Source: Halohasta salina (lineage in GTDB: Archaea > Halobacteriota > Halobacteria > Halobacteriales > Haloferacaceae). Taken from it: a stretch of DNA of 64,000 nucleotides. A program made the position numbers and the translations under genes. The stretch covers positions 620,001 through 684,000 of the forward strand of contig NZ_JAMZIE010000001.1 in the NCBI RefSeq assembly GCF_024178165.1, given 5' to 3'. Positions within the stretch are counted from its first letter, which is position 1; each line of letters begins with the position of its first letter. Below the pieces are notes generated by a model. That model did not search any database, was not told the DNA's origin, and worked only from the letters and a program-made list of their open reading frames with translations. Positions 1 through 64,000 of this stretch are shown here, piece by piece.

Positions 1-781
1 GGTCGGTATCGGTGAGCGCCATCCCCGGCAGCCGCACGGCGATCCCCTCTGGGGTCCGCGAAAACGGGGCGAACCGGCCGAATAGCGCGAACGCCCGGGA
101 GATCGGGTCGACGGACGAAAACCATACGTCGGAACCGAACACTACCGCGCCGGCGACGGAGGCGACGGTGTAGGCGACGACCATCGACGCCAACAGTCGT
201 GGGTCGTCGGCCATCGGGGTGACGACCTCGATCCAGATCAGCCCGAGCAAGCCGACGACGCTCGGCCACACCCCCAGCCGTTCGGGGTACGGCCGATCAA
301 GCGTCGGGAACAGGTCAGCGACTGTGCGAAACGGGTTGAGCGTCGGCCACGTGTTGCCGAGGAGGTACGTCGAGGCGACGTAGCCACCCCACCAACCGAC
401 CCAGACGAAGACGACCGCGAAGTTCCGGAGCCCGGTCGACGGGCCGGTGAACCCGACGTAGACGGTCAGTAGAAGGAGACTAACGCCGGTTAGTCGACCA
501 ATACCGGCGACGAGTCGGCCCGGCGACGGGAGCTGCCGACGCCACTGGTGGAACGAGCGGATGAACGCCCGGTCGGTGACGAACGACGCCAGCAGGAAGG
601 AGGCTCCGACCGCGCCGCCGCCGGTCGTCAAAAACAGCCACGTCGGGACGGTGACGGTCGACGCACCGGCTTCCCGGAGGCCGGCCGCGTGGGCTACTCC
701 CGGGGTGCTCAGCAGTGCGACCGCCAGCGTTGCCCCGAGAAGTCCGACACTCGCGTGTGTGCCGAGCCGTCGACGATCCAT
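1..781 (-). CDS. Polytopic membrane protein, C-terminus beyond the left edge
   Basis: Reading the minus strand from an ATG at 781 gives an open frame of 260 codons that runs off the left edge without a stop. It begins with a hydrophobic segment ending in VAHA, which could be a signal peptide or first helix. Several further membrane helices follow, including a stretch near residues 115-150 rich in W, G and V, and a motif NTWPTLNPF at about residue 155. I do not recognise a named family. It is divergent from the cytochrome oxidase subunit III gene, 104 bp away, so a role linked to the respiratory oxidase is a guess from context only. The composition fits a real haloarchaeal gene. Confidence 0.75.
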   Translation of the reverse strand, partial: MDRRRLGTHASVGLLGATLAVALLSTPGVAHAAGLREAGASTVTVPTWLFLTTGGGAVGASFLLASFVTDRAFIRSFHQWRRQLPSPGRLVAGIGRLTGVSLLLLTVYVGFTGPSTGLRNFAVVFVWVGWWGGYVASTYLLGNTWPTLNPFRTVADLFPTLDRPYPERLGVWPSVVGLLGLIWIEVVTPMADDPRLLASMVVAYTVASVAGAVVFGSDVWFSSVDPISRAFALFGRFAPFSRTPEGIAVRLPGMALTDTD

Positions 782-854
782 TGGCAGCGTTACGACACAC
801 CGACACGAGTAGCTTGCGACTCCGACGTGTTCAGCGGCGACGACGGTTGGGAGG

Positions 855-862
855 ATTTTTAG
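855..862 (+). promoter_or_regulatory. TATA-like box for the oxidase subunit III gene
   Basis: The T-rich element ATTTTTAG lies 24-31 nt before the ATG at 886. That is the spacing expected for a leaderless haloarchaeal transcript, and it supports 886 as the start rather than the more distant in-frame codon at 715. Confidence 0.55.
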
Positions 863-885
863 TCACCGGCTTGCAACGAGTTGGT

Positions 886-1731
886 ATGAGTACCGAAACG
901 GACGACGGACACGACGACCACCACCTGCCGGCAGTCGAGGACTGGCCGCGGGGATTCGGCGAGGCCAGTTGGTGGCCGTTCATGACCGCCCTCGGTGGCG
1001 CAGGCATCTACGTCGGAGTCGCCCTCTGGATCATCGCCGATCTGGTCCACCCGCTGGCCGGGCCGGCGGTCGTCGTCGGCAGCGTTGGACTGTTTTTGAC
1101 CGGTATCTACGGCTGGCTCTACCACGCCTTCATTACGAAGTTCTGGACGCGAGAGGTCTCCGACCGCGGGAGTTCGTCGCTCCGGTGGGGGATGATCGCC
1201 TTCCTCGGCTCGGAACTGGCGACCTTCGGCGCGATATTCACCTACTACTTCTACTTCCGTGCGGGCGCGGAGTGGACGCTGCCGGCGACGACGCCGGATC
1301 TGGTGAGTTCGCTGATCTTGGCCAACACCGCCGTACTGGTGGCTTCCTCGTTCACCCTCCACTGGGCCCACGTCGCCATCCGGAACGGTGACCGCACCAA
1401 CTTCCTCCGGGGGATGGGGCTCACCGTCCTCCTCGGCGTGGTCTTCCTCGGCGGCCAGGCCCTCGAATACTTCGAGTTCATCGGTCAGTACGGCTTTACC
1501 TACGCCGAAGGGATCTACGGCTCGGCGTTCTTCGGGCTGACCGGCCTCCACGGCCTCCACGTCATGCTCGGGGTCGTCTTCATCGCTATCGTCTTCGTCC
1601 GCGGGCTCTACGGTCAGTATTCCGCCGATCGACACCTCTCTGTCAGCACCGCCTCGATGTACTGGCACTTCGTCGACGCCGTCTGGATCTTCCTCGTCGT
1701 CGTCCTCTATCTCGGTGCGGGACAGGCCTAA
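886..1731 (+). CDS. coxC: Cytochrome c oxidase subunit III
   Basis: The 281-residue product is the integral subunit III of a heme-copper oxidase in the cytoplasmic membrane, which supports the proton-pumping oxidation of a haloarchaeal electron donor. It has seven predicted membrane helices after an acidic N-terminal tail of about 30 residues containing DDGHDDHH. The family signatures are visible: SSLRWGMIAFLGSELATFG in the early helices, the strongly conserved GLHGLHVMLG in helix 5-6, and a C-terminal segment with YWHFVDAVWIFLV. The start at 886 is favoured because a TATA-like element sits 24-31 nt upstream. Subunits I and II are not in this window, so the gene stands apart from the catalytic core genes or they lie beyond the left edge. 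Confidence 0.95.
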   Translation: MSTETDDGHDDHHLPAVEDWPRGFGEASWWPFMTALGGAGIYVGVALWIIADLVHPLAGPAVVVGSVGLFLTGIYGWLYHAFITKFWTREVSDRGSSSLRWGMIAFLGSELATFGAIFTYYFYFRAGAEWTLPATTPDLVSSLILANTAVLVASSFTLHWAHVAIRNGDRTNFLRGMGLTVLLGVVFLGGQALEYFEFIGQYGFTYAEGIYGSAFFGLTGLHGLHVMLGVVFIAIVFVRGLYGQYSADRHLSVSTASMYWHFVDAVWIFLVVVLYLGAGQA

Positions 1732-1800
1732 TCGCCGGTGCGGTCGACCCCCCGAGACGGATCGCGGGGGTCAAATGCCCCGACTGTCTTCAGTTCTGTA

Positions 1801-2604
1801 ATGCGAATCCACGAGCTTGGCGAGGGTACCCCCGAAGTCGCTGTCGTCGGGGGAATCCACGGCGACGAGCCCTGCGGCCCTCGGGCGATCGACCGGCTCC
1901 TCGCCGCCGAGCCGGCCGTCGAACGGCCGGTCAAGCTGATCGTCGCCAACGAGGCGGCCCTGCGGGCGGGCCAGCGCTATCTCGATGCGGATCTCAACCG
2001 GGTGTTTCCGGGCGATCCGGACGCGGCAGCCCACGAACGGCGGCTGGCCCACGATCTGGCCCGCGAGATTCAGGGCTGTACGACGCTGGCGCTCCACTCC
2101 ACGCAGTCGACGCCGAAACCGATGGGCGTCATCCGGTCGGTCGACGAGGTCGCTCGCGCGATCTACCCGCGGCTTCCGGTCGACGTGCTGATCGAAACCG
2201 ATGCCCACACCGACGGGCGGCTGATCGAGTACCCACACACCATCGAGGTCGAGTGCGGACTCCAGGGGACCGAGGCGGCCGCCGACACCGGGTACGACCT
2301 CCTGCGGGCGTTTCTGGCCGCCACCGGGGCGCTGCCCGCCCCCGCGGCCGACGACCGGTTCGACATCCCCGACCCGGAGACGGTCGCGGTATTCCGGCTC
2401 CGACAACCGATCTACAAACCCGACGGCGACAGCTACGAGGTGTTGGTCGAGAACTTCGAACCGGTCGAGGCGGGGACCGCCTTCGCCGCGGTCGACGGCG
2501 AGCCGCTGTACGCCGATACCGACTTCTATCCGGTGTTGTTCTCCGCGGCGGGCTATGAGGACATCTTCGGCTACGTCGCCGAGAAAACCGGCCGGGTCGC
2601 CTAA
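1801..2604 (+). CDS. Succinylglutamate desuccinylase/aspartoacylase family protein
   Basis: The 267-residue protein looks like a zinc-dependent M14-type deacylase of the AstE/AspA family. The metal-site motif GGIHGDEPCGPRA is at residues 18-30 (His and Glu as ligands) and a further candidate ligand lies in ALHST near residue 99. The family usually removes an acyl group from N-acylated amino acids; the substrate cannot be told from the sequence. The ATG at 1801 is chosen because the protein then starts directly before the first strand. Its TAA stop shares bases with the TAG stop of the convergent UPF0179 gene. Confidence 0.8.
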   Translation: MRIHELGEGTPEVAVVGGIHGDEPCGPRAIDRLLAAEPAVERPVKLIVANEAALRAGQRYLDADLNRVFPGDPDAAAHERRLAHDLAREIQGCTTLALHSTQSTPKPMGVIRSVDEVARAIYPRLPVDVLIETDAHTDGRLIEYPHTIEVECGLQGTEAAADTGYDLLRAFLAATGALPAPAADDRFDIPDPETVAVFRLRQPIYKPDGDSYEVLVENFEPVEAGTAFAAVDGEPLYADTDFYPVLFSAAGYEDIFGYVAEKTGRVA

Positions 2605-3044
2605 TCCTCGCCGAGTTCGACCAGCGTCAACGACCGATCGAGATGGCAGTGGTCGTGTGGGGGCTCGCCCTCGACCGAGACGATCCGGTACTCGGTGTCG
2701 AAGTCGGCCCCCTCGGGGACGCAGTACTCGTGGCTCGGACACTCGGTGTGGGGACAGGGGCCTTCGAGGCTGGCCTTGCTGCCGGCGTAGGCCCCTCGGG
2801 AGTCGATGTTGGCGGCGATAGTCGCGGGCTCGACCTCGACGGCCCGCACGCCGGCGTCGTGGACCGCACAGTCGAGCAGTTGGGCGTTCTCCCGGATCCC
2901 CGTGATCCGGTAGCGCCGCCCCTCGGTGAGGTTGAGACACTGGCTGCGGTAGGGACAACCCTCGCAGCCGGCGGCCTCCCCGCGGTAGACGAACTCCCGG
3001 CCGACCTCCGCGAGCCGGTCGCCGATCAGCGTGACAGTCGACAT
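2601..3044 (-). CDS. UPF0179 family protein
   Basis: This is a cysteine-rich 147-residue archaeal protein of unknown function. It has a cluster CEGCPYRSQC at about residues 28-37, a single Cys in LLDCAV, and a second cluster with CPHTEC and HEYC near residues 105-118, followed by HDHCH. The spacing suggests a metal or Fe-S site. The ATG at 3044 starts at MSTVTLIGD, typical of the family; a longer open frame to 3635 has shadow composition. The next gene upstream on the same strand begins 32 nt away, so the two are probably co-transcribed. The stop overlaps the stop of the convergent deacylase gene (CTAA, 2601-2604). Confidence 0.85.
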   Translation of the reverse strand: MSTVTLIGDRLAEVGREFVYRGEAAGCEGCPYRSQCLNLTEGRRYRITGIRENAQLLDCAVHDAGVRAVEVEPATIAANIDSRGAYAGSKASLEGPCPHTECPSHEYCVPEGADFDTEYRIVSVEGEPPHDHCHLDRSLTLVELGED

Positions 3045-3076
3045 ACAACTGGTTGGGCGCGGAACCCTGTTAACCT

Positions 3077-3463
3077 TCACTCCTCCCGGCCGATCAGTTC
3101 GTCGAGCCGGTCGAGATACGCCTCGCGGGGGACCTGATAGGCCGCACGGTAGTCGACCCCGCCGTCGTCGAAGGCGCGGGCGGTCTCGATCGCCCCATCG
3201 ATGGCCGCCGGCCGGTCGTCGAAGCTGTCGGTACCGACCGCGACCTCGGGTTCGAGGAACAGTTTCACCTGCCAGTGGTCGGTCTCGACCGAGCCAGCGC
3301 CGGGTCGACGCTGTGGCGAGCCGTTGGTCACGTAGATCGTCGGCAGACAGGGCGCGGGGAAGGTCTCGGAATCGAATACGTCGGGCCGGTAGGCGAGGAT
3401 GATGCGGCCGTCGGGTTCCTCGTTCCAGACGCGCCAGCCTGTCGGAAGCTCCGCGAGGGTCAT
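3077..3463 (-). CDS. Haloarchaeal DUF5820-like protein
   Basis: This is a 128-residue acidic protein with the pattern LPTGWRVWNEEPDGR near the start, AYRPDVFD, and a C-terminal QVPREAYLDRLDEL. From memory this matches the haloarchaeal family DUF5820, whose function is unknown; I could not run a profile search. There is no signal peptide, membrane segment or known catalytic motif. It is probably the first gene of a two-gene unit with the UPF0179 gene. Confidence 0.7.
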   Translation of the reverse strand: MTLAELPTGWRVWNEEPDGRIILAYRPDVFDSETFPAPCLPTIYVTNGSPQRRPGAGSVETDHWQVKLFLEPEVAVGTDSFDDRPAAIDGAIETARAFDDGGVDYRAAYQVPREAYLDRLDELIGREE

Positions 3464-3954
3464 AAGCGTCGTTAGCCACCGAACTACTAAGACCCCCCGC
3501 CACCGGACCGTCGGCAGATCGTCGACCGCCGGTAAGATCCGCCGTCCGTCGCATCGGCGTGGCTACTCCCGGCCGACGAGACTGTCTCGTCCGATGTCCC
3601 CGTCGTACCGAGACGGCCGGCTGGTCGGCCGACACGTTCGGCCAGACCAGTCACGGCACGCTCGTCTCGGAGAAAGCCTTATACGTTCCAAAAAACACAA
3701 TGCAAATAGTCTCGGTCTCCCGACCGGGCAAACACACCTCTCCACGCGCGCCGTTCGTTGGTTCTCGATGTCGTTCGTTGTTCGTCGCCGACCGGGTGTT
3801 CGGTCCAGTGGAGTGGTATGCACATCCATGCCACACACGAGACTCGGTTGCGGCGTCCATGTGGTCGCCAGTAGCCGTGGTTTCGTTCGAGTTCCGGCCA
3901 CAATCGGTCGACGCGTCCGACCCAGTCCGTGTCGACCCTGCGGCCAGTGATACA
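3464..3954. other. 491-bp non-coding region upstream of prkA1, with a likely long leader
   Basis: The region separates a minus-strand gene from the PrkA operon. It holds a TATA-like element CTTATAC at 3678-3684, followed by an A-rich stretch, which would place the transcript start near 3708 and give a leader of about 250 nt. A reading frame in phase with prkA1 stays open upstream to 3559, but its composition (many C, S, R and W) is unlike the acidic neighbours. I therefore treat it as non-coding. Repeated CGTTCGTT words occur at about 3750-3780. Confidence 0.5.
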
Positions 3955-6030
3955 ATGAGCAACGACAGACAAACCCTCGAAAGCCTCAGTCAGCACTACC
4001 AAGCATCGGTTCCGGAAGACCTCCGCGAAGCCAAGACGTTCGACTGGTATCTCGACGAGGTGACCGACGATCCGCGGATCGCCCGCAACGCCCACCAGCG
4101 CGTTGCCGACATGTTCGACCACTACGGCACCACCTACGACGACGACGCCGGCGTGGTCGAGTACACGATGGCTTCCGAAGACCCGTTACACGACGGCGAA
4201 AACGTGTTCTACGGGCGGGAGGTCCACGAGTCGATCCACGAGTTCGTCAACAAAGTCAAATCCGGTGCCCGTGGGCTGGGCCCCGAAAAGCGAATCAAAC
4301 TCCTGTTGGGACCGGTGGGCTCGGGCAAATCCCACTTCGATTGGCTCGTCCGCAGGTACTTCGAGAACTACACCTTGCAGGAGGAGGGTCGCATGTACAC
4401 CTTCCGCTGGGTCAACCTCTGTGACGTCATCCGCGATCAGGACCCCGCCGACGACACCGTCGAGTCGCCGATGCATCAGGATCCGCTCGTCTTGCTGCCG
4501 CAAGAGCAGCGGGACATGATCATTGAGGGGCTCAACGAACAGCTCGAGGCTCCGTACACGATCCGCAACGAACAGCATCTCGATCCGGCCAGCGAGTTCT
4601 ACATGGACAAGCTGCTGGCGGAGTACGACGACGACCTCGAAGCGGTGTTCAACAACCACATCGAGATCGTCCGACTGGTCGCCAGCGAGAACAAACGGCA
4701 GGCCGTCGAGACCTTCGAGCCGAAGGACAAGAAGAACCAAGACGAGACCGAACTCACCGGCGACGTCAACTACTCGAAACTGGCGATCTACGGCGAGTCC
4801 GACCCCCGAGCCTTCGACTACGCCGGCGCGTTCTGTAACGCCAACCGCGGCATCTTCTCCGGGGAGGAGCTGCTCAAACTCCAGCGGGAGTTCCTCTACG
4901 ACTTCCTGCATGCCTCTCAGGAACAGACGATCAAACCCAAGAACAACCCTCGGATCGACATCGATCAGGTGATCGTCGGCCGGACGAACATGCCCGAATA
5001 CCGCGAGAAGAAGGGCGACGAGAAGATGGAGGCGTTCAACGACCGGACCAAACGCATCGACTACCCGTACGTCCTCGAATACGAGCAGGAAGCCGAGATC
5101 TACGGCAAGATGCTCCGGAACGCCGACGTGCCGAACATGAACATCGAGCCACACACGCTCCAAATGGCTGGCCTCTTCGGCGTGCTGACGCGGATCGTCG
5201 AACCGAACGACGAGTCGGTGACGCTGATCCAGAAGGCCAAAGCCTACAACGGCGAGCTGGAGGACGACGACGTCGACGTCAAGAAGCTCCGGGAGGACGG
5301 CGAGGCCCAAGCGGATATCGCCGAGGGGATGGACGGCGTCTCGGCACGATTCATCGGCGACGAGATCGCCGAGGCGATTATGGACTCGACCCACCGCGGC
5401 CGCAGCTACCTGAGTCCGCTGTCGACGTTCCGGCACTTCGAGGAGAACCTCGAAACCCACGGCTCGATCCCCGAGGACAACATCGACCGCTACCAGCGCT
5501 ACCTCGAGATGGTCCGCGAGGAGTACAAAAATCGGGCCATCGAGGACGTCCGCCACGCACTCGCCTACGACCTCGACGAGATCCAGCGTCAGGGCGAGAA
5601 GTACATGGACCACGTGATGGCCTACATCGACGACGCGACCGTCGCCGACGAGCTGACGGGCCGCGAGCAGGAGCCCGACGAGACGTTCCTCCGGTCGGTC
5701 GAGGAGAAACTCGACATTCCCGCAGACCGAAAGGATGACTTCCGGCAGGAGGTCTCCAACTGGGTCTCCCGGCGGGCCCGCGAGGGGATCAGCTTCAACC
5801 CGCAGGACAACGACCGTCTGCGCCGCGCCCTCGAACGGAAGCTCTGGGAGGACAAGAAACACAACATCAACTTCTCGGCGTTGGTCTCGGCGAACGAACT
5901 CGACGACGACGAACGCAGCGCGTGGGTCGACGCGCTCCGCGAGCAGGGGTACTCCGAGGAGGGGGCCCGCGAGGTGTTGGAGTTCGCCGGGGCGGAAGTC
6001 GCCAAAAGCGAGCTCGAAGAAGATGTCTGA
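3955..6030 (+). CDS. prkA1: PrkA-type serine protein kinase, AAA domain protein (first copy)
   Basis: The 691-residue protein belongs to the PrkA/YeaG family, in which an AAA ATPase module precedes a C-terminal PrkA domain. Walker A is at residues 119-126 (GPVGSGKS). The conserved block FYGREVHESIHEFVN lies just before it, and the C-terminal half is helical and charged. In bacteria YeaG works with YeaH under nutrient stress and in sporulation, where its protease or kinase activity is still debated. The ATG at 3955 starts at MSNDRQTLESLSQHY. The stop overlaps the next gene by 8 nt, so translation is probably coupled. All four genes downstream to 11642 form one operon. Confidence 0.93.
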   Translation: MSNDRQTLESLSQHYQASVPEDLREAKTFDWYLDEVTDDPRIARNAHQRVADMFDHYGTTYDDDAGVVEYTMASEDPLHDGENVFYGREVHESIHEFVNKVKSGARGLGPEKRIKLLLGPVGSGKSHFDWLVRRYFENYTLQEEGRMYTFRWVNLCDVIRDQDPADDTVESPMHQDPLVLLPQEQRDMIIEGLNEQLEAPYTIRNEQHLDPASEFYMDKLLAEYDDDLEAVFNNHIEIVRLVASENKRQAVETFEPKDKKNQDETELTGDVNYSKLAIYGESDPRAFDYAGAFCNANRGIFSGEELLKLQREFLYDFLHASQEQTIKPKNNPRIDIDQVIVGRTNMPEYREKKGDEKMEAFNDRTKRIDYPYVLEYEQEAEIYGKMLRNADVPNMNIEPHTLQMAGLFGVLTRIVEPNDESVTLIQKAKAYNGELEDDDVDVKKLREDGEAQADIAEGMDGVSARFIGDEIAEAIMDSTHRGRSYLSPLSTFRHFEENLETHGSIPEDNIDRYQRYLEMVREEYKNRAIEDVRHALAYDLDEIQRQGEKYMDHVMAYIDDATVADELTGREQEPDETFLRSVEEKLDIPADRKDDFRQEVSNWVSRRAREGISFNPQDNDRLRRALERKLWEDKKHNINFSALVSANELDDDERSAWVDALREQGYSEEGAREVLEFAGAEVAKSELEEDV

Positions 6031-8287
6031 AGACTACATCACTGCCGCCGACCGCCAACTCCAGCGGGCCTACGAAGGTCCGATGGGCCTCGACGAGTAC
6101 GTCGAGGCGGCCTTCCAGTCGCCATCCATCGCGGCCCACGCCAGCCGCTACCTGCTGGCCGCTATCGAGTCGATGGACACCCGGACGGTGATCGAAGAGG
6201 GCGAAGAGCGGGAGCGCTACCGCTTTTTCGACGATCCGCACAACGACGGCGAACACGCGGTTCTCGGGAACACCGCGGTACTCAACGCCTTCGTCGACGA
6301 CCTGCGGACGATCGCCGCGAACAGAGGCAAGGGTGAGAAGATCATCTGGTTCGACGGCCCAACCGCGACGGGCAAATCGGAGCTCAAGCGCTGTCTGGTC
6401 AACGGCCTCCGGGAGTACTCCAAGACGCCGGAGGGACGGCGCTACACCCTCGAATGGAACATCACCGGCGCGGACAACAGCCGCGGGCTGAGCTACGGCG
6501 ACGACGCCAGTGACGACGACCAGTGGTACGAGAGCCCGGTACAGGTTCACCCGCTTGCGATCTTTCCGAAGGCCGTCCGCGAGGACCTGCTGGCCCGACT
6601 CAACGACCTCGATCCGGAGGGGCCGCCGATCGTCGTCGACGGCGAACTCGACCCCTTCAGCCGGGAGGCCTACGACTACCTCGAATCGCGGTACCGGGAA
6701 GCCGGCACCCGCAAGCTGTTCTCGTCGATCACCGACGACAGTCACCTTCGGGTGAAAAACTACATCGTCGACGTGGGACGGGGGATCGGTATCCTCCACT
6801 CCGAGGACGACGGCAGCCCGAAGGAGCGACTCGTCGGCTCGTGGATGCCCGGCATGTTGCGTGAACTCGACTCTCGGGGGCGGAAGAACCCACAGGCGTT
6901 CAGCTACGACGGCGTGCTGTCGCAGGGCAATGGACTGATCACGATCGTCGAAGACGCGAGCCAGCATGCGGATCTGCTCCGCAAGCTCCTGAACGTCCCC
7001 GACGAGGGGCGGGTGAAACTGGACAAAGGGATCGGGATGGACATCGACACGCAGTTGGTAATGATCTCGAACCCGGATCTCGATGCCGAACTCGACCAGT
7101 ACGCCGACCGCAACGGGCGGGACCCGCTGAAGGCGCTCAAACGTCGACTCGATCGTCACGAGTTCCAGTATCTGACCAACCGGCGGCTGGAAGCCGAACT
7201 CATCCGGCGGGAGCTGACGGCCGAAACGAGCGTCTGGGCTGATCTCGACGACGACGAGATCGAAACCCGGGTGCGGGCCCCGCTGTCGATCGCGATCCGG
7301 GACGGCCGCGGCGAGACGCGCCAGCGCGAACTCGCGCCGTTCGCTATCGGAGCGGCCGCGATGTACAGCGTCGTCAGTCGGCTCGACGGCGAGGACGTGC
7401 CCTCGGAGTTGTCGTTGATCGAGAAGGCCCGCATGTTCGAGCAGGGCTATCTCCAAGACGGCGACGAGCGCCGGGAGATCAGCGAGTTCGAGATCACGGC
7501 CGATTCCGACGGGAGCCACGGGATTCCGGTCACCTACACCCGCGATATCATCGCCGACTTGCTCCACGAGGATACGGGTCGGGCCCACCCCGATCATCCG
7601 GTCGAAGACGTGGTGATGCCTGCCGACGTGCTGAACGCGATGGCCGAGTCGCTGTCGACCGCACCAGTGTTCTCGCGGGCCGAGGCCGCCGAATACGAGA
7701 ACCGACTACCCGCGGTGAAAGACTTCGTGCTCGAACAGCAGGAACACGCCGTCCTGCAGGCACTGTTGGCCGACAAAAGCGTCTCGACGGAGACGGTCGC
7801 CGAGTACGTCGAACACGTCTACGCGTGGGACGGCGACGGGACCGTCGAGACCGACCGCGGCCGCGTCGACCCCGACCCACTCCTGATGAAGGTGTTCGAG
7901 ACCGAACACCTCGGGCGGTTCGACGGGAGCGACTACACTGGCAACGCACCTTCGGCCGAGGTCGAGGCGTTCCGCCGGGAGAAGGTCATCACCGCGCTGA
8001 ACCGGTACGCCTGGGAGCACCGCGACGAGGGGTTTTCGATCGACAACGTCGACCTCACCTCGATCCCGGTGATCCGGGCGGTCTTGGAGACCTACGACTG
8101 GGCCGACGTCAAGCGGATCTACCCCGACTTCGATCCCCGGCAGTGGGAGGACCCGCCGGCGGGAACCGAGACCGAGCGGCTGAAACGGGAGACGGTCGAC
8201 CGGCTCTGCGACGGCGAGTACACGCCGGCGTCGGCCGAACTGACCACGCGGGCAGTCATGCGTGAGGTGCAACACAAATGGGACTGA
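6023..8287 (+). CDS. prkA2: PrkA-type serine protein kinase, AAA domain protein (second copy)
   Basis: This 754-residue paralogue of the preceding gene is divergent in sequence. Walker A is at residues 112-119 (GPTATGKS). An acidic block of Asp codons lies near residue 160, and a segment [11 protein letters not shown] around residue 305 resembles the Walker B region. Haloarchaea typically carry two PrkA genes in tandem, which suggests a hetero-oligomer, but that is inference. It starts 8 nt inside prkA1 and ends 10 nt inside the yeaH-like gene. Confidence 0.9.
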
Positions 8288-9600
8288 GAGATGACATCGA
8301 CCGGTTTCGTGAGGTGGGCGATCAGCGCCGACAGGACCTCGAAGAGTTCATCAGCTACGGCGACCTCGGCGGCTCGCGGCCGGATCAGGTGAAGATCCCC
8401 GTCAAGATCGTTGACCTCCCGGAGTTCAGCTACGACAAACGCTCGATGGGCGGTGTCGGCCAAGGACAGGGCGGCACCCCCCAACCCGGCCAGCCCGTCG
8501 GCCCGCCCCAACCGGGCGAGGGCGACGAGGACGGCGACCCCGGCGAGGAGGGGGCGGACCACGAGTACTACGAGATGGATCCCGAGGAGTTCGCCGAGGA
8601 ACTCGACGAGGAACTCGGCCTCGATCTCGAACCCAAAGGCAAACGCGTCGTCGAGGAGGTCGAGGGCGACTTCACCGACGTCACGAAGGTCGGCCCCAAG
8701 GGAACCCTCGACTTCGAGGAGCTGTTCAAACGCGGGCTCAAGCGGAAGCTCGCGATGGATTTCGACGACGAGTACATCCGCGAGGCCCTGAAGGTAGAGG
8801 GCAAGGGTCCCCGAGCGGTCTTCGAGTGGGCCCGCGGCGAGCGGATCCCCGTCTCGTTTGCGTGGATCGAGGAGGCCTACAACGAGATCCCGGCAGAGGA
8901 GCGCACCAAGTGGTCGACGTTCGAGGAGTTCGAGGACAACGTTGAGCGAACGACCGTCGGCCAGCGCATCCGCCGGGACGGCCTGAAGGAAATTCCGTTC
9001 CGCCGTGAGGACGAGCGCTACCGCCATCCCGAGATCATCGAGAAGAAGGAGCGCAACGTCGTCGTCATCAACATCCGGGACGTCTCGGGGTCGATGCGTG
9101 AACAGAAGCGGGAACTCGTCGAGCGGACGCTGACACCGCTGGACTGGTATCTGACCGGCAAGTACGACAACGCCGAGTTCCACTACATCGCCCACGACGC
9201 CGACGCCTGGGAGGTCGACCGCGGGGAGTTCTTCGGCATCCGTTCAGGTGGGGGGACCCGAATCTCCTCGGCCTACGAACTGGCCGCCGAGATCTTGGAG
9301 GAGTACCCCTTCAGCGAGTGGAACCGCTACGTATTCGCCGCCGGGGACTCCGAGAACTCCTCGAACGACACGAAGGATCGGGTGGTGCCGCTGATCCGTG
9401 AGATCCCCGCGAACTTGCACGCCTATGTCGAGACCCAGCCCGGCGGGACGGCGATCAACGCCACCCACGCCGAGGAGGTCGAACGCGCCCTCGGCTCGGC
9501 GGGCAACGTCGCGGTGACGCGGGTGACCGGTCCCGACGACGTGATCGAGGCGATCTACGAGATCCTCAGCACCGAGGACGCGGAGAGTGATTCACAATGA
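8278..9600 (+). CDS. yeaH: YeaH/YhbH family (DUF444) protein with a VWA-like domain
   Basis: The 440-residue protein has a low-complexity linker rich in G, Q, P and acidic residues at about 57-110. A C-terminal von Willebrand A-like domain follows, with an intact MIDAS motif DVSGS at 268-272 and later SGGGT and AAGDSE elements. DUF444 proteins are the constant partner of PrkA/YeaG, and the MIDAS site may bind a ligand or client protein in a metal-dependent way. It overlaps prkA2 by 10 nt and the SpoVR gene by 4 nt (ATGA), so a fixed stoichiometry of the products is likely. Confidence 0.93.
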
Positions 9601-11642
9601 AAGACGAACGATTGGACGCCAGACGGATCGCCGCCGAACTCGACGAGCCGGTGACGGAAGCGGCGGCACTGGCACGCAAACTCGGGCTTGAGCCCTACCC
9701 GGTGAACTACTGGATCGTCGACCACGACGAGATGAACGAACTCATCGCCTACAGCGGCTTTCAGGACCGGTATCCACACTGGCGCTGGGGGATGGCCTAC
9801 GACCGCCAGCAGAAGAAAGACCAGTTCGGGATGGGGAAGGCCTTCGAGATCGTCAATAACGACAATCCGAGCCACGCGTTCCTCCAAGAGTCGAACACGA
9901 TGGCCGACCAGAAGGCGGTCATCACCCACGTCGAGGCCCACGCCGACTTCTTCGCCAACAACAGTTGGTTCGGCCTCTACAGCGACCGCGGGACCGACGG
10001 CAGCGATCCCGACGCCGCCGCCATGCTCGAACGTCACGGCGAGGCTATCGAGCAGTATATGGACGACCCCGAAATCGATCGCACCGAAGTCGAGCGGCTG
10101 ATCGACGCGGTGCTCTGTATCGAGGATACGATCGATCAACACCGGCCGCTGGCCGCCGCCGACACCGATCCCGACGACCCCGACCTCGACGACATCAGCG
10201 ACCGGCTCGATCAGTTGGGGCTCTCCGATGACGTTCGCCAGCAGGTCTTCGACGATGAGTGGCTCGAAGACCGGGCCGAGGCCGACGACGCGGCCGGGAT
10301 CGACGACCCGCGGCTCGACGTGATCGCGTTCCTCAGAGACCACGGCAAGCGCTTCGATCCCGACGCGGGGAAGGCGGTCGACCGCGAGGAGTGGGAGACC
10401 GACGTGATCGAACGCCTCCGGGAGGAGTCCTACTACTTCGCCGCCCAGAAGATGACCAAGATCATGAACGAGGGGTGGGCCGCCTACTGGGAGTCGCTGA
10501 TGATGGGTGACGAGCGCTTCGCGGGGACGGACGAGTTCATCACCTACGCCGACCATCAGGCTCGCGTGCTCGGCTCGCCGGGGCTGAATCCCTACAAACT
10601 CGGCAAGGAGCTGTGGGACCACCTCGAAAACACGACCAACCGCAAGGAGGTCGCCGACAAACTGCTCCGCGTCGAGGGCGTCACGTGGCGCAATTTCAGC
10701 GAGGCCGTCGACTTCGAGGACGTCGCCCAACTGCTCGCGCCCGCCCCCGTCATCGCCGGCGCCGACGCCAGCCGGCTCGACGAACTGGCCGAGTTGGCCG
10801 ACGCGGGTGACCCGCGAGTCGACGCCGAGGCGATCGAGCGGGCGATCGCCACCCGAGATGGCCACCTCGATCCCGACGATCCCGAGGCGGTCGACGCCGA
10901 CCGCTACCCGTGGAAGCTGCTGACCTACGAGGGGCTGGCCGAACGCCACTTCTCGCTGGCCAAACGCCAAAACAGGGGATTCCTCAAGCGGATCGACCGC
11001 GCCGAGTTGGAACAGCTCGCGCGGTACATGTTCGACGACGAGAAGTACGCCAGTGTCGAGGCGGCGCTGGCCGACGTCGACTACACCGCGGGCTGGGATC
11101 GGATGCGCGAAGTCCGCGAGAGCCACAACGACGTGACGTTCGTCGACGCGTTCCTCACCGGGGAGTTCGTCCGCCAGAACAACTACTTCACGTACGAGTA
11201 CTCCCATGCCGGCAGCGAGTACCGCGTGGCCAGTACGGCCGCCGCCGACGTCAAACGGAAGCTACTGTTGCAGTTTACCAACTTCGGCAAGCCCTCGATC
11301 GCCGTGTACGACGGGAACTTCGACAACCGCGGGGAACTCCTGTTGGGCCACCGTTACAACGGGGTCGCACTCGATATCGCGGAGGCAACGAAGGTACTCG
11401 AACGGGTGTTCGACCTCTGGGGTCGGCCGGTGAATCTGATGACGATCCGTACCGAGTACGACGACCACGAACTCGAAGTCGCCCGGCGGCGCGGGCGGGA
11501 ACCCGAAGGGACGGAAGTCGGCGTCCGACTCCGGTACGATGGCGAGAGCCACGAGGAGTTCGATCTCGAACCGGCACTCCAAGACGCCATCGAAGCCAGC
11601 GAGGTCGACTACGACACCAAACCGGACGACTGGCTGGCGTGA
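9597..11642 (+). CDS. SpoVR family protein
   Basis: The 681-residue protein matches the SpoVR/YcgB family: an N-terminal block with [19 protein letters not shown], then [33 protein letters not shown] and a long helical C-terminal region. An insertion rich in Asp codons near residues 180-200 is a halophilic addition. Bacterial SpoVR affects spore cortex formation, and YcgB is often linked to YeaG-YeaH; the biochemical function is unknown. It is the last gene of the four-gene operon. The 109 bp that follow are AT-rich and separate it from the convergent CBS gene. Confidence 0.92.
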
Positions 11643-11751
11643 CTCGACACGTCAGTCGACGGACGGTACTCATTTAACAGGGTCAGCAAGCCAGCCGAAT
11701 CATCAGCGCTAGCATAAAAAGGTCGACTCACAATATAAAAGAATACGCTGC

Positions 11752-12969
11752 CTACTCCTCCAACAGCCAGCCGAACCGTTTCTGCCAGAAATCCTCGTCG
11801 GGCGGCTTCTTCGTTCGGCCGTGGGTTTTCCGGTCCCGGATCTGTCGCTCGATCATGTCCCGAGTCTGGTGAAGCGCGTGACTCGCGCCGTATCCTTCGC
11901 CGGAGGCGATGTAGAACCCGTCGTCGGTATACAGCCGGATCCGGGCTAACAGCAGCGGCGTCCCGCGGAGCGTCTCCTTGTGGCTCTGGAGGTGGACCTT
12001 CGCGTCGAGGATCGTCATCGCATCGTGGAGGCGATCGAAGGCGTCGACCATGGCGACGATGTCCTCGTAGCCGATGTCGTCGAGGTACTCACTGCCGTAG
12101 ACTTCGACCGCGCGGGTGCCGCCGGCCTCCCACGTCAGCGCATCGAGCACGTCGGTTTTGGTGAGAATGCCGAACGGCTCGCCGTTTTCGGTGACGACGA
12201 GCGAGGAGGCGTCGATCTCGAACATCTCGTCGACGGCGGTTTGCAGGGTTTCCTCGGGGTGGATCGTCCGGACCGGCGTCGCCATGAGGTCGCGGACCGG
12301 GAGGCCGACCATCCGATCGAGGTCGCCCCCGCGAGCGCCGTACCCACCGCCACGGGTGCGGCCGGCCCGATCGGCTACATCGCCACCGAAAGAGTCGACG
12401 CCGCCAGCATCACCACCCTGTCGCGTCTGCTCCGAGCGGATCGTAACCCCGACGAGGTCATACAAGCTCAGGATCCCGACCGGGGTGTTGTCTTCGACGA
12501 CCGGGAGATGTGTGAAGTGGTGTTCCCGGAAGTCGTAGATCGCCTGCCCGAACGTCGACTCGGGATCGAGTGTGACGAGATCCCGTGTCGCCGCGGTGCC
12601 AACAGCGGCAGCGTCGAGAAACGGTGCGACCGTCTCGAGGATGTCGTCGACCGTGACGACACCGGCCAGTGCCGACCCCTCGAAGACGGGGAGGAGTTGG
12701 GACTCGCTGTCGATCATGAGTCGTGCGACCTCCCGAATGTCATCGTCCGGTGTCAGATGCGGGACGTGCCATCGCAGCGATCGGATCTTCTCGGTGGGGT
12801 GGTGGTGTGACGCAGCGAGCTGTCGTCTGGTGACGACCCCCTCGAAGCTGTCGTCTCGTACTACGACCCCCTTGATCGAGGGATCGGCGAACACGCCGAC
12901 GAGCTTCGAGACCGGCGTCTCCGGGCTGAACGTTTCGTAGTCGTCAGAAACGATGTCTGCGATATCCAT
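11752..12969 (-). CDS. CBS-domain protein with an HPF-like C-terminal tail
   Basis: The 405-residue protein has two CBS-pair modules. The first covers about residues 1-190 (DIVSDDYETFSPETPVSKLV; LARLMIDSESQLLPVF). A Gly-rich linker GGDAGG follows, and the second pair runs from about 225 to 300 with VRDLMATPVRTIHPEETL. CBS pairs bind adenosyl ligands as energy sensors. The last 100 residues (LDAKVHLQSHKET, then LLLARIRLYTDDGFY and HQTRDMIERQIRDRK) resemble the S30AE/HPF fold of ribosome hibernation factors. The ATG at 12969 starts at MDIADIVSD; a GTG at 13014 is in frame but adds an atypical tail. Confidence 0.85.
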   Translation of the reverse strand: MDIADIVSDDYETFSPETPVSKLVGVFADPSIKGVVVRDDSFEGVVTRRQLAASHHHPTEKIRSLRWHVPHLTPDDDIREVARLMIDSESQLLPVFEGSALAGVVTVDDILETVAPFLDAAAVGTAATRDLVTLDPESTFGQAIYDFREHHFTHLPVVEDNTPVGILSLYDLVGVTIRSEQTRQGGDAGGVDSFGGDVADRAGRTRGGGYGARGGDLDRMVGLPVRDLMATPVRTIHPEETLQTAVDEMFEIDASSLVVTENGEPFGILTKTDVLDALTWEAGGTRAVEVYGSEYLDDIGYEDIVAMVDAFDRLHDAMTILDAKVHLQSHKETLRGTPLLLARIRLYTDDGFYIASGEGYGASHALHQTRDMIERQIRDRKTHGRTKKPPDEDFWQKRFGWLLEE

Positions 12970-13069
12970 AGCTGTAGGCCTCCATTGGGACGGTGGCGCA
13001 GTCGACGACTGCACAGGGCCACACCGATCCGTTCGGGGCGACCTCGCAAGCGTCTGGTGGCCTACATAG

Positions 13070-13084
13070 GTAGTCGGTAACTAT
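13070..13084. promoter_or_regulatory. Near-match to the GTAG-N7-CTAC dyad (last base differs)
   Basis: GTAG-TCGGTAA-CTAT lies between the SDR gene and the CBS gene, 100 nt before the CBS start. Seven of the eight half-site bases match the exact dyads found elsewhere in the window. It may be a weak or decayed copy. Confidence 0.35.
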
Positions 13085-13114
13085 ACACCCGTATCAGGCC
13101 GAACAAACGCTCGA

Positions 13115-13912
13115 TCAGAGGTTCGAGCGGCCACTGCCGCCGTCGACGACGATCGACTGGCCTGTAATGTAGCTGCTCGCCGACGAACAGAGGAACGCGA
13201 CCGTCTCGCCGAGTTCGATCGGTCGGCCGATCCGCCCGAGTGCGGTATCCTCACCGAAGGTGGCTCGCCCCGATTCGTAGTCGTCGTACTCGCCGCGGTC
13301 GACGCCCTCTTCGATCAGTGCCTCGATCCGACTCGTCTCGTGAGCACCCGGCAGCACGGCGTTCGCCCTGATTTCGGGCGCTAGCTCCCGCGAGAGAGTC
13401 TTTTCCAGTCCAATCACGCCCATTCGAACCGAGTTCGACAACACGAGTCCATCGAGGGCCTCCTTGACGCTTCGGGAGGTGATCGTGACGATGGTGCCGC
13501 CGCCATCCGCTCGGAGGTACTCTGCGCTCTCCCGGACGAGTCGGACGACACTCATTACAAGCAGGTCGAAGGCGTCGTACCACTCGTCGTCGGTGGTCTC
13601 CAGAAACGACCCGCTGGGTGGGCCACCAGCGGAGGTGACGAGGTGGTCCAACTGGCCGAACTCCTCGATGGTCGTCTCGACGAGTCGTGTGATGTCGTCG
13701 GGATCGGTCAGATCGGCCCCGATCGGAACCACGCGGGCGTCCCCTGCGGCTTCTTCCCGGAGGTCGGCGGCAGCCGTTTCGAGCGTCGACTCCTCGCGGC
13801 CGTTGATCGCAACGTCGACGCCCTCACGAACGAGGGCGGTTGCAGCGGCCTTACCGAGCCCGCGGCTCGAGGCGGTGACGAGTGCAGCGTTGCCTGTGAG
13901 TTCGAGATCCAT
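13115..13912 (-). CDS. SDR-family oxidoreductase-like protein lacking the catalytic Tyr-Lys pair
   Basis: The 265-residue protein has the short-chain dehydrogenase fold, with a nucleotide-binding motif TASSRGLG at residues 13-20 and the C-terminal SDR hallmark VDGGSG. Where SDRs carry YxxxK it has SxxxR (Ser159, Arg163, in [10 protein letters not shown]), so the usual hydride-transfer chemistry is not supported. This agrees with a known group of 'BKR-like' SDRs that deviate at the tetrad. The ATG at 13912 is preceded by a TATA-like element at 13934-13943 and then an exact GTAG-N7-CTAC dyad at 13957-13971. It lies downstream of the glycine cleavage operon on the same strand but appears to have its own promoter. 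Confidence 0.85.
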
Positions 13913-13933
13913 ACCGACGGTTCGGTGAGCGCT

Positions 13934-13943
13934 GGAATAAGAA
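13934..13943 (-). promoter_or_regulatory. TATA-like box of the SDR gene
   Basis: On the minus strand TTCTTATTCC lies 22-31 nt before the ATG at 13912, the spacing of a leaderless haloarchaeal promoter. The exact GTAG-N7-CTAC dyad lies directly upstream of it. Confidence 0.55.
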
Positions 13944-13956
13944 TGGTCGACGGTCA

Positions 13957-13971
13957 GTAGTCGGTGCCTAC
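13957..13971. promoter_or_regulatory. Exact GTAG-N7-CTAC dyad upstream of the SDR gene
   Basis: GTAG-TCGGTGC-CTAC. On the minus strand it reads GTAGGCACCGACTAC and includes the TAG stop of gcvPB. It ends 44 nt before the SDR start and 13 nt upstream of the TATA-like element. It is one of eight exact copies in the window. Confidence 0.55.
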
Positions 13972-15392
13972 TCGTCGTCGAGGGCCTGCCACGAGAGCCG
14001 CGGGGTCCGGGCGGCGCTCACCTGATCGATCCGACTGGCGGTCGTCCGTGACGGTGCGGTTTCGATGGCTTCGTCGGTGTCGCTGTAGGCGTTGTTGAAC
14101 GCCTCGGCCAACCGATCGAGCGTTCGCTTGCTTTCGATCTCGGTCGGCTCCGTGAGCATGGCCTCGGGCACCATTTCGGGCCACTTGGTCGTCGGTGGGT
14201 GGACTCCGAAGTCGAGCATTCGTTTGGCGACATCGGCGGCGTCACGGTCGCCCGCGGTCGCCGCGAACTCGTGATGGAACGGACCGTAGGGGACTGCTAA
14301 CTCCAGCTGGTCGGCAAGGTAGTTGGCGTTTAATACCGCTTTCGCGCTGGCGTCCGCCAATCCGTCGTCCCCCAGCCGGGCGATGTAGGCGTAGGCCTTG
14401 ATTAACACGAGCCAGTTGCCCGAAAAGCCGTGGACCTTGCCGATCGTGTGGTCGGGCTCGAACCGTTCGAACTCGCCGTCGTCGGTTTTTTCGATTCTGG
14501 GACTCGGCAGGAACGCCGCGAGGTCGTCGACCACGCCCACCGGTCCGGCTCCCGGCCCGCCACCGCCGTGGGGGGTGGCGAACGTCTTGTGGACGTTGTA
14601 GTGCATGATATCGAACCCCATGTCGCCCGGTCGACCCCGCCCCAGCAAGGCGTTCAGGTTCGCGCCGTCGTAGTAGAGGAGTCCGCCGGCGTCGTGGACT
14701 GTCTCGGCGATTTCGACGATGTCGCGCTCGAAGAGGCCGACGGTGTTCGGGTTGGTGAGCATCAGCGCCGCAGTCTCCTCGGAGACGGCGGCCTTCAGGG
14801 CTTCGAGGTCGACGCGGCCGTCCTCGTCGGCGGTGAGTTCGACCACGTCGTAGCCCGCCATCGCCGCGGTGGCGAAGTTGGTGCCGTGGGCCGACGCCGG
14901 GATGATGACCTCGCTGCGGTCGTTGTCGTGGTGGTCGTGGTAGGCTTTGGCGACGAGGATACCGGTGAACTCACCGGCTGCGCCCGCGGGTGGCTGGAGC
15001 GTCACTGCGTCCATTCCACCGATGGCAGCGAGGTATTCCTGGAGCCCATAGAGCAAGCCGAGGTTCCCCTGTGCGCTGTCGGCAGAGCGGTCGGGGTGGA
15101 TCGCCGCGTTCGGATCGGCCGCCACGTCCTCGGTGAACTTGGGGTTGTACTTCATCGTACACGACCCCAGCGGGTAGGGGCCGCTGTCGATGCTCCAGTT
15201 CATCTGGGAGAGCCGGGTGTAGTGGCGGGCTAACTCCGGCTCCGAGAGCCCGGGTAGAGTGAGGTCGTCGCGGGTGAGGTCGTCTGGAAGCGGCGAGTCC
15301 GTCCCGCCGACCTCGACTGTGGTGGTGTCCTTCTCGGACAACAGCGGTTCGTGTTTATCGCCCTCGGTGTAGCGGGCTTGATCGTAGATCAT
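13968..15392 (-). CDS. gcvPB: Glycine dehydrogenase (decarboxylating), subunit 2 of the split P protein
   Basis: The 474-residue protein is the PLP-binding half of the two-subunit glycine decarboxylase, which releases CO2 from glycine and passes the aminomethyl group to lipoyl-GcvH. The PLP lysine is Lys269 in [18 protein letters not shown], a hallmark of the family. [18 protein letters not shown] near residues 67-84 is also typical. Its ATG at 15392 overlaps the TGA of gcvPA by one base (TGATG), so the two halves are translationally coupled. It is the last gene of the glycine cleavage operon. Confidence 0.97.
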
Positions 15393-16720
15393 CAGGCGGC
15401 CTCCTGGAGTGCAGCGATCAGTTCATCCGTCGCGTGAGCGTTGGTCTCGGTAATGCAGATCTGGAGCAGATGGTCCGCAATCGCGTGGACGGCGAACCCC
15501 TCGGCTTCGAGGGCGGTGGCGACTCTGTCGGCCGGCTGATCCGAGCGAACGACGAACTCACGGAAGTGGTGGCGGTCGTGAACCGGGGCCTGATACCCCG
15601 CAATCCGGTCGACGCGATCGGCGAGCGCGGCGGCGTCCCGCACACAGTCCTCGGCGAGGTCGACCAGTCCATCGGGACCGTGTGAGGCGATGTGCATCGC
15701 CGCACGGAGGGCGACCCACGCCTGATTGGTACAGATGTTGGAGGTCGCCCGCTCCTTGCGGATGTGCTGTTCGCGGGTCTGGAGGGTGAGCGTGTAGGCC
15801 CGCCGGTCGTCGGAATCCTCGCCCACCCCGACCAAGCGGCCGGGGACCTGCCGGAGGAACGCATCACGGGTCGCAAAGATCCCCAGTCCCATCCCGTAGC
15901 TGGTCGACAGGCCGAGGACGTCGGCCTCGCCGACGACCACGTCCGCGCCGACGCTCGCCGGTTCCTGAAGGAGCGAGAGCGCAACGAGATCCGAGCCAAG
16001 GCAAAAGAGGGCCTCGGTATCGCTGGCGATCGTGCCGATCTCGGTGAGGCCTTCCTCGATGGTGCCGCGAACGGTCGGGTTCTCCGCGTAGATCATGGCG
16101 GTCTCCTCGTCAGCGAGGTCCACGAGGGCCTCGCGGTCGACGTTGCCGTCGTCCATCGGGTAGGCATCGACTACCAGCCCGGCTCCGTCGACGTAGTTTT
16201 CGAGCACCGACCGCTTGCCGTCGCGGAGGAACTCGGGGACAAGGATTCGGTGACCACTCGTTTGGCGGACGCGATCAGCGAGGAGGGCTGCCTCTGCCAG
16301 CGCGGTCGCGCCATCGTACATCGAACAGTTGGCCACGGGCAGGCCGGTGAGTTCGACCAGCATCGACTGGTACTCGAACAGCGCCTGCAGGAACCCCTGC
16401 GTGATTTCGGGTTGGTACTGGGTGTAGCTGGTGAGGAACTCCGCGCGATCCGAGAGGTGGTCGACGATCGAGGGGACGTAGTGGCTGTAGTGGCCCCGCC
16501 CCATGAACTCGGTGAGATCGTCGTTGCGGGCGAACAGCCGCCGGAGTTCGCCGCGGATTTCCTGCTCGCTTCGTGATTCGATGCCGAACTCGCCGTCGAA
16601 GGCGACCTCCGCTGGGATGTCGAAGAGGTCGGCCTCGGTGTCGACGCCGATCGATTCGAGCATCGCGGCGGTCTCTGCGTCCGTGTGTGGAGCAAACGGG
16701 CTCCCGTCTGTCTGTGTCAT
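15392..16720 (-). CDS. gcvPA: Glycine dehydrogenase (decarboxylating), subunit 1 of the split P protein
   Basis: The 442-residue N-terminal half of the glycine decarboxylase pairs with GcvPB. Typical blocks are [18 protein letters not shown] near residue 75, [20 protein letters not shown] near 100 and [14 protein letters not shown] near 132. It starts 12 nt after the stop of gcvH. The N-terminus ([16 protein letters not shown]) is about ten residues longer than the bacterial type but fits other haloarchaea. Confidence 0.97.
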
Positions 16721-16732
16721 TGGAGGAGGGTG

Positions 16733-17110
16733 TTATGTGATCTGCTCACGATACGCCTCGGCCGACAGCAGGTCGTCGAAGGCGTCGTCGCTCGGCTCGA
16801 CTTCGAGCATCCAGCCATCGCCGAAGGGGTCGTCGTTGACGAGTTCCGGCTGGTCGAACAGGTCCTCGTTGACTGCCGTCACTTCGCCCGAAATCGGGGC
16901 ATAGAGGTCCGAGACGGCTTTGATCGACTCGACGACGCCGAAGGCCGAGCCGGCTTCGATCTCGTCGCCGACCGCGGGGAGTTCGACGAACACCACGTCG
17001 CCGAGTTCGTCCTGCGCGAAGTCGGTGATACCGATCCGCGCCGGGTCGTCGGTGGTCGTCCATTCGTGCGATTCGAGATACCGGAACGCGTCGGGGACAT
17101 CGAAGCTCAT
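16733..17110 (-). CDS. gcvH: Glycine cleavage system H protein
   Basis: The 125-residue carrier protein holds the aminomethyl intermediate on a lipoyl group. The lipoylated Lys is Lys64 in [16 protein letters not shown], and the surrounding hammerhead fold is complete. The start at 17110 ([17 protein letters not shown]) is the conserved one; an in-frame codon further upstream would overlap the gcvT end. It lies 33 nt downstream of gcvT and 12 nt before gcvPA. Confidence 0.97.
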
Positions 17111-17143
17111 TTGTGGTGGATGGTGACAGTTGTACACCGGGCA

Positions 17144-18244
17144 CTATGAGGACGTCGACCGAAACGGGAGGGCAGTGATTACGGCGCGTTTCTCCGTACC
17201 CCGGACGACGATCCCGACCGGTGTGCCGGGATCGGCGTGGTCGATCGCGACATAGCCGAGGCCGATCCCCTCGTTCAGGGTCGGGCTCATCGTGCCCGAG
17301 GTGAGGCGGCCGACCGGTTCGCCCGTGTCGTCGACCAACTCGTACCCCTCGCGTGGGACGCCGCGGTCGCGCATCGTGACGCCGACGAGCCGGCGGTCGA
17401 CGCCGGTCGACCGCTGGTCGGCCAGCGCGTCGCGGCCGACGAACGCGGAATCGAGGTCGACCGTGAAGCCGACCCCGGCCTCGTAGGGCGTTCGCGGCAC
17501 GGTGTCGGGATCGAAATCCTGGCCCGACAGCAGGAATCCGGCCTCGATGCGGAGGGTATCACGGGCCCCGAGCCCACAGGGTTGGCAGTCGAAGGCGCTC
17601 CAGACGGGCTCGGCGTCGGCGGCCGGACAGAGGATCTCGAAGCCGTCCTCGCCGGTGTAGCCGGTTCGGGCGATCCGGCACTCACAGCCGGCGACCGTAC
17701 TCGTCGTGTGTTCGAACCGCCCGAGGTCGGTCACCGAGTCGTCGGTGACCGCCGCGATGCGGGCCGGCGAGTCGGGGCCCTGGACGGCAAACATCGCCCA
17801 CTCGTCGGTGACGTTGTCGACCGCTGCATCGAGCCCCCACTCCTCGCGGTGCTCGCGCCACCAGTCGGTGAACTGGGCGTCGTGGCCCGCGTTCGGGACG
17901 AACAGGTAGGCGGCTTCGCCGTCACGGTCGGGGAGTCGGTAGATGACCGTATCGTCGAGGATGACGCCGTCGTCGCGGGTGATACAGGCGTACTGGGCCT
18001 CGCCCGGCGCGAGCGCCTCGACGTCGTTCGTTGTGAGTCGATCCATCAGTTCGGTCGCCTCGGGGCCGTCGACCTCGATCTCGCTCATGTGGGAGACGTC
18101 GAAAATGCCGACCGACTCGCGGACGGCGGCGTGTTCGGTCCGGATCGAGTCGAACTCGACGGGCATCGCCCAGCCGCCGAACTCGGTGACCGAGGCGCCG
18201 GCGGCCGCATGTACCTCGGCCAGCGGCGGGTGTCGTCGGGCCAT
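17144..18244 (-). CDS. gcvT: Glycine cleavage system T protein (aminomethyltransferase)
   Basis: The 366-residue protein transfers the one-carbon unit from aminomethyl-lipoyl-GcvH to a folate or tetrahydropterin carrier and releases ammonia. The folate-binding GCV_T domain is complete: EFGGWAMPVEF near residue 21, IFDVSHMSEIEV near 47, RTGYTGEDGFEI near 198 and the barrel domain with SGTMSPTLNEGIGLGYV near 319. As first gene of the operon it has a TATA-like element (TTACTT, about 18266-18272) 22-28 nt before its ATG. Confidence 0.97.
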   Translation of the reverse strand: MARRHPPLAEVHAAAGASVTEFGGWAMPVEFDSIRTEHAAVRESVGIFDVSHMSEIEVDGPEATELMDRLTTNDVEALAPGEAQYACITRDDGVILDDTVIYRLPDRDGEAAYLFVPNAGHDAQFTDWWREHREEWGLDAAVDNVTDEWAMFAVQGPDSPARIAAVTDDSVTDLGRFEHTTSTVAGCECRIARTGYTGEDGFEILCPAADAEPVWSAFDCQPCGLGARDTLRIEAGFLLSGQDFDPDTVPRTPYEAGVGFTVDLDSAFVGRDALADQRSTGVDRRLVGVTMRDRGVPREGYELVDDTGEPVGRLTSGTMSPTLNEGIGLGYVAIDHADPGTPVGIVVRGTEKRAVITALPFRSTSS

Positions 18245-18379
18245 ATCTCTCCCTCGCGTCCACGCAAGTAAGGTGTTGGTATCGGTAGCACTGACTGTTC
18301 GTGTGGCGTGACACCGAGGACCGCAGTATCGAACCGACGGGGACCAGCGACGGTTCGGATGACGCTTCGGTTGACCCGG

Positions 18380-18637
18380 TTAAGCCGCGAGGACGACCGG
18401 TTCGACTCGGCTCGCGCGCCAGACGTTGGCGCGGACGCCCGCCCGGTCGAGCTGGAGCGTTACCGAGTCGCCGACATCACGCGAGGCCAACTCACGACGA
18501 AGGTTCTCGTCGTCGTACTCGACGAGCTGATACGTGCTGTTCGTTGCAGCGTCGACGACGGTCATCCCACCGTGTTCGTTCATGTCCGCGACGATCGTAT
18601 ACGACTGACTGCCGTCGTCCGAAGGAGGCTGCTCCAT
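18380..18637 (-). CDS. Small haloarchaeal protein with an HGG motif (paralogue 1)
   Basis: The 85-residue product has no recognised family. Its core is MNEHGGMTVVDAATNSTYQLVEYDD followed by a helix with RREL and a strand VTLQLDRAG. The same plan occurs in the next gene upstream on the same strand (18767-19057), so the two are tandem paralogues. No Cys, signal peptide or membrane segment is present. A TATA-like element GTTTTATGC lies at 18661-18669, 24-32 nt before the ATG, so it is expressed on its own. Confidence 0.75.
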   Translation of the reverse strand: MEQPPSDDGSQSYTIVADMNEHGGMTVVDAATNSTYQLVEYDDENLRRELASRDVGDSVTLQLDRAGVRANVWRASRVEPVVLAA

Positions 18638-18660
18638 ACCCTGTAAGCGCCGAACTGACG

Positions 18661-18669
18661 CATAAAACT
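18661..18669 (-). promoter_or_regulatory. TATA-like box of the small HGG-motif gene
   Basis: GTTTTATGC on the minus strand lies 24-32 nt before the ATG at 18637. It indicates that the second paralogue has its own promoter rather than relying on read-through from the first. Confidence 0.5.
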
Positions 18670-18766
18670 CCTGATGTTCAGAGTATGTGTTGTTTTACGT
18701 GATAAACGTCCTATCCGGGGGAAGATCAGTGCCAACACATCACGTTCCGACCCGCCCCCGACGGTG

Positions 18767-19057
18767 TCAGTGTTTGAGCGGTTGTCCGAGTGCGGCCGCC
18801 TTCATCTGGGGAATGTCGACGCCGCTGGCGATCTCGACGGCCTCCCAGGCGTCGCCGCGGGAGCCGAGCGGTTCGAGCCAGACCCGTATCGTCGAGCCGG
18901 CGGCGGCCATCGACAGGGTCTCGCGCACCGCTGCCGTGGCGTACTCGACGACCTGATAGGTCCGACTGCCGGTCACCGCCGACAGCGTCAGCCCCCCGTG
19001 GTTGTTCATCGGTCGGTCGATGACACACGGCGTGTGTGGTGTGGTGCGTGGGACCAT
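18767..19057 (-). CDS. Small haloarchaeal protein with an HGG motif (paralogue 2)
   Basis: The 96-residue product resembles its neighbour at 18380-18637 along most of its length: MNNHGGLTLSAVTGSRTYQVVEY, then a helix with RETL and a strand TIRVWLEPLG. The order HGG, TYQ[LV]VEY and a basic/aromatic C-terminal strand is shared. Function is unknown. The fold may be a small beta-alpha-beta domain, inferred only from the alternation of hydrophobic residues. An AT-rich block at 19061-19085 upstream may hold the promoter. Confidence 0.7.
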   Translation of the reverse strand: MVPRTTPHTPCVIDRPMNNHGGLTLSAVTGSRTYQVVEYATAAVRETLSMAAAGSTIRVWLEPLGSRGDAWEAVEIASGVDIPQMKAAALGQPLKH

Positions 19058-19183
19058 GCCTCTATCATTATTAATCCTAGGTAATAGCTTTGTCGACGAG
19101 ATACGTTCCGATAACGACTAGTTGGAATCGTGACACAGGGGCAAACGGCACGTCTATAGGGGCCGGCAGTCGACTGATGGCCA

Positions 19184-19630
19184 ATGTCGTCTGTACGCGA
19201 GGAGGCGTTCGATGGAGTAGGGCTGTTCGTCGACGGGCCGAACGTGCTGCGGGAGGAGTTCGACGTGGACCTCGACGATATCCGAGAGGCCGCCGCCGAG
19301 ACGGGTCGACTGGCGACGATCCGGCTCTACGTCGACGAACACGCCACGCCGGGCTTGATTCAGGCCGCCGAAGCCCGCGGCTTCGAGGTGATCGTCACCA
19401 GCGGGGATGTAGACGTGAAACTCGCGGTCGACGCCGTCCGGTTTGCGGTCGAAGGCCGTGGCGACACGGTCGTTATCGCCTCCCGAGACACCGATTTCAA
19501 ACCCGTTTTCGAGGCCGCCAACAACTGCGGCCTCCGAACGCTGGCGATCGCTCCCGGCAGCCACGGCCGGTCGGACGCGCTGCGGAACGCTGCGACCGAG
19601 AGTATTACGCTCGACGAAACCGAACAATAG
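19184..19630 (+). CDS. NYN-domain (PIN-like) protein, putative RNase
   Basis: The 148-residue protein has the NYN/LabA fold of PIN-like nucleases. Acidic catalytic candidates are Asp18 in LFVDGPNVLR, the Asp residues in GDVDVKLAVDAV near residue 87, and those in SRDTDFKPVF near residue 105. This family cuts RNA or acts in RNA quality control; the substrate is not known in haloarchaea. A TATA-like element GTCTATAGG lies about 25-33 nt before the ATG. It converges with the MtaB gene across 22 bp. Confidence 0.85.
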   Translation: MSSVREEAFDGVGLFVDGPNVLREEFDVDLDDIREAAAETGRLATIRLYVDEHATPGLIQAAEARGFEVIVTSGDVDVKLAVDAVRFAVEGRGDTVVIASRDTDFKPVFEAANNCGLRTLAIAPGSHGRSDALRNAATESITLDETEQ

Positions 19631-19652
19631 GTCGACGACCTCGACCCGGCAG

Positions 19653-20906
19653 TCAGACCGGCGTCCCGAAGGCGTACACTGTCTGGTGGCTCGTCACCTC
19701 GACCTCACAGAAGTCACCCGGTTCGAGGCCGTGGTCGCTCGCGTTCTGAACGATGATCTGTCGGTAGGCCCCGTCACGACATTTCACCGAGTCGCCCGTC
19801 CCCTCTTGGACGACGAGTACTTGCCGCTTGGTGCCGACCATCGCCTCGTAGGCCTCGGCGACGACCTCCATCTTGAGTTCGGACATCTCCTTCGAGCGTT
19901 CCTTCTTGAGCGTCCCGCCGAGGCCCTTCATCTCGGCGGCGTCGGTGCCGGGCCGCTTCGAAAACCGGGTGACATTGATCTTCTCGGGACGGACCTCCCG
20001 CAAGAGATCCATCGACTGCTGGTGATCCGCGTCGGTCTCGGTCGGGAAGCCGACGATGAAATCGGTCGACAGCGTCCAGTAATCGAGTCGCTCGTCGAAG
20101 GCCGCAACCACTTCGCGGAACTTCCCAACTCTGTGCTGGCGGCGCATCGACTCTAAGACCTCGTCGCTGCCCGACTGGACGGGAGCGTGGATGAAGTTGT
20201 ACAGTTTGTCGTGGCGGGCGAATACCTCGGCCAGTTCGTCGTGGATGCCGTGAATCCCTCCGGGGTTTGCCATCCCCACCCGAACCCGGAACTCGCCGTC
20301 GATCTCCGAACAGATCCGATCCAGCAGTTCGGGAAGCTTGCGGTCCCCGTTGTCCCAGCCGTAAACGCCCGTGTCTTGGCCGGTGATGCGTATCTCTTTG
20401 GCTCCAGCATGGACCAGCGCCCGGGCCTTCTCGACGTTTTCTTCGACGGAGGGAGAGTCGACCCGACCAGTTGCGAACTTGGTGATGCAATAGGAGCAGT
20501 TGCTCATACAGCCGCGGGCGATGGGCAGGATGCCGATCTTCCCGTCGAGCACTGGCTCGGTGTCGGGGGTGACGGTGGGACACTCGCCGTTGAGGACGGC
20601 GTCAGGGACCTCGTCCCAGTGAAGAATTTGGGCGTCGACGCCGGCCTCGCGGAACTCCTCGCCTTGGGCGAGGGCCATACAGCCGGTGACGATCAGGTCC
20701 GCCGTCTCCTCCTGCAACTCTTCGGCCCGCCGTAGCATGTTGCGCTCGGTCTTTTCGACGACCGTACAGCTGTTGAGAATGGCGACATCGGCGTCGTCGA
20801 GACTGTCGGCCGGGTAGTGGCCGCCCTCTCGCAGGGCCTGCTCGATGCGGCGGCTCTCGCCCTGATTCGACGTACAGCCGTAGGTCTCGATATGATACGT
20901 GGCCAT
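19653..20906 (-). CDS. tRNA t6A37 methylthiotransferase (MtaB/CDKAL1 type)
   Basis: The 417-residue radical SAM methylthiotransferase adds a methylthio group to t6A37 of ANN-decoding tRNAs. The N-terminal UPF0004 domain has its three cluster cysteines (Cys11, Cys47, Cys76), the radical SAM cluster is Cys133, Cys137 and Cys140 in RGCMSNCSYC, and a C-terminal TRAM domain follows from about residue 350. The complete set of six cysteines shows a functional enzyme. The archaeal type groups with eukaryotic CDKAL1 rather than bacterial MiaB. Confidence 0.93.
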   Translation of the reverse strand: MATYHIETYGCTSNQGESRRIEQALREGGHYPADSLDDADVAILNSCTVVEKTERNMLRRAEELQEETADLIVTGCMALAQGEEFREAGVDAQILHWDEVPDAVLNGECPTVTPDTEPVLDGKIGILPIARGCMSNCSYCITKFATGRVDSPSVEENVEKARALVHAGAKEIRITGQDTGVYGWDNGDRKLPELLDRICSEIDGEFRVRVGMANPGGIHGIHDELAEVFARHDKLYNFIHAPVQSGSDEVLESMRRQHRVGKFREVVAAFDERLDYWTLSTDFIVGFPTETDADHQQSMDLLREVRPEKINVTRFSKRPGTDAAEMKGLGGTLKKERSKEMSELKMEVVAEAYEAMVGTKRQVLVVQEGTGDSVKCRDGAYRQIIVQNASDHGLEPGDFCEVEVTSHQTVYAFGTPV

Positions 20907-20978
20907 TCAGCTACCCGTTGTAGCCGCTGGGCCAGCAAAAGGCCGACGGTCCGCGGTGACCGGCGGGTCGACGATCGA

Positions 20979-21785
20979 TCACGCCGCAGGCTCGCCCCGC
21001 AGGGCGTGGTTCACGACCGCCCCGAGCAACACGACGTAGCTCCCGATGTACAGCCAGACGAGCAAGACGAGGATCGCCCCGAGTGCGCCCGCAACGTTCG
21101 GATCGGCAGCGTACTGGATGTAGAACTGAAACAGTCGCTGGAGCAGGGTTGCGCCGACCGCTGCAACCACCGCGCCCGGCAGCGCCCCACGAGTCGACAT
21201 CGGAACATCCGGGAACAGATAGTAAATCGGGAGGAAAACGGCCGTCAGTCCGCCGAAGAGGGCGACGACGCTGAGGGCGTCGACGAAGGGGAGTCCCGAG
21301 CGGATCGAGAGGCTCGTCGCAGCGACCGCGGCGACGATCGCCGCGAGCAGCAGCAGGTAGGCTACGAGCGCGTAGCGAAGCTGGCGGACAAGCGAGTTGG
21401 TCGACTGGGTCCCGTAGATCGTCGCGAAGGCGGTCTTCAGGGAGCGGAACAGTTCGAGCGAGCCCCACAACAGGACGAGGAGGCTGACCGCGGAGGTCGC
21501 CGTCGAGGAGATCTCGCTTTGGATTGCCCCCGCCAGCAGTTGGTGGGCCGCCGCCGGGAGCGCGGACTCGGTGGTGGCAAGCACTGTCGTCGCGAACCCT
21601 CGCCCGCCGACGACCGCGACAAGCAGGAAGATCGAGACGAAAAGCGGCAGCAGGGAGACGAACGCCTGATAGGCGATGCTGCTGGCCATGAAGCTGAGGT
21701 TCACCCGACGGTACTCGCCGTAGAACCGCCGGGCCAGCGGTCCGATCGCCCCGAGCCGTCGACCGAGCGTACCCAGCAGCGTCAC
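20979..21785 (-). CDS. YihY/UPF0761 family inner-membrane protein
   Basis: From the GTG at 21785 the protein has 268 residues and about six membrane helices. The family motif FYGEYRRVNLSFMASSIAYQAFVSLLP spans roughly residues 20-46. The family was once called BrkB or ribonuclease BN, but its members are membrane proteins of uncertain function. A GTG at 21938 would add 51 residues of shadow-like composition and would overlap the start of the divergent gene at 21929, so I prefer 21785. Confidence 0.85.
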   Translation of the reverse strand: MTLLGTLGRRLGAIGPLARRFYGEYRRVNLSFMASSIAYQAFVSLLPLFVSIFLLVAVVGGRGFATTVLATTESALPAAAHQLLAGAIQSEISSTATSAVSLLVLLWGSLELFRSLKTAFATIYGTQSTNSLVRQLRYALVAYLLLLAAIVAAVAATSLSIRSGLPFVDALSVVALFGGLTAVFLPIYYLFPDVPMSTRGALPGAVVAAVGATLLQRLFQFYIQYAADPNVAGALGAILVLLVWLYIGSYVVLLGAVVNHALRGEPAA

Positions 21786-21928
21786 ACCCGCGATACGGGG
21801 CTCGTGCGCAAAACGCGTCCGGCCGCACTGTCGTTCCGTTCGGTAGTCGACTGGGCGGCAGTCGACCCGCGTGTTGTTCGTACTTGGCGGCAACCAGAGC
21901 CATACGGCTGTGAAGCGATGAGCAGGGT

Positions 21929-22135
21929 ATGCGAGCACCGAGGCTTAAAAACCCACAGTCGTTTTGGGACGTGTTCGTCGTGCTCTGTGGCTACGTCCTA
22001 CTGGAATACATCGTACTCCAGTTGACCGGTTCGTATCTCGTCGAGCAGGAACTGGTCGTCGTCGCTATCGCCGTCTTCGTTTGGGCGGCGTGGGCGATCT
22101 ACCGCGTTCTCACGCGCTTCGATGCGCAAGACTGA
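21929..22135 (+). CDS. Small two-helix membrane protein
   Basis: The 68-residue product has two hydrophobic helices, around residues 15-35 and 43-60, with a short polar loop between them and a charged C-terminus (TRFDAQD). I do not recognise a family. A sequence CTTAAAAAC just inside the reading frame (about 21950) looks like a TATA element, so the true start could instead be the GTG at 21971, which would leave a 54-residue product. Confidence 0.6.
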   Translation: MRAPRLKNPQSFWDVFVVLCGYVLLEYIVLQLTGSYLVEQELVVVAIAVFVWAAWAIYRVLTRFDAQD

Positions 22136-22192
22136 GCGGGGAGAGCTCGACTGTGCCGAAGCGGGCTTCAGTCATCGGTGTCGGCGGGAAGG

Positions 22193-22615
22193 CTACTTGA
22201 CTACCGTCACGGGAACGGGCGCGTGTCGGACGACGTGTTCGGCGACGCTCCCGAGCAGGAACCGAACCGTACCGTGTCGACCGTGGCTCCCCATGACGAT
22301 CTCGTCGATGGGGTTGGCAGCCGCGTACTCGCAGACCGTCCGGCCGGGATCGCCGATCTCGTGTGTGGTCTCGATCTCCCGTCCGTGCGCCTCGGCGATC
22401 CCGTGTGCGCTCTCGAAGAGTTCCGCCGTCTCCCGACAGGCGTCGTCGTACCAGTCGTCGAACCCCCCACCGGCGATCAGCCGGTTCATGCCGAGGGTCG
22501 GATCGCTGACGTGGAGCGCCGTCACCGCGGCCTCGGGTCGACGATTGAAGACGTAGTCGAGGGCATCGGCAGCCAGCGGGCTGTCGTCGACGGGCACGAG
22601 GACGCGATCAGTCAT
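22193..22615 (-). CDS. Universal stress protein (UspA family)
   Basis: The 140-residue single-domain Usp has the first strand VLVPVDDSPLA and the ATP-binding motif G-2x-G-9x-G-S in MGSHGRHGTVRFLLGS near the C-terminus, so it is of the ATP-binding subtype. It probably acts as a dimer in general stress signalling. The ATG at 22615 is the conserved start; the long open frame upstream of it is a shadow. Confidence 0.92.
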   Translation of the reverse strand: MTDRVLVPVDDSPLAADALDYVFNRRPEAAVTALHVSDPTLGMNRLIAGGGFDDWYDDACRETAELFESAHGIAEAHGREIETTHEIGDPGRTVCEYAAANPIDEIVMGSHGRHGTVRFLLGSVAEHVVRHAPVPVTVVK

Positions 22616-22780
22616 GACCGCTGGTGCGTGCTGGCATAGCGACGCTATCCACGGCTGGCCGTTTGAGAGTTTTTCACGCCACACAGGGGAATCGACGTCC
22701 ACTGTCGGCGTCCGCAGACCGTTCGCCACGCATGAGGGTGGCCGAAGCGTTGAGGAAACTCCACACCGACTACCCATCGC

Positions 22781-23041
22781 ATGCGCCGCGAGTCTACCGG
22801 CGTCCGATCCGAGACCGACAGCCAGCGGTCGACCGAGCCGACGGAGCCCGACTGGGTTGCCGAAACGACCGAGCCGAGCGAGGGGTTTTCGCTCGTCGAC
22901 CCACTGACCTACGCACCGTTGCTGCTCGTCGGGGCTGTGCTCGTCGTCTTTCCCGACCCAGCGACGACGCTCCTTGGGATTGGCTGTCTCGTCGTCGGCG
23001 TCGTCCTCGCCGTCGTCGACCTCCTGTCGGCGGACGGCTAA
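22781..23041 (+). CDS. Small membrane protein with a hydrophilic N-terminus
   Basis: The 86-residue product has a polar, Thr/Glu-rich N-terminal 40 residues and then two adjacent hydrophobic helices (YAPLLLVGAVLVVF and GIGCLVVGVVLAVVDLL), ending in SADG. This is common among haloarchaeal membrane microproteins. No family is recognised. It lies 72 bp before the PPOX gene on the same strand. Confidence 0.65.
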   Translation: MRRESTGVRSETDSQRSTEPTEPDWVAETTEPSEGFSLVDPLTYAPLLLVGAVLVVFPDPATTLLGIGCLVVGVVLAVVDLLSADG

Positions 23042-23113
23042 CCACTCAGCGATCGGAACCGTCGGCCGAACGGCCAATACTGGCTTTGATCGTGCCCGAC
23101 GAGTTGGCGTCGG

Positions 23114-23581
23114 ATGTCCCAGAACCTCTATGCACAGTTCAGCGGTACACCGATGGCTCGGGAGGATATCGAGCGCCTGCTCCGGACACAGGGGTACGGG
23201 ATCTGCTCGCTGTGCGACGACGGCACCCCCTACAGCATCCCGATCTCGTTCGGCTACGACGGCGAGTCGATCTACCTCCCGTTTCTCGCCGAGGGCCCCC
23301 GGTCGACCAAAGCCGAGATCGTCTCCGAGGGGACGGTCGCCCGGCTGCTCGTGACGACGATCTCGGGGCGGTTCAACTGGCGGAGCGTCTCGGCTACCGG
23401 CCCCCTCCGGTCGGTCGACCCCGACAGCGACGAGTGGGAACAGTTCATCGCCACACTCGACGACAACGGCTGGTTCATGCGGGGCTTCGAGCGGGCCGAC
23501 TCCCTAGAGTCGATTCAGGGGTGGCGGCTAACCCCCGAGGAGGTTCGGGGACTGGAACGAACCGAAGGGCCGATCGAGTAG
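23114..23581 (+). CDS. Pyridoxamine 5'-phosphate oxidase-fold (NimA-like) flavin protein
   Basis: The 155-residue split-barrel protein shows the usual PPOX pattern: a first helix MAREDIERLLRTQGYGICSLC, a strand with TPYSIPISFGYDGESIYLPF, and a basic segment STKAEIV. Members bind FMN, F420 or heme and include nitroimidazole reductases. The substrate is unknown. Its stop TAG (23579-23581) and the stop of the convergent LOV kinase lie 9 bp apart. Confidence 0.85.
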   Translation: MSQNLYAQFSGTPMAREDIERLLRTQGYGICSLCDDGTPYSIPISFGYDGESIYLPFLAEGPRSTKAEIVSEGTVARLLVTTISGRFNWRSVSATGPLRSVDPDSDEWEQFIATLDDNGWFMRGFERADSLESIQGWRLTPEEVRGLERTEGPIE

Positions 23582-23590
23582 CCGACCCCA

Positions 23591-25948
23591 CTACGGCGAC
23601 CGATCGCTGATCGCCGCAGTGAGCCGACCGTCGACCGCTGTTGCCGGCGGGAGCACGATCGAGACCGTCGTCCCGTCGTCGACGGTCGTGGTCACGGTCC
23701 CGCCGAGGTTGGTGACGATCCAGTGGACCATCCACAGCCCGAGCCCCGAGCCGTGTTCCATCGGCGTCTCCCGGCCGGCCTCCAGAACCGTCCGTTCGGT
23801 GGTGGGGAGCCCCGGCCCCGAATCGTGGACGCGGACCGCGACCCGGTTGTCGTCGGTGGTCGTCACCTCGTAGCGAACCGTCGACTCGCCGTGTCGGGCG
23901 GCGTTGTCGCCGAGTTCCGACAGCGCCAATTCGAGTTGGCCGGTGGCCATGACCGTCGGCGAGCCGTCGGCCTCGATGTCGAACTCGGTGTCGGGGTAGT
24001 CGCCCCGGAGGTCCGCGACGACACTTTCGACGACCGACCGGATATCAAACTGCTTGAGTTCTGTGCTGTCGACGACGCCCTGCTCGAAGCCGCGAACCGT
24101 GTCGGTCAGCGAGATGAGATCGAGGGCGGTCTCCTTCACCCGGGTCGCCATCTCGGCGAGCTCCCCGTCGACCCGGTTGGCGATCGTCTCCGAGAACCCG
24201 ATGACGACGTTCATATCGTTTCGGAGGTTGTGTCGGAGGACCCGATCGAGCACCTCGATCAGCCGATCCCGGCGCTTCCGGGCGGTTACGTCCTTCTGAA
24301 TGCCGACGTAGTGTGTCACCTCGCGGCTCTCGGGGTCCATCACGGGGGCGATCGTCAGCTCGTTCCAGAAGGGCGTCCCGTTGGCCCGGTAGTTGAGGAT
24401 CTCCGTCCGGATCGACTCCTCGGCGTCGATGGCCTGCCGGATCTCGTCGACGGTCTCTTCGTCGGTCCCCTCGCCCTGGAGGAACCGACAGTTCTGGCCG
24501 CTGATATCGCCCATCGTGTAGCCGGTCACCGCCTCGAACCCCCGGTTGGCGTACACCAGCGGCGTCTCCGGGTGGTTCGCGTCGGCGATCGTGATGCCGA
24601 CCGACGACTCCTCGAGGGCCTGGGTCTTGAGTCGGAGGTCCTGCTGGCGTTCCTTTCGGTCGGTGATATCCCGGATGATGCCGAAGACGCTATTGGGAGG
24701 TCCCTCCTCGCTGTCGTCGTACCGCGGTCTACCGAGCGTTCGAACCCACCGAACCTCGTCGTCGGTCCGAAGGCGGAGTTCCAGATCGTAGCTCTCGCCA
24801 GCCTGCGTCAGTCGCTCGAAGGCGTCGATCATCCGCGGCCGATCCGTCGGGTGGAAGCGGTCAAGAGCATCCTCGACGGTTATGTTATTATCGGGCGAGA
24901 ACCCGAAGATCCGATAGACTTCGTCGGTCCAGCGTCCCTCTCCCGTTTCGAGATCGAACTCCCAGCCGCCGAGACCGACCGCGGCCTGAGTCTGTTCGAA
25001 CAGGTCCCGCTGGCGGGCGAGGTCCCGCTGGCGTTCCCGCCGCTCCGAGATGTCACGGATGATACCTAGCATGACGGTCCGGTCGTCGATGTCGACCCTG
25101 CTGACGCCGAATTCGATCGGGACCACTGTGCCATCGGGCCGCTCGATCTCAAGCGGCGTCCCGTCGTCGAACCGTTCCTGAATCCGCTCGTCGAACCCTT
25201 TTTCCAACAGTCTAGCGTACCGCTCGCGGTCGTCTTCTGGATGCAACTCCAGGGCGGACATTCCGCGGAGTTCGGTCTCGGTGTAGCCGGTCAAACTGGC
25301 TGCGCGCTCGTTGGCCGTTTCGATAGCTCCCGTTTCGGCGTCGACGATGATGATGGCGTCGGGAGCCAGCCGGAGCAGGGCTTCGTATTTCGCTTCCGAG
25401 CGGCGGTGGGACTGCGAGAGCTGCTCGATGCGGCGTTCGTGGGCCTCGGCCTCGATCGCGCGGCCGAGCAGCCGGGCGATCAGTTCGACGAACGCCTTTT
25501 CTTCGGCGGTGAAATCCGTTTCCCGCGCGTCTTCGGCCGTAAAACAGACCGTTCCGTAGACCGCCCCGTCGACGAAGACCGTGGTTCCGAGATAACAGTC
25601 GATGCCGTGTTCCCTGTAGGCCGGGTCCTCGGCCCACCCCTGCTCGGGAGCGTTCGATAGCGCCAGCGGCGAGTGACTCTCGACGGTCCGTCGACAGTAG
25701 GTCGTCTCGCGGTTGAGAATGGCTCCTTCGGGCAACAGCTCCGGGTTCTCGCCGACACTGGCGACTACTTCGTCGGTCCCGTCGTCGTTCCGGCGCTGGA
25801 TGTGGCCGTTCGTGACGCCCAAATACTCACGGCCGAGTTCGAGGGCGCGCTGTCGCTTCGTGTCCAGCGGAGCCTCGGTGTCGTCGAACAACTCGTAGAG
25901 CCGCTGGCGTATCGTGTCCCGCTCCGAGCCGTGTGGATCCGTACTCAC
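23591..25948 (-). CDS. LOV-domain sensor histidine kinase (GAF-PAS-PAS-LOV-HATPase)
   Basis: The 785-residue soluble kinase has a GAF domain at about residues 20-165, PAS domains at 182-305 and 315-435, and a third PAS at 437-556 with the full LOV signature: GQNCRFLQ with Cys487, FMN-contacting NYRANGTPFWNE (519-530) and Gln551 in YVGIQKDVT. The phosphoacceptor is His573 in LRHNLRND, followed by an HATPase with N-box GDNAARH and G-box HDSGPGLP. No membrane segment is present. The start is GTG at 25948; a TATA-like AT-rich block lies near 25981-25989. Blue light acting through a Cys-flavin adduct is the predicted input, and no response regulator is next to it. Confidence 0.9.
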   Translation of the reverse strand: MSTDPHGSERDTIRQRLYELFDDTEAPLDTKRQRALELGREYLGVTNGHIQRRNDDGTDEVVASVGENPELLPEGAILNRETTYCRRTVESHSPLALSNAPEQGWAEDPAYREHGIDCYLGTTVFVDGAVYGTVCFTAEDARETDFTAEEKAFVELIARLLGRAIEAEAHERRIEQLSQSHRRSEAKYEALLRLAPDAIIIVDAETGAIETANERAASLTGYTETELRGMSALELHPEDDRERYARLLEKGFDERIQERFDDGTPLEIERPDGTVVPIEFGVSRVDIDDRTVMLGIIRDISERRERQRDLARQRDLFEQTQAAVGLGGWEFDLETGEGRWTDEVYRIFGFSPDNNITVEDALDRFHPTDRPRMIDAFERLTQAGESYDLELRLRTDDEVRWVRTLGRPRYDDSEEGPPNSVFGIIRDITDRKERQQDLRLKTQALEESSVGITIADANHPETPLVYANRGFEAVTGYTMGDISGQNCRFLQGEGTDEETVDEIRQAIDAEESIRTEILNYRANGTPFWNELTIAPVMDPESREVTHYVGIQKDVTARKRRDRLIEVLDRVLRHNLRNDMNVVIGFSETIANRVDGELAEMATRVKETALDLISLTDTVRGFEQGVVDSTELKQFDIRSVVESVVADLRGDYPDTEFDIEADGSPTVMATGQLELALSELGDNAARHGESTVRYEVTTTDDNRVAVRVHDSGPGLPTTERTVLEAGRETPMEHGSGLGLWMVHWIVTNLGGTVTTTVDDGTTVSIVLPPATAVDGRLTAAISDRSP

Positions 25949-26128
25949 GTTTTGTTCTCAATAAGAAATTTCACAGGGCATATAATTTTGTTTTATCTAT
26001 CACTACCGACGCGACCTGTTGTGGGCGTGCTCGAATGAATTCCGAGCGATGGTGTCGAACCTGCCGTCGTGGATGCTCGTCGTCCCGGAGCGTAGCGCCG
26101 ACGGCCGGCTGGGTCGGTCCGTGCGAGA

Positions 26129-26488
26129 TCACGGCTTCGGGTTCCCCTCCGGTGAATCGACGGGGTCGGACCCTGACTCCCTTCCCGGCGCCGTCGGAAG
26201 TTCGTCTTCGGCTTTCAGCCCCGCGATCAGGTCGTCGACGAGTGCGTCGACCTCCTCGTAGGGGTACTGCTGATAGTCGCCGTATCTGAGTCCGAGGTCG
26301 ATCGCCGGGACGACGACCGGACCGGCACGGAACTCGGTGGCAGCCCCCTCCGGCAACAGCGGAATCAACGAAAACGGGTCCGAAAGGGGATACTCCGCCT
26401 GCTCGAAGGTTTCGGTAAACTGGCGGCGTAGCGCGGATTCGATCGCTGCCGGGTCGGCCGGCCCGTTGTCCGCATCGCTCGTCGGCAT
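26129..26488 (-). CDS. MTH865-like small protein
   Basis: The 119-residue protein has a core of about 80 residues with the pattern FEQAEYPLSDPFSLIPLLPEG, then a strand, AIDLGL and YPYEEVDALVDDLI. This fits the archaeal MTH865 family, a small helical EF-hand-like fold of unknown function. That assignment is by pattern only. The last 30 residues are Pro/Gly/Asp-rich and probably disordered. It starts one base after the stop of hemAT on the same strand and so is almost certainly co-transcribed with it. Confidence 0.65.
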   Translation of the reverse strand: MPTSDADNGPADPAAIESALRRQFTETFEQAEYPLSDPFSLIPLLPEGAATEFRAGPVVVPAIDLGLRYGDYQQYPYEEVDALVDDLIAGLKAEDELPTAPGRESGSDPVDSPEGNPKP

Positions 26489-26489
26489 G

Positions 26490-27959
<1,470 letters not shown>

Positions 27960-28160
27960 TCTGGTGTACTACAGAGTATTGGGTGATCCATACACATAAA
28001 GATATGCTGTTCAAGCGAACATACACTCAGATAACAATGTAGCTTCACGTTTTTATCCCAGTCGCGACCCTGTGTCGACGGATCGGCACCTGCTCGTCGG
28101 TCGAATGCGCTCACAGCCGACTACGGGGTCGGAAACAGAACGGTGCGTACTCCTTCGTCG

Positions 28161-29930
28161 CTACGTTAGGCGGTAGACGCGGGCTTCCCACGGTCGGAGG
28201 TCGAACGCCGCGGCGTCGACGTCGGTCGCCCGCTCGTCGTCGCCGTAGTTCGACAGGAGGAGTTCGGCTTCCATCTCCTGTGGATCGAAGTCGACTTCCT
28301 CCTCTGGGATCCACGTGTGACTCTCCCACTCGGCGAAGTTGAGCGTGATCAGCAGTCGCTCGTCGCCGAGTGTCCGGATGTACGACCAGACCTCCTCGTG
28401 GTCGTTGATAAGTACGTCGTAGCGGCCGTAGACCATCACGTCGCTGACGTCGCTGTCGCTCCGGAGATCGATCAGCTCACGGTAGTAGTGCCAGATCGAG
28501 TCCTCATCTTGGCGGGCGGCTTCGACGTTGATCTCGTCGTGGTTGGGGTTGACGCCGATCCACGGCTCGCCGTCGGTGAAGCCGGCGTTGTCGCTGTCGT
28601 CCCACTGGATCGGCGTGCGGGCGTTGTCGCGGCTGTTCTGTCGGAGCCCGTGTTTGATGTCGTCGAAGGAGTCGACTGCGCCGCTTTCGAGTGCGTTTTC
28701 GACGGGGTTGACCGTCTCGACGTCGCGGAACTCCTCCAGGGAGTCGAAGGGGTAGTTGGTCATCCCGATCTCGGCCCCTTGGAAGATGTAGGGTGTTCCG
28801 CGGAGCGTGAATATCAGTGTCGCCAATAGCTTGGCGGACTCCTCGCGGTATTCGCCGTCGTTGCCGAACCGCGAGACCAGCCGCGGCTGGTCGTGGTTGC
28901 TGAGGTAGATGGAGTTCCACCCCTCGTCGGCGAGCCCGTACTGCCAGCGGTTGAACACGTCCCGGAGGTCGTTGAGCGTCCACTCGTTGGTCTCCCAGAT
29001 CACCCCGCCGTGGTCCAGCAGGACGTGGTCGAAGTGGAACAGCGTCGACAGGGGGCCGTCGGCACCGACGTAGCGCCGGGCGGTCTCCATATCCATCCCT
29101 TGACCGATCATCTCGCCGAGGGCGAAGACGTCTTTATCGTCCAACACGGCCTCGTGCATCTCGTCGAGGAACTCGTGGATCCGCGGGCCGTCGATCGAGT
29201 CCCACATCTGGCTGGTGTTGGTCGGCGGATCGTGGTCGGTGACCTCCGGCGGTTTCGACAGGAGGTTGATGACGTCCATCCGGAAGCCGTCGATCCCCTT
29301 GTCGAGCCACCACTCCATCATGTCGAAGACCTCCTCGCGGACCGCCGGGTTCTCCCAGTTCAGATCGGGCTGTTTCTCGTCGAACAGATGGAGATACCAT
29401 TTGCCGACCTCCTCGTCGTAGGCCCACGCCGGTCCGCCGAAAAACGACTCCCACTCGTTGGGTGGGGCCTCGTCTTCCGGGCCGTGGTGGCCGGTGAAGC
29501 CGTCGACGTCGGTGCGGCCGTGCCGCCAGATGTAGTAGTCGTGGTACTCGCTGTCGACGTCGCGGGCGTTGACGAACCACTCGTGTTCGTCGGAAGTGTG
29601 GTTGACTACCAGATCCATGATGAGCTTGATATCCCGGTCGTGGAGCCCATCCAGCAGCCGCTCCCAGTCGTCCATCGTCCCGAACTCGTCCATGATCGAC
29701 TGGTAGTCGGCGATGTCGTAGCCGTTGTCGGCGTTCGGCGACTCGTAGACGGGGTTGAGCCAGATGATGTCGACGCCGAGCTCGTCGAGATAGTCCAGTT
29801 TCTCAATGATACCCGGAATGTCGCCGACACCGTCGCCGTCGGTGTCGTTGAAGCTCCGCGGGTAGATCTGGTAGATGACCGACTCCTTCCACCACGCGCG
29901 GTCGATATCGTCCGTGGTTGGTGCTGCCAT
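28161..29930 (-). CDS. GH13 alpha-glucosidase (oligo-1,6-glucosidase type)
   Basis: The 589-residue enzyme has all four GH13 regions: DLVVNHTSDEHEW (106-118), GFRMDV with the nucleophile Asp219, LGEM with the acid/base Glu273, and SNHD (344-347). The N-terminus WWKESVIYQIYPRSF is typical of intracellular alpha-glucosidase/oligo-1,6-glucosidase. No signal peptide is seen, so it acts in the cytoplasm on imported malto- or isomalto-oligosaccharides. A TATA-like element GCTTAACC lies at 29953-29960. No sugar transporter is adjacent. Confidence 0.93.
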   Translation of the reverse strand: MAAPTTDDIDRAWWKESVIYQIYPRSFNDTDGDGVGDIPGIIEKLDYLDELGVDIIWLNPVYESPNADNGYDIADYQSIMDEFGTMDDWERLLDGLHDRDIKLIMDLVVNHTSDEHEWFVNARDVDSEYHDYYIWRHGRTDVDGFTGHHGPEDEAPPNEWESFFGGPAWAYDEEVGKWYLHLFDEKQPDLNWENPAVREEVFDMMEWWLDKGIDGFRMDVINLLSKPPEVTDHDPPTNTSQMWDSIDGPRIHEFLDEMHEAVLDDKDVFALGEMIGQGMDMETARRYVGADGPLSTLFHFDHVLLDHGGVIWETNEWTLNDLRDVFNRWQYGLADEGWNSIYLSNHDQPRLVSRFGNDGEYREESAKLLATLIFTLRGTPYIFQGAEIGMTNYPFDSLEEFRDVETVNPVENALESGAVDSFDDIKHGLRQNSRDNARTPIQWDDSDNAGFTDGEPWIGVNPNHDEINVEAARQDEDSIWHYYRELIDLRSDSDVSDVMVYGRYDVLINDHEEVWSYIRTLGDERLLITLNFAEWESHTWIPEEEVDFDPQEMEAELLLSNYGDDERATDVDAAAFDLRPWEARVYRLT

Positions 29931-30079
29931 AGCTACCCCTTCTCGGCAGGACGGTTAAGCGGTCTGGATTCGGCGATAGTCACGCCAGAACGGCAGTGCT
30001 GCCGTGGCGAGGCCTCACCGCCGGCTGTGTGCAGTCGATGGTCACGCAGGTTTACCATCTCCGAGCCGAAAGTCAGGGC

Positions 30080-30706
30080 ATGCCGCCTACGCTTGTGTCG
30101 GTCGCAATCGGCGTGCTGCTCGGGGGTGCGCTGCTCGGGGCCGCCTTCGACCGGCGCTCGCTGGCCGTCGTCGGCGTCGCCGCCGCCCTCCCCGACGCCG
30201 ATGTCTTCGTTAGTCTCCTCCTACCGGGGGCGACCAACGCCGCCCTCCACACGATCGTTATTCCCACTATAGCCGCAGCCCTCATCTACTACGACACGAC
30301 CCGCCGCAACCGTTCGTGGCTCCGCGAGCGCTACGACTGGTACGGCGTCCGGGTCGCGTGGGTCGCCATCGCCGCCTACGCCGTCGCCGGAATCGGCGTC
30401 GACCTCTTTAGCACCGAAAGCGTCGCCCTCTTCTACCCGCTGTCGGACCGCTACTACGCCATCGTCGGCAAATTTGTGCTGTCGACACAGGAGGGGATCG
30501 TCCAGACCTACCTCACCGTCGGCGACGGCTGGCTCGGGCTGGCTTCGCCCGGAACCACAGGGACCCACCACGTCTCATCGTGGCTCAATCCGGGCGACGG
30601 GGAGCGTCGACTCCGGTTGATCGAATCGGGCTGGCAGGCCGTGGTGGTCCTGACTGCGGCGGCCGCCGTGCCGGCGAAGACGCTCATCGATCGAGGTGAT
30701 CGCTGA
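30080..30706 (+). CDS. YdjM-like membrane metal-dependent hydrolase (paralogue 1)
   Basis: The 208-residue membrane protein is of the YdjM/DUF457 type, a family named as membrane-bound metal-dependent hydrolases. It has an N-terminal hydrophobic helix, the motif AALPDADVF near residue 37, ALHTIVIP near 55, and a later segment GIGVDLFS. The His and Asp residues at these places are the putative metal ligands. A tandem paralogue starts on the last base of its stop codon (TGATG, 30704-30708), so the two are translationally coupled. Confidence 0.8.
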   Translation: MPPTLVSVAIGVLLGGALLGAAFDRRSLAVVGVAAALPDADVFVSLLLPGATNAALHTIVIPTIAAALIYYDTTRRNRSWLRERYDWYGVRVAWVAIAAYAVAGIGVDLFSTESVALFYPLSDRYYAIVGKFVLSTQEGIVQTYLTVGDGWLGLASPGTTGTHHVSSWLNPGDGERRLRLIESGWQAVVVLTAAAAVPAKTLIDRGDR

Positions 30707-31353
30707 TGCCCACGTCGGTCGTCCACGCCGCCTTCGCCGTCGTTCTCGCGGTCGGCCTGCTCGGTGCGTACTACGACCGCCGGGCGCTGGCAGTCGTCCT
30801 CGCAGTCATCGTCGCCCCTGAACTCGATTCTGCCCTCGGTTTCGTCATGCCGGGTGCCCACCGCACCGTCCTCCACACGATGGTCCTCGCGGCGGTTCTC
30901 GCGGGATTCGTCTACTGGGACAGCCAACGGTCGGAGTCGTGGCTCCGCGGCCGCTGGGGCGAGTACGGCGTCCGGGTGGCGTGGGTCGCGCTGTTCGCTC
31001 ACGTCTTCGCTCACATCGCCCTCGACTGGACCCATCTCGACGGGATCAATATCGTCTGGCCGCTCGTCGACCAGTTTGTCGCCCTCGACGGCGAACTCTA
31101 CCTCTCCTCGGAGGGCCTCGTCCAGACGTTCATCGACATCTCGGTCGACCCCACCACCGGCCAGCAGGTGGTCGACGCCGGCCAGAGCGGCACAACCCAG
31201 AGCGTCCACGTCTCGACACCGGTCCAACCCTCCAAAGAGCCCGTGGGGCCGGTCGATCGCCGGTTCCCGATCGCCGTCGGCGGCTGGCAGCTGTACTTCC
31301 TCTGTATCGGGCTGTTCGTCCTGCTGGCCCGTCGCCGGCAGTCGGACGAGTAG
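30706..31353 (+). CDS. YdjM-like membrane metal-dependent hydrolase (paralogue 2)
   Basis: The 215-residue paralogue of the preceding gene has the same order of motifs: YYDRRALAVV, VIVAPELDSALGF, the strongly similar TVLHTMVLA, and YGVRVAWVALFAHVFAHIALDW. The first copy instead has an Ala-rich stretch before DLFS, so the His-rich helix is kept only here; this copy may be the active one. Its TAG stop forms part of an exact GTAG-N7-CTAC dyad. Confidence 0.8.
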   Translation: MPTSVVHAAFAVVLAVGLLGAYYDRRALAVVLAVIVAPELDSALGFVMPGAHRTVLHTMVLAAVLAGFVYWDSQRSESWLRGRWGEYGVRVAWVALFAHVFAHIALDWTHLDGINIVWPLVDQFVALDGELYLSSEGLVQTFIDISVDPTTGQQVVDAGQSGTTQSVHVSTPVQPSKEPVGPVDRRFPIAVGGWQLYFLCIGLFVLLARRRQSDE

Positions 31354-31364
31354 GCGTCGACTAC
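31350..31364. promoter_or_regulatory. Exact GTAG-N7-CTAC dyad overlapping a stop codon
   Basis: GTAG-GCGTCGA-CTAC starts on the last base before the TAG stop of the second YdjM-like gene. Its start is 31 bp before that of the next dyad (31381), about three helical turns. It is the distal site of a pair upstream of the VOC gene. Confidence 0.55.
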
Positions 31365-31380
31365 CACTCGCTTCCAGCCG

Positions 31381-31395
31381 GTAGGCGGTTCCTAC
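31381..31395. promoter_or_regulatory. Exact GTAG-N7-CTAC dyad upstream of the VOC gene
   Basis: GTAG-GCGGTTC-CTAC. The inner bases extend the symmetry (GTAGG/CCTAC). It ends 52 nt before the VOC start, with a T-rich TATA-like element (31419-31424) in between. Confidence 0.55.
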
Positions 31396-31447
31396 TGTCG
31401 TCTGACCGACGCGAACGGTTTTTGCCGGTCGCTGTCGAAGTCAGCCC

Positions 31448-31852
31448 ATGGGAATTGATGTCGTCGACCTCGATCATGCCGCGGTTCGGGTGTCCGATCT
31501 CGACGCCGCTCTCGAGTTTTACCACGAGCTACTGGGGATGGACATCCGGGACCGCGAGCGCTTCGAGCGGGGCGAGGTCCCCTACGTCGCCGTCGTCGCC
31601 GGCGGTCGGCACATCCATCTCGTACCGACCAACGAACCGATCGATGTCGCAAGCGATCACCTCTGTCTCCTACTCCGCTCGTCGGAGATGGAGACCGAAG
31701 CCGAAATCGAGGCGCTGATCGACGAGCTACAGGATGCGGGTGTCACTGTCGAGGACGGCGAGCCGTACAAACGATACGGGGCCTACGGCCGCGACTGGGC
31801 GGTTTATGTTCGCGACCCGGACGGTCGACGGGTCGAACTCAAACTCCACTAG
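31448..31852 (+). CDS. VOC-family (glyoxalase/bleomycin-resistance fold) protein
   Basis: The 134-residue protein has the paired beta-alpha-beta-beta-beta modules of the vicinal oxygen chelate fold. Candidate metal ligands are His9 in DLDHAAVRVSD, His58 in GRHIHLVP or His71 in SDHLCLLL, and Glu in RRVELKLH at the end. The substrate is not predictable; methylmalonyl-CoA epimerase-like, lyase and thiol-transferase activities are all known. Its TAG stop shares the palindrome CTAG (31849-31852) with the stop of the convergent kinase gene. Confidence 0.88.
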   Translation: MGIDVVDLDHAAVRVSDLDAALEFYHELLGMDIRDRERFERGEVPYVAVVAGGRHIHLVPTNEPIDVASDHLCLLLRSSEMETEAEIEALIDELQDAGVTVEDGEPYKRYGAYGRDWAVYVRDPDGRRVELKLH

Positions 31853-33498
31853 CGGCCGAGATCGATATCGAACCGGGCGCCGCCCTCGGCGCTTTCGGCG
31901 GCATCGATCTCCCAGTCGTGGCCCTCGATGATCGACCGGACGATCGCCAGTCCGAGGCCGGTGCCGTCACCGCCGGTGTGGCCGTACTCGAAGACGACGT
32001 CCCGCTTGTCAGCCGGGATCCCCGGCCCGTCGTCGGCGACGTAGACCGTTCCCCCGTCGGCCTCGACACGCATGTCGACGTCCTCGCCCGCGTGGACGAT
32101 CGCGTTTTTGAACAGGTTCTCGAAGGCTTCCTGGAGCCGCGAGGCGTCGGCCTCGACGGGATCGAGCGCCTCGAAGCCGGCCGTTTCGAGGCTCGCGTCG
32201 TGTGTTTCGACGTTCTCCCAGGCCTCCTCGACGATCGGTTCGAGTTCGACGGGCTCGGTCTCACCGACTGCCCGCCCCTCGCGGGCCAGCGTCAGCAGGT
32301 CGTCGAGCATCTCGGACATGCGATCGGCGGCGTCGACTGCGGGGTCGAGACGGCTCACGTCGCCGGTCTCGACGGCGAGATCGAGATAGCCGGAGATGAC
32401 GTTCAGCGGGTTCTGGAGGTCGTGGCTGATCACCGAGGCGAACTGTTCGAGCTGCTCGTTCTGACGTTCGAGCGCCTGCCGCTGGCGACGGCGGCGCTCC
32501 ATGTGGCCGACGAGTTCGCCAACCGCCTGTAACCGCTGGCGTGCGTCTTCGCCCCACTCCCGCGGCTGGTCGACGGTGATGACGATCGTTCCCGAGAGCT
32601 GCCACTCGATGACGACCGGCAGCGCCAGCAGCGTCCCCTCGTCGCGGTCGGTCGCCACCGAGGCCGCGGCCGATCCGACGGTTGCCACACCACCCTCGTC
32701 GCCGCCGGTCGCCGCGGGTCGCTCGCCGGCGTCCTCGAGCCGTGTGGCGTCGATACAGGCGGGTTCGAACTGTGAGAGTTGGTCGTCGAAGCCGGGGAAC
32801 CGCTCGGTCGGGATCGACTCGCTGCCGAGATCGAAGGCGGCGCGGTGGATCTCGTCGTCCGGGAGGTCGCCGGTCCAGCCGTGGGTGAGTTCGAGCTTCG
32901 GCCGGTCGTCGTCGACCTCGTAGATCAGACACTGGGTGGCGTCGATTTCCTCGGCCAGCGACTTGAGGGCCCACTCGGTTTTCATGTCGACCTCGTCGGG
33001 TGCCGCTCCCATCAGCGATCGCGAGACGTCGAGGGTGATTCCGTTGAGATCCGCCGAGACTTCCTCGACCGACTCGAGACTGTTGCGCAGCCCGACGATC
33101 CCGTCGGTGATGTCGCCAGCCCGCCCGCCGCCGGAGTTGTTCTCGGCGGCCGCGTCCTTGGTCGTTCCTGGCGCGCGTTGTTTGTAGATCACGTCGTCGA
33201 CGCCCGCCCGAAACGCCCGGCGCAGCCGGTCTACGTCTTCGGTGGCGGCAAACAGGACGAACGGGACCGACTCTACCTCCGTCGTCACCGAGCGGTAGAA
33301 CTCGATCCCGCCGGTCTCCGGGAGGTCGTCGGCGGCCGCGACCGCGTCGATCGATTCGTCGAGGTGCTCGATGGCCTCGTCTGCGGTCGCTACCGCCGTC
33401 ACCGTCCACTCGGGCTCGAACACCGACGACACCTGTCGCCGGTAGATCGGATCGGGGTCGGCGTAGAGAAGATGAGACCCCCCGTTCCGTGTCGTCAT
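31849..33498 (-). CDS. Sensor histidine kinase with an N-terminal receiver-like domain and GAF
   Basis: The soluble 549-residue kinase starts with a receiver-like domain (about residues 8-115: LLYADPDPIYRRQV, an Asp in AADDLP at the phosphorylation position, and a Lys in VIYKQ). A Gly/Asn linker and a GAF-type domain follow (about 165-325). HisKA has its His in FASVISHDLQNPLNVISGY, and the HATPase has VADDGPGIP and GDGTGLGLAI. The ATG at 33498 (MTTRNGG) is preferred to a start at 33528. Input is unknown. The neighbours 3' are unrelated to two-component signalling. Confidence 0.88.
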   Translation of the reverse strand: MTTRNGGSHLLYADPDPIYRRQVSSVFEPEWTVTAVATADEAIEHLDESIDAVAAADDLPETGGIEFYRSVTTEVESVPFVLFAATEDVDRLRRAFRAGVDDVIYKQRAPGTTKDAAAENNSGGGRAGDITDGIVGLRNSLESVEEVSADLNGITLDVSRSLMGAAPDEVDMKTEWALKSLAEEIDATQCLIYEVDDDRPKLELTHGWTGDLPDDEIHRAAFDLGSESIPTERFPGFDDQLSQFEPACIDATRLEDAGERPAATGGDEGGVATVGSAAASVATDRDEGTLLALPVVIEWQLSGTIVITVDQPREWGEDARQRLQAVGELVGHMERRRRQRQALERQNEQLEQFASVISHDLQNPLNVISGYLDLAVETGDVSRLDPAVDAADRMSEMLDDLLTLAREGRAVGETEPVELEPIVEEAWENVETHDASLETAGFEALDPVEADASRLQEAFENLFKNAIVHAGEDVDMRVEADGGTVYVADDGPGIPADKRDVVFEYGHTGGDGTGLGLAIVRSIIEGHDWEIDAAESAEGGARFDIDLGR

Positions 33499-33621
33499 AT
33501 CTTCACCCTCTCGTAACTGTTGTATCAACTTTCCCGTCCAGTTATCAGCGATGATTATATTGCGTGGTCGACACCCGGATGATCCATCGGATGGCGGGAC
33601 CGCCGACGGTTTCGGGCCCCA

Positions 33622-33759
33622 TCATACCCCGAGGCCCACCGGCAGACCCACTGTCGGCGGGTTCTCGACGACGCCCGGCGGGGCGAGGACGAGCATCCCC
33701 ACGACGCCGGCGACCGCGAGCGCGACGAGCAGCAGCAGCCCGATGCTGAGCTTGTTCAT
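33622..33759 (-). CDS. Single-helix membrane microprotein
   Basis: From ATG 33759 a 45-residue product begins MNKLSIGLLLLVALAVAGVV, one hydrophobic helix, followed by a Pro/Val/Gly-rich tail. It is too short for most gene finders, but the helix and its codon use look real. It could be a signal-anchored small protein; function is unknown. Confidence 0.5.
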   Translation of the reverse strand: MNKLSIGLLLLVALAVAGVVGMLVLAPPGVVENPPTVGLPVGLGV

Positions 33760-33876
33760 CGTCTCCAGGCGGTCGACTGCGGATACGCGGCTGTGTGTCG
33801 GTTCATTGTTCGTCCGTTCGGCTACGACCGGCATAAATCCTTTCGAACAAACCAATTACTACTGTCGTCTATCAAC

Positions 33877-34509
33877 TCAGGCGATATCTCGGCTGGTGTC
33901 GATCGAGACCCCAGTCGACAGTTTGAGTTTGATCGTCTCTTCGAGGGCGCGACCGCCGCGGAATTTGGGCACGGACAGTCGGTTGACGATCTCGGTGCCC
34001 TGCCGTTCGGTGTCGAGGTCGAAGATCACGTCGGCCATGTGCTCGCTGACGTCGCGCATCACGGGCACCGACCGACCGTCCATCGCGTGGAGCACGGCGA
34101 CGGACTCGGTGTTGGTCATCTGGGTCTGGAGTTCGTTGAGGAAGCGGCGAAACCGGCTGGGCTCCTGTCGCTCTAGCGGATCGAGGGTGTCGACGATCAG
34201 CGTCGACTCCTCGGGGACGGTCCCCAGCAGCTTGTTGGCCCCGTCCAAGGGGGCCTCGACACCGATATCCCGGATCGTCGGATCGCCGACCTGTGTGTAC
34301 CGGGTGGTCCGATCGAGTGCGTCCGAGACCGCCTGCTCCGAGCGGAGCGTCGTCAGGTAGAGCGCCGCCCGGACGGCGGTTAGCTCGTAGAGCAGTAGCT
34401 CCGACTGGCTCGCCGGATCGGCCGTAAACAGGACGATGCTGCCGGTCGGGATCCCCCCGTCGAGCTGCCGATCGAGCACGTCGACCCCCGTCGACAGGCG
34501 CCGGCTCAT
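33877..34509 (-). CDS. RecA/KaiC-superfamily protein with a degenerate Walker A
   Basis: The 210-residue protein has the RecA-like fold of the KaiC/RadA family. The opening RLSTGVDVLDRQLDGGIPTG matches, but the P-loop reads TADPASQSE (29-37) where GxPGxGKT is expected, so ATP binding by the usual loop is not supported. Walker B is kept as LIVDTLD. The inactive fold suggests a regulatory or scaffold role, as seen in other haloarchaeal RecA-like proteins. ATG 34509 is chosen because a TATA-like element lies at 34531-34540, so the in-frame ATG at 34548 would lie upstream of the transcript. Confidence 0.75.
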   Translation of the reverse strand: MSRRLSTGVDVLDRQLDGGIPTGSIVLFTADPASQSELLLYELTAVRAALYLTTLRSEQAVSDALDRTTRYTQVGDPTIRDIGVEAPLDGANKLLGTVPEESTLIVDTLDPLERQEPSRFRRFLNELQTQMTNTESVAVLHAMDGRSVPVMRDVSEHMADVIFDLDTERQGTEIVNRLSVPKFRGGRALEETIKLKLSTGVSIDTSRDIA

Positions 34510-34530
34510 CGTCGACTCCTCGTCGTGGGC

Positions 34531-34540
34531 GAAAATAAGC
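34531..34540 (-). promoter_or_regulatory. TATA-like box of the RecA-like gene
   Basis: GCTTATTTTC on the minus strand lies 22-31 nt before ATG 34509. It decides between the two in-frame starts at 34548 and 34509. Confidence 0.55.
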
Positions 34541-34561
34541 CTACGCATCGAATTATCGTGA

Positions 34562-34903
34562 TCAATAACGCGCTGCCGTGCGGGCCGCCGAGCCGACCGA
34601 CGAGACGGGGCACCCGAAACGGCCGTCGGCCCACGCGGCGACCGACTGCCGGCCGGCGCCGACGACCAACACGGCGTCGACACCGACCCCAGCAGGGAGC
34701 CGGCGGCGGAACCGGTCGGCGGCATGCAGTGCGCTCACACAGGGAGTGACTGCCACGCGGAGCCGGTCGGCGGTAGTCGGGTCGGCGGTCGGCACGCCAC
34801 AGCGGGTCAGCCGGTCGACGAACAGCAGGCTATGGCCGTCGCTCCCGAGGGTTTCGGACAGTCGCCCGGTCGACACGCCGGGGGCGGCGACGACGAGATC
34901 CAT
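34562..34903 (-). CDS. Hypothetical haloarchaeal protein
   Basis: The 113-residue product alternates strands and helices (MDLVVAAPGVSTGRL; HSLLFVDRLTRCGVP; VDAVLVVGAGRQSVAAWAD). It resembles a small Rossmann-like domain, but no family is recognised. It has an unusual basic, low-acid composition for this genome. A TATA-like element GTTTTAGA at 34928-34935 lies 25-32 nt before the ATG, which supports it as a real gene. Confidence 0.55.
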   Translation of the reverse strand: MDLVVAAPGVSTGRLSETLGSDGHSLLFVDRLTRCGVPTADPTTADRLRVAVTPCVSALHAADRFRRRLPAGVGVDAVLVVGAGRQSVAAWADGRFGCPVSSVGSAARTAARY

Positions 34904-34940
34904 ACCGCCGGTGGTGGTGGACTGGTATCTAAAACTACGG

Positions 34941-35315
34941 CTAGTCCTGACAGCAGCCGCCGGCCTCGCCGCCGAAGTCGACGGCGAGCTCTTCGGAGAT
35001 GGCCATGTTGACCGATTCGAGCCGCTCCTGCAATGCTTCTTGGGCGTCGAGATACTCCTCCATTACCGGCAGGGCGTGGAGTTCGCGCTGGGCCCGCTTG
35101 ACCTCGCGCATCGATTCGCGGTCGGCGCGGCCGGCCTCCCGATCGACCATGAACTCGTGGCGGAGCTGTTCGAACTCCTTGATCTTCTCTTGGGCTTCGG
35201 CGTTGTTTTCGACGGCCTCGTTGGCCTCGACGAACGCCTCGTGTTCGGGACTGTCGGCGATTTTCTCGCCCAGCTCGCGGCCCAGATCTTCGAGTGTTGC
35301 GGTCTCGACGCTCAT
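34941..35315 (-). CDS. YlbF/YmcA family protein with a C-terminal CC motif
   Basis: The 124-residue all-helical acidic protein has the YlbF pattern: an N-terminal helix LEDLGRELGEKI, then EHEAFVEANEAVENNAEAQEKIKEFEQLRHEF, and a long coiled coil. In Bacillus, YlbF-YmcA-YaaT forms an Fe-S complex that tunes RNase Y; archaeal members are uncharacterised. The tail GGEAGGCCQD, with adjacent cysteines, is a candidate metal or Fe-S site. ATG 35315 is preferred to GTG 35321. Confidence 0.8.
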   Translation of the reverse strand: MSVETATLEDLGRELGEKIADSPEHEAFVEANEAVENNAEAQEKIKEFEQLRHEFMVDREAGRADRESMREVKRAQRELHALPVMEEYLDAQEALQERLESVNMAISEELAVDFGGEAGGCCQD

Positions 35316-35424
35316 GGCCACACATTGGGTGTCGACCGGTATAGATGTGCCGGAACCCCCGACCAGCCGCCGGATCCGGCTCCTAACCGGGGGGCTTACT
35401 ACCGAGGGTCGACCAGGTGCTGTC

Positions 35425-36432
35425 GTGTCAGTCGTTACGTTGCTCGGCTTGACGATCGTTTCGACGGCAGTGGTCTGGAAGGGAAGCGAACTGCTCGACG
35501 GGGCCAGCCAGAAACTCGCGCTCTACTACGGCCTGCCGGCGGTCGTTCAGGGCGCGGTGATCGTCGCCATCGGGTCGAGTTTCCCCGAACTCGCCAGCGT
35601 CGTCCTCGGGGTGTTGCTTCACGACACGTTCGATCTCGGCGTCGGCACCATCGTCGGCTCGGCGATCTTCAACATCCTCGTGATCCCCGCGGTCAGCGCA
35701 ATGGGCCGCAGCCCCCTCGAAGTCAACCGCGCGGTCGTCTACAAGGAGGCGCAGTTCTACATGCTCTCGATCGCCGTGTTGCTGCTTACCTTCTCGTTCG
35801 GCGTCATCTACAACACCACTGGCGCGATCGGTACGTCGGTCATCGGCCGGCCGCTCGCGCTCATCCCGCTGGGGATCTACGGGCTGTATCTGTTCATCCA
35901 GTATCAGGACATCACCGACTACGAGCCGCCGATCAGCGAGGCGTCGGTCGACGTCCGGCGGGAGTGGCTCCGGCTGGCGGTCGCGCTGGTGTTGATCGTC
36001 GCCGCCGTCGAGGGACTGATCCGGGCGGCGCTAGGATTCGGCGATCTGCTGGACTCCCCGGAGTTCATCTGGGGACTGATTGTCGTCGCCGCGGGCACCA
36101 GCCTCCCGGATGCGATCATGAGCGTCCGGGCGGCCAATCGCGGGGCCGGCGAGGTCAGCCTCTCGAACGTGTTGGGGAGCAACACCTTCGATCTGCTGGT
36201 CGCGCTGCCGATCGGCGTGCTCTTGGTCGGTTCGACGACCGTCGACTACGCGCTGGCGGTACCGATGATGGGCGCGCTGACGTTGGCGACGATCGTCCTC
36301 TTTACCATTATGCGAACCAAGCTCCGTATCACCAGCCGGGAGGCGCGGCTCCTGTTGGGGTGTTACGGGCTGTTCGTCGGCTGGGTCGCCGCCGAGACCA
36401 TCGGCTACATCGACACGCTGCCGGGCGTCTAA
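35425..36432 (+). CDS. Sodium/calcium antiporter, CaCA family
   Basis: The 335-residue membrane protein has ten predicted helices and the two inverted alpha-repeats of the family, GSSFPELASVV near residue 52 and GTSLPDAIMS near 224. The Glu/Asp in each is the likely ion ligand. A GSNTFDLLVALP motif near residue 252 follows the second repeat. It begins at GTG 35425 (VSVVTLLGL); a T-rich element CTTACTA about 27-33 nt upstream fits a leaderless start. Its stop overlaps that of the convergent TPR gene (CTAA, 36429-36432). Confidence 0.88.
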   Translation: MSVVTLLGLTIVSTAVVWKGSELLDGASQKLALYYGLPAVVQGAVIVAIGSSFPELASVVLGVLLHDTFDLGVGTIVGSAIFNILVIPAVSAMGRSPLEVNRAVVYKEAQFYMLSIAVLLLTFSFGVIYNTTGAIGTSVIGRPLALIPLGIYGLYLFIQYQDITDYEPPISEASVDVRREWLRLAVALVLIVAAVEGLIRAALGFGDLLDSPEFIWGLIVVAAGTSLPDAIMSVRAANRGAGEVSLSNVLGSNTFDLLVALPIGVLLVGSTTVDYALAVPMMGALTLATIVLFTIMRTKLRITSREARLLLGCYGLFVGWVAAETIGYIDTLPGV

Positions 36433-38366
36433 TCGTCGAGCCAGCCGAGCAGCCGGGCGACGACCACACGCTCGACGTCGACGATCGTCGGATCGTCGGT
36501 ATCGGCTGTCTCGACCAGTTCTTCGGGTGTCACGTCGGTCGAGCCGGTCGTGAACCGCTCGAACAGCACCGCCAGCGGTGCCGACAGTTCCGTCCGGTTG
36601 GCCTCGATCCGGTCGACGACGGTCTCACGGTCGAACGGGAGCCGGATATCGAACCGCTCGCGGTGGACCTCGGCGACCAGCCCGGCCCCGAGCACCGGCC
36701 GGGAATCGGGCTCGCCGTTCTCCCACGTGACCAGACACAGCTGGACGACCGTCTGGAGATCGCCGTCGCTGTCGGCGATCCTGGCCAGCGCCTCGGCGTA
36801 CAGCTCGGCCGGCGGCGGCGTCTCGCTGATCCGGTCGAGAAAGTCGGCGAACACCCGGCGTTCGATCGCGTCGACCGACCCCTCGGCGGCGGGACTCTCT
36901 GGATCGATATCGAGTTCCCGATCGGCTCCGCCACTGCGAACGAACGCCAGCAGGACCGCCGCCGGCTCCGAAAGCGCCTCCCGGTAGGCGTCGATCGTCT
37001 CGACGATCTCCTCAGGGCCGGTGTCGACGGCGGGCTCTTCCAGCAGGAGGTGGTAGGCGGCGAAGGCCACCCCGGCGCGGAGACAGTGGCTGTAGGCGGT
37101 CGTCTCCGGATCGAAGGCCGATCGGCACTCCCAGAGCCCATCGAGCAGTTCGAAGGCTCCGGGATCGTCGCCGTCGGCGATCAGCCCTAGTGCCTGCTCG
37201 TAAAGCGAAGCGACGGCCTCAGCGTCGCCGGTCAGACCGGCGTGCCGCGTCCGGAACCATCGGCGGTAGGAGTCCGCGTCGGCCATGCCGACGTCGTCGA
37301 GAACCGACAGGGCGTCCTCGCAGGTTTCGACTGCGTCGGCCGTCCGACCGTCGGCCTGCTGGCAGTCGACCACCCCCTGCAGGGCTTCGAGCCGGGCTTC
37401 GGTCTGACCGGTCGATGCAAACCCCTCGGCGGCCGCGACGTAGTGGTCGACCGCCTCGGCGTACGCGCCGCGGCCCTCCTCGAGGCTGCCGAGGCTGGCG
37501 AGTGCGGTCGCTTCCCCCGCCTCGTCACCGACGAGACGTTTGAGATCGAGACTCTCACGGAGATACGTTTCGGCGGTGTCGGCGTCCCCCCGCCGGTCGG
37601 CGATCGTTCCGAGGCTGGCGAGGCTGTTTGCCTCGGTCGACTGGTCGTCGATCCGTCGGGAGATCGCGAGGCTCTCGCGGTGGTACTCCTCGGCCGCATC
37701 GAGCGCTTCCCGCTGGAGGTCGACGTTGCCGAGGCCGGCGAGTGCGGTCGCTTCCGCCGACTCGTCGCCGCTCTCGCGGGCGCGATCGAGGCTCGCCTGA
37801 TACTGCTCTTCGGCGTCGTCGGCCGACCCGTCCCGGAGTGCCACGTCGCCGAGACCGGCGAGTGCGGCCGCTGCCGCCCGGCTGTCGTCGGCCTCTCGGG
37901 CGATTTCGCGGGCGAGTTCCAGAGCGTCCCTCGCCGTCTCGACGGCTCCTCGCCGGCGGGCAGCCGCCCCCAACTCGACGAGTCCCATAGCTTCGTCGTC
38001 GATCGCCACGAGTTCCCGCTGTAGTTCGGCGAGAAACGCCTCGGCGACACGGGTCGACTCGTCGTCCGTCAGCGCCCCTTCGCCACCGCTTCCGTCGTCG
38101 ACGAGTACCTCGGTCAGTAACGTAGCGGCCGCCTCCGGTTCCGACTCGGATGGCGGCTCACCGAGCCGCTCGGCGAGCTGCTCGTCCCCGAGAGCGGCGT
38201 TCAACTGATCGTACAGTACTGTTGGGTCGGTCGTCTTGGCGGCCCGTTCGGCGGCCTCCCGAGCAGCACGTTCGACGACTTCGGTGAGGTCGACTGCCGC
38301 AAGCACGCCGTCGGTCGCACGGCGGCTGTCGACAACGAGTCTCAGCGTTCGACGATCCGTATTCAC
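36429..38366 (-). CDS. Tetratricopeptide repeat protein
   Basis: The protein has 645 residues from GTG 38366. A region of at least five TPR-like units of about 40 residues spans roughly residues 120-330, with recurrent AxALAxLGxxxxxxG and AEExYxxSLxxxR patterns. The C-terminal half is helical but not repeat-like. Such proteins are protein-protein scaffolds, and the binding partner is unknown. A TTG at 38396 is also in frame, but an inverted repeat and the promoter would then fall inside the gene. Upstream lie two exact GTAG-N7-CTAC dyads spaced by 21 bp. Confidence 0.8.
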   Translation of the reverse strand: MNTDRRTLRLVVDSRRATDGVLAAVDLTEVVERAAREAAERAAKTTDPTVLYDQLNAALGDEQLAERLGEPPSESEPEAAATLLTEVLVDDGSGGEGALTDDESTRVAEAFLAELQRELVAIDDEAMGLVELGAAARRRGAVETARDALELAREIAREADDSRAAAAALAGLGDVALRDGSADDAEEQYQASLDRARESGDESAEATALAGLGNVDLQREALDAAEEYHRESLAISRRIDDQSTEANSLASLGTIADRRGDADTAETYLRESLDLKRLVGDEAGEATALASLGSLEEGRGAYAEAVDHYVAAAEGFASTGQTEARLEALQGVVDCQQADGRTADAVETCEDALSVLDDVGMADADSYRRWFRTRHAGLTGDAEAVASLYEQALGLIADGDDPGAFELLDGLWECRSAFDPETTAYSHCLRAGVAFAAYHLLLEEPAVDTGPEEIVETIDAYREALSEPAAVLLAFVRSGGADRELDIDPESPAAEGSVDAIERRVFADFLDRISETPPPAELYAEALARIADSDGDLQTVVQLCLVTWENGEPDSRPVLGAGLVAEVHRERFDIRLPFDRETVVDRIEANRTELSAPLAVLFERFTTGSTDVTPEELVETADTDDPTIVDVERVVVARLLGWLDD

Positions 38367-38370
38367 TACC

Positions 38371-38386
38371 GGCCTGTCGGCAGGCC
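38371..38386. repeat. GGCCTG-N4-CAGGCC inverted repeat at the TPR gene start
   Basis: A perfect 6-bp inverted repeat with a 4-nt loop (TCGG) lies 4 bp before the GTG start at 38366. It could fold as a hairpin in the leader or serve as an operator. The position favours the GTG as the real start. Confidence 0.4.
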
Positions 38387-38440
38387 TGACCTTCAATCTT
38401 TAGCATACGATCGTGACTGACCCACCCGTGTTCAGCCCGC

Positions 38441-38455
38441 GTAGCCACCGGCTAC
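38441..38455. promoter_or_regulatory. Exact GTAG-N7-CTAC dyad (first of a 21-bp phased pair)
   Basis: GTAG-CCACCGG-CTAC has symmetry that extends inward (GTAGCC/GGCTAC). It lies 74 nt before the TPR GTG start, and its start is exactly 21 bp from that of the dyad at 38462. Confidence 0.6.
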
Positions 38456-38461
38456 CGGGTG

Positions 38462-38476
38462 GTAGTCGATGGCTAC
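38462..38476. promoter_or_regulatory. Exact GTAG-N7-CTAC dyad (second of the pair, includes a stop codon)
   Basis: GTAG-TCGATGG-CTAC on the plus strand. On the minus strand it reads GTAGCCATCGACTAC and includes the TAG stop of the esterase gene at 38475-38473. It is separated from the first dyad by 6 nt. Confidence 0.6.
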
Positions 38477-39135
38477 TGTCGATCGTCGAGCCGGTCGACG
38501 AAGTCGACCAGATCGGCGAGCTCTTCGCCGCCGACACCGTGGGGGGCCTCGTAGGCGGTGTACTCGACGGCCGCGCCGAGCGCGTCGAACCGTTCGGCGG
38601 CGGCTTCAGTGCGGGCTTCCGGGATGATCTGATCGGCGCTGCCGGCGGCGATGAAGACGGGCTTGTCGGCGATGCCCTCGGGTGCGAGTTCGCGGTGGGA
38701 GGCCGGCAGATAGCCGTGGAGGGCGGCGACCCATTGGTAGTCGACCGGCGACTCCAACAGTAGCGACAGGCTGGTGATCGCCCCTTGACTGAAGCCGAGC
38801 AGCCCGATCCGGTCGGGATCGAGGCCATACGTCTCGATGGCGGCGTCGATGCTCTCGTCGACGAGATCGAGACTCCGGCGGAAGTCGGTCCGATCGGGCT
38901 GGCTCTGGTGGAGGCCGCCGGCCGAGAGATCGAGTTCGTACCACGTGTAGCCGCCCTGTAGTCTGTCGGGAGCCCGAAGGCTGATGATGTGGTACGTCTC
39001 GGGGATCTCTCGGGCGATCGGTAGCAGGTCCTGTTCGTTTGCCCCGCGACCATGGAGGACGACGACCGCCGGCTCCGGCCCCTCAGTCGGCGTCTCGGGG
39101 TCGACGTGAACGTGTTCGAGTGGAAGTGCCGTCAT
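38473..39135 (-). CDS. Alpha/beta hydrolase, phospholipase/carboxylesterase family
   Basis: The 220-residue esterase has the family oxyanion motif VVVLHGRGANEQDLLPIA near residue 24 and the nucleophile Ser in GFSQGA near residue 117. The catalytic Asp lies in GSADQIIP and the His in APHGVGGEEL near the C-terminus. It is a complete triad with no signal peptide, so it is cytoplasmic. The substrate is unknown; acyl-protein thioesterase or carboxylesterase activity is the family norm. Confidence 0.92.
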   Translation of the reverse strand: MTALPLEHVHVDPETPTEGPEPAVVVLHGRGANEQDLLPIAREIPETYHIISLRAPDRLQGGYTWYELDLSAGGLHQSQPDRTDFRRSLDLVDESIDAAIETYGLDPDRIGLLGFSQGAITSLSLLLESPVDYQWVAALHGYLPASHRELAPEGIADKPVFIAAGSADQIIPEARTEAAAERFDALGAAVEYTAYEAPHGVGGEELADLVDFVDRLDDRQ

Positions 39136-39235
39136 GTCGACCGGTTGGCGGGCCGTGAATTTAAACGGTCAGTAACACCGGTGTCACCGGCCGTCGCGGG
39201 GCGGCCGGTAGGAACCGAGTAACTATATTCGATAA

Positions 39236-39252
39236 CTGAGCCGACAGCTCAG
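39236..39252. repeat. CTGAGC-N5-GCTCAG inverted repeat at the 3' end of the salactin-like gene
   Basis: A perfect 6-bp inverted repeat with a 5-nt loop overlaps the TGA stop at 39251-39249. On the minus strand AT-rich sequence follows, but no run of T. It may shape the 3' end of the transcript. Confidence 0.35.
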
Positions 39253-40319
39253 AGGTTGTCGGCGAGTTTCGCGGCGATCCGCTGGGCACCCTGAGCCGCA
39301 GCAAGATCGGGCCGTTCGGCCGAGACGACGGTGATGTCCCGATCGAGTTCCGCCGAGAGCCGCTCCTCGAAGACCTCTTCGATTCCCGGAATACAGGCCA
39401 TCCCGCCGGTCAGCGCGATCGGCTTGCCGAGGGCGATCTGGTAGGGTTTCATGTGGGTGTTGGCCAACTCCGAGAGGAAGTTGTTGGCGATCTCGTCGAC
39501 TGCCTCGTCGACGTACTCGTCGAGGGGGTCCATCACGCCACGCTCGATAGTGAACTCGTGGGAGCCGCCGCCGGGCTGCTGGATGACATCGGTAAACGGC
39601 TCGAAGTTGTTGAAGTCGCCGTGTTCCTCCTTGTACTCGCGGGCGGTCGTGAGGTCGATGTTGACCCGCCCCTGTGTCTCCTCTTCGACCGCGTTGGCGA
39701 TCCGGCGGTCGACCTCGCCGCCGGTGACCGCACCGGTCGAAAAGGGTTCGAGCTGTTCGGCGTGGCGGTAGGCACAGGCTTCGAGGTTGGTCGAACCCAT
39801 GTTCACAGCCACGAACACCTCGTCGATGGCTTCGAGCCCGTCGCCCATCGCCGGGACGGCCCCACAGAGGGACTCGGGGAAACTCCGGACCTGCTGTTTG
39901 CCGATCGGGCTGTTTTCGATCACCTCGGTGAGGTTTTCGAGCCCCTCGTCGTTGTCGATCGTCGGGATCGCATAGACGACGACGCTGTCTTCGGGGATGT
40001 CCTGTGCGCGGACCAGTTCCCTGAAGAACTTGGCGGCCAGCTCCGCTCGGTCGTCGTCCTCCGGTAGGCCCGAGCGGAGCATGAACTCCACCGTATCGGG
40101 GAACTCCTGGGCGGCCTGCTCGCCGTAGAGAACCTTCTCCTCGCCGGTGATGGCGTCCTCGTAGGTCGCCAAACAGGTCAGCGTCCGAACCGTCTCCATC
40201 TCGCCGTTCTTCGGGTACTGGAGGACCGTCCGGGTGCTGCCGAGTTTGACGCCGACAGGGGTTATCTCGCTTGCTTCACTCGTGCCGTCGAACGCGTCGT
40301 CTTCGGTATCGTCTGCCAT
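39249..40319 (-). CDS. Salactin-like actin/MreB-superfamily protein
   Basis: The 356-residue actin-fold protein matches, from memory, the haloarchaeal salactin group, a filament former described in Halobacterium. The phosphate-1 block is VGVKLGSTRT at about residues 22-31, phosphate-2 is VAVNMGSTNLEA at 170-181, and the adenosine motif is LTGGMACIPG at 303-312. The Asp normally found in both phosphate loops is replaced by Lys25 and Asn173. The N-terminal 20 residues are acidic and probably disordered. It follows a FlaD/E-domain gene by 12 nt on the same strand. Confidence 0.78.
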   Translation of the reverse strand: MADDTEDDAFDGTSEASEITPVGVKLGSTRTVLQYPKNGEMETVRTLTCLATYEDAITGEEKVLYGEQAAQEFPDTVEFMLRSGLPEDDDRAELAAKFFRELVRAQDIPEDSVVVYAIPTIDNDEGLENLTEVIENSPIGKQQVRSFPESLCGAVPAMGDGLEAIDEVFVAVNMGSTNLEACAYRHAEQLEPFSTGAVTGGEVDRRIANAVEEETQGRVNIDLTTAREYKEEHGDFNNFEPFTDVIQQPGGGSHEFTIERGVMDPLDEYVDEAVDEIANNFLSELANTHMKPYQIALGKPIALTGGMACIPGIEEVFEERLSAELDRDITVVSAERPDLAAAQGAQRIAAKLADNL

Positions 40320-40331
40320 GGTTAGTGTGGG

Positions 40332-40775
40332 TCACAGCGACGCCAGCGTGGCGACATACAGCAGGCTGAGACGGTGATCACCCATCGTGAACGACCGGTC
40401 GTGGGCCGGCTCCGGGAACTCGTCGACCGAATCGCTGAGTTCGATGGCGACCGCCGGCGTGATCCACCGCAGCCGCCGGTAGTACTGGATCGCCCGCTCG
40501 GTTCGGTTGCGCCCCCCGACGTGAACGAGGAAGTCGAGCCATTCCGTTCGGAGCCCGGCTCCGAGCTCCGAGTCGGGAAGGGCCGTCAGGAACGGCCGGG
40601 TGAGCTGATCGAGTTGCTGGCGTTTCGACTGGAGCGCCAGCAGCTGTCGAAACTGCTCGTCGCGGATCGACTCGTCGGGTTTCGGTCCCGTCGCTCCTGA
40701 TCGGTCCTCGACCGGCTCCGCGCCGGCCAACTCCCGGAGTTCGGCCGCGTCGTACTCCCGTGGGTTGACTGTCAT
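40332..40775 (-). CDS. FlaD/FlaE-domain protein, likely partner of the salactin-like protein
   Basis: The 147-residue protein has an N-terminal charged, Gln-rich helix (DEQFRQLLALQSKRQQLDQ). It is followed by an archaella accessory FlaD/E-type domain: LTALPDSELGAGLRTEWLDFLVHVGGRN, then AIQYYRRLRWITPAVAIEL. The WL-[DE]-FLV-x6-RN and YY-x4-WI pattern is that of PF04659. No archaellum genes are in the window. It is the first gene of the two-gene unit with the actin homologue, so a role as adaptor or membrane anchor is plausible inference. Confidence 0.72.
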   Translation of the reverse strand: MTVNPREYDAAELRELAGAEPVEDRSGATGPKPDESIRDEQFRQLLALQSKRQQLDQLTRPFLTALPDSELGAGLRTEWLDFLVHVGGRNRTERAIQYYRRLRWITPAVAIELSDSVDEFPEPAHDRSFTMGDHRLSLLYVATLASL

Positions 40776-40932
40776 CGTCTCTGAGCCTCCGTCGCCAGGT
40801 CGTCACCTGCGTCGTGCCCTGCGCAACTGTATCTCACGGACGAATATCAGCATTCTGGTGAGTGCGACGGATGGCAGACGACCACACGACCGGGCGTTTC
40901 GCCCGGATAGCGGTGTCGTAACGCCTAAGAGT

Positions 40933-40946
40933 GAAACGACCGTTTC
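40933..40946. promoter_or_regulatory. GAAACG-N2-CGTTTC inverted repeat with an extra half-site
   Basis: A perfect 6-bp dyad with a 2-nt centre lies between the divergent FlaD/E and HD genes, 45 nt before the HD start. A further GAAAC half-site lies at 40957-40961, giving three alternating half-sites. This is the form of an operator, but no regulator is known. Confidence 0.4.
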
Positions 40947-40979
40947 GTTCCGTAATGAAACTATCCGTTCGCCCGTCCA

Positions 40980-40986
40980 GGAGGTG
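40980..40986 (+). promoter_or_regulatory. Shine-Dalgarno site of the HD gene
   Basis: GGAGGTG sits 5 nt before ATG 40992. Strong Shine-Dalgarno sites are rare in haloarchaea, so this gene is probably read from a leadered transcript. It also fixes the start codon. Confidence 0.6.
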
Positions 40987-40991
40987 GTCCC

Positions 40992-41678
40992 ATGGGTGTT
41001 GAAATCAAGGAGTCGGGAGTCACCGACGCGGAGTTCGCCGATATGGAGCAGTTCGTCTACGACTATCTCGCCGCGAGCGTCCAGAGCGAAGACGACGGCG
41101 GCCGCATGCGGTGGTATCCGTGGCACAGCGCCGACTACCGGTTCAACCACATCAAAAACGTCGTCGACCTCGCCCGCGAGATCGCCGTCGAAGAGGGGGC
41201 CGATCTCGACGTCGTCACTGTCGCCGCGCTGTTCCACGACGTCTCGAAACTCGAAGCCCCACAGGACATCCACGCCGAAGAGGGTGCGAGCGTCGCCCGC
41301 GAGTATCTCACCAGTCGGTGTGACTATCCCCAGTCGTTCGTCGACGAGGTCTGTGCGGCCGTCGAGGCCCACTCCCACCAGGGGTCGCTGGCTGATCTCC
41401 CACTGGAAACCCGGTGTCTGGTCGAGGCCGATATCCTCGACAAGGTCGGAGCCAACGGCACCGCGCTGATGCTGCTGCGGATGGGGTACGAGGCCCGCAC
41501 CCACATGGACGCCGCCCGGATGGTCGACCGCGTTTTCCAGCGCGGCAAAGACCACGTCGACCGGCTGGAATCCGACACTGCCGAGTCCATCGCTCACCAG
41601 CGGCTCAAACGTGTCAAGTGGTTCCGCGAGTGGCTCGAAGGCGAAGTCGCCGATATGGACCGCGACCACGATATCTGA
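40992..41678 (+). CDS. HD-domain metal-dependent phosphohydrolase
   Basis: The 228-residue HD-superfamily protein has metal ligands His52 in RFNHIKNVV, the His-Asp pair in ALFHDVSKLE near residue 81, His118 in VEAHSHQG and Asp137 in EADILDKVG. Related proteins cleave phosphomonoesters or nucleotides, or serve as nucleotide sensors. The substrate is not predictable. The start is fixed by a Shine-Dalgarno site; an exact GTAG-N7-CTAC dyad begins 5 bp after its stop. Confidence 0.88.
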   Translation: MGVEIKESGVTDAEFADMEQFVYDYLAASVQSEDDGGRMRWYPWHSADYRFNHIKNVVDLAREIAVEEGADLDVVTVAALFHDVSKLEAPQDIHAEEGASVAREYLTSRCDYPQSFVDEVCAAVEAHSHQGSLADLPLETRCLVEADILDKVGANGTALMLLRMGYEARTHMDAARMVDRVFQRGKDHVDRLESDTAESIAHQRLKRVKWFREWLEGEVADMDRDHDI

Positions 41679-41682
41679 GGCA

Positions 41683-41697
41683 GTAGCCGTCGACTAC
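41683..41697. promoter_or_regulatory. Exact GTAG-N7-CTAC dyad upstream of the M48 gene
   Basis: GTAG-CCGTCGA-CTAC ends 48 nt before the M48 start. A further GTAG at 41704 is 21 bp from the first, so the next half-site is in register with the paired dyads at 38441/38462. Confidence 0.6.
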
Positions 41698-41709
41698 CGC
41701 GCGGTAGTC
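41692..41709. repeat. 18-bp perfect palindrome
   Basis: GACTACCGCGCGGTAGTC is a perfect palindrome. It overlaps the right half of the GTAG-N7-CTAC dyad and lies just before the TATA-like element GTTTAGG at 41713-41719 of the M48 gene, the position of an operator. Confidence 0.5.
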
Positions 41710-41745
41710 ACTGTTTAGGCCGGTCGGCACGTCCGTCCGAACAGC

Positions 41746-43047
41746 ATGCAGTACCCCGAACTCCACGCCGCCTTCGTCGTCCTGCTGGTCGGTACACAGG
41801 CGTTTTTCACTGCGCTGGCGGTGCTCGACGTCCGGCACGCCGACCGACTGGTCGACCGCAAGCGGGCGTGGCTCGACGAAACACTGGGCGTCGACGATCC
41901 GGACGAAATCCGCGATTATCACCGGCTGACGACCGCGTTCTCCGAACTCCGATCGTGGGTCGGCCTCGGGACGCTGCTGGTCGTTCTCTATGCCGGTGGC
42001 CTCGCGTGGGCCGTCGACCTGCTGACGTCGACCGGTCTGTCGACCGTGCTACAGGGTATCGTCTTCTTTGCTGGCCTCGTCGTGGCCACACAGCTGTTTT
42101 CGCTACCGTTCAGCATCGTCTCGACGTTCGGTATCGAGGAAATATTCGACTTCAATCAACAGCCCTCGCGGCTCTTCGCCCGCGACACACTGCTCACGCT
42201 GGGTATCTCGCTGGTCTTTACGGTCGTTCTGGGTGGCGCGATCCTCGCGTTTGTAACTGCGCTGCCGACGCTGTGGCCGCTGGCCGCGTGGCTGTTGTTT
42301 ATCGCCTTCTCGCTGGTGATGCAGATCCTCTACCCGCGGGTGATCGCACCCCTGTTCAACGACTTCGAGCCCGTGGAATCGGGGGCGCTTCGGGAGGCCG
42401 TCGAGGACGTCTTCGAACGCGCCGGATTCTCGACGAGCGACATCTACACGATGGACGCCAGCCGCCGGTCATCCCAACTCAACGCCTACTTCATCGGCTT
42501 CGGCCGGACCAAACGCGTGGTGTTGTTCGACACGCTCGTCGACTCGATGGAGATTCCCGAACTCCAAGGGGTGCTGGCCCACGAACTCGCCCACTGGAAG
42601 GAGGCCCACATCTGGAAACAGTTCGCGGGCAGCGCGCTGCGAATGGGAATCGTTTTCGCCGCCCTCGGCGCACTCGTTGCCTTCGAGCCCCTGTATGTGG
42701 CCTTCGGGATTCCGGAGACGTCGACCTACGCGGGGCTCGTCCTTGCGGTCCTGATCGTCGGCCCCGTACTCCAGTTCACCGCGCCGCTGGCCAACCGTCT
42801 GTCGCTGAAACACGAACGCGAGGCCGACGCCTTCGCCGCCGACGTGATGGGGCCGGAGCCGATGGTCGACGCGCTAGCCCGATTGGCGAACGAGAACCTC
42901 GCCAATCCCTTCCCGCATCCGTGGTATGCGACGTTCCACTACAGCCATCCGCCGATTCCCGAGCGGATTCGGCTGCTGCAAGAACGACCGGATGCCGACG
43001 ACGGGTCGACTGAGGCCGACGGAACCGCGGGAGTAGCCGCCGACTAA
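41746..43047 (+). CDS. M48 family membrane metalloprotease (Ste24/CAAX prenyl protease-like)
   Basis: The 433-residue membrane protease has about seven helices. The zinc motif HELAH is at 279-283 and the third ligand Glu lies in HEREADAFA (Glu359). FPHPWYATFHYSHPPIPERIRLL near residues 395-420 is typical of the family. Ste24-type enzymes cleave prenylated or misfolded membrane proteins; in archaea the role is protein quality control or lipoprotein processing by inference. The TATA-like element GTTTAGG is 27-33 nt before the ATG. Confidence 0.9.
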   Translation: MQYPELHAAFVVLLVGTQAFFTALAVLDVRHADRLVDRKRAWLDETLGVDDPDEIRDYHRLTTAFSELRSWVGLGTLLVVLYAGGLAWAVDLLTSTGLSTVLQGIVFFAGLVVATQLFSLPFSIVSTFGIEEIFDFNQQPSRLFARDTLLTLGISLVFTVVLGGAILAFVTALPTLWPLAAWLLFIAFSLVMQILYPRVIAPLFNDFEPVESGALREAVEDVFERAGFSTSDIYTMDASRRSSQLNAYFIGFGRTKRVVLFDTLVDSMEIPELQGVLAHELAHWKEAHIWKQFAGSALRMGIVFAALGALVAFEPLYVAFGIPETSTYAGLVLAVLIVGPVLQFTAPLANRLSLKHEREADAFAADVMGPEPMVDALARLANENLANPFPHPWYATFHYSHPPIPERIRLLQERPDADDGSTEADGTAGVAAD

Positions 43048-43048
43048 C

Positions 43049-43462
43049 ATGGCCGGTCCGGGCTCCTACCTCCTCGTTATCGACTGTGAACAGCCGACCG
43101 AGATTGAGGTCGGCGCACTTGGCAGTCGCGCGTTCGAGGCGGGCTACTACGCGTACGTCGGCAGCGCGTTCGGTCCCGGTGGATTGTCGCGCGTTGACCG
43201 CCACCGACAGGTCGACGCCGGGGACCACGACGTGCGCCACTGGCACGTCGACTACCTGCTCGGCGCGGCCGAAACCGAGTTGGCGACCGTCGAGACGTTT
43301 CCCGACCGCGACCTCGAATGCGAACTGTCGACCGCACTCGGGGCTGCTGGCTGTGAGCGCGTTGCGGCGTTCGGGGCTTCGGACTGCGACTGTCCGAGCC
43401 ACCTGTGGGGACCGACCGATCGGTCGAGGCTGCGCGACGTGGCCGACTCGTTCAGAGCGTAG
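43049..43462 (+). CDS. GIY-YIG (DUF123) family protein
   Basis: The 137-residue protein of the archaeal DUF123 group has the GIY-YIG-like pattern GYYAYVGSAFGPGGLSRVDRH near residue 31 and RHWHVDYLL near residue 63. Related domains occur in DNA-repair nucleases, and the archaeal proteins are uncharacterised. Three cysteines lie in the C-terminal part (CERV, CDCPSHLW). The ATG begins one base after the M48 stop, so the two are probably co-transcribed. Its TAG stop is part of an exact GTAG-N7-CTAC dyad. Confidence 0.82.
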   Translation: MAGPGSYLLVIDCEQPTEIEVGALGSRAFEAGYYAYVGSAFGPGGLSRVDRHRQVDAGDHDVRHWHVDYLLGAAETELATVETFPDRDLECELSTALGAAGCERVAAFGASDCDCPSHLWGPTDRSRLRDVADSFRA

Positions 43463-43473
43463 GCATTGACTAC
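43459..43473. promoter_or_regulatory. Exact GTAG-N7-CTAC dyad overlapping a stop codon
   Basis: GTAG-GCATTGA-CTAC starts on the last base before the TAG stop of the DUF123 gene. The second dyad in this region starts 53 bp later, about five helical turns. Confidence 0.55.
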
Positions 43474-43511
43474 TGAACACTCATCGGCGGACGTCCTGTC
43501 GTCTATCTGTA

Positions 43512-43526
43512 GTAGGTGCCAACTAC
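43512..43526. promoter_or_regulatory. Exact GTAG-N7-CTAC dyad upstream of chrA
   Basis: GTAG-GTGCCAA-CTAC ends 54 nt before the chrA start. An extra GTAG overlaps its left edge (43509). The TATA-like element GAAATAG lies at 43552-43558. Confidence 0.55.
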
Positions 43527-43580
43527 GGCTGTACACGAAGGCCCTGACTGTGAAATAGATCGATCACGACTAGCCGACCG

Positions 43581-44927
43581 ATGAGCGACCAGCCGGCCAC
43601 AGCAACCGACGAGTACCGCGGGGAGTCGACACCCGCCCGACTCACCGAGATCGCACGGTACTTCCTGTATATCGGCATCGTCGGCTTCGGTGGGCCGCTG
43701 GTCCACATCGCAATGATGGAGGACGATCTGGTCGGCGAGGAGGGATGGACGGACCAAGGGACGTTCATGGAGGGGTTAGCGATCTGTAACACCCTGCCGG
43801 GGCCGGCGTCGACGCAACTGGGAATCTTCATGGGTTGGGTTCGCGGCGGCAATCTCGGGGCTGTGGTCGCTGGCGGCGCGTTCATGCTCCCCACCTTCCT
43901 CCTCGTTGTCTTCTTCTCGTGGCTCTACTTCGCCTATCAGGCAGTGCCGTCGGTCGAGGCCTTCTTTTATGGGATCAACCCGGTCGTCATCGGGCTGATC
44001 GTCGGTGCAGCGTGGTCGATGGGACAGTCGGCACTGGCCGAGGGACGCGACGATGCCGAACTCCGGATCGGCTCAGAGACGTGGACAATCGACTACCTAT
44101 TGGCAGTGCTGCTGGTCGCGACCATCGTTGTCACAGTACTGCTCAATCCCAACCCCGTCGTCTCCTTCGTCGCGGCGGGACTGATCGCGGTCGGGGTCTA
44201 CCGCCGCGGCTGGCTCCGAGCCAATACCCGCCGACTGGGTGGGTGGGGCGTTGTCGCCGCCGTCATCGCTCTCACATATCTGTTCCGCGACCGGCTGGTC
44301 GACGCTGTCGGCCCACGGCTTCGCTCGTTGCTCGACTCCTCGCCGGTGTGGGGCCTGGTGGCCGCGCTGTGGGCAAACGAGTGGATCAAACTGTTTGCGT
44401 TCATGCTCTACACTGGCTCGTTCATCTACGGCGGCGGCCTCGTCTTGATTCCGTTCATTGAGAAGTACGTCGTCACCGAGTTCGCGTGGCTCACCGGCCG
44501 GGAGTTCGTCGACGGCGTCGCGATCGGCCAGCTGTCTCCCGGCCCGGTCGTGATGACGACTGCGTTCGTCGGCTACAAACTCCTGCTCGACGTGTCGGGT
44601 GGCGTGCTCTGGATCGCCGTCCTCGGCGCGCTCGTGGCGACGATCGGTGCGTTCGGCCCCTCGTTCGTTTTTATTCTGGGGCTGTTTCCGTACTTCGCAC
44701 GGGTTCGGGAGAATCCGGTCGTCCAGACCGCGCTCATGGGTGTTAACGCCGCGGTTGTCGGCGCGATTTTGGGTGCGACAGTGACGCTGGCGCGTGACTC
44801 TTTCGTCGACCCACTGACGGTCGCACTTGCAGCGGCCACGTTCGTCCTCTTTACGCGAGATGTCGAGGCGGTCTACCTCATCTTCGGTGGTGGTGCAGTC
44901 GGCATCGCGGCGTTCTTCCTGTTTTGA
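43581..44927 (+). CDS. chrA: Chromate transporter, two-domain CHR family
   Basis: The 448-residue membrane protein has two homologous CHR domains of about 200 residues and about twelve helices. The first domain has GFGGPLVHIAMM and CNTLPGPASTQLGIFMGW; the second has FIYGGGLVLIPFIEKYVV and IGQLSPGPVVMTTAFVGY. ChrA proteins export chromate or transport sulfate-like anions. The sequence between the domains is short and charged. A convergent gltB lies 80 bp downstream. Two exact dyads lie upstream, at 43459 and 43512. Confidence 0.93.
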   Translation: MSDQPATATDEYRGESTPARLTEIARYFLYIGIVGFGGPLVHIAMMEDDLVGEEGWTDQGTFMEGLAICNTLPGPASTQLGIFMGWVRGGNLGAVVAGGAFMLPTFLLVVFFSWLYFAYQAVPSVEAFFYGINPVVIGLIVGAAWSMGQSALAEGRDDAELRIGSETWTIDYLLAVLLVATIVVTVLLNPNPVVSFVAAGLIAVGVYRRGWLRANTRRLGGWGVVAAVIALTYLFRDRLVDAVGPRLRSLLDSSPVWGLVAALWANEWIKLFAFMLYTGSFIYGGGLVLIPFIEKYVVTEFAWLTGREFVDGVAIGQLSPGPVVMTTAFVGYKLLLDVSGGVLWIAVLGALVATIGAFGPSFVFILGLFPYFARVRENPVVQTALMGVNAAVVGAILGATVTLARDSFVDPLTVALAAATFVLFTRDVEAVYLIFGGGAVGIAAFFLF

Positions 44928-45007
44928 ATACCGACTGGGCGCCGTCGACCTGTGCTTATATAAGAGAAGTTGCCGACTACTCTCCTTCGACTGCTAGTGA
45001 GTGGCGT

Positions 45008-48000
45008 TTAGTCGTCGCTTGAGACCGCTTCGGCGTCGAGGCGGGCGTCGACGGCCGCCGAGGCGGTCTCGGGCAGTTCCTCGCGGACGTCGTCTGCGCC
45101 CTCGTTTTCGATCACGTTGGCGTAGGCGTCGGGGAACACGCGGACGAAGTTCTGGAGTTCCGCACCCCACTCGTCGAGCAACTCGGCGGCGCGCTCGCTG
45201 CCAGTGTACTCGGCGTGGTTCTCGACCATTCGGGTCAACATCCGCTCGTCTTTCTCGGTGAGGTCCTCGGAGAACGTCACCATCCCCTTGTTGACCTTGG
45301 ATTCGAACTCGCCGTCGGCGTCGTAGACGTAGGCCACGCCGCCGGACATCCCCGCGGCGAAGTTCCGGCCCGTCTCGCCCAGCACGGCGACGACGCCGCC
45401 GGTCATGTACTCACAGCCGTGGTCGCCGACACCTTCGACGACCGCCTTGACGCCGGAGTTCCGGACGCCGAACCGCTCGCCGGCGAGGCCGTTGATGTAG
45501 GCCTCACCCTGCGTCGCGCCGTAGAGGGCGACGTTGCCGATCAGGATGTTCTCGTCGGCTTTATATGCGGCTGTCTCGGGGGTCTGGACGATCAGCTTCC
45601 CGCCGGAGAGCCCCTTTCCGACGTAGTCGTTGGCCGCACCGGTGAGATCCATCGTCACACCGGAGGCGAGGAACGCCGCGAAGCTCTGGCCGGCGATCCC
45701 CTCGAAGTCGACCGAGATCGTGTCGTCGGCCAGTCCTTCACCGCCGTAGGCCTTCGAGATCTCGTTCGACAGTGTCGCGCCGACCGCACGGTCGACGTTG
45801 CTGATCTCGTGGTCGAGTTGGACGCGGCGACCCTCTTCGAGGGCCGCTTCGGCCTCGTCGATCAGTTCCCAGTCGAGTTGGGCGTCTACTTCGTGGTCCT
45901 GCTCGCGGGTCTTCACTCGCTGGTCGCCCGCCGTCGGAGCGATCACCGTCGAGAGGTCGAGGTGTTTGGCCTTTTCGTGGTCGGTCTCTCGCTGGTCGAG
46001 GAGTTCCGGTCGACCGATCATCTCGTCGAGCGAGGTGAAGCCGAGGTCGGCCATGATCTCCCGGAGTTCCTCGGCCATGAACGTCATGTAGTTGATGACG
46101 TGGTCCGGCTGGCCGGGGAACCGCTCGCGGAGGTCCTCGTCTTGGGTAGCGACGCCGACCGGGCAGGTGTTGGCGTGACACTGACGGGCCATCACACAAC
46201 CCGCAGTGACGAGGGCCGCGGTCCCGAAGACGTACTCCTCGGCCCCGAGCAGCGCGGCGACAGCGATATCGCGACCGGTCTTCATCCCGCCGTCGGCGGT
46301 GACCTTGATCCGGTCGCGGAGGTCGGTGCCACACAGCATCTGGTTGGCCTCGGCGAGGCCGAGCTCCCACGGGAGTCCCGCGTTCTTGATCGAGGTTTTC
46401 GGCGACGCGCCGGTCCCGCCGGAGTCGCCGGAGATGTGAACCACGTCGGCGTTGGCCTTGGCGACACCGGCAGCGATGGTGCCGATGCCGGCCTCCGAGA
46501 CCAGTTTCACGTTGATGTCGGCCTCGGGATTGGCCGCCTTCAGGTCGTGGATCAGCTGCTTGAGGTCCTCGATGGAGTAGATGTCGTGGAGCGGTGGCGG
46601 CGAGATAAGCCCGACACCCGGCGTCGCATACCGGACGTGAGCGATCATCTCGTTGACCTTCTTGCCGGGCAGGTGGCCGCCCTCGCCGGGCTTCGATCCC
46701 TGGGCCATCTTGATCTGGATCTCCTCGGCCGAGGTGAGGTATTCGGAGGTGACGCCGAACCGGCCGGAGGCGACCTGCTTGACGTTGCACTCCTTTTCAG
46801 TGCCGAACCGTTCCGGCGGCTCGCCACCCTCGCCGGTGTTGGATTTCCCGCCGAGGCGGTTCATGGCGATCGAGTTGGTCTCGTGGGCCTCCGGCGAGAT
46901 GCTCCCGAGGCTCATCGCGGCCGTCGAGAACCGGTCGACAATCTCGTGGACCGGCTCGACCTCGCCGAGTGGGACCGACTCGCGGTCCGAATCGAACTCC
47001 AGCAAGCCGCGAAGCGTCTGGAGGTTCTCGTTTTGGTCGTTGATCAGTTCGGCGAACTCCAGATAGCGCTCGTAGTCGCCGCTGCGGACCGCCTGCTGGA
47101 GCGTGCCGACCGTCTTGGGGTTCCACTGGTGGTAGATGCCGGACGAGCGGTGTTCGTACTCTCCCTGCGTCTCCAGTTCCGGATCGGAACCGAAGCCGAC
47201 CGCATGTCGGGTCCGCACATCGTCTTCGATCACGTCGAGGCCGATCCCCTCGGTCCGGATCTCGGTGCCCTCGAAGTACTCGGCGATCAGGTCCGAATGC
47301 AGGCCGACGGCCTCGAAGATCTGCGCACCTTGGTAGGATTCGACCGTCGAGATCCCCATCTTGGCCATGATCTTCAGCAGGCCGTGTTCGAGCGCGTGGA
47401 TGTAGCCGTCGATGGCTTCCTCTTCGTCGACGCCATCCGGTCCGGCACAGAGGTCCGAGATCGTCTGGTAGGCGAGGTAGGGGTTGACCGCGCCCGCGCC
47501 GTAGCCGACCAGCGTCGCGAGGTGGTGGACCTCACGTGGGTCGCCGGACTCGACGACGAGGCCGACGTCGGTCCGGAGGCCGTGCCGGACCAGATCGTGA
47601 TGGACGCCGCCCGTCGCCAGCAGGCTCGGGATCGGAATCTGATCCTCCCCCGTATCGCGGTCCGAGAGGACGATGATATCCGCGCCCGCCTCGATCGCCT
47701 CGCGGGCCTCGGTGCGGAGCCGTTCGATAGCGGCTTCGAGATCCGTCTCCGGATCGTAGGTCATATCGAGCGTCGTCGACTCGAAGCCGTCCGCGCCACG
47801 GTCGAGGCCCTTGATCGAGGCTGTCTCCTCGTCGCTGAGGACGGGCGAGTCCAGCACGAGCTGGTGGGCGTGCTCGGGGGATTCGTCCATCAGGTTCCGC
47901 TGTTCGCCGAGCCGTGACTGGAGGCTCGTGACGAGTTCCTCGCGGATGTAGTCGATCGGCGGGTTCGACACCTGGGCGAACAGCTGTTTGAAATATGTGA

Positions 48001-49552
48001 ACAGCGGGCGGTTGAACTCGCCGAGTACCGACAGTGGGGTGTCGTCGCCCATCGACCCAACCGGGTCCTTACCCTGGTTGGCCATCGGCTCCAGCAGGTG
48101 GTTGAGTTGGTCGGTGGTGTAGCCGAAGGTCGCCTGGTGGGCCCGTAGATGGTCGACGTCGTCTTTCGGTTCGAGGCTGTCGCCGGCGATCTCCTCGAGG
48201 TGCCGCTGGTGGTCGTCGACCCACTCGCCGTACGTGTCGTCGAGCAGGCCGTCGAAGACCTCCTCGTCGGGGATAACGCGTCCCTCCTCGGGATCGGCGA
48301 CGAAGATCTCGCCGGGCTGGAGTCGGCCGCGTTCCTGGATCTCGCTGGGATCGGTTTCGAGCGCGCCGACCTCGCTGGCCATGATCAGTTGGTTGTCGCT
48401 CGTGATGTCGTACCGGCAGGGCCGGAGGCCGTTGCGGTCGAGGACCGCGGCGATCTTGTCGCCGTCGGTGCCAGTGACCAGCGCGGGGCCGTCCCACGGT
48501 TCGATCAGGCTGGCGTGGTAGTCGTACCACTCCTGTCGGTCGGGGTCCATCGTGTCGTCGTTCTCGTGGGCCTCCGGAATCAGCATCCGGAGGACGTGCG
48601 GGAGGTCCCGGCCCGAGTGCAGCAGGAGTTCGACCGCGTTATCGACGCTCGCCGTGTCGGACTGGCCGGCTTTGGTGATCGGTTTGAGCGCCTCGATATC
48701 CTCGCCGAAGTTCTCGTCTTCGAGCGCCGACTCGCGGGCGCGCATCCAGTTAATGTTGCCGCGGATCGTGTTGATTTCGCCGTTGTGGATGATCTTCCGG
48801 TAGGGGTGAGCGAGATGCCACGCGCCGAGCGTGTTGGTCGAGAACCGGGCGTGGACCAACACGAGCGTGCTTTTGACACGGTCGTCGGTCAGATCCGGAT
48901 AGTAGCCTGCGAGCTGTTCGCCCTTGAGGAGTCCTTTATAAACGACCGTCTTGCGGTCGAGCGAACAGACGTAGAAGCGCCCGGAGTCGTCGATCTCGTC
49001 AATGTCGGCTTCGACGGCCTTCCGAGAGAGGTAGAGCGCGCGGTCGAAGGCGTCGTCTGTCATCTCGGCGGTCGGTGCGACGAAGGCCTGCTGGACGTTC
49101 GGCTCGGAGTCGACGGCGGTCTTACCCAGCTCGCTGTTGTCGGTCGGGACGTCCCGCCACTCGAAGACTTCGAGGTCGTAGTCGGCCAGCGTCTCCTCGA
49201 CGAAGTCGGCGATCTCGGCGCGCAGGGAGTCGTCCTGCGGCATGAAAATCGAGCCGACGGCGTAGGTTTCGGGAAGATCACCGACAACATCGTCGAAAAA
49301 GTCGTCGGGGCGCTGGACCGTGATTCCGGCGCCGTCGCCGGTGTCTTTCTCTGCGCCCGTGGTGCCGCGGTGTTCGAGATTGCAGAGCAGTTCGATCCCA
49401 TCCTCAACGACGCTATGCGAGGCACCGCCATCGAGGTCGACGACGGCCCCAACGCCGCAGTTCGATCGGTCGTCAGTCGGGTCCGCGAGCCCGACGGTTC
49501 CCTCATGCGCGGCATCCCCGTGCGCATGGGTATCACTGTGTGGCTTGGTCAT
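45008..49552 (-). CDS. gltB: Glutamate synthase, large subunit
   Basis: The 1514-residue protein makes two glutamates from glutamine and 2-oxoglutarate. The N-terminal class II amidotransferase has its nucleophile Cys32 in SNCGVGAVVD, so a 31-residue propeptide is expected. The central and FMN-binding domains follow, then the 3Fe-4S cysteines in CVMARQCHANTCPVG near residue 1120, and a C-terminal beta-helix domain. The gene has its own TATA element at 49575-49583. No small subunit gene is adjacent, so electrons must come from a distant subunit or ferredoxin. The ATG at 49552 (MTKPHSDTH) is chosen over an in-frame start at 49618 because of the TATA spacing. Confidence 0.95.
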   Translation of the reverse strand: MTKPHSDTHAHGDAAHEGTVGLADPTDDRSNCGVGAVVDLDGGASHSVVEDGIELLCNLEHRGTTGAEKDTGDGAGITVQRPDDFFDDVVGDLPETYAVGSIFMPQDDSLRAEIADFVEETLADYDLEVFEWRDVPTDNSELGKTAVDSEPNVQQAFVAPTAEMTDDAFDRALYLSRKAVEADIDEIDDSGRFYVCSLDRKTVVYKGLLKGEQLAGYYPDLTDDRVKSTLVLVHARFSTNTLGAWHLAHPYRKIIHNGEINTIRGNINWMRARESALEDENFGEDIEALKPITKAGQSDTASVDNAVELLLHSGRDLPHVLRMLIPEAHENDDTMDPDRQEWYDYHASLIEPWDGPALVTGTDGDKIAAVLDRNGLRPCRYDITSDNQLIMASEVGALETDPSEIQERGRLQPGEIFVADPEEGRVIPDEEVFDGLLDDTYGEWVDDHQRHLEEIAGDSLEPKDDVDHLRAHQATFGYTTDQLNHLLEPMANQGKDPVGSMGDDTPLSVLGEFNRPLFTYFKQLFAQVSNPPIDYIREELVTSLQSRLGEQRNLMDESPEHAHQLVLDSPVLSDEETASIKGLDRGADGFESTTLDMTYDPETDLEAAIERLRTEAREAIEAGADIIVLSDRDTGEDQIPIPSLLATGGVHHDLVRHGLRTDVGLVVESGDPREVHHLATLVGYGAGAVNPYLAYQTISDLCAGPDGVDEEEAIDGYIHALEHGLLKIMAKMGISTVESYQGAQIFEAVGLHSDLIAEYFEGTEIRTEGIGLDVIEDDVRTRHAVGFGSDPELETQGEYEHRSSGIYHQWNPKTVGTLQQAVRSGDYERYLEFAELINDQNENLQTLRGLLEFDSDRESVPLGEVEPVHEIVDRFSTAAMSLGSISPEAHETNSIAMNRLGGKSNTGEGGEPPERFGTEKECNVKQVASGRFGVTSEYLTSAEEIQIKMAQGSKPGEGGHLPGKKVNEMIAHVRYATPGVGLISPPPLHDIYSIEDLKQLIHDLKAANPEADINVKLVSEAGIGTIAAGVAKANADVVHISGDSGGTGASPKTSIKNAGLPWELGLAEANQMLCGTDLRDRIKVTADGGMKTGRDIAVAALLGAEEYVFGTAALVTAGCVMARQCHANTCPVGVATQDEDLRERFPGQPDHVINYMTFMAEELREIMADLGFTSLDEMIGRPELLDQRETDHEKAKHLDLSTVIAPTAGDQRVKTREQDHEVDAQLDWELIDEAEAALEEGRRVQLDHEISNVDRAVGATLSNEISKAYGGEGLADDTISVDFEGIAGQSFAAFLASGVTMDLTGAANDYVGKGLSGGKLIVQTPETAAYKADENILIGNVALYGATQGEAYINGLAGERFGVRNSGVKAVVEGVGDHGCEYMTGGVVAVLGETGRNFAAGMSGGVAYVYDADGEFESKVNKGMVTFSEDLTEKDERMLTRMVENHAEYTGSERAAELLDEWGAELQNFVRVFPDAYANVIENEGADDVREELPETASAAVDARLDAEAVSSDD

Positions 49553-49574
49553 GAGAGAACAGAGCAAGGGGTGA

Positions 49575-49583
49575 AATAAATGC
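49575..49583 (-). promoter_or_regulatory. TATA-like box of gltB
   Basis: GCATTTATT on the minus strand lies 23-31 nt before the ATG at 49552. It fits a leaderless transcript and fixes the start codon. A second TATA-like word (TTATATG) lies further upstream at about 49613-49621. Confidence 0.55.
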
Positions 49584-49592
49584 CTACTGTGG

Positions 49593-49610
49593 AAGGAATA
49601 AGGGTTCCTT
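49593..49610. promoter_or_regulatory. AAGGAA-N6-TTCCTT inverted repeat upstream of gltB
   Basis: A perfect 6-bp inverted repeat with a 6-nt centre lies 10 bp upstream of the gltB TATA element, which places it next to or over the BRE. This is a likely site for a nitrogen or amino-acid responsive regulator, by position only. Confidence 0.45.
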
Positions 49611-49726
49611 TGACACATATAAGGTCAGACAAGGTAATTGATCTTCATTGTAGTGCATAAAATATAATGACTTCTCCGGGCGAACCTACATGAAAGAAAA
49701 TACGCGTCTACTGAGCAGTCGGTTCG

Positions 49727-51196
49727 TTAGTAGTTCTTGGCGAAGTAGGCTGTCTGGGTGGCTGGCTCGCCACAGATCCCACAGGTGTCGTCTTCGTCGA
49801 TGTCCTCCTCGTCGTCGAAGGGACACATAACGATCTCCGCCGAGAGTGGCTCCTTGATCGGCTCCTCGCAGTCTTCGTCGCCACACCACGGCACTTTCAC
49901 GTAGCCATTGTTCGGACCGAGCGTCCCGAGGATCTCTTCACGGGAGTCGGCCTCGCGAACGTTCTCTTCCAAGTTTTCCTCGGCCGCGGCGTACAGTTTG
50001 GCGTACACTTCGTCGAAGTGGTCCTGCACCGTCTCGGCGATCCCCTCGCGGTCCTCGACGGCCTCCGCGCCGTCGGGCCGGTGGACTACCGTGATCTCCT
50101 CGTCGTCGACCTCGTGGGGACCGATTTCCAGCCGAACGGGCACGCCTTTGAGTTCCCACTCGTTGAACTTGAAGCCGGGATTGCGCTCGTCGCGGTCGTC
50201 GAGTTCGACACGGATGCCCGCCTCAGCGAGGTCATCGCGGACCGACTCGGCGTAGTCGAGGACTTCCTCTTGGGTGTCTTCCTGCCAGATCGGGACGATC
50301 ACGACTTGTTCGGGAGCGACCGTCGGCGGGAGGACGAGGCCCTGATCGTCGGAGTGAGTCATGATCAGCGCGCCGAGGGCACGCCACGACAGCCCCCACG
50401 AGGTGGTGTGGGCCGGTTGGGTCTCCTCGTCCTCGTCGGAGAAGGTGATGTCGAAGGCCTCGGCGAAGGAGGTCCCGAGGTGGTGGCTGGTGCCCGCCTG
50501 AACGGATTTGCCGTCGGGCATCAGCGCCTCGACGGTCGTCGTCTTGTGCGCGCCGGGGAACTTGTCGTGGTCCGGCTTCTGGCCCTTGAGGACGGGAATA
50601 GCCAACAGGTCCTCATACAGCTCGGCGTACTGTTCGAGGCGGGTCATCGTTTCGTCCCACGCCTCGTCGTGGGTCTCGTGGGCCGTGTGGCCCTCCTGCC
50701 AGAGGAATTCTTTCGTGCGGAAGAACGGTTTCGTCTCGGTGGCCTCCCAGCGGACGACCGAACACCACTGATTGACGCGGAGGGGCAGATCACGGTGGCT
50801 GCGGACCCACTGGGCCATATACGGGGCGATGATCGACTCGCTTGTGGGCCGGACGGCGAGTCGCTCTTCGAGTTCCTCGTGGCCGCCGTGGGTCACCCAC
50901 GCGACTTCGGGGTCGAACCCTTCGACGATGTCCTTCTCCCGTTCGAGGTAGCTCTCGGGGATCATCATCGGGAAGTAGGCGTTCTGGACGCCCGTCGACT
51001 TGAACTTGCGATCCAGTTCGTTCTGGATATACTCCCACAGCGCGTAGCCGCGGGGCCGGGTGACGATGAAGCCGCTCATCCCTTCGGGGCCGTAGTTGGC
51101 GAGGCCGGCCTTCTGGACGACTTCGGCGTACCACTCGCCGGTGTTGTACTGCTTGCGTTCGGTAATTCCGAGGTCTTGGTCGCTGTCGCTACTCAT
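49727..51196 (-). CDS. proS: Prolyl-tRNA synthetase, archaeal/eukaryal type
   Basis: The 489-residue class II aminoacyl-tRNA synthetase charges tRNA-Pro. Motif 2 is seen as INQ-like VNQWCSVVRWE near residue 142, and motif 3 as LMTHSDDQGLVLPP near residue 280. The C-terminal zinc domain carries CGDEDCEEP, MCPFDDEEDIDEDDTCGICGEP and ends in the conserved aromatic tail AYFAKNY. The ATG at 51196 is the conserved start (MSSDSDQDLGITER). The 174 bp between it and gltB are AT-rich and hold no gene. Confidence 0.96.
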   Translation of the reverse strand: MSSDSDQDLGITERKQYNTGEWYAEVVQKAGLANYGPEGMSGFIVTRPRGYALWEYIQNELDRKFKSTGVQNAYFPMMIPESYLEREKDIVEGFDPEVAWVTHGGHEELEERLAVRPTSESIIAPYMAQWVRSHRDLPLRVNQWCSVVRWEATETKPFFRTKEFLWQEGHTAHETHDEAWDETMTRLEQYAELYEDLLAIPVLKGQKPDHDKFPGAHKTTTVEALMPDGKSVQAGTSHHLGTSFAEAFDITFSDEDEETQPAHTTSWGLSWRALGALIMTHSDDQGLVLPPTVAPEQVVIVPIWQEDTQEEVLDYAESVRDDLAEAGIRVELDDRDERNPGFKFNEWELKGVPVRLEIGPHEVDDEEITVVHRPDGAEAVEDREGIAETVQDHFDEVYAKLYAAAEENLEENVREADSREEILGTLGPNNGYVKVPWCGDEDCEEPIKEPLSAEIVMCPFDDEEDIDEDDTCGICGEPATQTAYFAKNY

Positions 51197-51304
51197 TGAC
51201 GGGAATCCGCAACCGGGACAAATAAACTCGGTGTGTTCGCGGTCGACGCCGGCTGTGGGTGTGTGACCGTCCACACAGCGCCCATGGTATCACGTCTCGG
51301 AGAA

Positions 51305-51313
51305 GTCTTATCC
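51305..51313 (+). promoter_or_regulatory. TATA-like box of cspA
   Basis: GTCTTATCC lies 27-35 nt before the ATG at 51340, consistent with a leaderless or very short leader transcript. Confidence 0.5.
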
Positions 51314-51339
51314 GTGGGTAGGGTCTAGACCTGTTTGCA

Positions 51340-51537
51340 ATGGCACACGGTAAGGTTGACTTCTTCAACGACACTGGCGGCTACGGTTTCATTTCGACTG
51401 ACGATTCTGACGACGACGTGTTCTTCCACATGGAAGACGTTGGCGGCGAGGATCTTACAGAGGGCGAGGAGATCGATTTCGATATCGAGCAGTCTCCCAA
51501 AGGCCCGCGAGCGAGTAACGTCGTTCGCACGAACTAA
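51340..51537 (+). CDS. cspA: Cold-shock-domain RNA-binding protein
   Basis: The 65-residue single CSD protein has RNP1 GGYGFIS and RNP2 DVFFHM and is more acidic than bacterial CspA, as is usual in haloarchaea. It acts as an RNA chaperone or transcript stabiliser. It is a monocistronic gene with its own TATA-like element. Confidence 0.95.
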   Translation: MAHGKVDFFNDTGGYGFISTDDSDDDVFFHMEDVGGEDLTEGEEIDFDIEQSPKGPRASNVVRTN

Positions 51538-51618
51538 CTGACGACACTGTCGCCCTCGGGCGACACTGCAACACATCATTCTTCGACACGCTACGACCGG
51601 GAGCCGCAGGCCTCGCGG

Positions 51619-52122
51619 TCAGTCGGTCCGCTCGGCGACCTTCCGGAGCAGGTCGTACTGGTCGTCGGCGTAGGCGATCACCGCCACGTCGACCAGCGTG
51701 TCGGATTTGTAGTCGGCGATCTCCGAACAGATGAGGTCCGCCGCGCGCTCGAAGGCGAATCCCGCCGCACCGGACCCCAACACCGGGATGACAAGCGACT
51801 CACAGCCCAACTCGTCGGCGGCCTCAAGGCTGTTCCACACTGCCGACTGGATGCTCTCCTCGGTCGCTTTCCCGTCGCCGTAGTGGGGCATTGCCGCGGC
51901 GTGGATTACGTAGTCGGCGTCGAGATCGAAGGCGTCGGTGACCGCGACCTCGCCGAGGTCGACCGGCCCCTTTGCCGTCGCGGCCTCGTTGAGTTCGTCG
52001 CCCGCCGCACGCCGGAGCGCGCCGGCGACGCCGCTTCCCATTTCGAGGCTCGTTCCGGCCGCGTTGACCAGTGCGTCGGCGCTCTGGGCGGCGATATCAC
52101 CCTGGATCGTTGAGAACTCCAT
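51619..52122 (-). CDS. Macro-domain protein (ADP-ribose binding)
   Basis: The 167-residue single macro domain has the ligand-binding loops GDIAAQSADALVNAAG at residues 8-23, MGSGVAGALRRAAG at 28-41 and PVLGSGAAGFAF near 108-119. Members hydrolyse O-acetyl-ADP-ribose or remove ADP-ribose from proteins or nucleic acids. The activity cannot be separated from sequence alone. It converges with the cspA gene. Confidence 0.9.
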   Translation of the reverse strand: MEFSTIQGDIAAQSADALVNAAGTSLEMGSGVAGALRRAAGDELNEAATAKGPVDLGEVAVTDAFDLDADYVIHAAAMPHYGDGKATEESIQSAVWNSLEAADELGCESLVIPVLGSGAAGFAFERAADLICSEIADYKSDTLVDVAVIAYADDQYDLLRKVAERTD

Positions 52123-52267
52123 GCCAACAATATGTGTCGACCGGACTGTAAAATCTACTCGCGGCTGGTAGATCTATCCCACAACGAGGAATTACATTTC
52201 GTACCGTTCAGGTAAAGAGCAGTGGCAGCGGCACAACTCATATATCGGGCATACCTAAAATACCGAC

Positions 52268-52534
52268 ATGAAACGGACGGTTCTCGTTCGTCTCATGTTC
52301 GGATTCGGCGTCGGGGCAGTGTCGATGTTCGTGATCCGGGAGTTCCTCGAAACGGCATTCGAGTTGGCTGGCCCGCCTGTCTTGGTTCAGTCCGTTGCTA
52401 TCGGAGTCGTCGTAGTTGTGCTGGTGGCTGCATTTCAGCGGTGGAAGCCACACCACGTGCTTGGCTCGCTCGGGATGATGGTGGTCGGTGCCATGATCGT
52501 CCTCATTATATTGTTCGGTCGGATGTCGGCGTAA
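52268..52534 (+). CDS. Small membrane protein
   Basis: The 88-residue product has about three hydrophobic segments, the middle one rich in Val (VQSVAIGVVVVVLVAAF), with a basic loop RWKPHH between the second and third. No family is recognised. A TATA-like element CATATATC lies about 23-30 nt before the ATG. Confidence 0.65.
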   Translation: MKRTVLVRLMFGFGVGAVSMFVIREFLETAFELAGPPVLVQSVAIGVVVVVLVAAFQRWKPHHVLGSLGMMVVGAMIVLIILFGRMSA

Positions 52535-52557
52535 CGCAGCTATGATGGTCGCGATGA

Positions 52558-53040
52558 CTACTCGAGGGTAAACGGACTCTCCCGCTCCCGCCAGTCCCAT
52601 CCAGGAAGACGCGTCTGAAACCCCGCCGCCAGCGCCGCGTCCAGATCGTCGACCCCCGCGTTCTCACCGTCCTCGCCGTGCGTATGCACATCCGCGAAGT
52701 GGAACGTTGCTTGCGCCAACAGCGCCAGCGGCTGGCCGCCGGCGATGGTGGCCGCCAACTCCCGGCCCAAGATTTCGTCGACGACGAAGCCCGGATAATC
52801 GCCCTCGACATCCAGCTCCCGGAGCAGCCCCACGTAGCCCGCAACGTTGACCGCCACCTCGCCGTCGGCGAACACCGCGTCGACTTCGTTTTTGTATTCA
52901 GTCTCGCTCACGCCGTCGACCTCGGTCTCGAAAAGGGTTCCAAGACGGTCGCGAGTGTCGTTGATGATCGTGACGATCGTCGGCGCGCGGCGGCGGACCC
53001 ACTCGTATTCGGCCTCGACGCGGTCCGGTGTGAGACGCAT
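52558..53040 (-). CDS. Conserved hypothetical protein
   Basis: The 160-residue acidic protein is mostly helical: an N-terminal helix RVEAEYEWVRRRAPTIVTIINDTRDRLG, a conserved-looking block PGFVVDEILGRELAATIAGGQPLALLAQATF, then FADVHTHG and a tail with GWDWRERESPF. No metal or nucleotide motif is clear, and I do not recognise the family. The TATA-like element TATTATAAAA lies about 43-52 nt before the ATG, in the region shared with aCPSF1. Confidence 0.65.
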   Translation of the reverse strand: MRLTPDRVEAEYEWVRRRAPTIVTIINDTRDRLGTLFETEVDGVSETEYKNEVDAVFADGEVAVNVAGYVGLLRELDVEGDYPGFVVDEILGRELAATIAGGQPLALLAQATFHFADVHTHGEDGENAGVDDLDAALAAGFQTRLPGWDWRERESPFTLE

Positions 53041-53082
53041 GACTCCGCAGAGCCGCTCGAAGGGCTTCGGTTTTGCGAAGGG

Positions 53083-53092
53083 TTTTATAATA
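53083..53092. promoter_or_regulatory. TATA-like box shared by divergent genes
   Basis: TTTTATAATA is nearly symmetric and can act on both strands. Toward the minus gene it is 43-52 nt upstream of the start at 53040. Toward aCPSF1 it gives a leader of about 170 nt. Confidence 0.4.
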
Positions 53093-53283
53093 CGGGTCGT
53101 ATAGACCGATGTAAGCGGGTTTTCGCTGTCTGTTCCCGCATTCGCACCTATCGGACAATCCGCAGAGAGTATGTTCCATACCGACTCCCGTTTCCGGACG
53201 ACATCACGGCCACACCTGCCGACAGCCGCAGCCACCGGTCGGGACAGACTGAGGTGCAGACGCGACCCGGTTTTCTTCGACCT

Positions 53284-55209
53284 ATGAGTTCAGTAGACAA
53301 GCAGCTCGACGAGTTGAAAGCAGAGATCGACAGCGAGGTTCCAGCCGATATTACCGTCTCCGACGTCACCTACGAGGGACCGGAGCTGGTGCTCTACACG
53401 CCACACCCCAAGCGGTTCGCCCGCAACGGTGATCTGGTCCGCAACCTCGCCAGCAAACTCCGGAAGCGCATCACGGTCCGCCCGGACCCCGAGGCGCTGT
53501 CGTCCCCGAAGACGGCCGACAAGGAGATCCGCTCGGTGATCCCCGACGACGCCGGTGTCACCGACCTCGACTTCCATCAGGACACCGGTGAGGTCGTCAT
53601 CGAGGCCGAAAAGCCCGGCATGGTGATCGGTCGACACGGGTCGACGCTCCGGGAGATCACCAAGCAGGTCGGCTGGACCCCGGAGGTCGTCCGCACACCA
53701 CCCATCGAGTCCTCGACGGTTTCCAATGTCCGCAACTTCCTCAAACAGGAACGCGAGGAGCGACGCGACATCCTCGAACGCGTGGGTCGACAGATCCACC
53801 GCGAAGAGATGGGCCGCGATCAGTGGGTCCGGATCTCGACGCTCGGCTGTTGTCGGGAGGTCGGCCGAGCGAGTTTCATCCTGTCGACGGCCGAGACCCG
53901 AATCCTGATCGACTGCGGCGACAAACCCGGCGCGGAGGGGGAGGTCCCCTACCTACAGGTTCCCGAAGCCCTCGGCTCGGGGCCGAACTCCATCGACGCC
54001 GTGGTGTTGACCCACGCCCACCTCGACCACTCGGCGCTGCTGCCGCTCCTCTTTAAATACGGCTACGACGGCCCGATCTACTGTACGGAGCCAACGCGGG
54101 ATCTGATGGGCCTGCTGCAGCTCGACTACCTCGACGTGGCGGCCAAGGAGGGCCGGACCCCGCCCTATGACTCCGAGCAAGTTCGAGAGACAATCAAACA
54201 CACCATCCCGCTCGAATACGGCGACGTGACCGACATCGCCCCCGATGTCAAGATCACGTTCCACAACGCGGGTCACATCCTCGGCTCGGCGGTGACCCAC
54301 TTCCACATCGGCGATGGGATGTACAACGTCGCCTTCTCCGGGGACATCCACTACACCGACACCCGCCTTTTCAACGGCGCGGTCAACGACTTCCCGCGGG
54401 TCGAGACGCTCGTCATGGAGTCGACCTACGGCGGTCGGAACGACTACCAGACCGATCAGGAGGACTCCGAGGAAAAACTCCTTGAGGTCATCAACGAGAC
54501 CTACGACGACGGCGGCAAGGTGGTGATCCCGGCGTTCGCGGTGGGCCGTTCGCAGGAGATCATGCTCGTCCTCGAAGAGGCGATGCGGACCGGGAAAATC
54601 CCCTCCATGCCGATCCATCTCGATGGGATGATCTGGGAGGCGACGGCGATCCACACCACCTACCCCGAGTATCTCCGTGACGACCTCCAGAACCGCATCT
54701 TCCACGAGGATCAAAACCCGTTCCTCGCCGAGGAGTTCAATCATATCGACGGCGGCGAGGAGGAGCGCCAGGAGGTCGCCGACGGCGACCAGTGTATCAT
54801 CCTCTCTACCTCGGGGATGGTCACCGGCGGCCCGATCATGTCGTGGCTGCGGCACACCGGATCGGATCCGAACTCGCGGCTCGTCTTCGTCGGCTATCAG
54901 GCTCAGGGAACGCTCGGCCGCCGGATCCAGAACGGCTGGGACGAGATCCCGGTCAACGACAGCTACGGCGGCGGCCGGTCGAACACGCTGTCGCTGAAGA
55001 TGGACGTGGCCACCGTCGACGGCTTCTCGGGCCACGCCGACCGCAAGGGGCTGATGGACTTCGTCCGGACGATGAACCCACGCCCCGAGAAGGTACTCTG
55101 TGTCCACGGTGACGAGCGATCGGTTCAGGACCTCTCGTCGGCGCTCTACCACGAGTTCAACATGCGGACGTTCGCGCCGAAGAACCTCGAAACGTTCCGG
55201 TTCAAATAG
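53284..55209 (+). CDS. aCPSF1/FttA, KH-MBL-beta-CASP ribonuclease and transcription terminator
   Basis: The 641-residue protein is the archaeal homologue of CPSF73. Two N-terminal KH modules (about residues 1-140, with GRHG at 116-119) are followed by a metallo-beta-lactamase domain with THAHLDH at 243-249 and a beta-CASP domain. It cleaves nascent RNA after U-rich tracts and terminates transcription, and is essential in archaea that have been tested. The ATG at 53284 (MSSVDKQLDEL) is the conserved start. The 243-bp upstream region is shared with a divergent gene. Confidence 0.96.
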   Translation: MSSVDKQLDELKAEIDSEVPADITVSDVTYEGPELVLYTPHPKRFARNGDLVRNLASKLRKRITVRPDPEALSSPKTADKEIRSVIPDDAGVTDLDFHQDTGEVVIEAEKPGMVIGRHGSTLREITKQVGWTPEVVRTPPIESSTVSNVRNFLKQEREERRDILERVGRQIHREEMGRDQWVRISTLGCCREVGRASFILSTAETRILIDCGDKPGAEGEVPYLQVPEALGSGPNSIDAVVLTHAHLDHSALLPLLFKYGYDGPIYCTEPTRDLMGLLQLDYLDVAAKEGRTPPYDSEQVRETIKHTIPLEYGDVTDIAPDVKITFHNAGHILGSAVTHFHIGDGMYNVAFSGDIHYTDTRLFNGAVNDFPRVETLVMESTYGGRNDYQTDQEDSEEKLLEVINETYDDGGKVVIPAFAVGRSQEIMLVLEEAMRTGKIPSMPIHLDGMIWEATAIHTTYPEYLRDDLQNRIFHEDQNPFLAEEFNHIDGGEEERQEVADGDQCIILSTSGMVTGGPIMSWLRHTGSDPNSRLVFVGYQAQGTLGRRIQNGWDEIPVNDSYGGGRSNTLSLKMDVATVDGFSGHADRKGLMDFVRTMNPRPEKVLCVHGDERSVQDLSSALYHEFNMRTFAPKNLETFRFK

Positions 55210-55257
55210 CCAGCCGACCCGCCTGTCGGCACTGCGGTGGGGTGATAGCGGTGCTGT

Positions 55258-55428
55258 TTATCGGAGTTCCTTCCACTCGGTGCCACATTCCGGACAGGTC
55301 CGCACCGAAAACACCTCGTCGGGATCGTTTTTCTTCTTCACTTGCTCGTCGCAGGCCGTACAGACGAGGCGGCCGTAATTGTCCTTCTCCAACGCGCCTT
55401 CGCGGAGTCCTTTGCGGGTCGACTTCAT
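55258..55428 (-). CDS. HVO_0758-type zinc-finger microprotein
   Basis: The 56-residue product has two CxxC zinc pairs: CTACDE near residue 23 and CPECGTEW near 45. The opening KSTRKGLREGALEKDNYGRL matches, from memory, the haloarchaeal HVO_0758 group of zinc-finger microproteins. The TATA-like element GGTTTTTATT at 55451-55460 lies 23-32 nt upstream. Such proteins may bind RNA or protein; the partner is unknown. Confidence 0.85.
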   Translation of the reverse strand: MKSTRKGLREGALEKDNYGRLVCTACDEQVKKKNDPDEVFSVRTCPECGTEWKELR

Positions 55429-55546
55429 AACTGACGGGTTGGAACGCCACAATAAAAACCTCTTGGCTGTCTCCGGCCGCCAACCGCCCGCCGAAACCGC
55501 CGAACCGAGGGGCATATGGTCGCAGGGACCCAACGTAAGTCAACCG

Positions 55547-56695
55547 ATGGAGTACGTCCAAGAGCAGGTTACGACGCTCCACGAACTCCGGGAGCCGACA
55601 CCCGACGCACCGACCGACCGGGCAGCGGTCGTCGTGCCGATGACCGAACGGGAGTACGGCGGGCTGGCCGCCGAGCGGGTGCTCTCGGAGCTGTCGGCCG
55701 TCGACCCCCACCGGGTCGTCGTCCCGCTGCGGACCCCAGCCGAGACGGTCGGGTCGTTCCGCGAGTGGCTCGAGGGGTTCGATCTCCCGATCGAGGTGCT
55801 GTGGTGCAGCGGGCCGCGCGTCGACGAACTGCTTGTCGACCACGGCCTCAACGGCGAGGGGGGCAAGGGGCGGGACGTCTGGCTTGCCCTCGGGCAGGTC
55901 CTCGATGCCGAATACGTCGTCTGCCACGACGCCGATACCAAGACCTACGATCGGTCGTACGTCCCGCGGCTGCTGTTTCCGCTCGAACACGGCCACCAGT
56001 TCGCCAAGGGGTACTACGCCCGCGTCGAGAACAACGCCCTCTACGGCCGGCTGTTCCGGCTGTTTTATGCGCCGTTGCTCCGAACGCTCGCCGCCGAGAC
56101 CGACGCCCCGGTGTTGGACTACCTCTCCGCGTTCCGGTATGCGCTTGCAGGGGAGTTCGCCGCCACCGGCGAGTTGGTCTCGACGCTCCGCGTCCAGCGG
56201 TCGTGGGGGCTCGAAGTCGGGACGTTAGGCGATGCCTACGCCCACGCCGGCTTCGAGGGGACCGCACAGGTCGACCTCGGGGCCTACGAACACGACCACC
56301 GTGCCGTGGGGGGGCCGGCGGGGCTCTCGGAGATGAGCAGCGCCGTCGGCGATGCCCTGTTTCGGGTCGTCGCCGAGCACGGTGTCGAGCCCGACTACGC
56401 CACGGTAGCCGACCGTTACCGGTCGGTCGCCGCACGGTTCGTCGATCAGTACGCGGTCGATGCGGCCTACAACGGCCTCAACTACGATCGCGGCGACGAA
56501 CTCGATCAGGTCGACGCCTACAGCGAGACGATCGACGAGCCGGGCGCCGACAGCCGACTTCCGGCGTGGCGTGAGGCCCCGATTGCGCCCGAAGCCGTCG
56601 CCGAGGCTGCCGCGGCCGATCTCGCCGCAGCCACCGAGGAATCGACCGAGGCGTCGAGAGACACCGGCGGGATCGCGGACGCGACCGATCCGTAG
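55547..56695 (+). CDS. Glycosyltransferase, glucosyl-3-phosphoglycerate synthase-like
   Basis: The 382-residue protein has a family-2/81-type fold with the nucleotide-sugar DxD-like motif VCHDADTKTYD near residue 126 and the typical AKGYYARV. The segment ERSWGLEVG-like VQRSWGLEVGTLGDAY near residue 223 is characteristic of GpgS. It may build glucosylglycerate-type compatible solutes, which suits a halophile. The last 40 residues are Ala/Glu-rich and likely disordered. The cognate phosphatase is not adjacent. Confidence 0.8.
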   Translation: MEYVQEQVTTLHELREPTPDAPTDRAAVVVPMTEREYGGLAAERVLSELSAVDPHRVVVPLRTPAETVGSFREWLEGFDLPIEVLWCSGPRVDELLVDHGLNGEGGKGRDVWLALGQVLDAEYVVCHDADTKTYDRSYVPRLLFPLEHGHQFAKGYYARVENNALYGRLFRLFYAPLLRTLAAETDAPVLDYLSAFRYALAGEFAATGELVSTLRVQRSWGLEVGTLGDAYAHAGFEGTAQVDLGAYEHDHRAVGGPAGLSEMSSAVGDALFRVVAEHGVEPDYATVADRYRSVAARFVDQYAVDAAYNGLNYDRGDELDQVDAYSETIDEPGADSRLPAWREAPIAPEAVAEAAAADLAAATEESTEASRDTGGIADATDP

Positions 56696-56733
56696 CCGAT
56701 AGACCGATACGGGTCCGGGCTCCAGACGGGTGT

Positions 56734-57219
56734 ATGTCGACTACACACGACGAGCTAGCCGGGGTCGTCGACCTCTTCGGCGCGCTGCGGCGGGCGGAGT
56801 TGACCGCCGCACTCGACGAACTCGCATTCAAACAGGGGCAGGACGTCGACGAGTCGGCGCTGCGGTCGACCATCGAGGCGGCTATCGACGCCTACGCGCT
56901 GGTCGAGTACGAGCCAGCCGCAGGTGATACCGACAGCGAGCCGCTCGTGGCCGTCGGGCCAACGGCGTTTCCCACCCTGCCGCCGAACGCCGAGGATCTG
57001 CCACACATTCTCGACTACGACCGTCGAACGGTCGACCGCGAGCGGCTCGCCGAGCAGGTTAGTCACCGCCTAACGACCGAGGCAGCGGCCGTCGTCGAGG
57101 CCGATAACCAGACGCGAGCGGCCGAACTGCTGGACGTGAGCTACGATATCGAGACGTGGGCGAGCGTCGACGCCGGCGAGGTTCGGTCGGTACTGGATCC
57201 GGTTCTCCCGCAAGATTAA
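56734..57219 (+). CDS. Conserved hypothetical haloarchaeal protein
   Basis: The 161-residue acidic protein has an N-terminal helical half (ELAGVVDLFGALRRAELTAALDELAFKQG) that resembles a winged-helix domain, an acidic loop with GDTDSEP, and a C-terminal helix RTVDRERLAEQVSHRL. No family is recognised. It lies 24 bp before the Nudix gene on the same strand, and the two are probably co-transcribed. Confidence 0.7.
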   Translation: MSTTHDELAGVVDLFGALRRAELTAALDELAFKQGQDVDESALRSTIEAAIDAYALVEYEPAAGDTDSEPLVAVGPTAFPTLPPNAEDLPHILDYDRRTVDRERLAEQVSHRLTTEAAAVVEADNQTRAAELLDVSYDIETWASVDAGEVRSVLDPVLPQD

Positions 57220-57243
57220 GAGGACACCGACCAACAGAATCGT

Positions 57244-57843
57244 ATGGACCTGACGGGCGTGGGCCGGCATACGCCGTCGAAGCTGACAGATCCGGAGCGC
57301 GAGGCGGCCGTGCTCGCACCCGTGATCCGGCAGGACGGCCGCGAGGAGATCCTCTTTACCAAGCGCTCCGAGCAGCTCGGCGACCACCCCGGACAGATGA
57401 GCTTCCCCGGCGGCAGCCGTGAACCCGAGGACGACGACCTCGAAGCGACCGCGCTCCGGGAGGCCCACGAGGAGATCGGCCTCTCGCCGAGCGAGGCCGA
57501 CGTCGTCGGCGTGATCGACGACATCGAAACCGTCACCCGCTACATCGTCCGGCCGTACGTCGGGGTGATTCCCGACCGAGCCTACACCCCCGACGAGTAC
57601 GAGGTCGCCGAAATCGTCCGGCTGTCGGTCGCGGCACTCACCGACCCGACGAACTACGAGTCAGAGTACCGCGACCACCCCGAGTACGGTCCGATCCGGA
57701 TTCACTACTTCCACGTCGACGGCTACACCGTCTGGGGAGCCACCGGCCGTATGTTGGCGCAGCTGCTGGAACTCACGACCGACTGGGAGGTCCCGCCGGA
57801 GGTCGACCGGGTCGCCGACCCGGACGCGGAGCTCCCGATCTAA
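57244..57843 (+). CDS. Nudix hydrolase, CoA pyrophosphatase type
   Basis: The 199-residue Nudix enzyme has the Nudix box with GGSREPEDDDLEATALREAHEEIG at about 56-79 and, just before it, the NudL-type motif ILFTKRSEQLGDHPGQMSFPGG at 36-57. That combination marks CoA pyrophosphatases, which cleave CoA and its derivatives to phosphopantetheine. The product is likely cytoplasmic and magnesium dependent. Confidence 0.9.
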   Translation: MDLTGVGRHTPSKLTDPEREAAVLAPVIRQDGREEILFTKRSEQLGDHPGQMSFPGGSREPEDDDLEATALREAHEEIGLSPSEADVVGVIDDIETVTRYIVRPYVGVIPDRAYTPDEYEVAEIVRLSVAALTDPTNYESEYRDHPEYGPIRIHYFHVDGYTVWGATGRMLAQLLELTTDWEVPPEVDRVADPDAELPI

Positions 57844-57846
57844 ACC

Positions 57847-58386
57847 CTACGCCCCGGTATTCTCGGCGTCGTCGGTGTCTTCCTCGCCGTCGGCGCCGTC
57901 GGCGATGTCGATCCGCGTGGTGTCGTCGGTGTCGTCGCCGTCGGCCGCCGACGCGTCCGGCTCGGCCGCCGGCTCGTCGTCGACGGTGACGGTTCGTGCA
58001 CGCTCGGATTTGGGGACCCGGACCTGCAGGGTTCCCGAGCGGGTGAGCGTCGCCGAGGGCGCAGCCTCGCCGGCGGTGACGCTCGCGTCCTCGGGGAGGT
58101 CGGCCGTCCCCGAGAGCGTCAGCCCGCGGCCGGGGAACCGCATCTCGAAGTCCTCGTAGAACTCTCGAAACCGGTCAATCCGGACTTCGAGTTCGGTGTC
58201 CATGAATCGGACCTGAATGTCCTCGGTGGTCGCACCGGGGGCGTCGAAGACGACGAGGTACTCCTCGTCCGTTTCGAGGAGGTCGTAGGCCAGTGGTTTG
58301 CGCTCCTGTACCTGTCCGACTCCACGGCCCACGCGTTCGAGCACCGTGCTGATCGCCTCCTTGCCGTAGCTTTTGAGCCCCGTCAT
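57847..58386 (-). CDS. Hsp20/alpha-crystallin family protein
   Basis: The 179-residue protein carries an alpha-crystallin core: AYDLLETDEEYLVVFDAPGATTEDI at about residues 33-57, then a central strand block EVRIDRF and a final SGTLQVRVPK. A long Asp/Ala-rich acidic tail of about 45 residues follows, likely disordered and halophilic. It may act as an ATP-independent chaperone, or resemble the GvpH-like proteins of gas vesicles. It overlaps the small zinc-finger gene by 4 nt. Confidence 0.85.
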   Translation of the reverse strand: MTGLKSYGKEAISTVLERVGRGVGQVQERKPLAYDLLETDEEYLVVFDAPGATTEDIQVRFMDTELEVRIDRFREFYEDFEMRFPGRGLTLSGTADLPEDASVTAGEAAPSATLTRSGTLQVRVPKSERARTVTVDDEPAAEPDASAADGDDTDDTTRIDIADGADGEEDTDDAENTGA

Positions 58387-58541
58387 AGTTCGATCTCCGA
58401 GAGGTGTGCGCCGCTGCTGCAGTAGGGACAGACTAACGCCCCGACGTCGTGGTCCTCCGGCACGTCGTAGGTGTAGTGGACCTCGAACATATCGAGTTCG
58501 CAGTCCGAACTCTCACAGACGACTTCGGCGGTGGCTGGCAT
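58383..58541 (-). CDS. Small zinc-finger-like protein upstream of Hsp20
   Basis: The 52-residue product begins MPATAEVVCESSDCELDMF and ends CPYCSSGAHLSEIEL. The CxxxxC and CxxC pairs suggest one zinc site, probably a zinc-ribbon-like fold. Its TGA stop overlaps the ATG of the Hsp20 gene (ATGA), so the two are translationally coupled. It is below the length limit of usual gene finders, but similar short proteins are conserved in haloarchaea. Confidence 0.7.
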   Translation of the reverse strand: MPATAEVVCESSDCELDMFEVHYTYDVPEDHDVGALVCPYCSSGAHLSEIEL

Positions 58542-58617
58542 AGTACGAAGTTGGGTCGCCACCGGCTTAAATGGCGTGGAGACTGATGGTTTCGGGGGCT
58601 ACGACCGGGACCGCACA

Positions 58618-58624
58618 GTTTTAC
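58618..58624 (+). promoter_or_regulatory. TATA-like box of the radical SAM gene
   Basis: GTTTTAC lies 25-31 nt before the ATG at 58649, consistent with a leaderless transcript. It argues against the in-frame ATG at 58571, which would lie upstream of the promoter. Confidence 0.55.
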
Positions 58625-58648
58625 CGCCTCGACATCGAACCCCGTCGT

Positions 58649-60370
58649 ATGACCGACCCGTCGGAGCTTTCGGTGACCATCGTCGACGGCTACGTCGACG
58701 AGCCCGCCCATTTCGGCGTGCCACCCTACATCTCTACCTATCCGCGCTTTACCGCGGGCGCGCTGGTCGACGCTGGCGTTCCCCCGGAGGGGATTACCTA
58801 CCACACGATCGACGAACTCCGCGAGGACAAGCAGAAGTGGCGGGCGATCTCGGAGGCCGATCTCTTCGTCTACGTCGGCGGGATGACCGTCCCCGGGAAG
58901 TACGTCGGCGGCACCCCCGCCGAACCTGAGGAGGTCAAGGAGATGGCGTGGGTCGCCGAGGGGACCTCGATCCTCGGCGGCCCGGTCCGGTTCGGCGTCG
59001 GCGACGAGAACGCCGGGGCGACCGAGACCGAGCGCAAGGATCTGGACTACGATTTCGTCGCCAAGGGCGACATCGAAGCGGCGGTTTACGATCTGGTCGA
59101 CTCCGGCCTCGAAGGGTTCAACAACCGGATGCGGGACAACGAGGAACTCAGCCGGTGGGCCCCCGGCGGCGCGTTCATCGTCGAACAACACCCCAACCAC
59201 CCCGACCACCTGATCTGTGAGATCGAGACCTCCCGTGGCTGTGCCTACCGGTGTTCGTTCTGCACTGAACCACTGTACGGGAATCCGTCGTTCCGGACGC
59301 CCGTGGCGGTCGTCGAGGAGGTCGACGCCCTATCGGACTACGGGGTCCAGCATTTCAGACTGGGTCGACAGGCCGACATCCTCGCCTTCGGCGGCGACGG
59401 CGAGGCCCCCAACCCCGAGGCGCTACGGCAGCTCTACGGTGGGATTCGGGAAGTTGCCCCCGACTTGGAGACGCTCCACTTGGACAACATGAACCCGATC
59501 ACGATCGCCAAGTGGCCCGAAAAGAGCCGCGAGGGGATCCGGATCATCGCCGAACACAACACCCCCGGCGACACCGCCGCCTTCGGCCTTGAGTCGGCTG
59601 ATCCACTCGTCCAAGAGGAAAACAACCTCAACGTCACCGCCGAGGAGTGTTTTGAAGCTGTGAAGATCGTCAACGAGGAGGCGGGCTGGCGACCCGGCGA
59701 CGACCCCGACGCGGCCCCGACCCACGGCGAGGGGGCGGCCAACCGACTGCCGAAACTCCTGCCGGGAATCAACCTCCTCCACGGCCTGAAGGCCGAACGT
59801 GAGGAAACCTACGAACACAACCGCGAGTTCCTCCAGCGCGTCTACGACGAGGGGCTGATGCTCCGGCGGATCAACATCCGGCAGGTGATGGCCTTCGACG
59901 GCACCGATATGTCGGATACCGGTGCGGAGATTGCCCACGAGCACAAGGAGCTATTTAAATCGTACAAGCAGGAGATCCGCCAGCAGATCGACCAGCCGAT
60001 GTTGGAACGGGTGACGCCGGAGGGGACGGTGCTGCCGGACGTCCATCTCGAATACCATCAGGACGGCCGGACGTTCGGCCGACAACTCGGCACCTACCCC
60101 CTCCTCGTTGGCATTCCCGGCGAACACCCCCTCGAAACGACGATCGACGCGGTGGTCGTCGACCACGGCTACCGTTCGGTGACCGCGGTTCCCTACCCAC
60201 TCGATCTCAACAGCGCGACGATGAAGCAGCTCGAAGCGCTGCCGGGGATCGGTCGACAGCGGGCCGGCGACATCATCGTCGGGCGGCCCTACGAGGCAGC
60301 CAGCGAGGTCGGCGACGGCGTCGACCTCACAGCGTACGCCACCGCCCGACCGCCACAGCAGGCCGACTGA
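58649..60370 (+). CDS. Radical SAM protein with a C-terminal helix-hairpin-helix
   Basis: The 573-residue enzyme has the radical SAM cluster CAYRCSFC (Cys198, Cys202, Cys205) after a unique N-terminal domain of about 190 residues with VGVGDEN-like FGVGDENAGATETERKD. A C-terminal helix-hairpin-helix (LNSATMKQLEALPGIGRQRAGDII) suggests nucleic-acid binding. The substrate is unknown. The archaeal group resembles the MJ radical SAM/HhH family. It leads a three-gene run with the MBL and YkgJ genes. Confidence 0.82.
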   Translation: MTDPSELSVTIVDGYVDEPAHFGVPPYISTYPRFTAGALVDAGVPPEGITYHTIDELREDKQKWRAISEADLFVYVGGMTVPGKYVGGTPAEPEEVKEMAWVAEGTSILGGPVRFGVGDENAGATETERKDLDYDFVAKGDIEAAVYDLVDSGLEGFNNRMRDNEELSRWAPGGAFIVEQHPNHPDHLICEIETSRGCAYRCSFCTEPLYGNPSFRTPVAVVEEVDALSDYGVQHFRLGRQADILAFGGDGEAPNPEALRQLYGGIREVAPDLETLHLDNMNPITIAKWPEKSREGIRIIAEHNTPGDTAAFGLESADPLVQEENNLNVTAEECFEAVKIVNEEAGWRPGDDPDAAPTHGEGAANRLPKLLPGINLLHGLKAEREETYEHNREFLQRVYDEGLMLRRINIRQVMAFDGTDMSDTGAEIAHEHKELFKSYKQEIRQQIDQPMLERVTPEGTVLPDVHLEYHQDGRTFGRQLGTYPLLVGIPGEHPLETTIDAVVVDHGYRSVTAVPYPLDLNSATMKQLEALPGIGRQRAGDIIVGRPYEAASEVGDGVDLTAYATARPPQQAD

Positions 60371-60383
60371 GCCGCTCTCCAAT

Positions 60384-61190
60384 ATGATACAGCAGACAGA
60401 CATCACACGGATTTCGGTCCCCACCGACACCGTCGCGACGACCGAGCAGACGAACGTCTACCTGATCGACGGCGACGAGTCGTTACTGCTCGATCCCGCA
60501 GCGCGGCACCCCGAGGTCGACGCCGCCGTCGAGGACCACGACCCCGACCACATCACCGCCACGCATAGCCACCCGGACCACATCCGGGGGTTGACCGCTT
60601 ACGCCTTCGAGACGGACGCGACCGTCTGGGCCCCGGTCGGCTACGAGAACCGCTTTGCCCAGTCGACCGGCGTCTACCCCGCCCGGACCTTCCGCGAGAG
60701 CCACCGCGTCGGTCCGATGACGGCCATCGAGACGCCGGGCCACGCCAGTGACCACACCGCCTTTGAGGTCGACCTCGCGGACGGCCGGTCCGCCATCTTC
60801 ACCGGCGATCTGGTCGTCGACGAGGGGAGCGTCGTCGTTGGCGGGCCGGACGCGGATATGGCCGCCTATCTCGACTCCCTCCGGCGGGTTCGGGAGCGTG
60901 ACCCCGACGTCCTGTATCCGGGCCACGGGCCCGTGATCGACGACCCCATCGACGCTATCGACCGCCTCGTCGACCACCGCGAGGCCCGCGAACAGGCGGT
61001 TCTCGACGCGCTGGCTGCCAACGCCGAGGAGGTCGACGAGATCGTCGACCGCGCCTACGAGAAGGACCTCTCGGGGGTGTACGACCTCGCGCGGAAGACG
61101 GTGGTCGCCCACATCCGGAAACTCGATGCCGAGGGGCGGGTCCGGTGGGACCCCGAGACCGAACAGGCCACGCTGGTCGGGGGGCAGTGA
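60384..61190 (+). CDS. MBL-fold metallohydrolase with a winged-helix tail (LACTB2-like)
   Basis: The 268-residue protein has the metallo-beta-lactamase motif HSHPDH at 61-66, a later GHASDHTAFEV, and FTGDLVV with the bridging Asp. The C-terminal 70 residues (VVAHIRKLDAEGRVRW) form a winged-helix, as in human LACTB2, an endoribonuclease. It may be an RNase or hydrolase. It begins 13 nt after the radical SAM gene. Confidence 0.85.
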   Translation: MIQQTDITRISVPTDTVATTEQTNVYLIDGDESLLLDPAARHPEVDAAVEDHDPDHITATHSHPDHIRGLTAYAFETDATVWAPVGYENRFAQSTGVYPARTFRESHRVGPMTAIETPGHASDHTAFEVDLADGRSAIFTGDLVVDEGSVVVGGPDADMAAYLDSLRRVRERDPDVLYPGHGPVIDDPIDAIDRLVDHREAREQAVLDALAANAEEVDEIVDRAYEKDLSGVYDLARKTVVAHIRKLDAEGRVRWDPETEQATLVGGQ

Positions 61191-61909
61191 TGGAGTCGCT
61201 GGAAACCGAACTCGAAGCGGCCTGCGAACTCGACGAGGCGGCGCTGGCCGACGCCATCGAAACCATTGGTTTCGAGTGTACCCGGTGTGGGGCCTGTTGT
61301 AAGGGATACGAGCCGGAAGACGGCGACAGCGGCGACGGCGGCGAATCGACCGGTGACAGAAACGAACCCACGGCCGACCGGGAGCCACACACGGCGACCG
61401 TGTTCCCCGACGAAGTCCGCGAGCTACAGGCGTCGACCGACTACGACTGGCGGGACGTCGCCCGCCCGATGCCCTATGGGCTCAGTGAGGGCGACGACGG
61501 TCCCGAGGGCGAGACTTTCGAGTGGGCGCTCCAGACCGACTCGTGTGGTGACTGCGCGTTTTATACCGAGGTAGACGACGACACCGGAGCCTGTCAGGTT
61601 CACGACGACCGACCGCTGATCTGTCGCACGTACCCGTTCAGCGTCGACCTCGGCGGGACGAGCCAGCCGATGGGCGAGGCCGTCGACGCGGAGGGCATGG
61701 TTCGGGCCCACGAATGTGACGGACTGGGACGGGATATCTCACGGGGGGAGGCCGAAGAGTTGGCGGCGGCGCTGAAAGCGCGGGCGATCAGAGAGATCGA
61801 GGAGGCGATCGGGGTTCGGGACAACTACCAGCCCGCGGCGGTCGACGGCGTCGTCGTCCACGACTCCGAAGGGGCGAAACGAGTCGACGGGCAGCCGGTC
61901 GACGAGTAG
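61190..61909 (+). CDS. YkgJ-family cysteine-cluster protein
   Basis: The 239-residue protein has the first cluster CTRCGACCKGY near residue 28, an acidic insertion with an Asp/Gly-rich linker, CGDCAFY near residue 121, and CQVHDDRPLICRTYPF near 136. These eight cysteines are the Fe/Zn cluster of the family (formerly UPF0153). Function is unknown. Its ATG overlaps the MBL stop by one base (TGATG), so it is translationally coupled to the metallohydrolase. Confidence 0.88.
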   Translation: MESLETELEAACELDEAALADAIETIGFECTRCGACCKGYEPEDGDSGDGGESTGDRNEPTADREPHTATVFPDEVRELQASTDYDWRDVARPMPYGLSEGDDGPEGETFEWALQTDSCGDCAFYTEVDDDTGACQVHDDRPLICRTYPFSVDLGGTSQPMGEAVDAEGMVRAHECDGLGRDISRGEAEELAAALKARAIREIEEAIGVRDNYQPAAVDGVVVHDSEGAKRVDGQPVDE

Positions 61910-61994
61910 CGTCGGCTCGTGTTTTTTAGGCTGCACTCGGTGGGAAGCCAGTCAGGTGTCGGTGGTCGCGATAGTTTCCGTCGGCCCTGCTGTG

Positions 61995-62531
61995 TCAGTC
62001 TCCGTCGGCCGTCAGTTCCATCCGCATCTCGACGTGCGGGATGCCGGCCTCCTCGAAGGGCTCGCTGACGACACGGTAGCCGTGTCGACGGTAGAACTCC
62101 GCGACGCGCTGTTGGGCGTGGAGGATACAGGCATCGACCCCGCGTTCGCGGGCGATCGTCTCACAGACGGCCATGAGTCGCCCACCCCAGCCAGCGCCGC
62201 GAGCCGACTTTCTGACGGCGATCCGCTCGCATTTGAGTGCGTCGCCGACCCGTCGAACCCGTGCGGTGCCGATCGGCCGTCCCTCGTCGACGAGGAGAAC
62301 GTGTTCGGCGACGGTCTCGTGGTCGTCCCACTCGATGGCCACGTCGACGCCCTGTTCGTCGACGAAGACGGCGTACCTGATCGCCGCGATGGCGGCCAGC
62401 GAGCCGACGCCGCCGTCGGTCGGCGTGCCGTCGACCCGGGCTGCGGCCGCATCGATGCCGCGGTCGGCGACCGTCTGTGCCCGGTCGACCGCGGCGTTCG
62501 CCGGCTCGGCGATCCGAACGAGTGTTGTCAT
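61995..62531 (-). CDS. GNAT-family N-acetyltransferase
   Basis: The 178-residue protein has the acetyl-CoA motif A near residue 115 (RIAVRKSARGAGWGGRLM) with the pyrophosphate loop GAGWGG, and a C-terminal YRRHGYRVVSEPF, which together resemble the ElaA-like GNATs. An N-terminal Ala-rich extension of about 40 residues is unusual. The acceptor substrate is unknown. Confidence 0.85.
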   Translation of the reverse strand: MTTLVRIAEPANAAVDRAQTVADRGIDAAAARVDGTPTDGGVGSLAAIAAIRYAVFVDEQGVDVAIEWDDHETVAEHVLLVDEGRPIGTARVRRVGDALKCERIAVRKSARGAGWGGRLMAVCETIARERGVDACILHAQQRVAEFYRRHGYRVVSEPFEEAGIPHVEMRMELTADGD

Positions 62532-62580
62532 CGTCTTCGGCTCCGTGTGCCGGGGACTCGAAGCTATCGACGCCGACCGG

Positions 62581-64000
62581 CTACTCGTCGGCCGTCGACT
62601 TCGGGAGCCGGAGGGTAACCCGCGCGCCGCGTGGCGAGCGGTCGTCGATCATGATCTCGCCGCCGAACAGCGAGGCCGTCCAGTAGACGATCCACAGCGC
62701 CAGCCCGCTGCCGTGTTCCAGTTGGGTTTCCCGCTCGGATTCGATCATCACCTGTTCGTGGGTGGGGATGCCCGGTCCGTCGTCGGCGACGACGATGTCG
62801 ACCCACTCGCCGTCGGCGGCCGTCTCGCTGTCGACCGTGATCGTCACCGTCGGCTCCGGCCGATCGTTGTGGACGATCGCGTTCTCGATGAGCTCGCCGA
62901 GGGCGACTTCGACCCGTTCGTCGGCGGTGATGGTGGCGTCGTCGATCGGCCACGTCCGGATCGTGGCCTCGGGGTGTCGCTCGCGGTAGCTCTCGGCGAC
63001 CGTCGAGACCAACTGTCCGGCGTCGACTGTGGTGTCGGGGTAGTCCTCGTCGAGCAGCGAGCGGACCGCGCTGACCTTGTCGCCGACCGACGCCAGCGCG
63101 TCGGCCTTCGTTTCGATCGCCTCGGCGTGGGTGGCGGCCGGCCCGTCGATCTCGTCGGCAAGGAAGGTCGCCCGGCCGAGGATCACGTTCATCCCGTTGC
63201 GGATGTTGTGCCGCAGCACGCGATTCAGCACGTCGAGCTGCTGTTCGCGGAGTCGTCTGGTCGTCACGTCCGACTGGATGGCGACGAAGTGGGTGATCTC
63301 GCCGTCGGTTTCGATGGGGGCGATCTCCTGCCGAACCTGATAGAGCTCGCCGGACTTGCGGCGGTTGATAATGTCAGCCTCCCAGATCTCGCCATCGAGG
63401 ATGGTCTCCCACAGCTCGGCGTAGAAGCCCGCCGACTGTTTGCCCGATTTGAGGATGGCGGGCGTCCGGCCGACCGCCTCCGTGCGGCTGTAGCCGGTCT
63501 GGGATTCGAACGCCGGGTTGACGTACTGGATGACCCCGTTGTTGTCGGTGATCACGACCGAGTGGCCGGCCTGCTCGACGGCTTTCCGGAACAGCCGGAG
63601 GTTCTGCCGTCGCTCCTTCCGGTCGCTGATGTCCCTGATGTGGACGTGCAGGAGGGTGTCGTCGTCGACCCCGATCCGACTGAGTTTCACCTCCGCCCGG
63701 AAACACTCGCCGTTCGGTCGGCTGAACTGCCACTCGAAGAACGTCTCGCCGTCGACACAGGCGGTATCGACGTGTTCGGCCAGCGCGGTCGCCGAGTCGC
63801 TGCCGTCGGGTTGGGTCGGTGGCACCACGTCGGTCGGCTCCAGCCCGACCAACTGCTCCCGCCGGTCGACGCCGAAGAGATCGAGCGCCGCGTCGTTGCA
63901 CTCGCGGAACCCCTCGCGGTCCATGAGCAACAGCGCATCACGGGAGCCCTCGAAGAGGTTTCGGTACCGCTGTTCGCGGCGCTGGACGGCCGTTTCGGCC
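62581..64000 (-). CDS. PAS-domain sensor histidine kinase, N-terminus beyond the right edge
   Basis: The open frame enters from the right edge without a start. A PAS domain is seen near FRNLFEGSRDALLLMDREG-like sequence, followed by a second PAS with VVITDNNGVIQYVNPAFESQTGYSRTEAVG, then an HisKA-like H-box LRHNIRNGMN and an HATPase with ELIENAIVHNDR and VADDGPGIP. The second PAS has GRTPAILKS where a LOV domain would have GxNCRFLQ, so it is not a LOV. At least 473 residues are present. The input domain lies outside the window. Confidence 0.85.
   Translation of the reverse strand, partial: AETAVQRREQRYRNLFEGSRDALLLMDREGFRECNDAALDLFGVDRREQLVGLEPTDVVPPTQPDGSDSATALAEHVDTACVDGETFFEWQFSRPNGECFRAEVKLSRIGVDDDTLLHVHIRDISDRKERRQNLRLFRKAVEQAGHSVVITDNNGVIQYVNPAFESQTGYSRTEAVGRTPAILKSGKQSAGFYAELWETILDGEIWEADIINRRKSGELYQVRQEIAPIETDGEITHFVAIQSDVTTRRLREQQLDVLNRVLRHNIRNGMNVILGRATFLADEIDGPAATHAEAIETKADALASVGDKVSAVRSLLDEDYPDTTVDAGQLVSTVAESYRERHPEATIRTWPIDDATITADERVEVALGELIENAIVHNDRPEPTVTITVDSETAADGEWVDIVVADDGPGIPTHEQVMIESERETQLEHGSGLALWIVYWTASLFGGEIMIDDRSPRGARVTLRLPKSTADE

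Follow-up and report, generated by a model that had tools for sequence, protein, structure and literature searches.

ParM/ParR plasmid segregation relies on an actin with a small adaptor encoded alongside it. Salactin, an actin homologue of haloarchaea and among the few from archaea to have been examined in vivo, forms dynamically unstable filaments that emerge from the cell poles of Halobacterium salinarum, and MamK is reported to be its closest relative (PMC10746226). H. salinarum deleted for salactin shows no motility defect and a DNA-distribution defect at low phosphate; the synteny around the gene was found to be poor, even within Halobacterium (PMC10746226), and the neighborhood had been reported as uninformative. 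ArlD (FlaD) is known from the archaellum. In Haloferax volcanii, ArlD-GFP forms polar foci, the small ones sometimes traveling from pole to pole, and deletion of arlD abolishes archaella and motility (PMC6509185). Our literature search found no paper linking ArlD to salactin or describing an arlD-salactin gene pair.

The stretch of DNA analyzed here, called the window, spans 64,000 nucleotides of a contig of Halohasta salina and encodes a small FlaD/E-domain protein directly followed by salactin (Table 1). Both open reading frames and the gap of 12 nucleotides between them are as described in an earlier note made from the sequence alone, and the FlaD/E-type domain that it proposed was recovered in a Pfam scan, where PF04659 (Arch_fla_DE) matched residues 60-145 (E=1.9e-16, 60.2 bits, cut-off 21). 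The FlaC domain PF05377 was not matched in this 147-aa protein; ArlCE is a separate protein, encoded on contig C23. The 356-aa protein was assigned to salactin by both PF25229 (E=7e-184, 610.9 bits, cut-off 27.1) and the NCBIfam equivalog model NF053533 (591 bits, cut-off 400), and it aligned over its full length with 34 relatives, with a mean column identity of 69% and conserved Gly-rich positions. The short gap suggests that the two genes form one transcript. They are flanked by genes that the Pfam scan assigned to an unrelated hydrolase, an HD-domain protein, a TPR protein, and an M48 protease.

Table 1. Features of the FlaD/E-salactin gene pair, in positions of the window
Feature	Position	Strand	Basis
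ArlD-type protein with FlaD/E domain (147 aa), leading gene of the pair	40332..40775	-	PF04659
N-terminal motif NPREYDAAELR, residues 4-14	40734..40766	-	conservation in relatives
Variable linker, residues 17-59	40599..40727	-	alignment and AlphaFold2
FlaD/E domain, all-helical, residues 60-146	40338..40598	-	Pfam and AlphaFold2
Intergenic gap, 12 nt	40320..40331	-	ORF coordinates
Salactin, actin homologue, 356 aa	39249..40319	-	PF25229 and NF053533

The partner had been taken for an undescribed adaptor, newly recruited to the actin. This view is rejected in light of the gene order in Haloferax and the copy number in genomes, both of which point to the haloarchaeal ArlD type. In Haloferax (locus L040, H. 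elongans), the order is a csmR-like HTH gene, a DUF gene, cheY, cheC, cheD, the FlaD/E gene, and salactin, and the gene after salactin lies on the opposite strand. In H. volcanii, in which our model search detected a salactin, cheY, cheC, and cheD are HVO_1207, HVO_1206, and HVO_1205 (PMC2841640), and a transcription unit has been named 'ArlD/HVO_1202' (PMC13286277). Because the next Haloferax gene is on the other strand, the FlaD/E and salactin genes fit this two-gene unit, and hence the partner would be ArlD and, judging by gene order, HVO_1202 would be the salactin homolog. The Halohasta genome is without any other ArlD. Very probably, then, the partner is the haloarchaeal ArlD or its direct descendant, the H. 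volcanii locus tag having been assigned by gene order and not by sequence. A tree of the domain was poorly resolved and had salactin-linked and unlinked ArlDs mixed within genera, as would be the case if a single gene lineage had acquired or lost the linkage, but a tree of 111 columns resolves little. The attempt to separate salactin-linked from archaellar ArlDs in this way was abandoned, as the columns were too few.

The ArlD-type protein has a conserved motif at its N-terminus, with the family consensus M-x-[IV]-[ND]-P-R-x-Y-D-x-x-E-L-R (also written MxINPRxYDLDELR). Residues P5, Y8, D9, E12, L13, and R14 are invariant or nearly so in an alignment of 38 relatives, and AlphaFold2 predicts, with low confidence, a short helix at residues 10-16. 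The linker that follows ranges from 40 to several hundred residues across the family; in the window protein its pLDDT is about 46-67, and residues 33-52 are predicted to form a helix. Residues 60-146 are confidently predicted by AlphaFold2 to adopt an all-helical fold (pLDDT mostly 90-98), for which the PDB holds no solved structure resembling the partner, either by sequence or by predicted fold. The N-terminal motif was considered as a salactin-specific docking site, and this was unsupported: the PxxYDxxELR signature is retained in the ArlDs of genomes without salactin, as well as in archaellum-less species. A second small FlaD/E protein found in Haloferax (L040:13437-13880) shares its N-terminal motif with the salactin-adjacent partner, and the counterpart of this second protein in genome G076 (L126:4471-4929) is encoded directly downstream of a salactin gene.

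Of 394 Halobacteria genomes, 188 have a salactin that scores above the cut-off. To survey the pairing, we examined 147 salactin loci, drawn from 145 haloarchaeal genomes in 33 genera, and counted a FlaD/E domain at a distance of at most 1.3 kb as adjacent. This neighborhood, which the earlier note proposed to check, is kept across haloarchaea: a FlaD/E gene adjoins salactin at 122 loci, 119 of them with the gene upstream on the same strand, and adjacent genes occur in 30 of the 33 genera. Within the family to which the window belongs, 64 of the 65 Haloferacaceae-type loci are paired, and the exception (genome G382) has a broken salactin. In its 3.04 Mb, the host has PF04659 in just two genes, ArlCE and the salactin neighbor, so an adjacency at 122 of 147 loci is far above chance. 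When all open reading frames within 5 kb on either side of salactin were clustered (71 loci, 28 genera), FlaD/E was the only family near salactin in nearly all genera (27/28), the runner-up reaching 9/28 with salactin itself and antisense shadows excluded. At the unpaired G382 locus (L190), salactin is apparently split into two frames, and that genome is without archaellin, ArlCE, and CheF.

The adjacency is not obligatory, as the two genes are non-adjacent in g26, the one genus without a FlaD/E neighbor in the clustering, which is probably Halobacterium. There, the gene that best fits the partner profile is in tandem with ArlCE (L155, L160), as expected for an ArlD unlinked to salactin. That the pair was missed earlier would follow from the fact that the published work on salactin (PMC10746226) examined Halobacterium, the probable main exception. 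Other non-adjacent cases are g53 and g66 (5 kb away), some of the loci in g37, g44, g50, and g56, and additional copies of salactin, and ArlD is present without salactin in several lineages. The pair occurs in several arrangements. G076 encodes two salactins with different FlaD/E neighbors, located just downstream of one salactin (L126) and upstream of the other (L191); in g56, salactin has three FlaC-FlaD/E (ArlCE-type) genes around it (L106, L123); and the FlaD/E gene is convergent with salactin in G111 and divergent from it in G165. These arrangements indicate that the adjacency was re-created repeatedly. Hyphal haloarchaea of the Actinarchaeum and Halocatena type were also seen to carry second, unpaired copies of salactin (L047, L048, L049, L105).

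The pair is independent of the archaellum locus. No archaellum genes were found within the window, and the host archaellum cluster (ArlCE, ArlH, ArlI, CheC, CheY, and archaellins) is on contig C23. The earlier note's remark that no archaellum genes are near applies to the window and to many other genera, with ArlCE often 0.5-2.7 Mb from the pair on the same contig, circularity ignored (e.g., G041, G115, G229, G370, and G006), but it does not extend to Haloferax, Halobellus, and related genera, where ArlCE is about 7-14 kb away. The pair also survives the loss of archaellum genes. Four hyphal genomes of the Halocatena/Actinarchaeum type, two of them Halocatena pleomorpha and Actinarchaeum halophilum, have just one FlaD/E gene, which immediately precedes salactin, and no archaellin, CheF, or ArlCE over the cut-off. 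This clade was reported to be archaellum-less and non-motile, with an expanded MreB-like family (PMC10067837). The pair is likewise kept without ArlCE and CheF in G291, where the sole archaellin trace is a broken remnant, in G337, and in G391, whose genome is 81% complete. It follows from this survival that the pair has a function independent of the archaellum.

These observations bear on the strongest alternative, in which salactin is an accessory of the archaellum; in swimming species, its filament would be what positions or segregates the motor and the ArlD pre-complexes, ArlD being cargo and not an anchor. Salactin and ArlCE do co-occur strongly: ArlCE is present in 178 of 188 salactin genomes vs 122 of 206 others (Fisher odds ratio 12, p=6e-18, relatedness uncorrected). 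In addition, Haloferax and its relatives have the pair next to cheYCD and not far from ArlCE, the g56 salactin sits among ArlCE-type genes, and small ArlD foci sometimes shift between poles (PMC6509185). However, genomes without ArlCE and CheF retain the pair, and the H. salinarum salactin mutant swims normally (PMC10746226), which speaks against a pure motility role. We regard an accessory role as possible but doubtful.

We have little doubt that arlD and salactin are functionally coupled. Our preferred reading, to which we give a probability of roughly 55%, is that of a conserved pair in which ArlD would act as a polar adaptor that docks or nucleates salactin. This is the simplest model, as salactin filaments are polar in H. 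salinarum and ArlD is polar in H. volcanii, two different species. ArlD would assemble at the cell pole, salactin filaments would dock on it or nucleate from it, and the dynamically unstable filament would then grow outward from the pole. In swimming species the same adaptor may also serve the archaellum motor, and non-motile lineages may have kept it with salactin alone. What the analysis shows is the pairing, its breadth, its independence of the archaellum locus, and its survival once archaellum genes are lost; that ArlD and salactin touch, with what polarity, and which of them places the other is inferred. For the mechanism itself, polar anchoring or nucleation, rather than capping or regulation of the filament, is about an even bet. 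The earlier note had the small protein position or cap the filament; a role with the filament is plausible, as the pair is conserved and exists without an archaellum, and nothing favors capping over anchoring or nucleation.

It is also conceivable, if improbable, that the two genes are only co-regulated, sharing a promoter since the two proteins both work at the poles of motile rods, with no physical interaction. Indeed, the whole ArlD/HVO_1202 unit of H. volcanii responds to deletion of csmR (PMC13286277). Pure co-regulation is nevertheless disfavored because the pair outlives the archaellum genes; it has also outlasted relocations, and distinct FlaD/E genes adjoin salactin in upstream, downstream, convergent, and divergent positions.

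Outside Haloarchaea, salactin has other neighbors. In genomes that we take to be of an Archaeoglobaceae-like family, salactin is followed by a coiled-coil protein at 12 of 14 loci, with a ParA/MinD-type ATPase at 11 of 14, several loci being cut by contig ends. Salactin, the coiled-coil protein, and the ATPase are encoded in a row at loci L225-L229 and L231-L238 (e.g., L226:4908-7429), most loci having all three, and some of the salactin loci in this family have T2SSE/T2SSF genes (type II/IV secretion, pilus) beside them. The coiled-coil protein has a conserved KWDxLFxEL-like N-terminus and an invariant SPR[IL]L C-terminus. It showed no homology to FlaD/E (HH probability 0.1), and when compared for FlaC homology it gave a weak, coil-like match to ArlCE (30%). 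The four Methanocella-like salactin loci (L221-L224) lack a FlaD/E gene; an archaeal A24 prepilin peptidase is encoded downstream of salactin at three of them and a CarboxypepD_reg surface-type protein upstream at all four.

The least probable of the alternatives is a segregation system of the ParM/ParR kind, with ArlD as the adaptor that joins the salactin filament end to the chromosome or to polar DNA: the low-ploidy DNA-distribution defect of the salactin mutant (PMC10746226), the presence of an actin and a small adaptor within one apparent operon, and the ParA/MinD-type ATPase encoded with the Archaeoglobaceae-like salactin are in its favor, but the Pfam scan gave no DNA-binding domain in the partner, the predicted fold of the partner is unlike any solved structure, and ArlD already has an archaellum role (PMC6509185).

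Gene order by itself suggests a wider theme, namely, that salactin is associated with polar or pilus-type machinery. A more speculative extension of the polar-adaptor reading, which we consider rather unlikely, is that ArlD is at root a polar anchor of an archaeal actin and more than a component of the archaellum. Salactin would then belong to an older polar positioning family, served by a coiled-coil protein and a ParA/MinD ATPase in the Archaeoglobaceae-like genomes and by ArlD in Haloarchaea, and the archaellum motor would share the same platform.

From a biological perspective, the pairing names ArlD as a candidate polar anchor for an archaeal actin and bears on how archaeal poles are defined. 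If ArlD does anchor salactin, there would be a link between the archaeal cytoskeleton and the archaellum's polar platform. As ArlD-GFP fusions and arlD deletions have already been made in H. volcanii, this candidate is directly testable.

Finally, the locus can be set against the systems already described. With ArlD/FlaD of Haloferax volcanii and Halobacterium salinarum, the partner shares the FlaD/E domain and the N-terminal motif, and in Haloferax the place after cheYCD; it differs in that, in the window and in many genera, its gene immediately precedes salactin and is remote from the archaellum genes, and in that hyphal species keep an ArlD-type gene without an archaellum. The salactin of the window is of the same family as VNG0153C of H. 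salinarum by both the Pfam and NCBIfam models, whereas in the probable Halobacterium genus the gene is not beside FlaD/E and conserved synteny was reported to be lacking. Similar to ParM/ParR, the pair combines a dynamically unstable actin (dynamics: PMC10746226) with an adjacent gene for a small adaptor. Unlike in ParM/ParR, the salactin partner is a helical FlaD/E protein with no DNA-binding domain detected, and the pair is chromosomal and widespread. MamK-MamJ and crenactin-arcadin are also prokaryotic actins with dedicated partners, and those partners are not known to be related to ArlD. Both protein families of the window were already known, and the new point is the conserved arlD-salactin pair.
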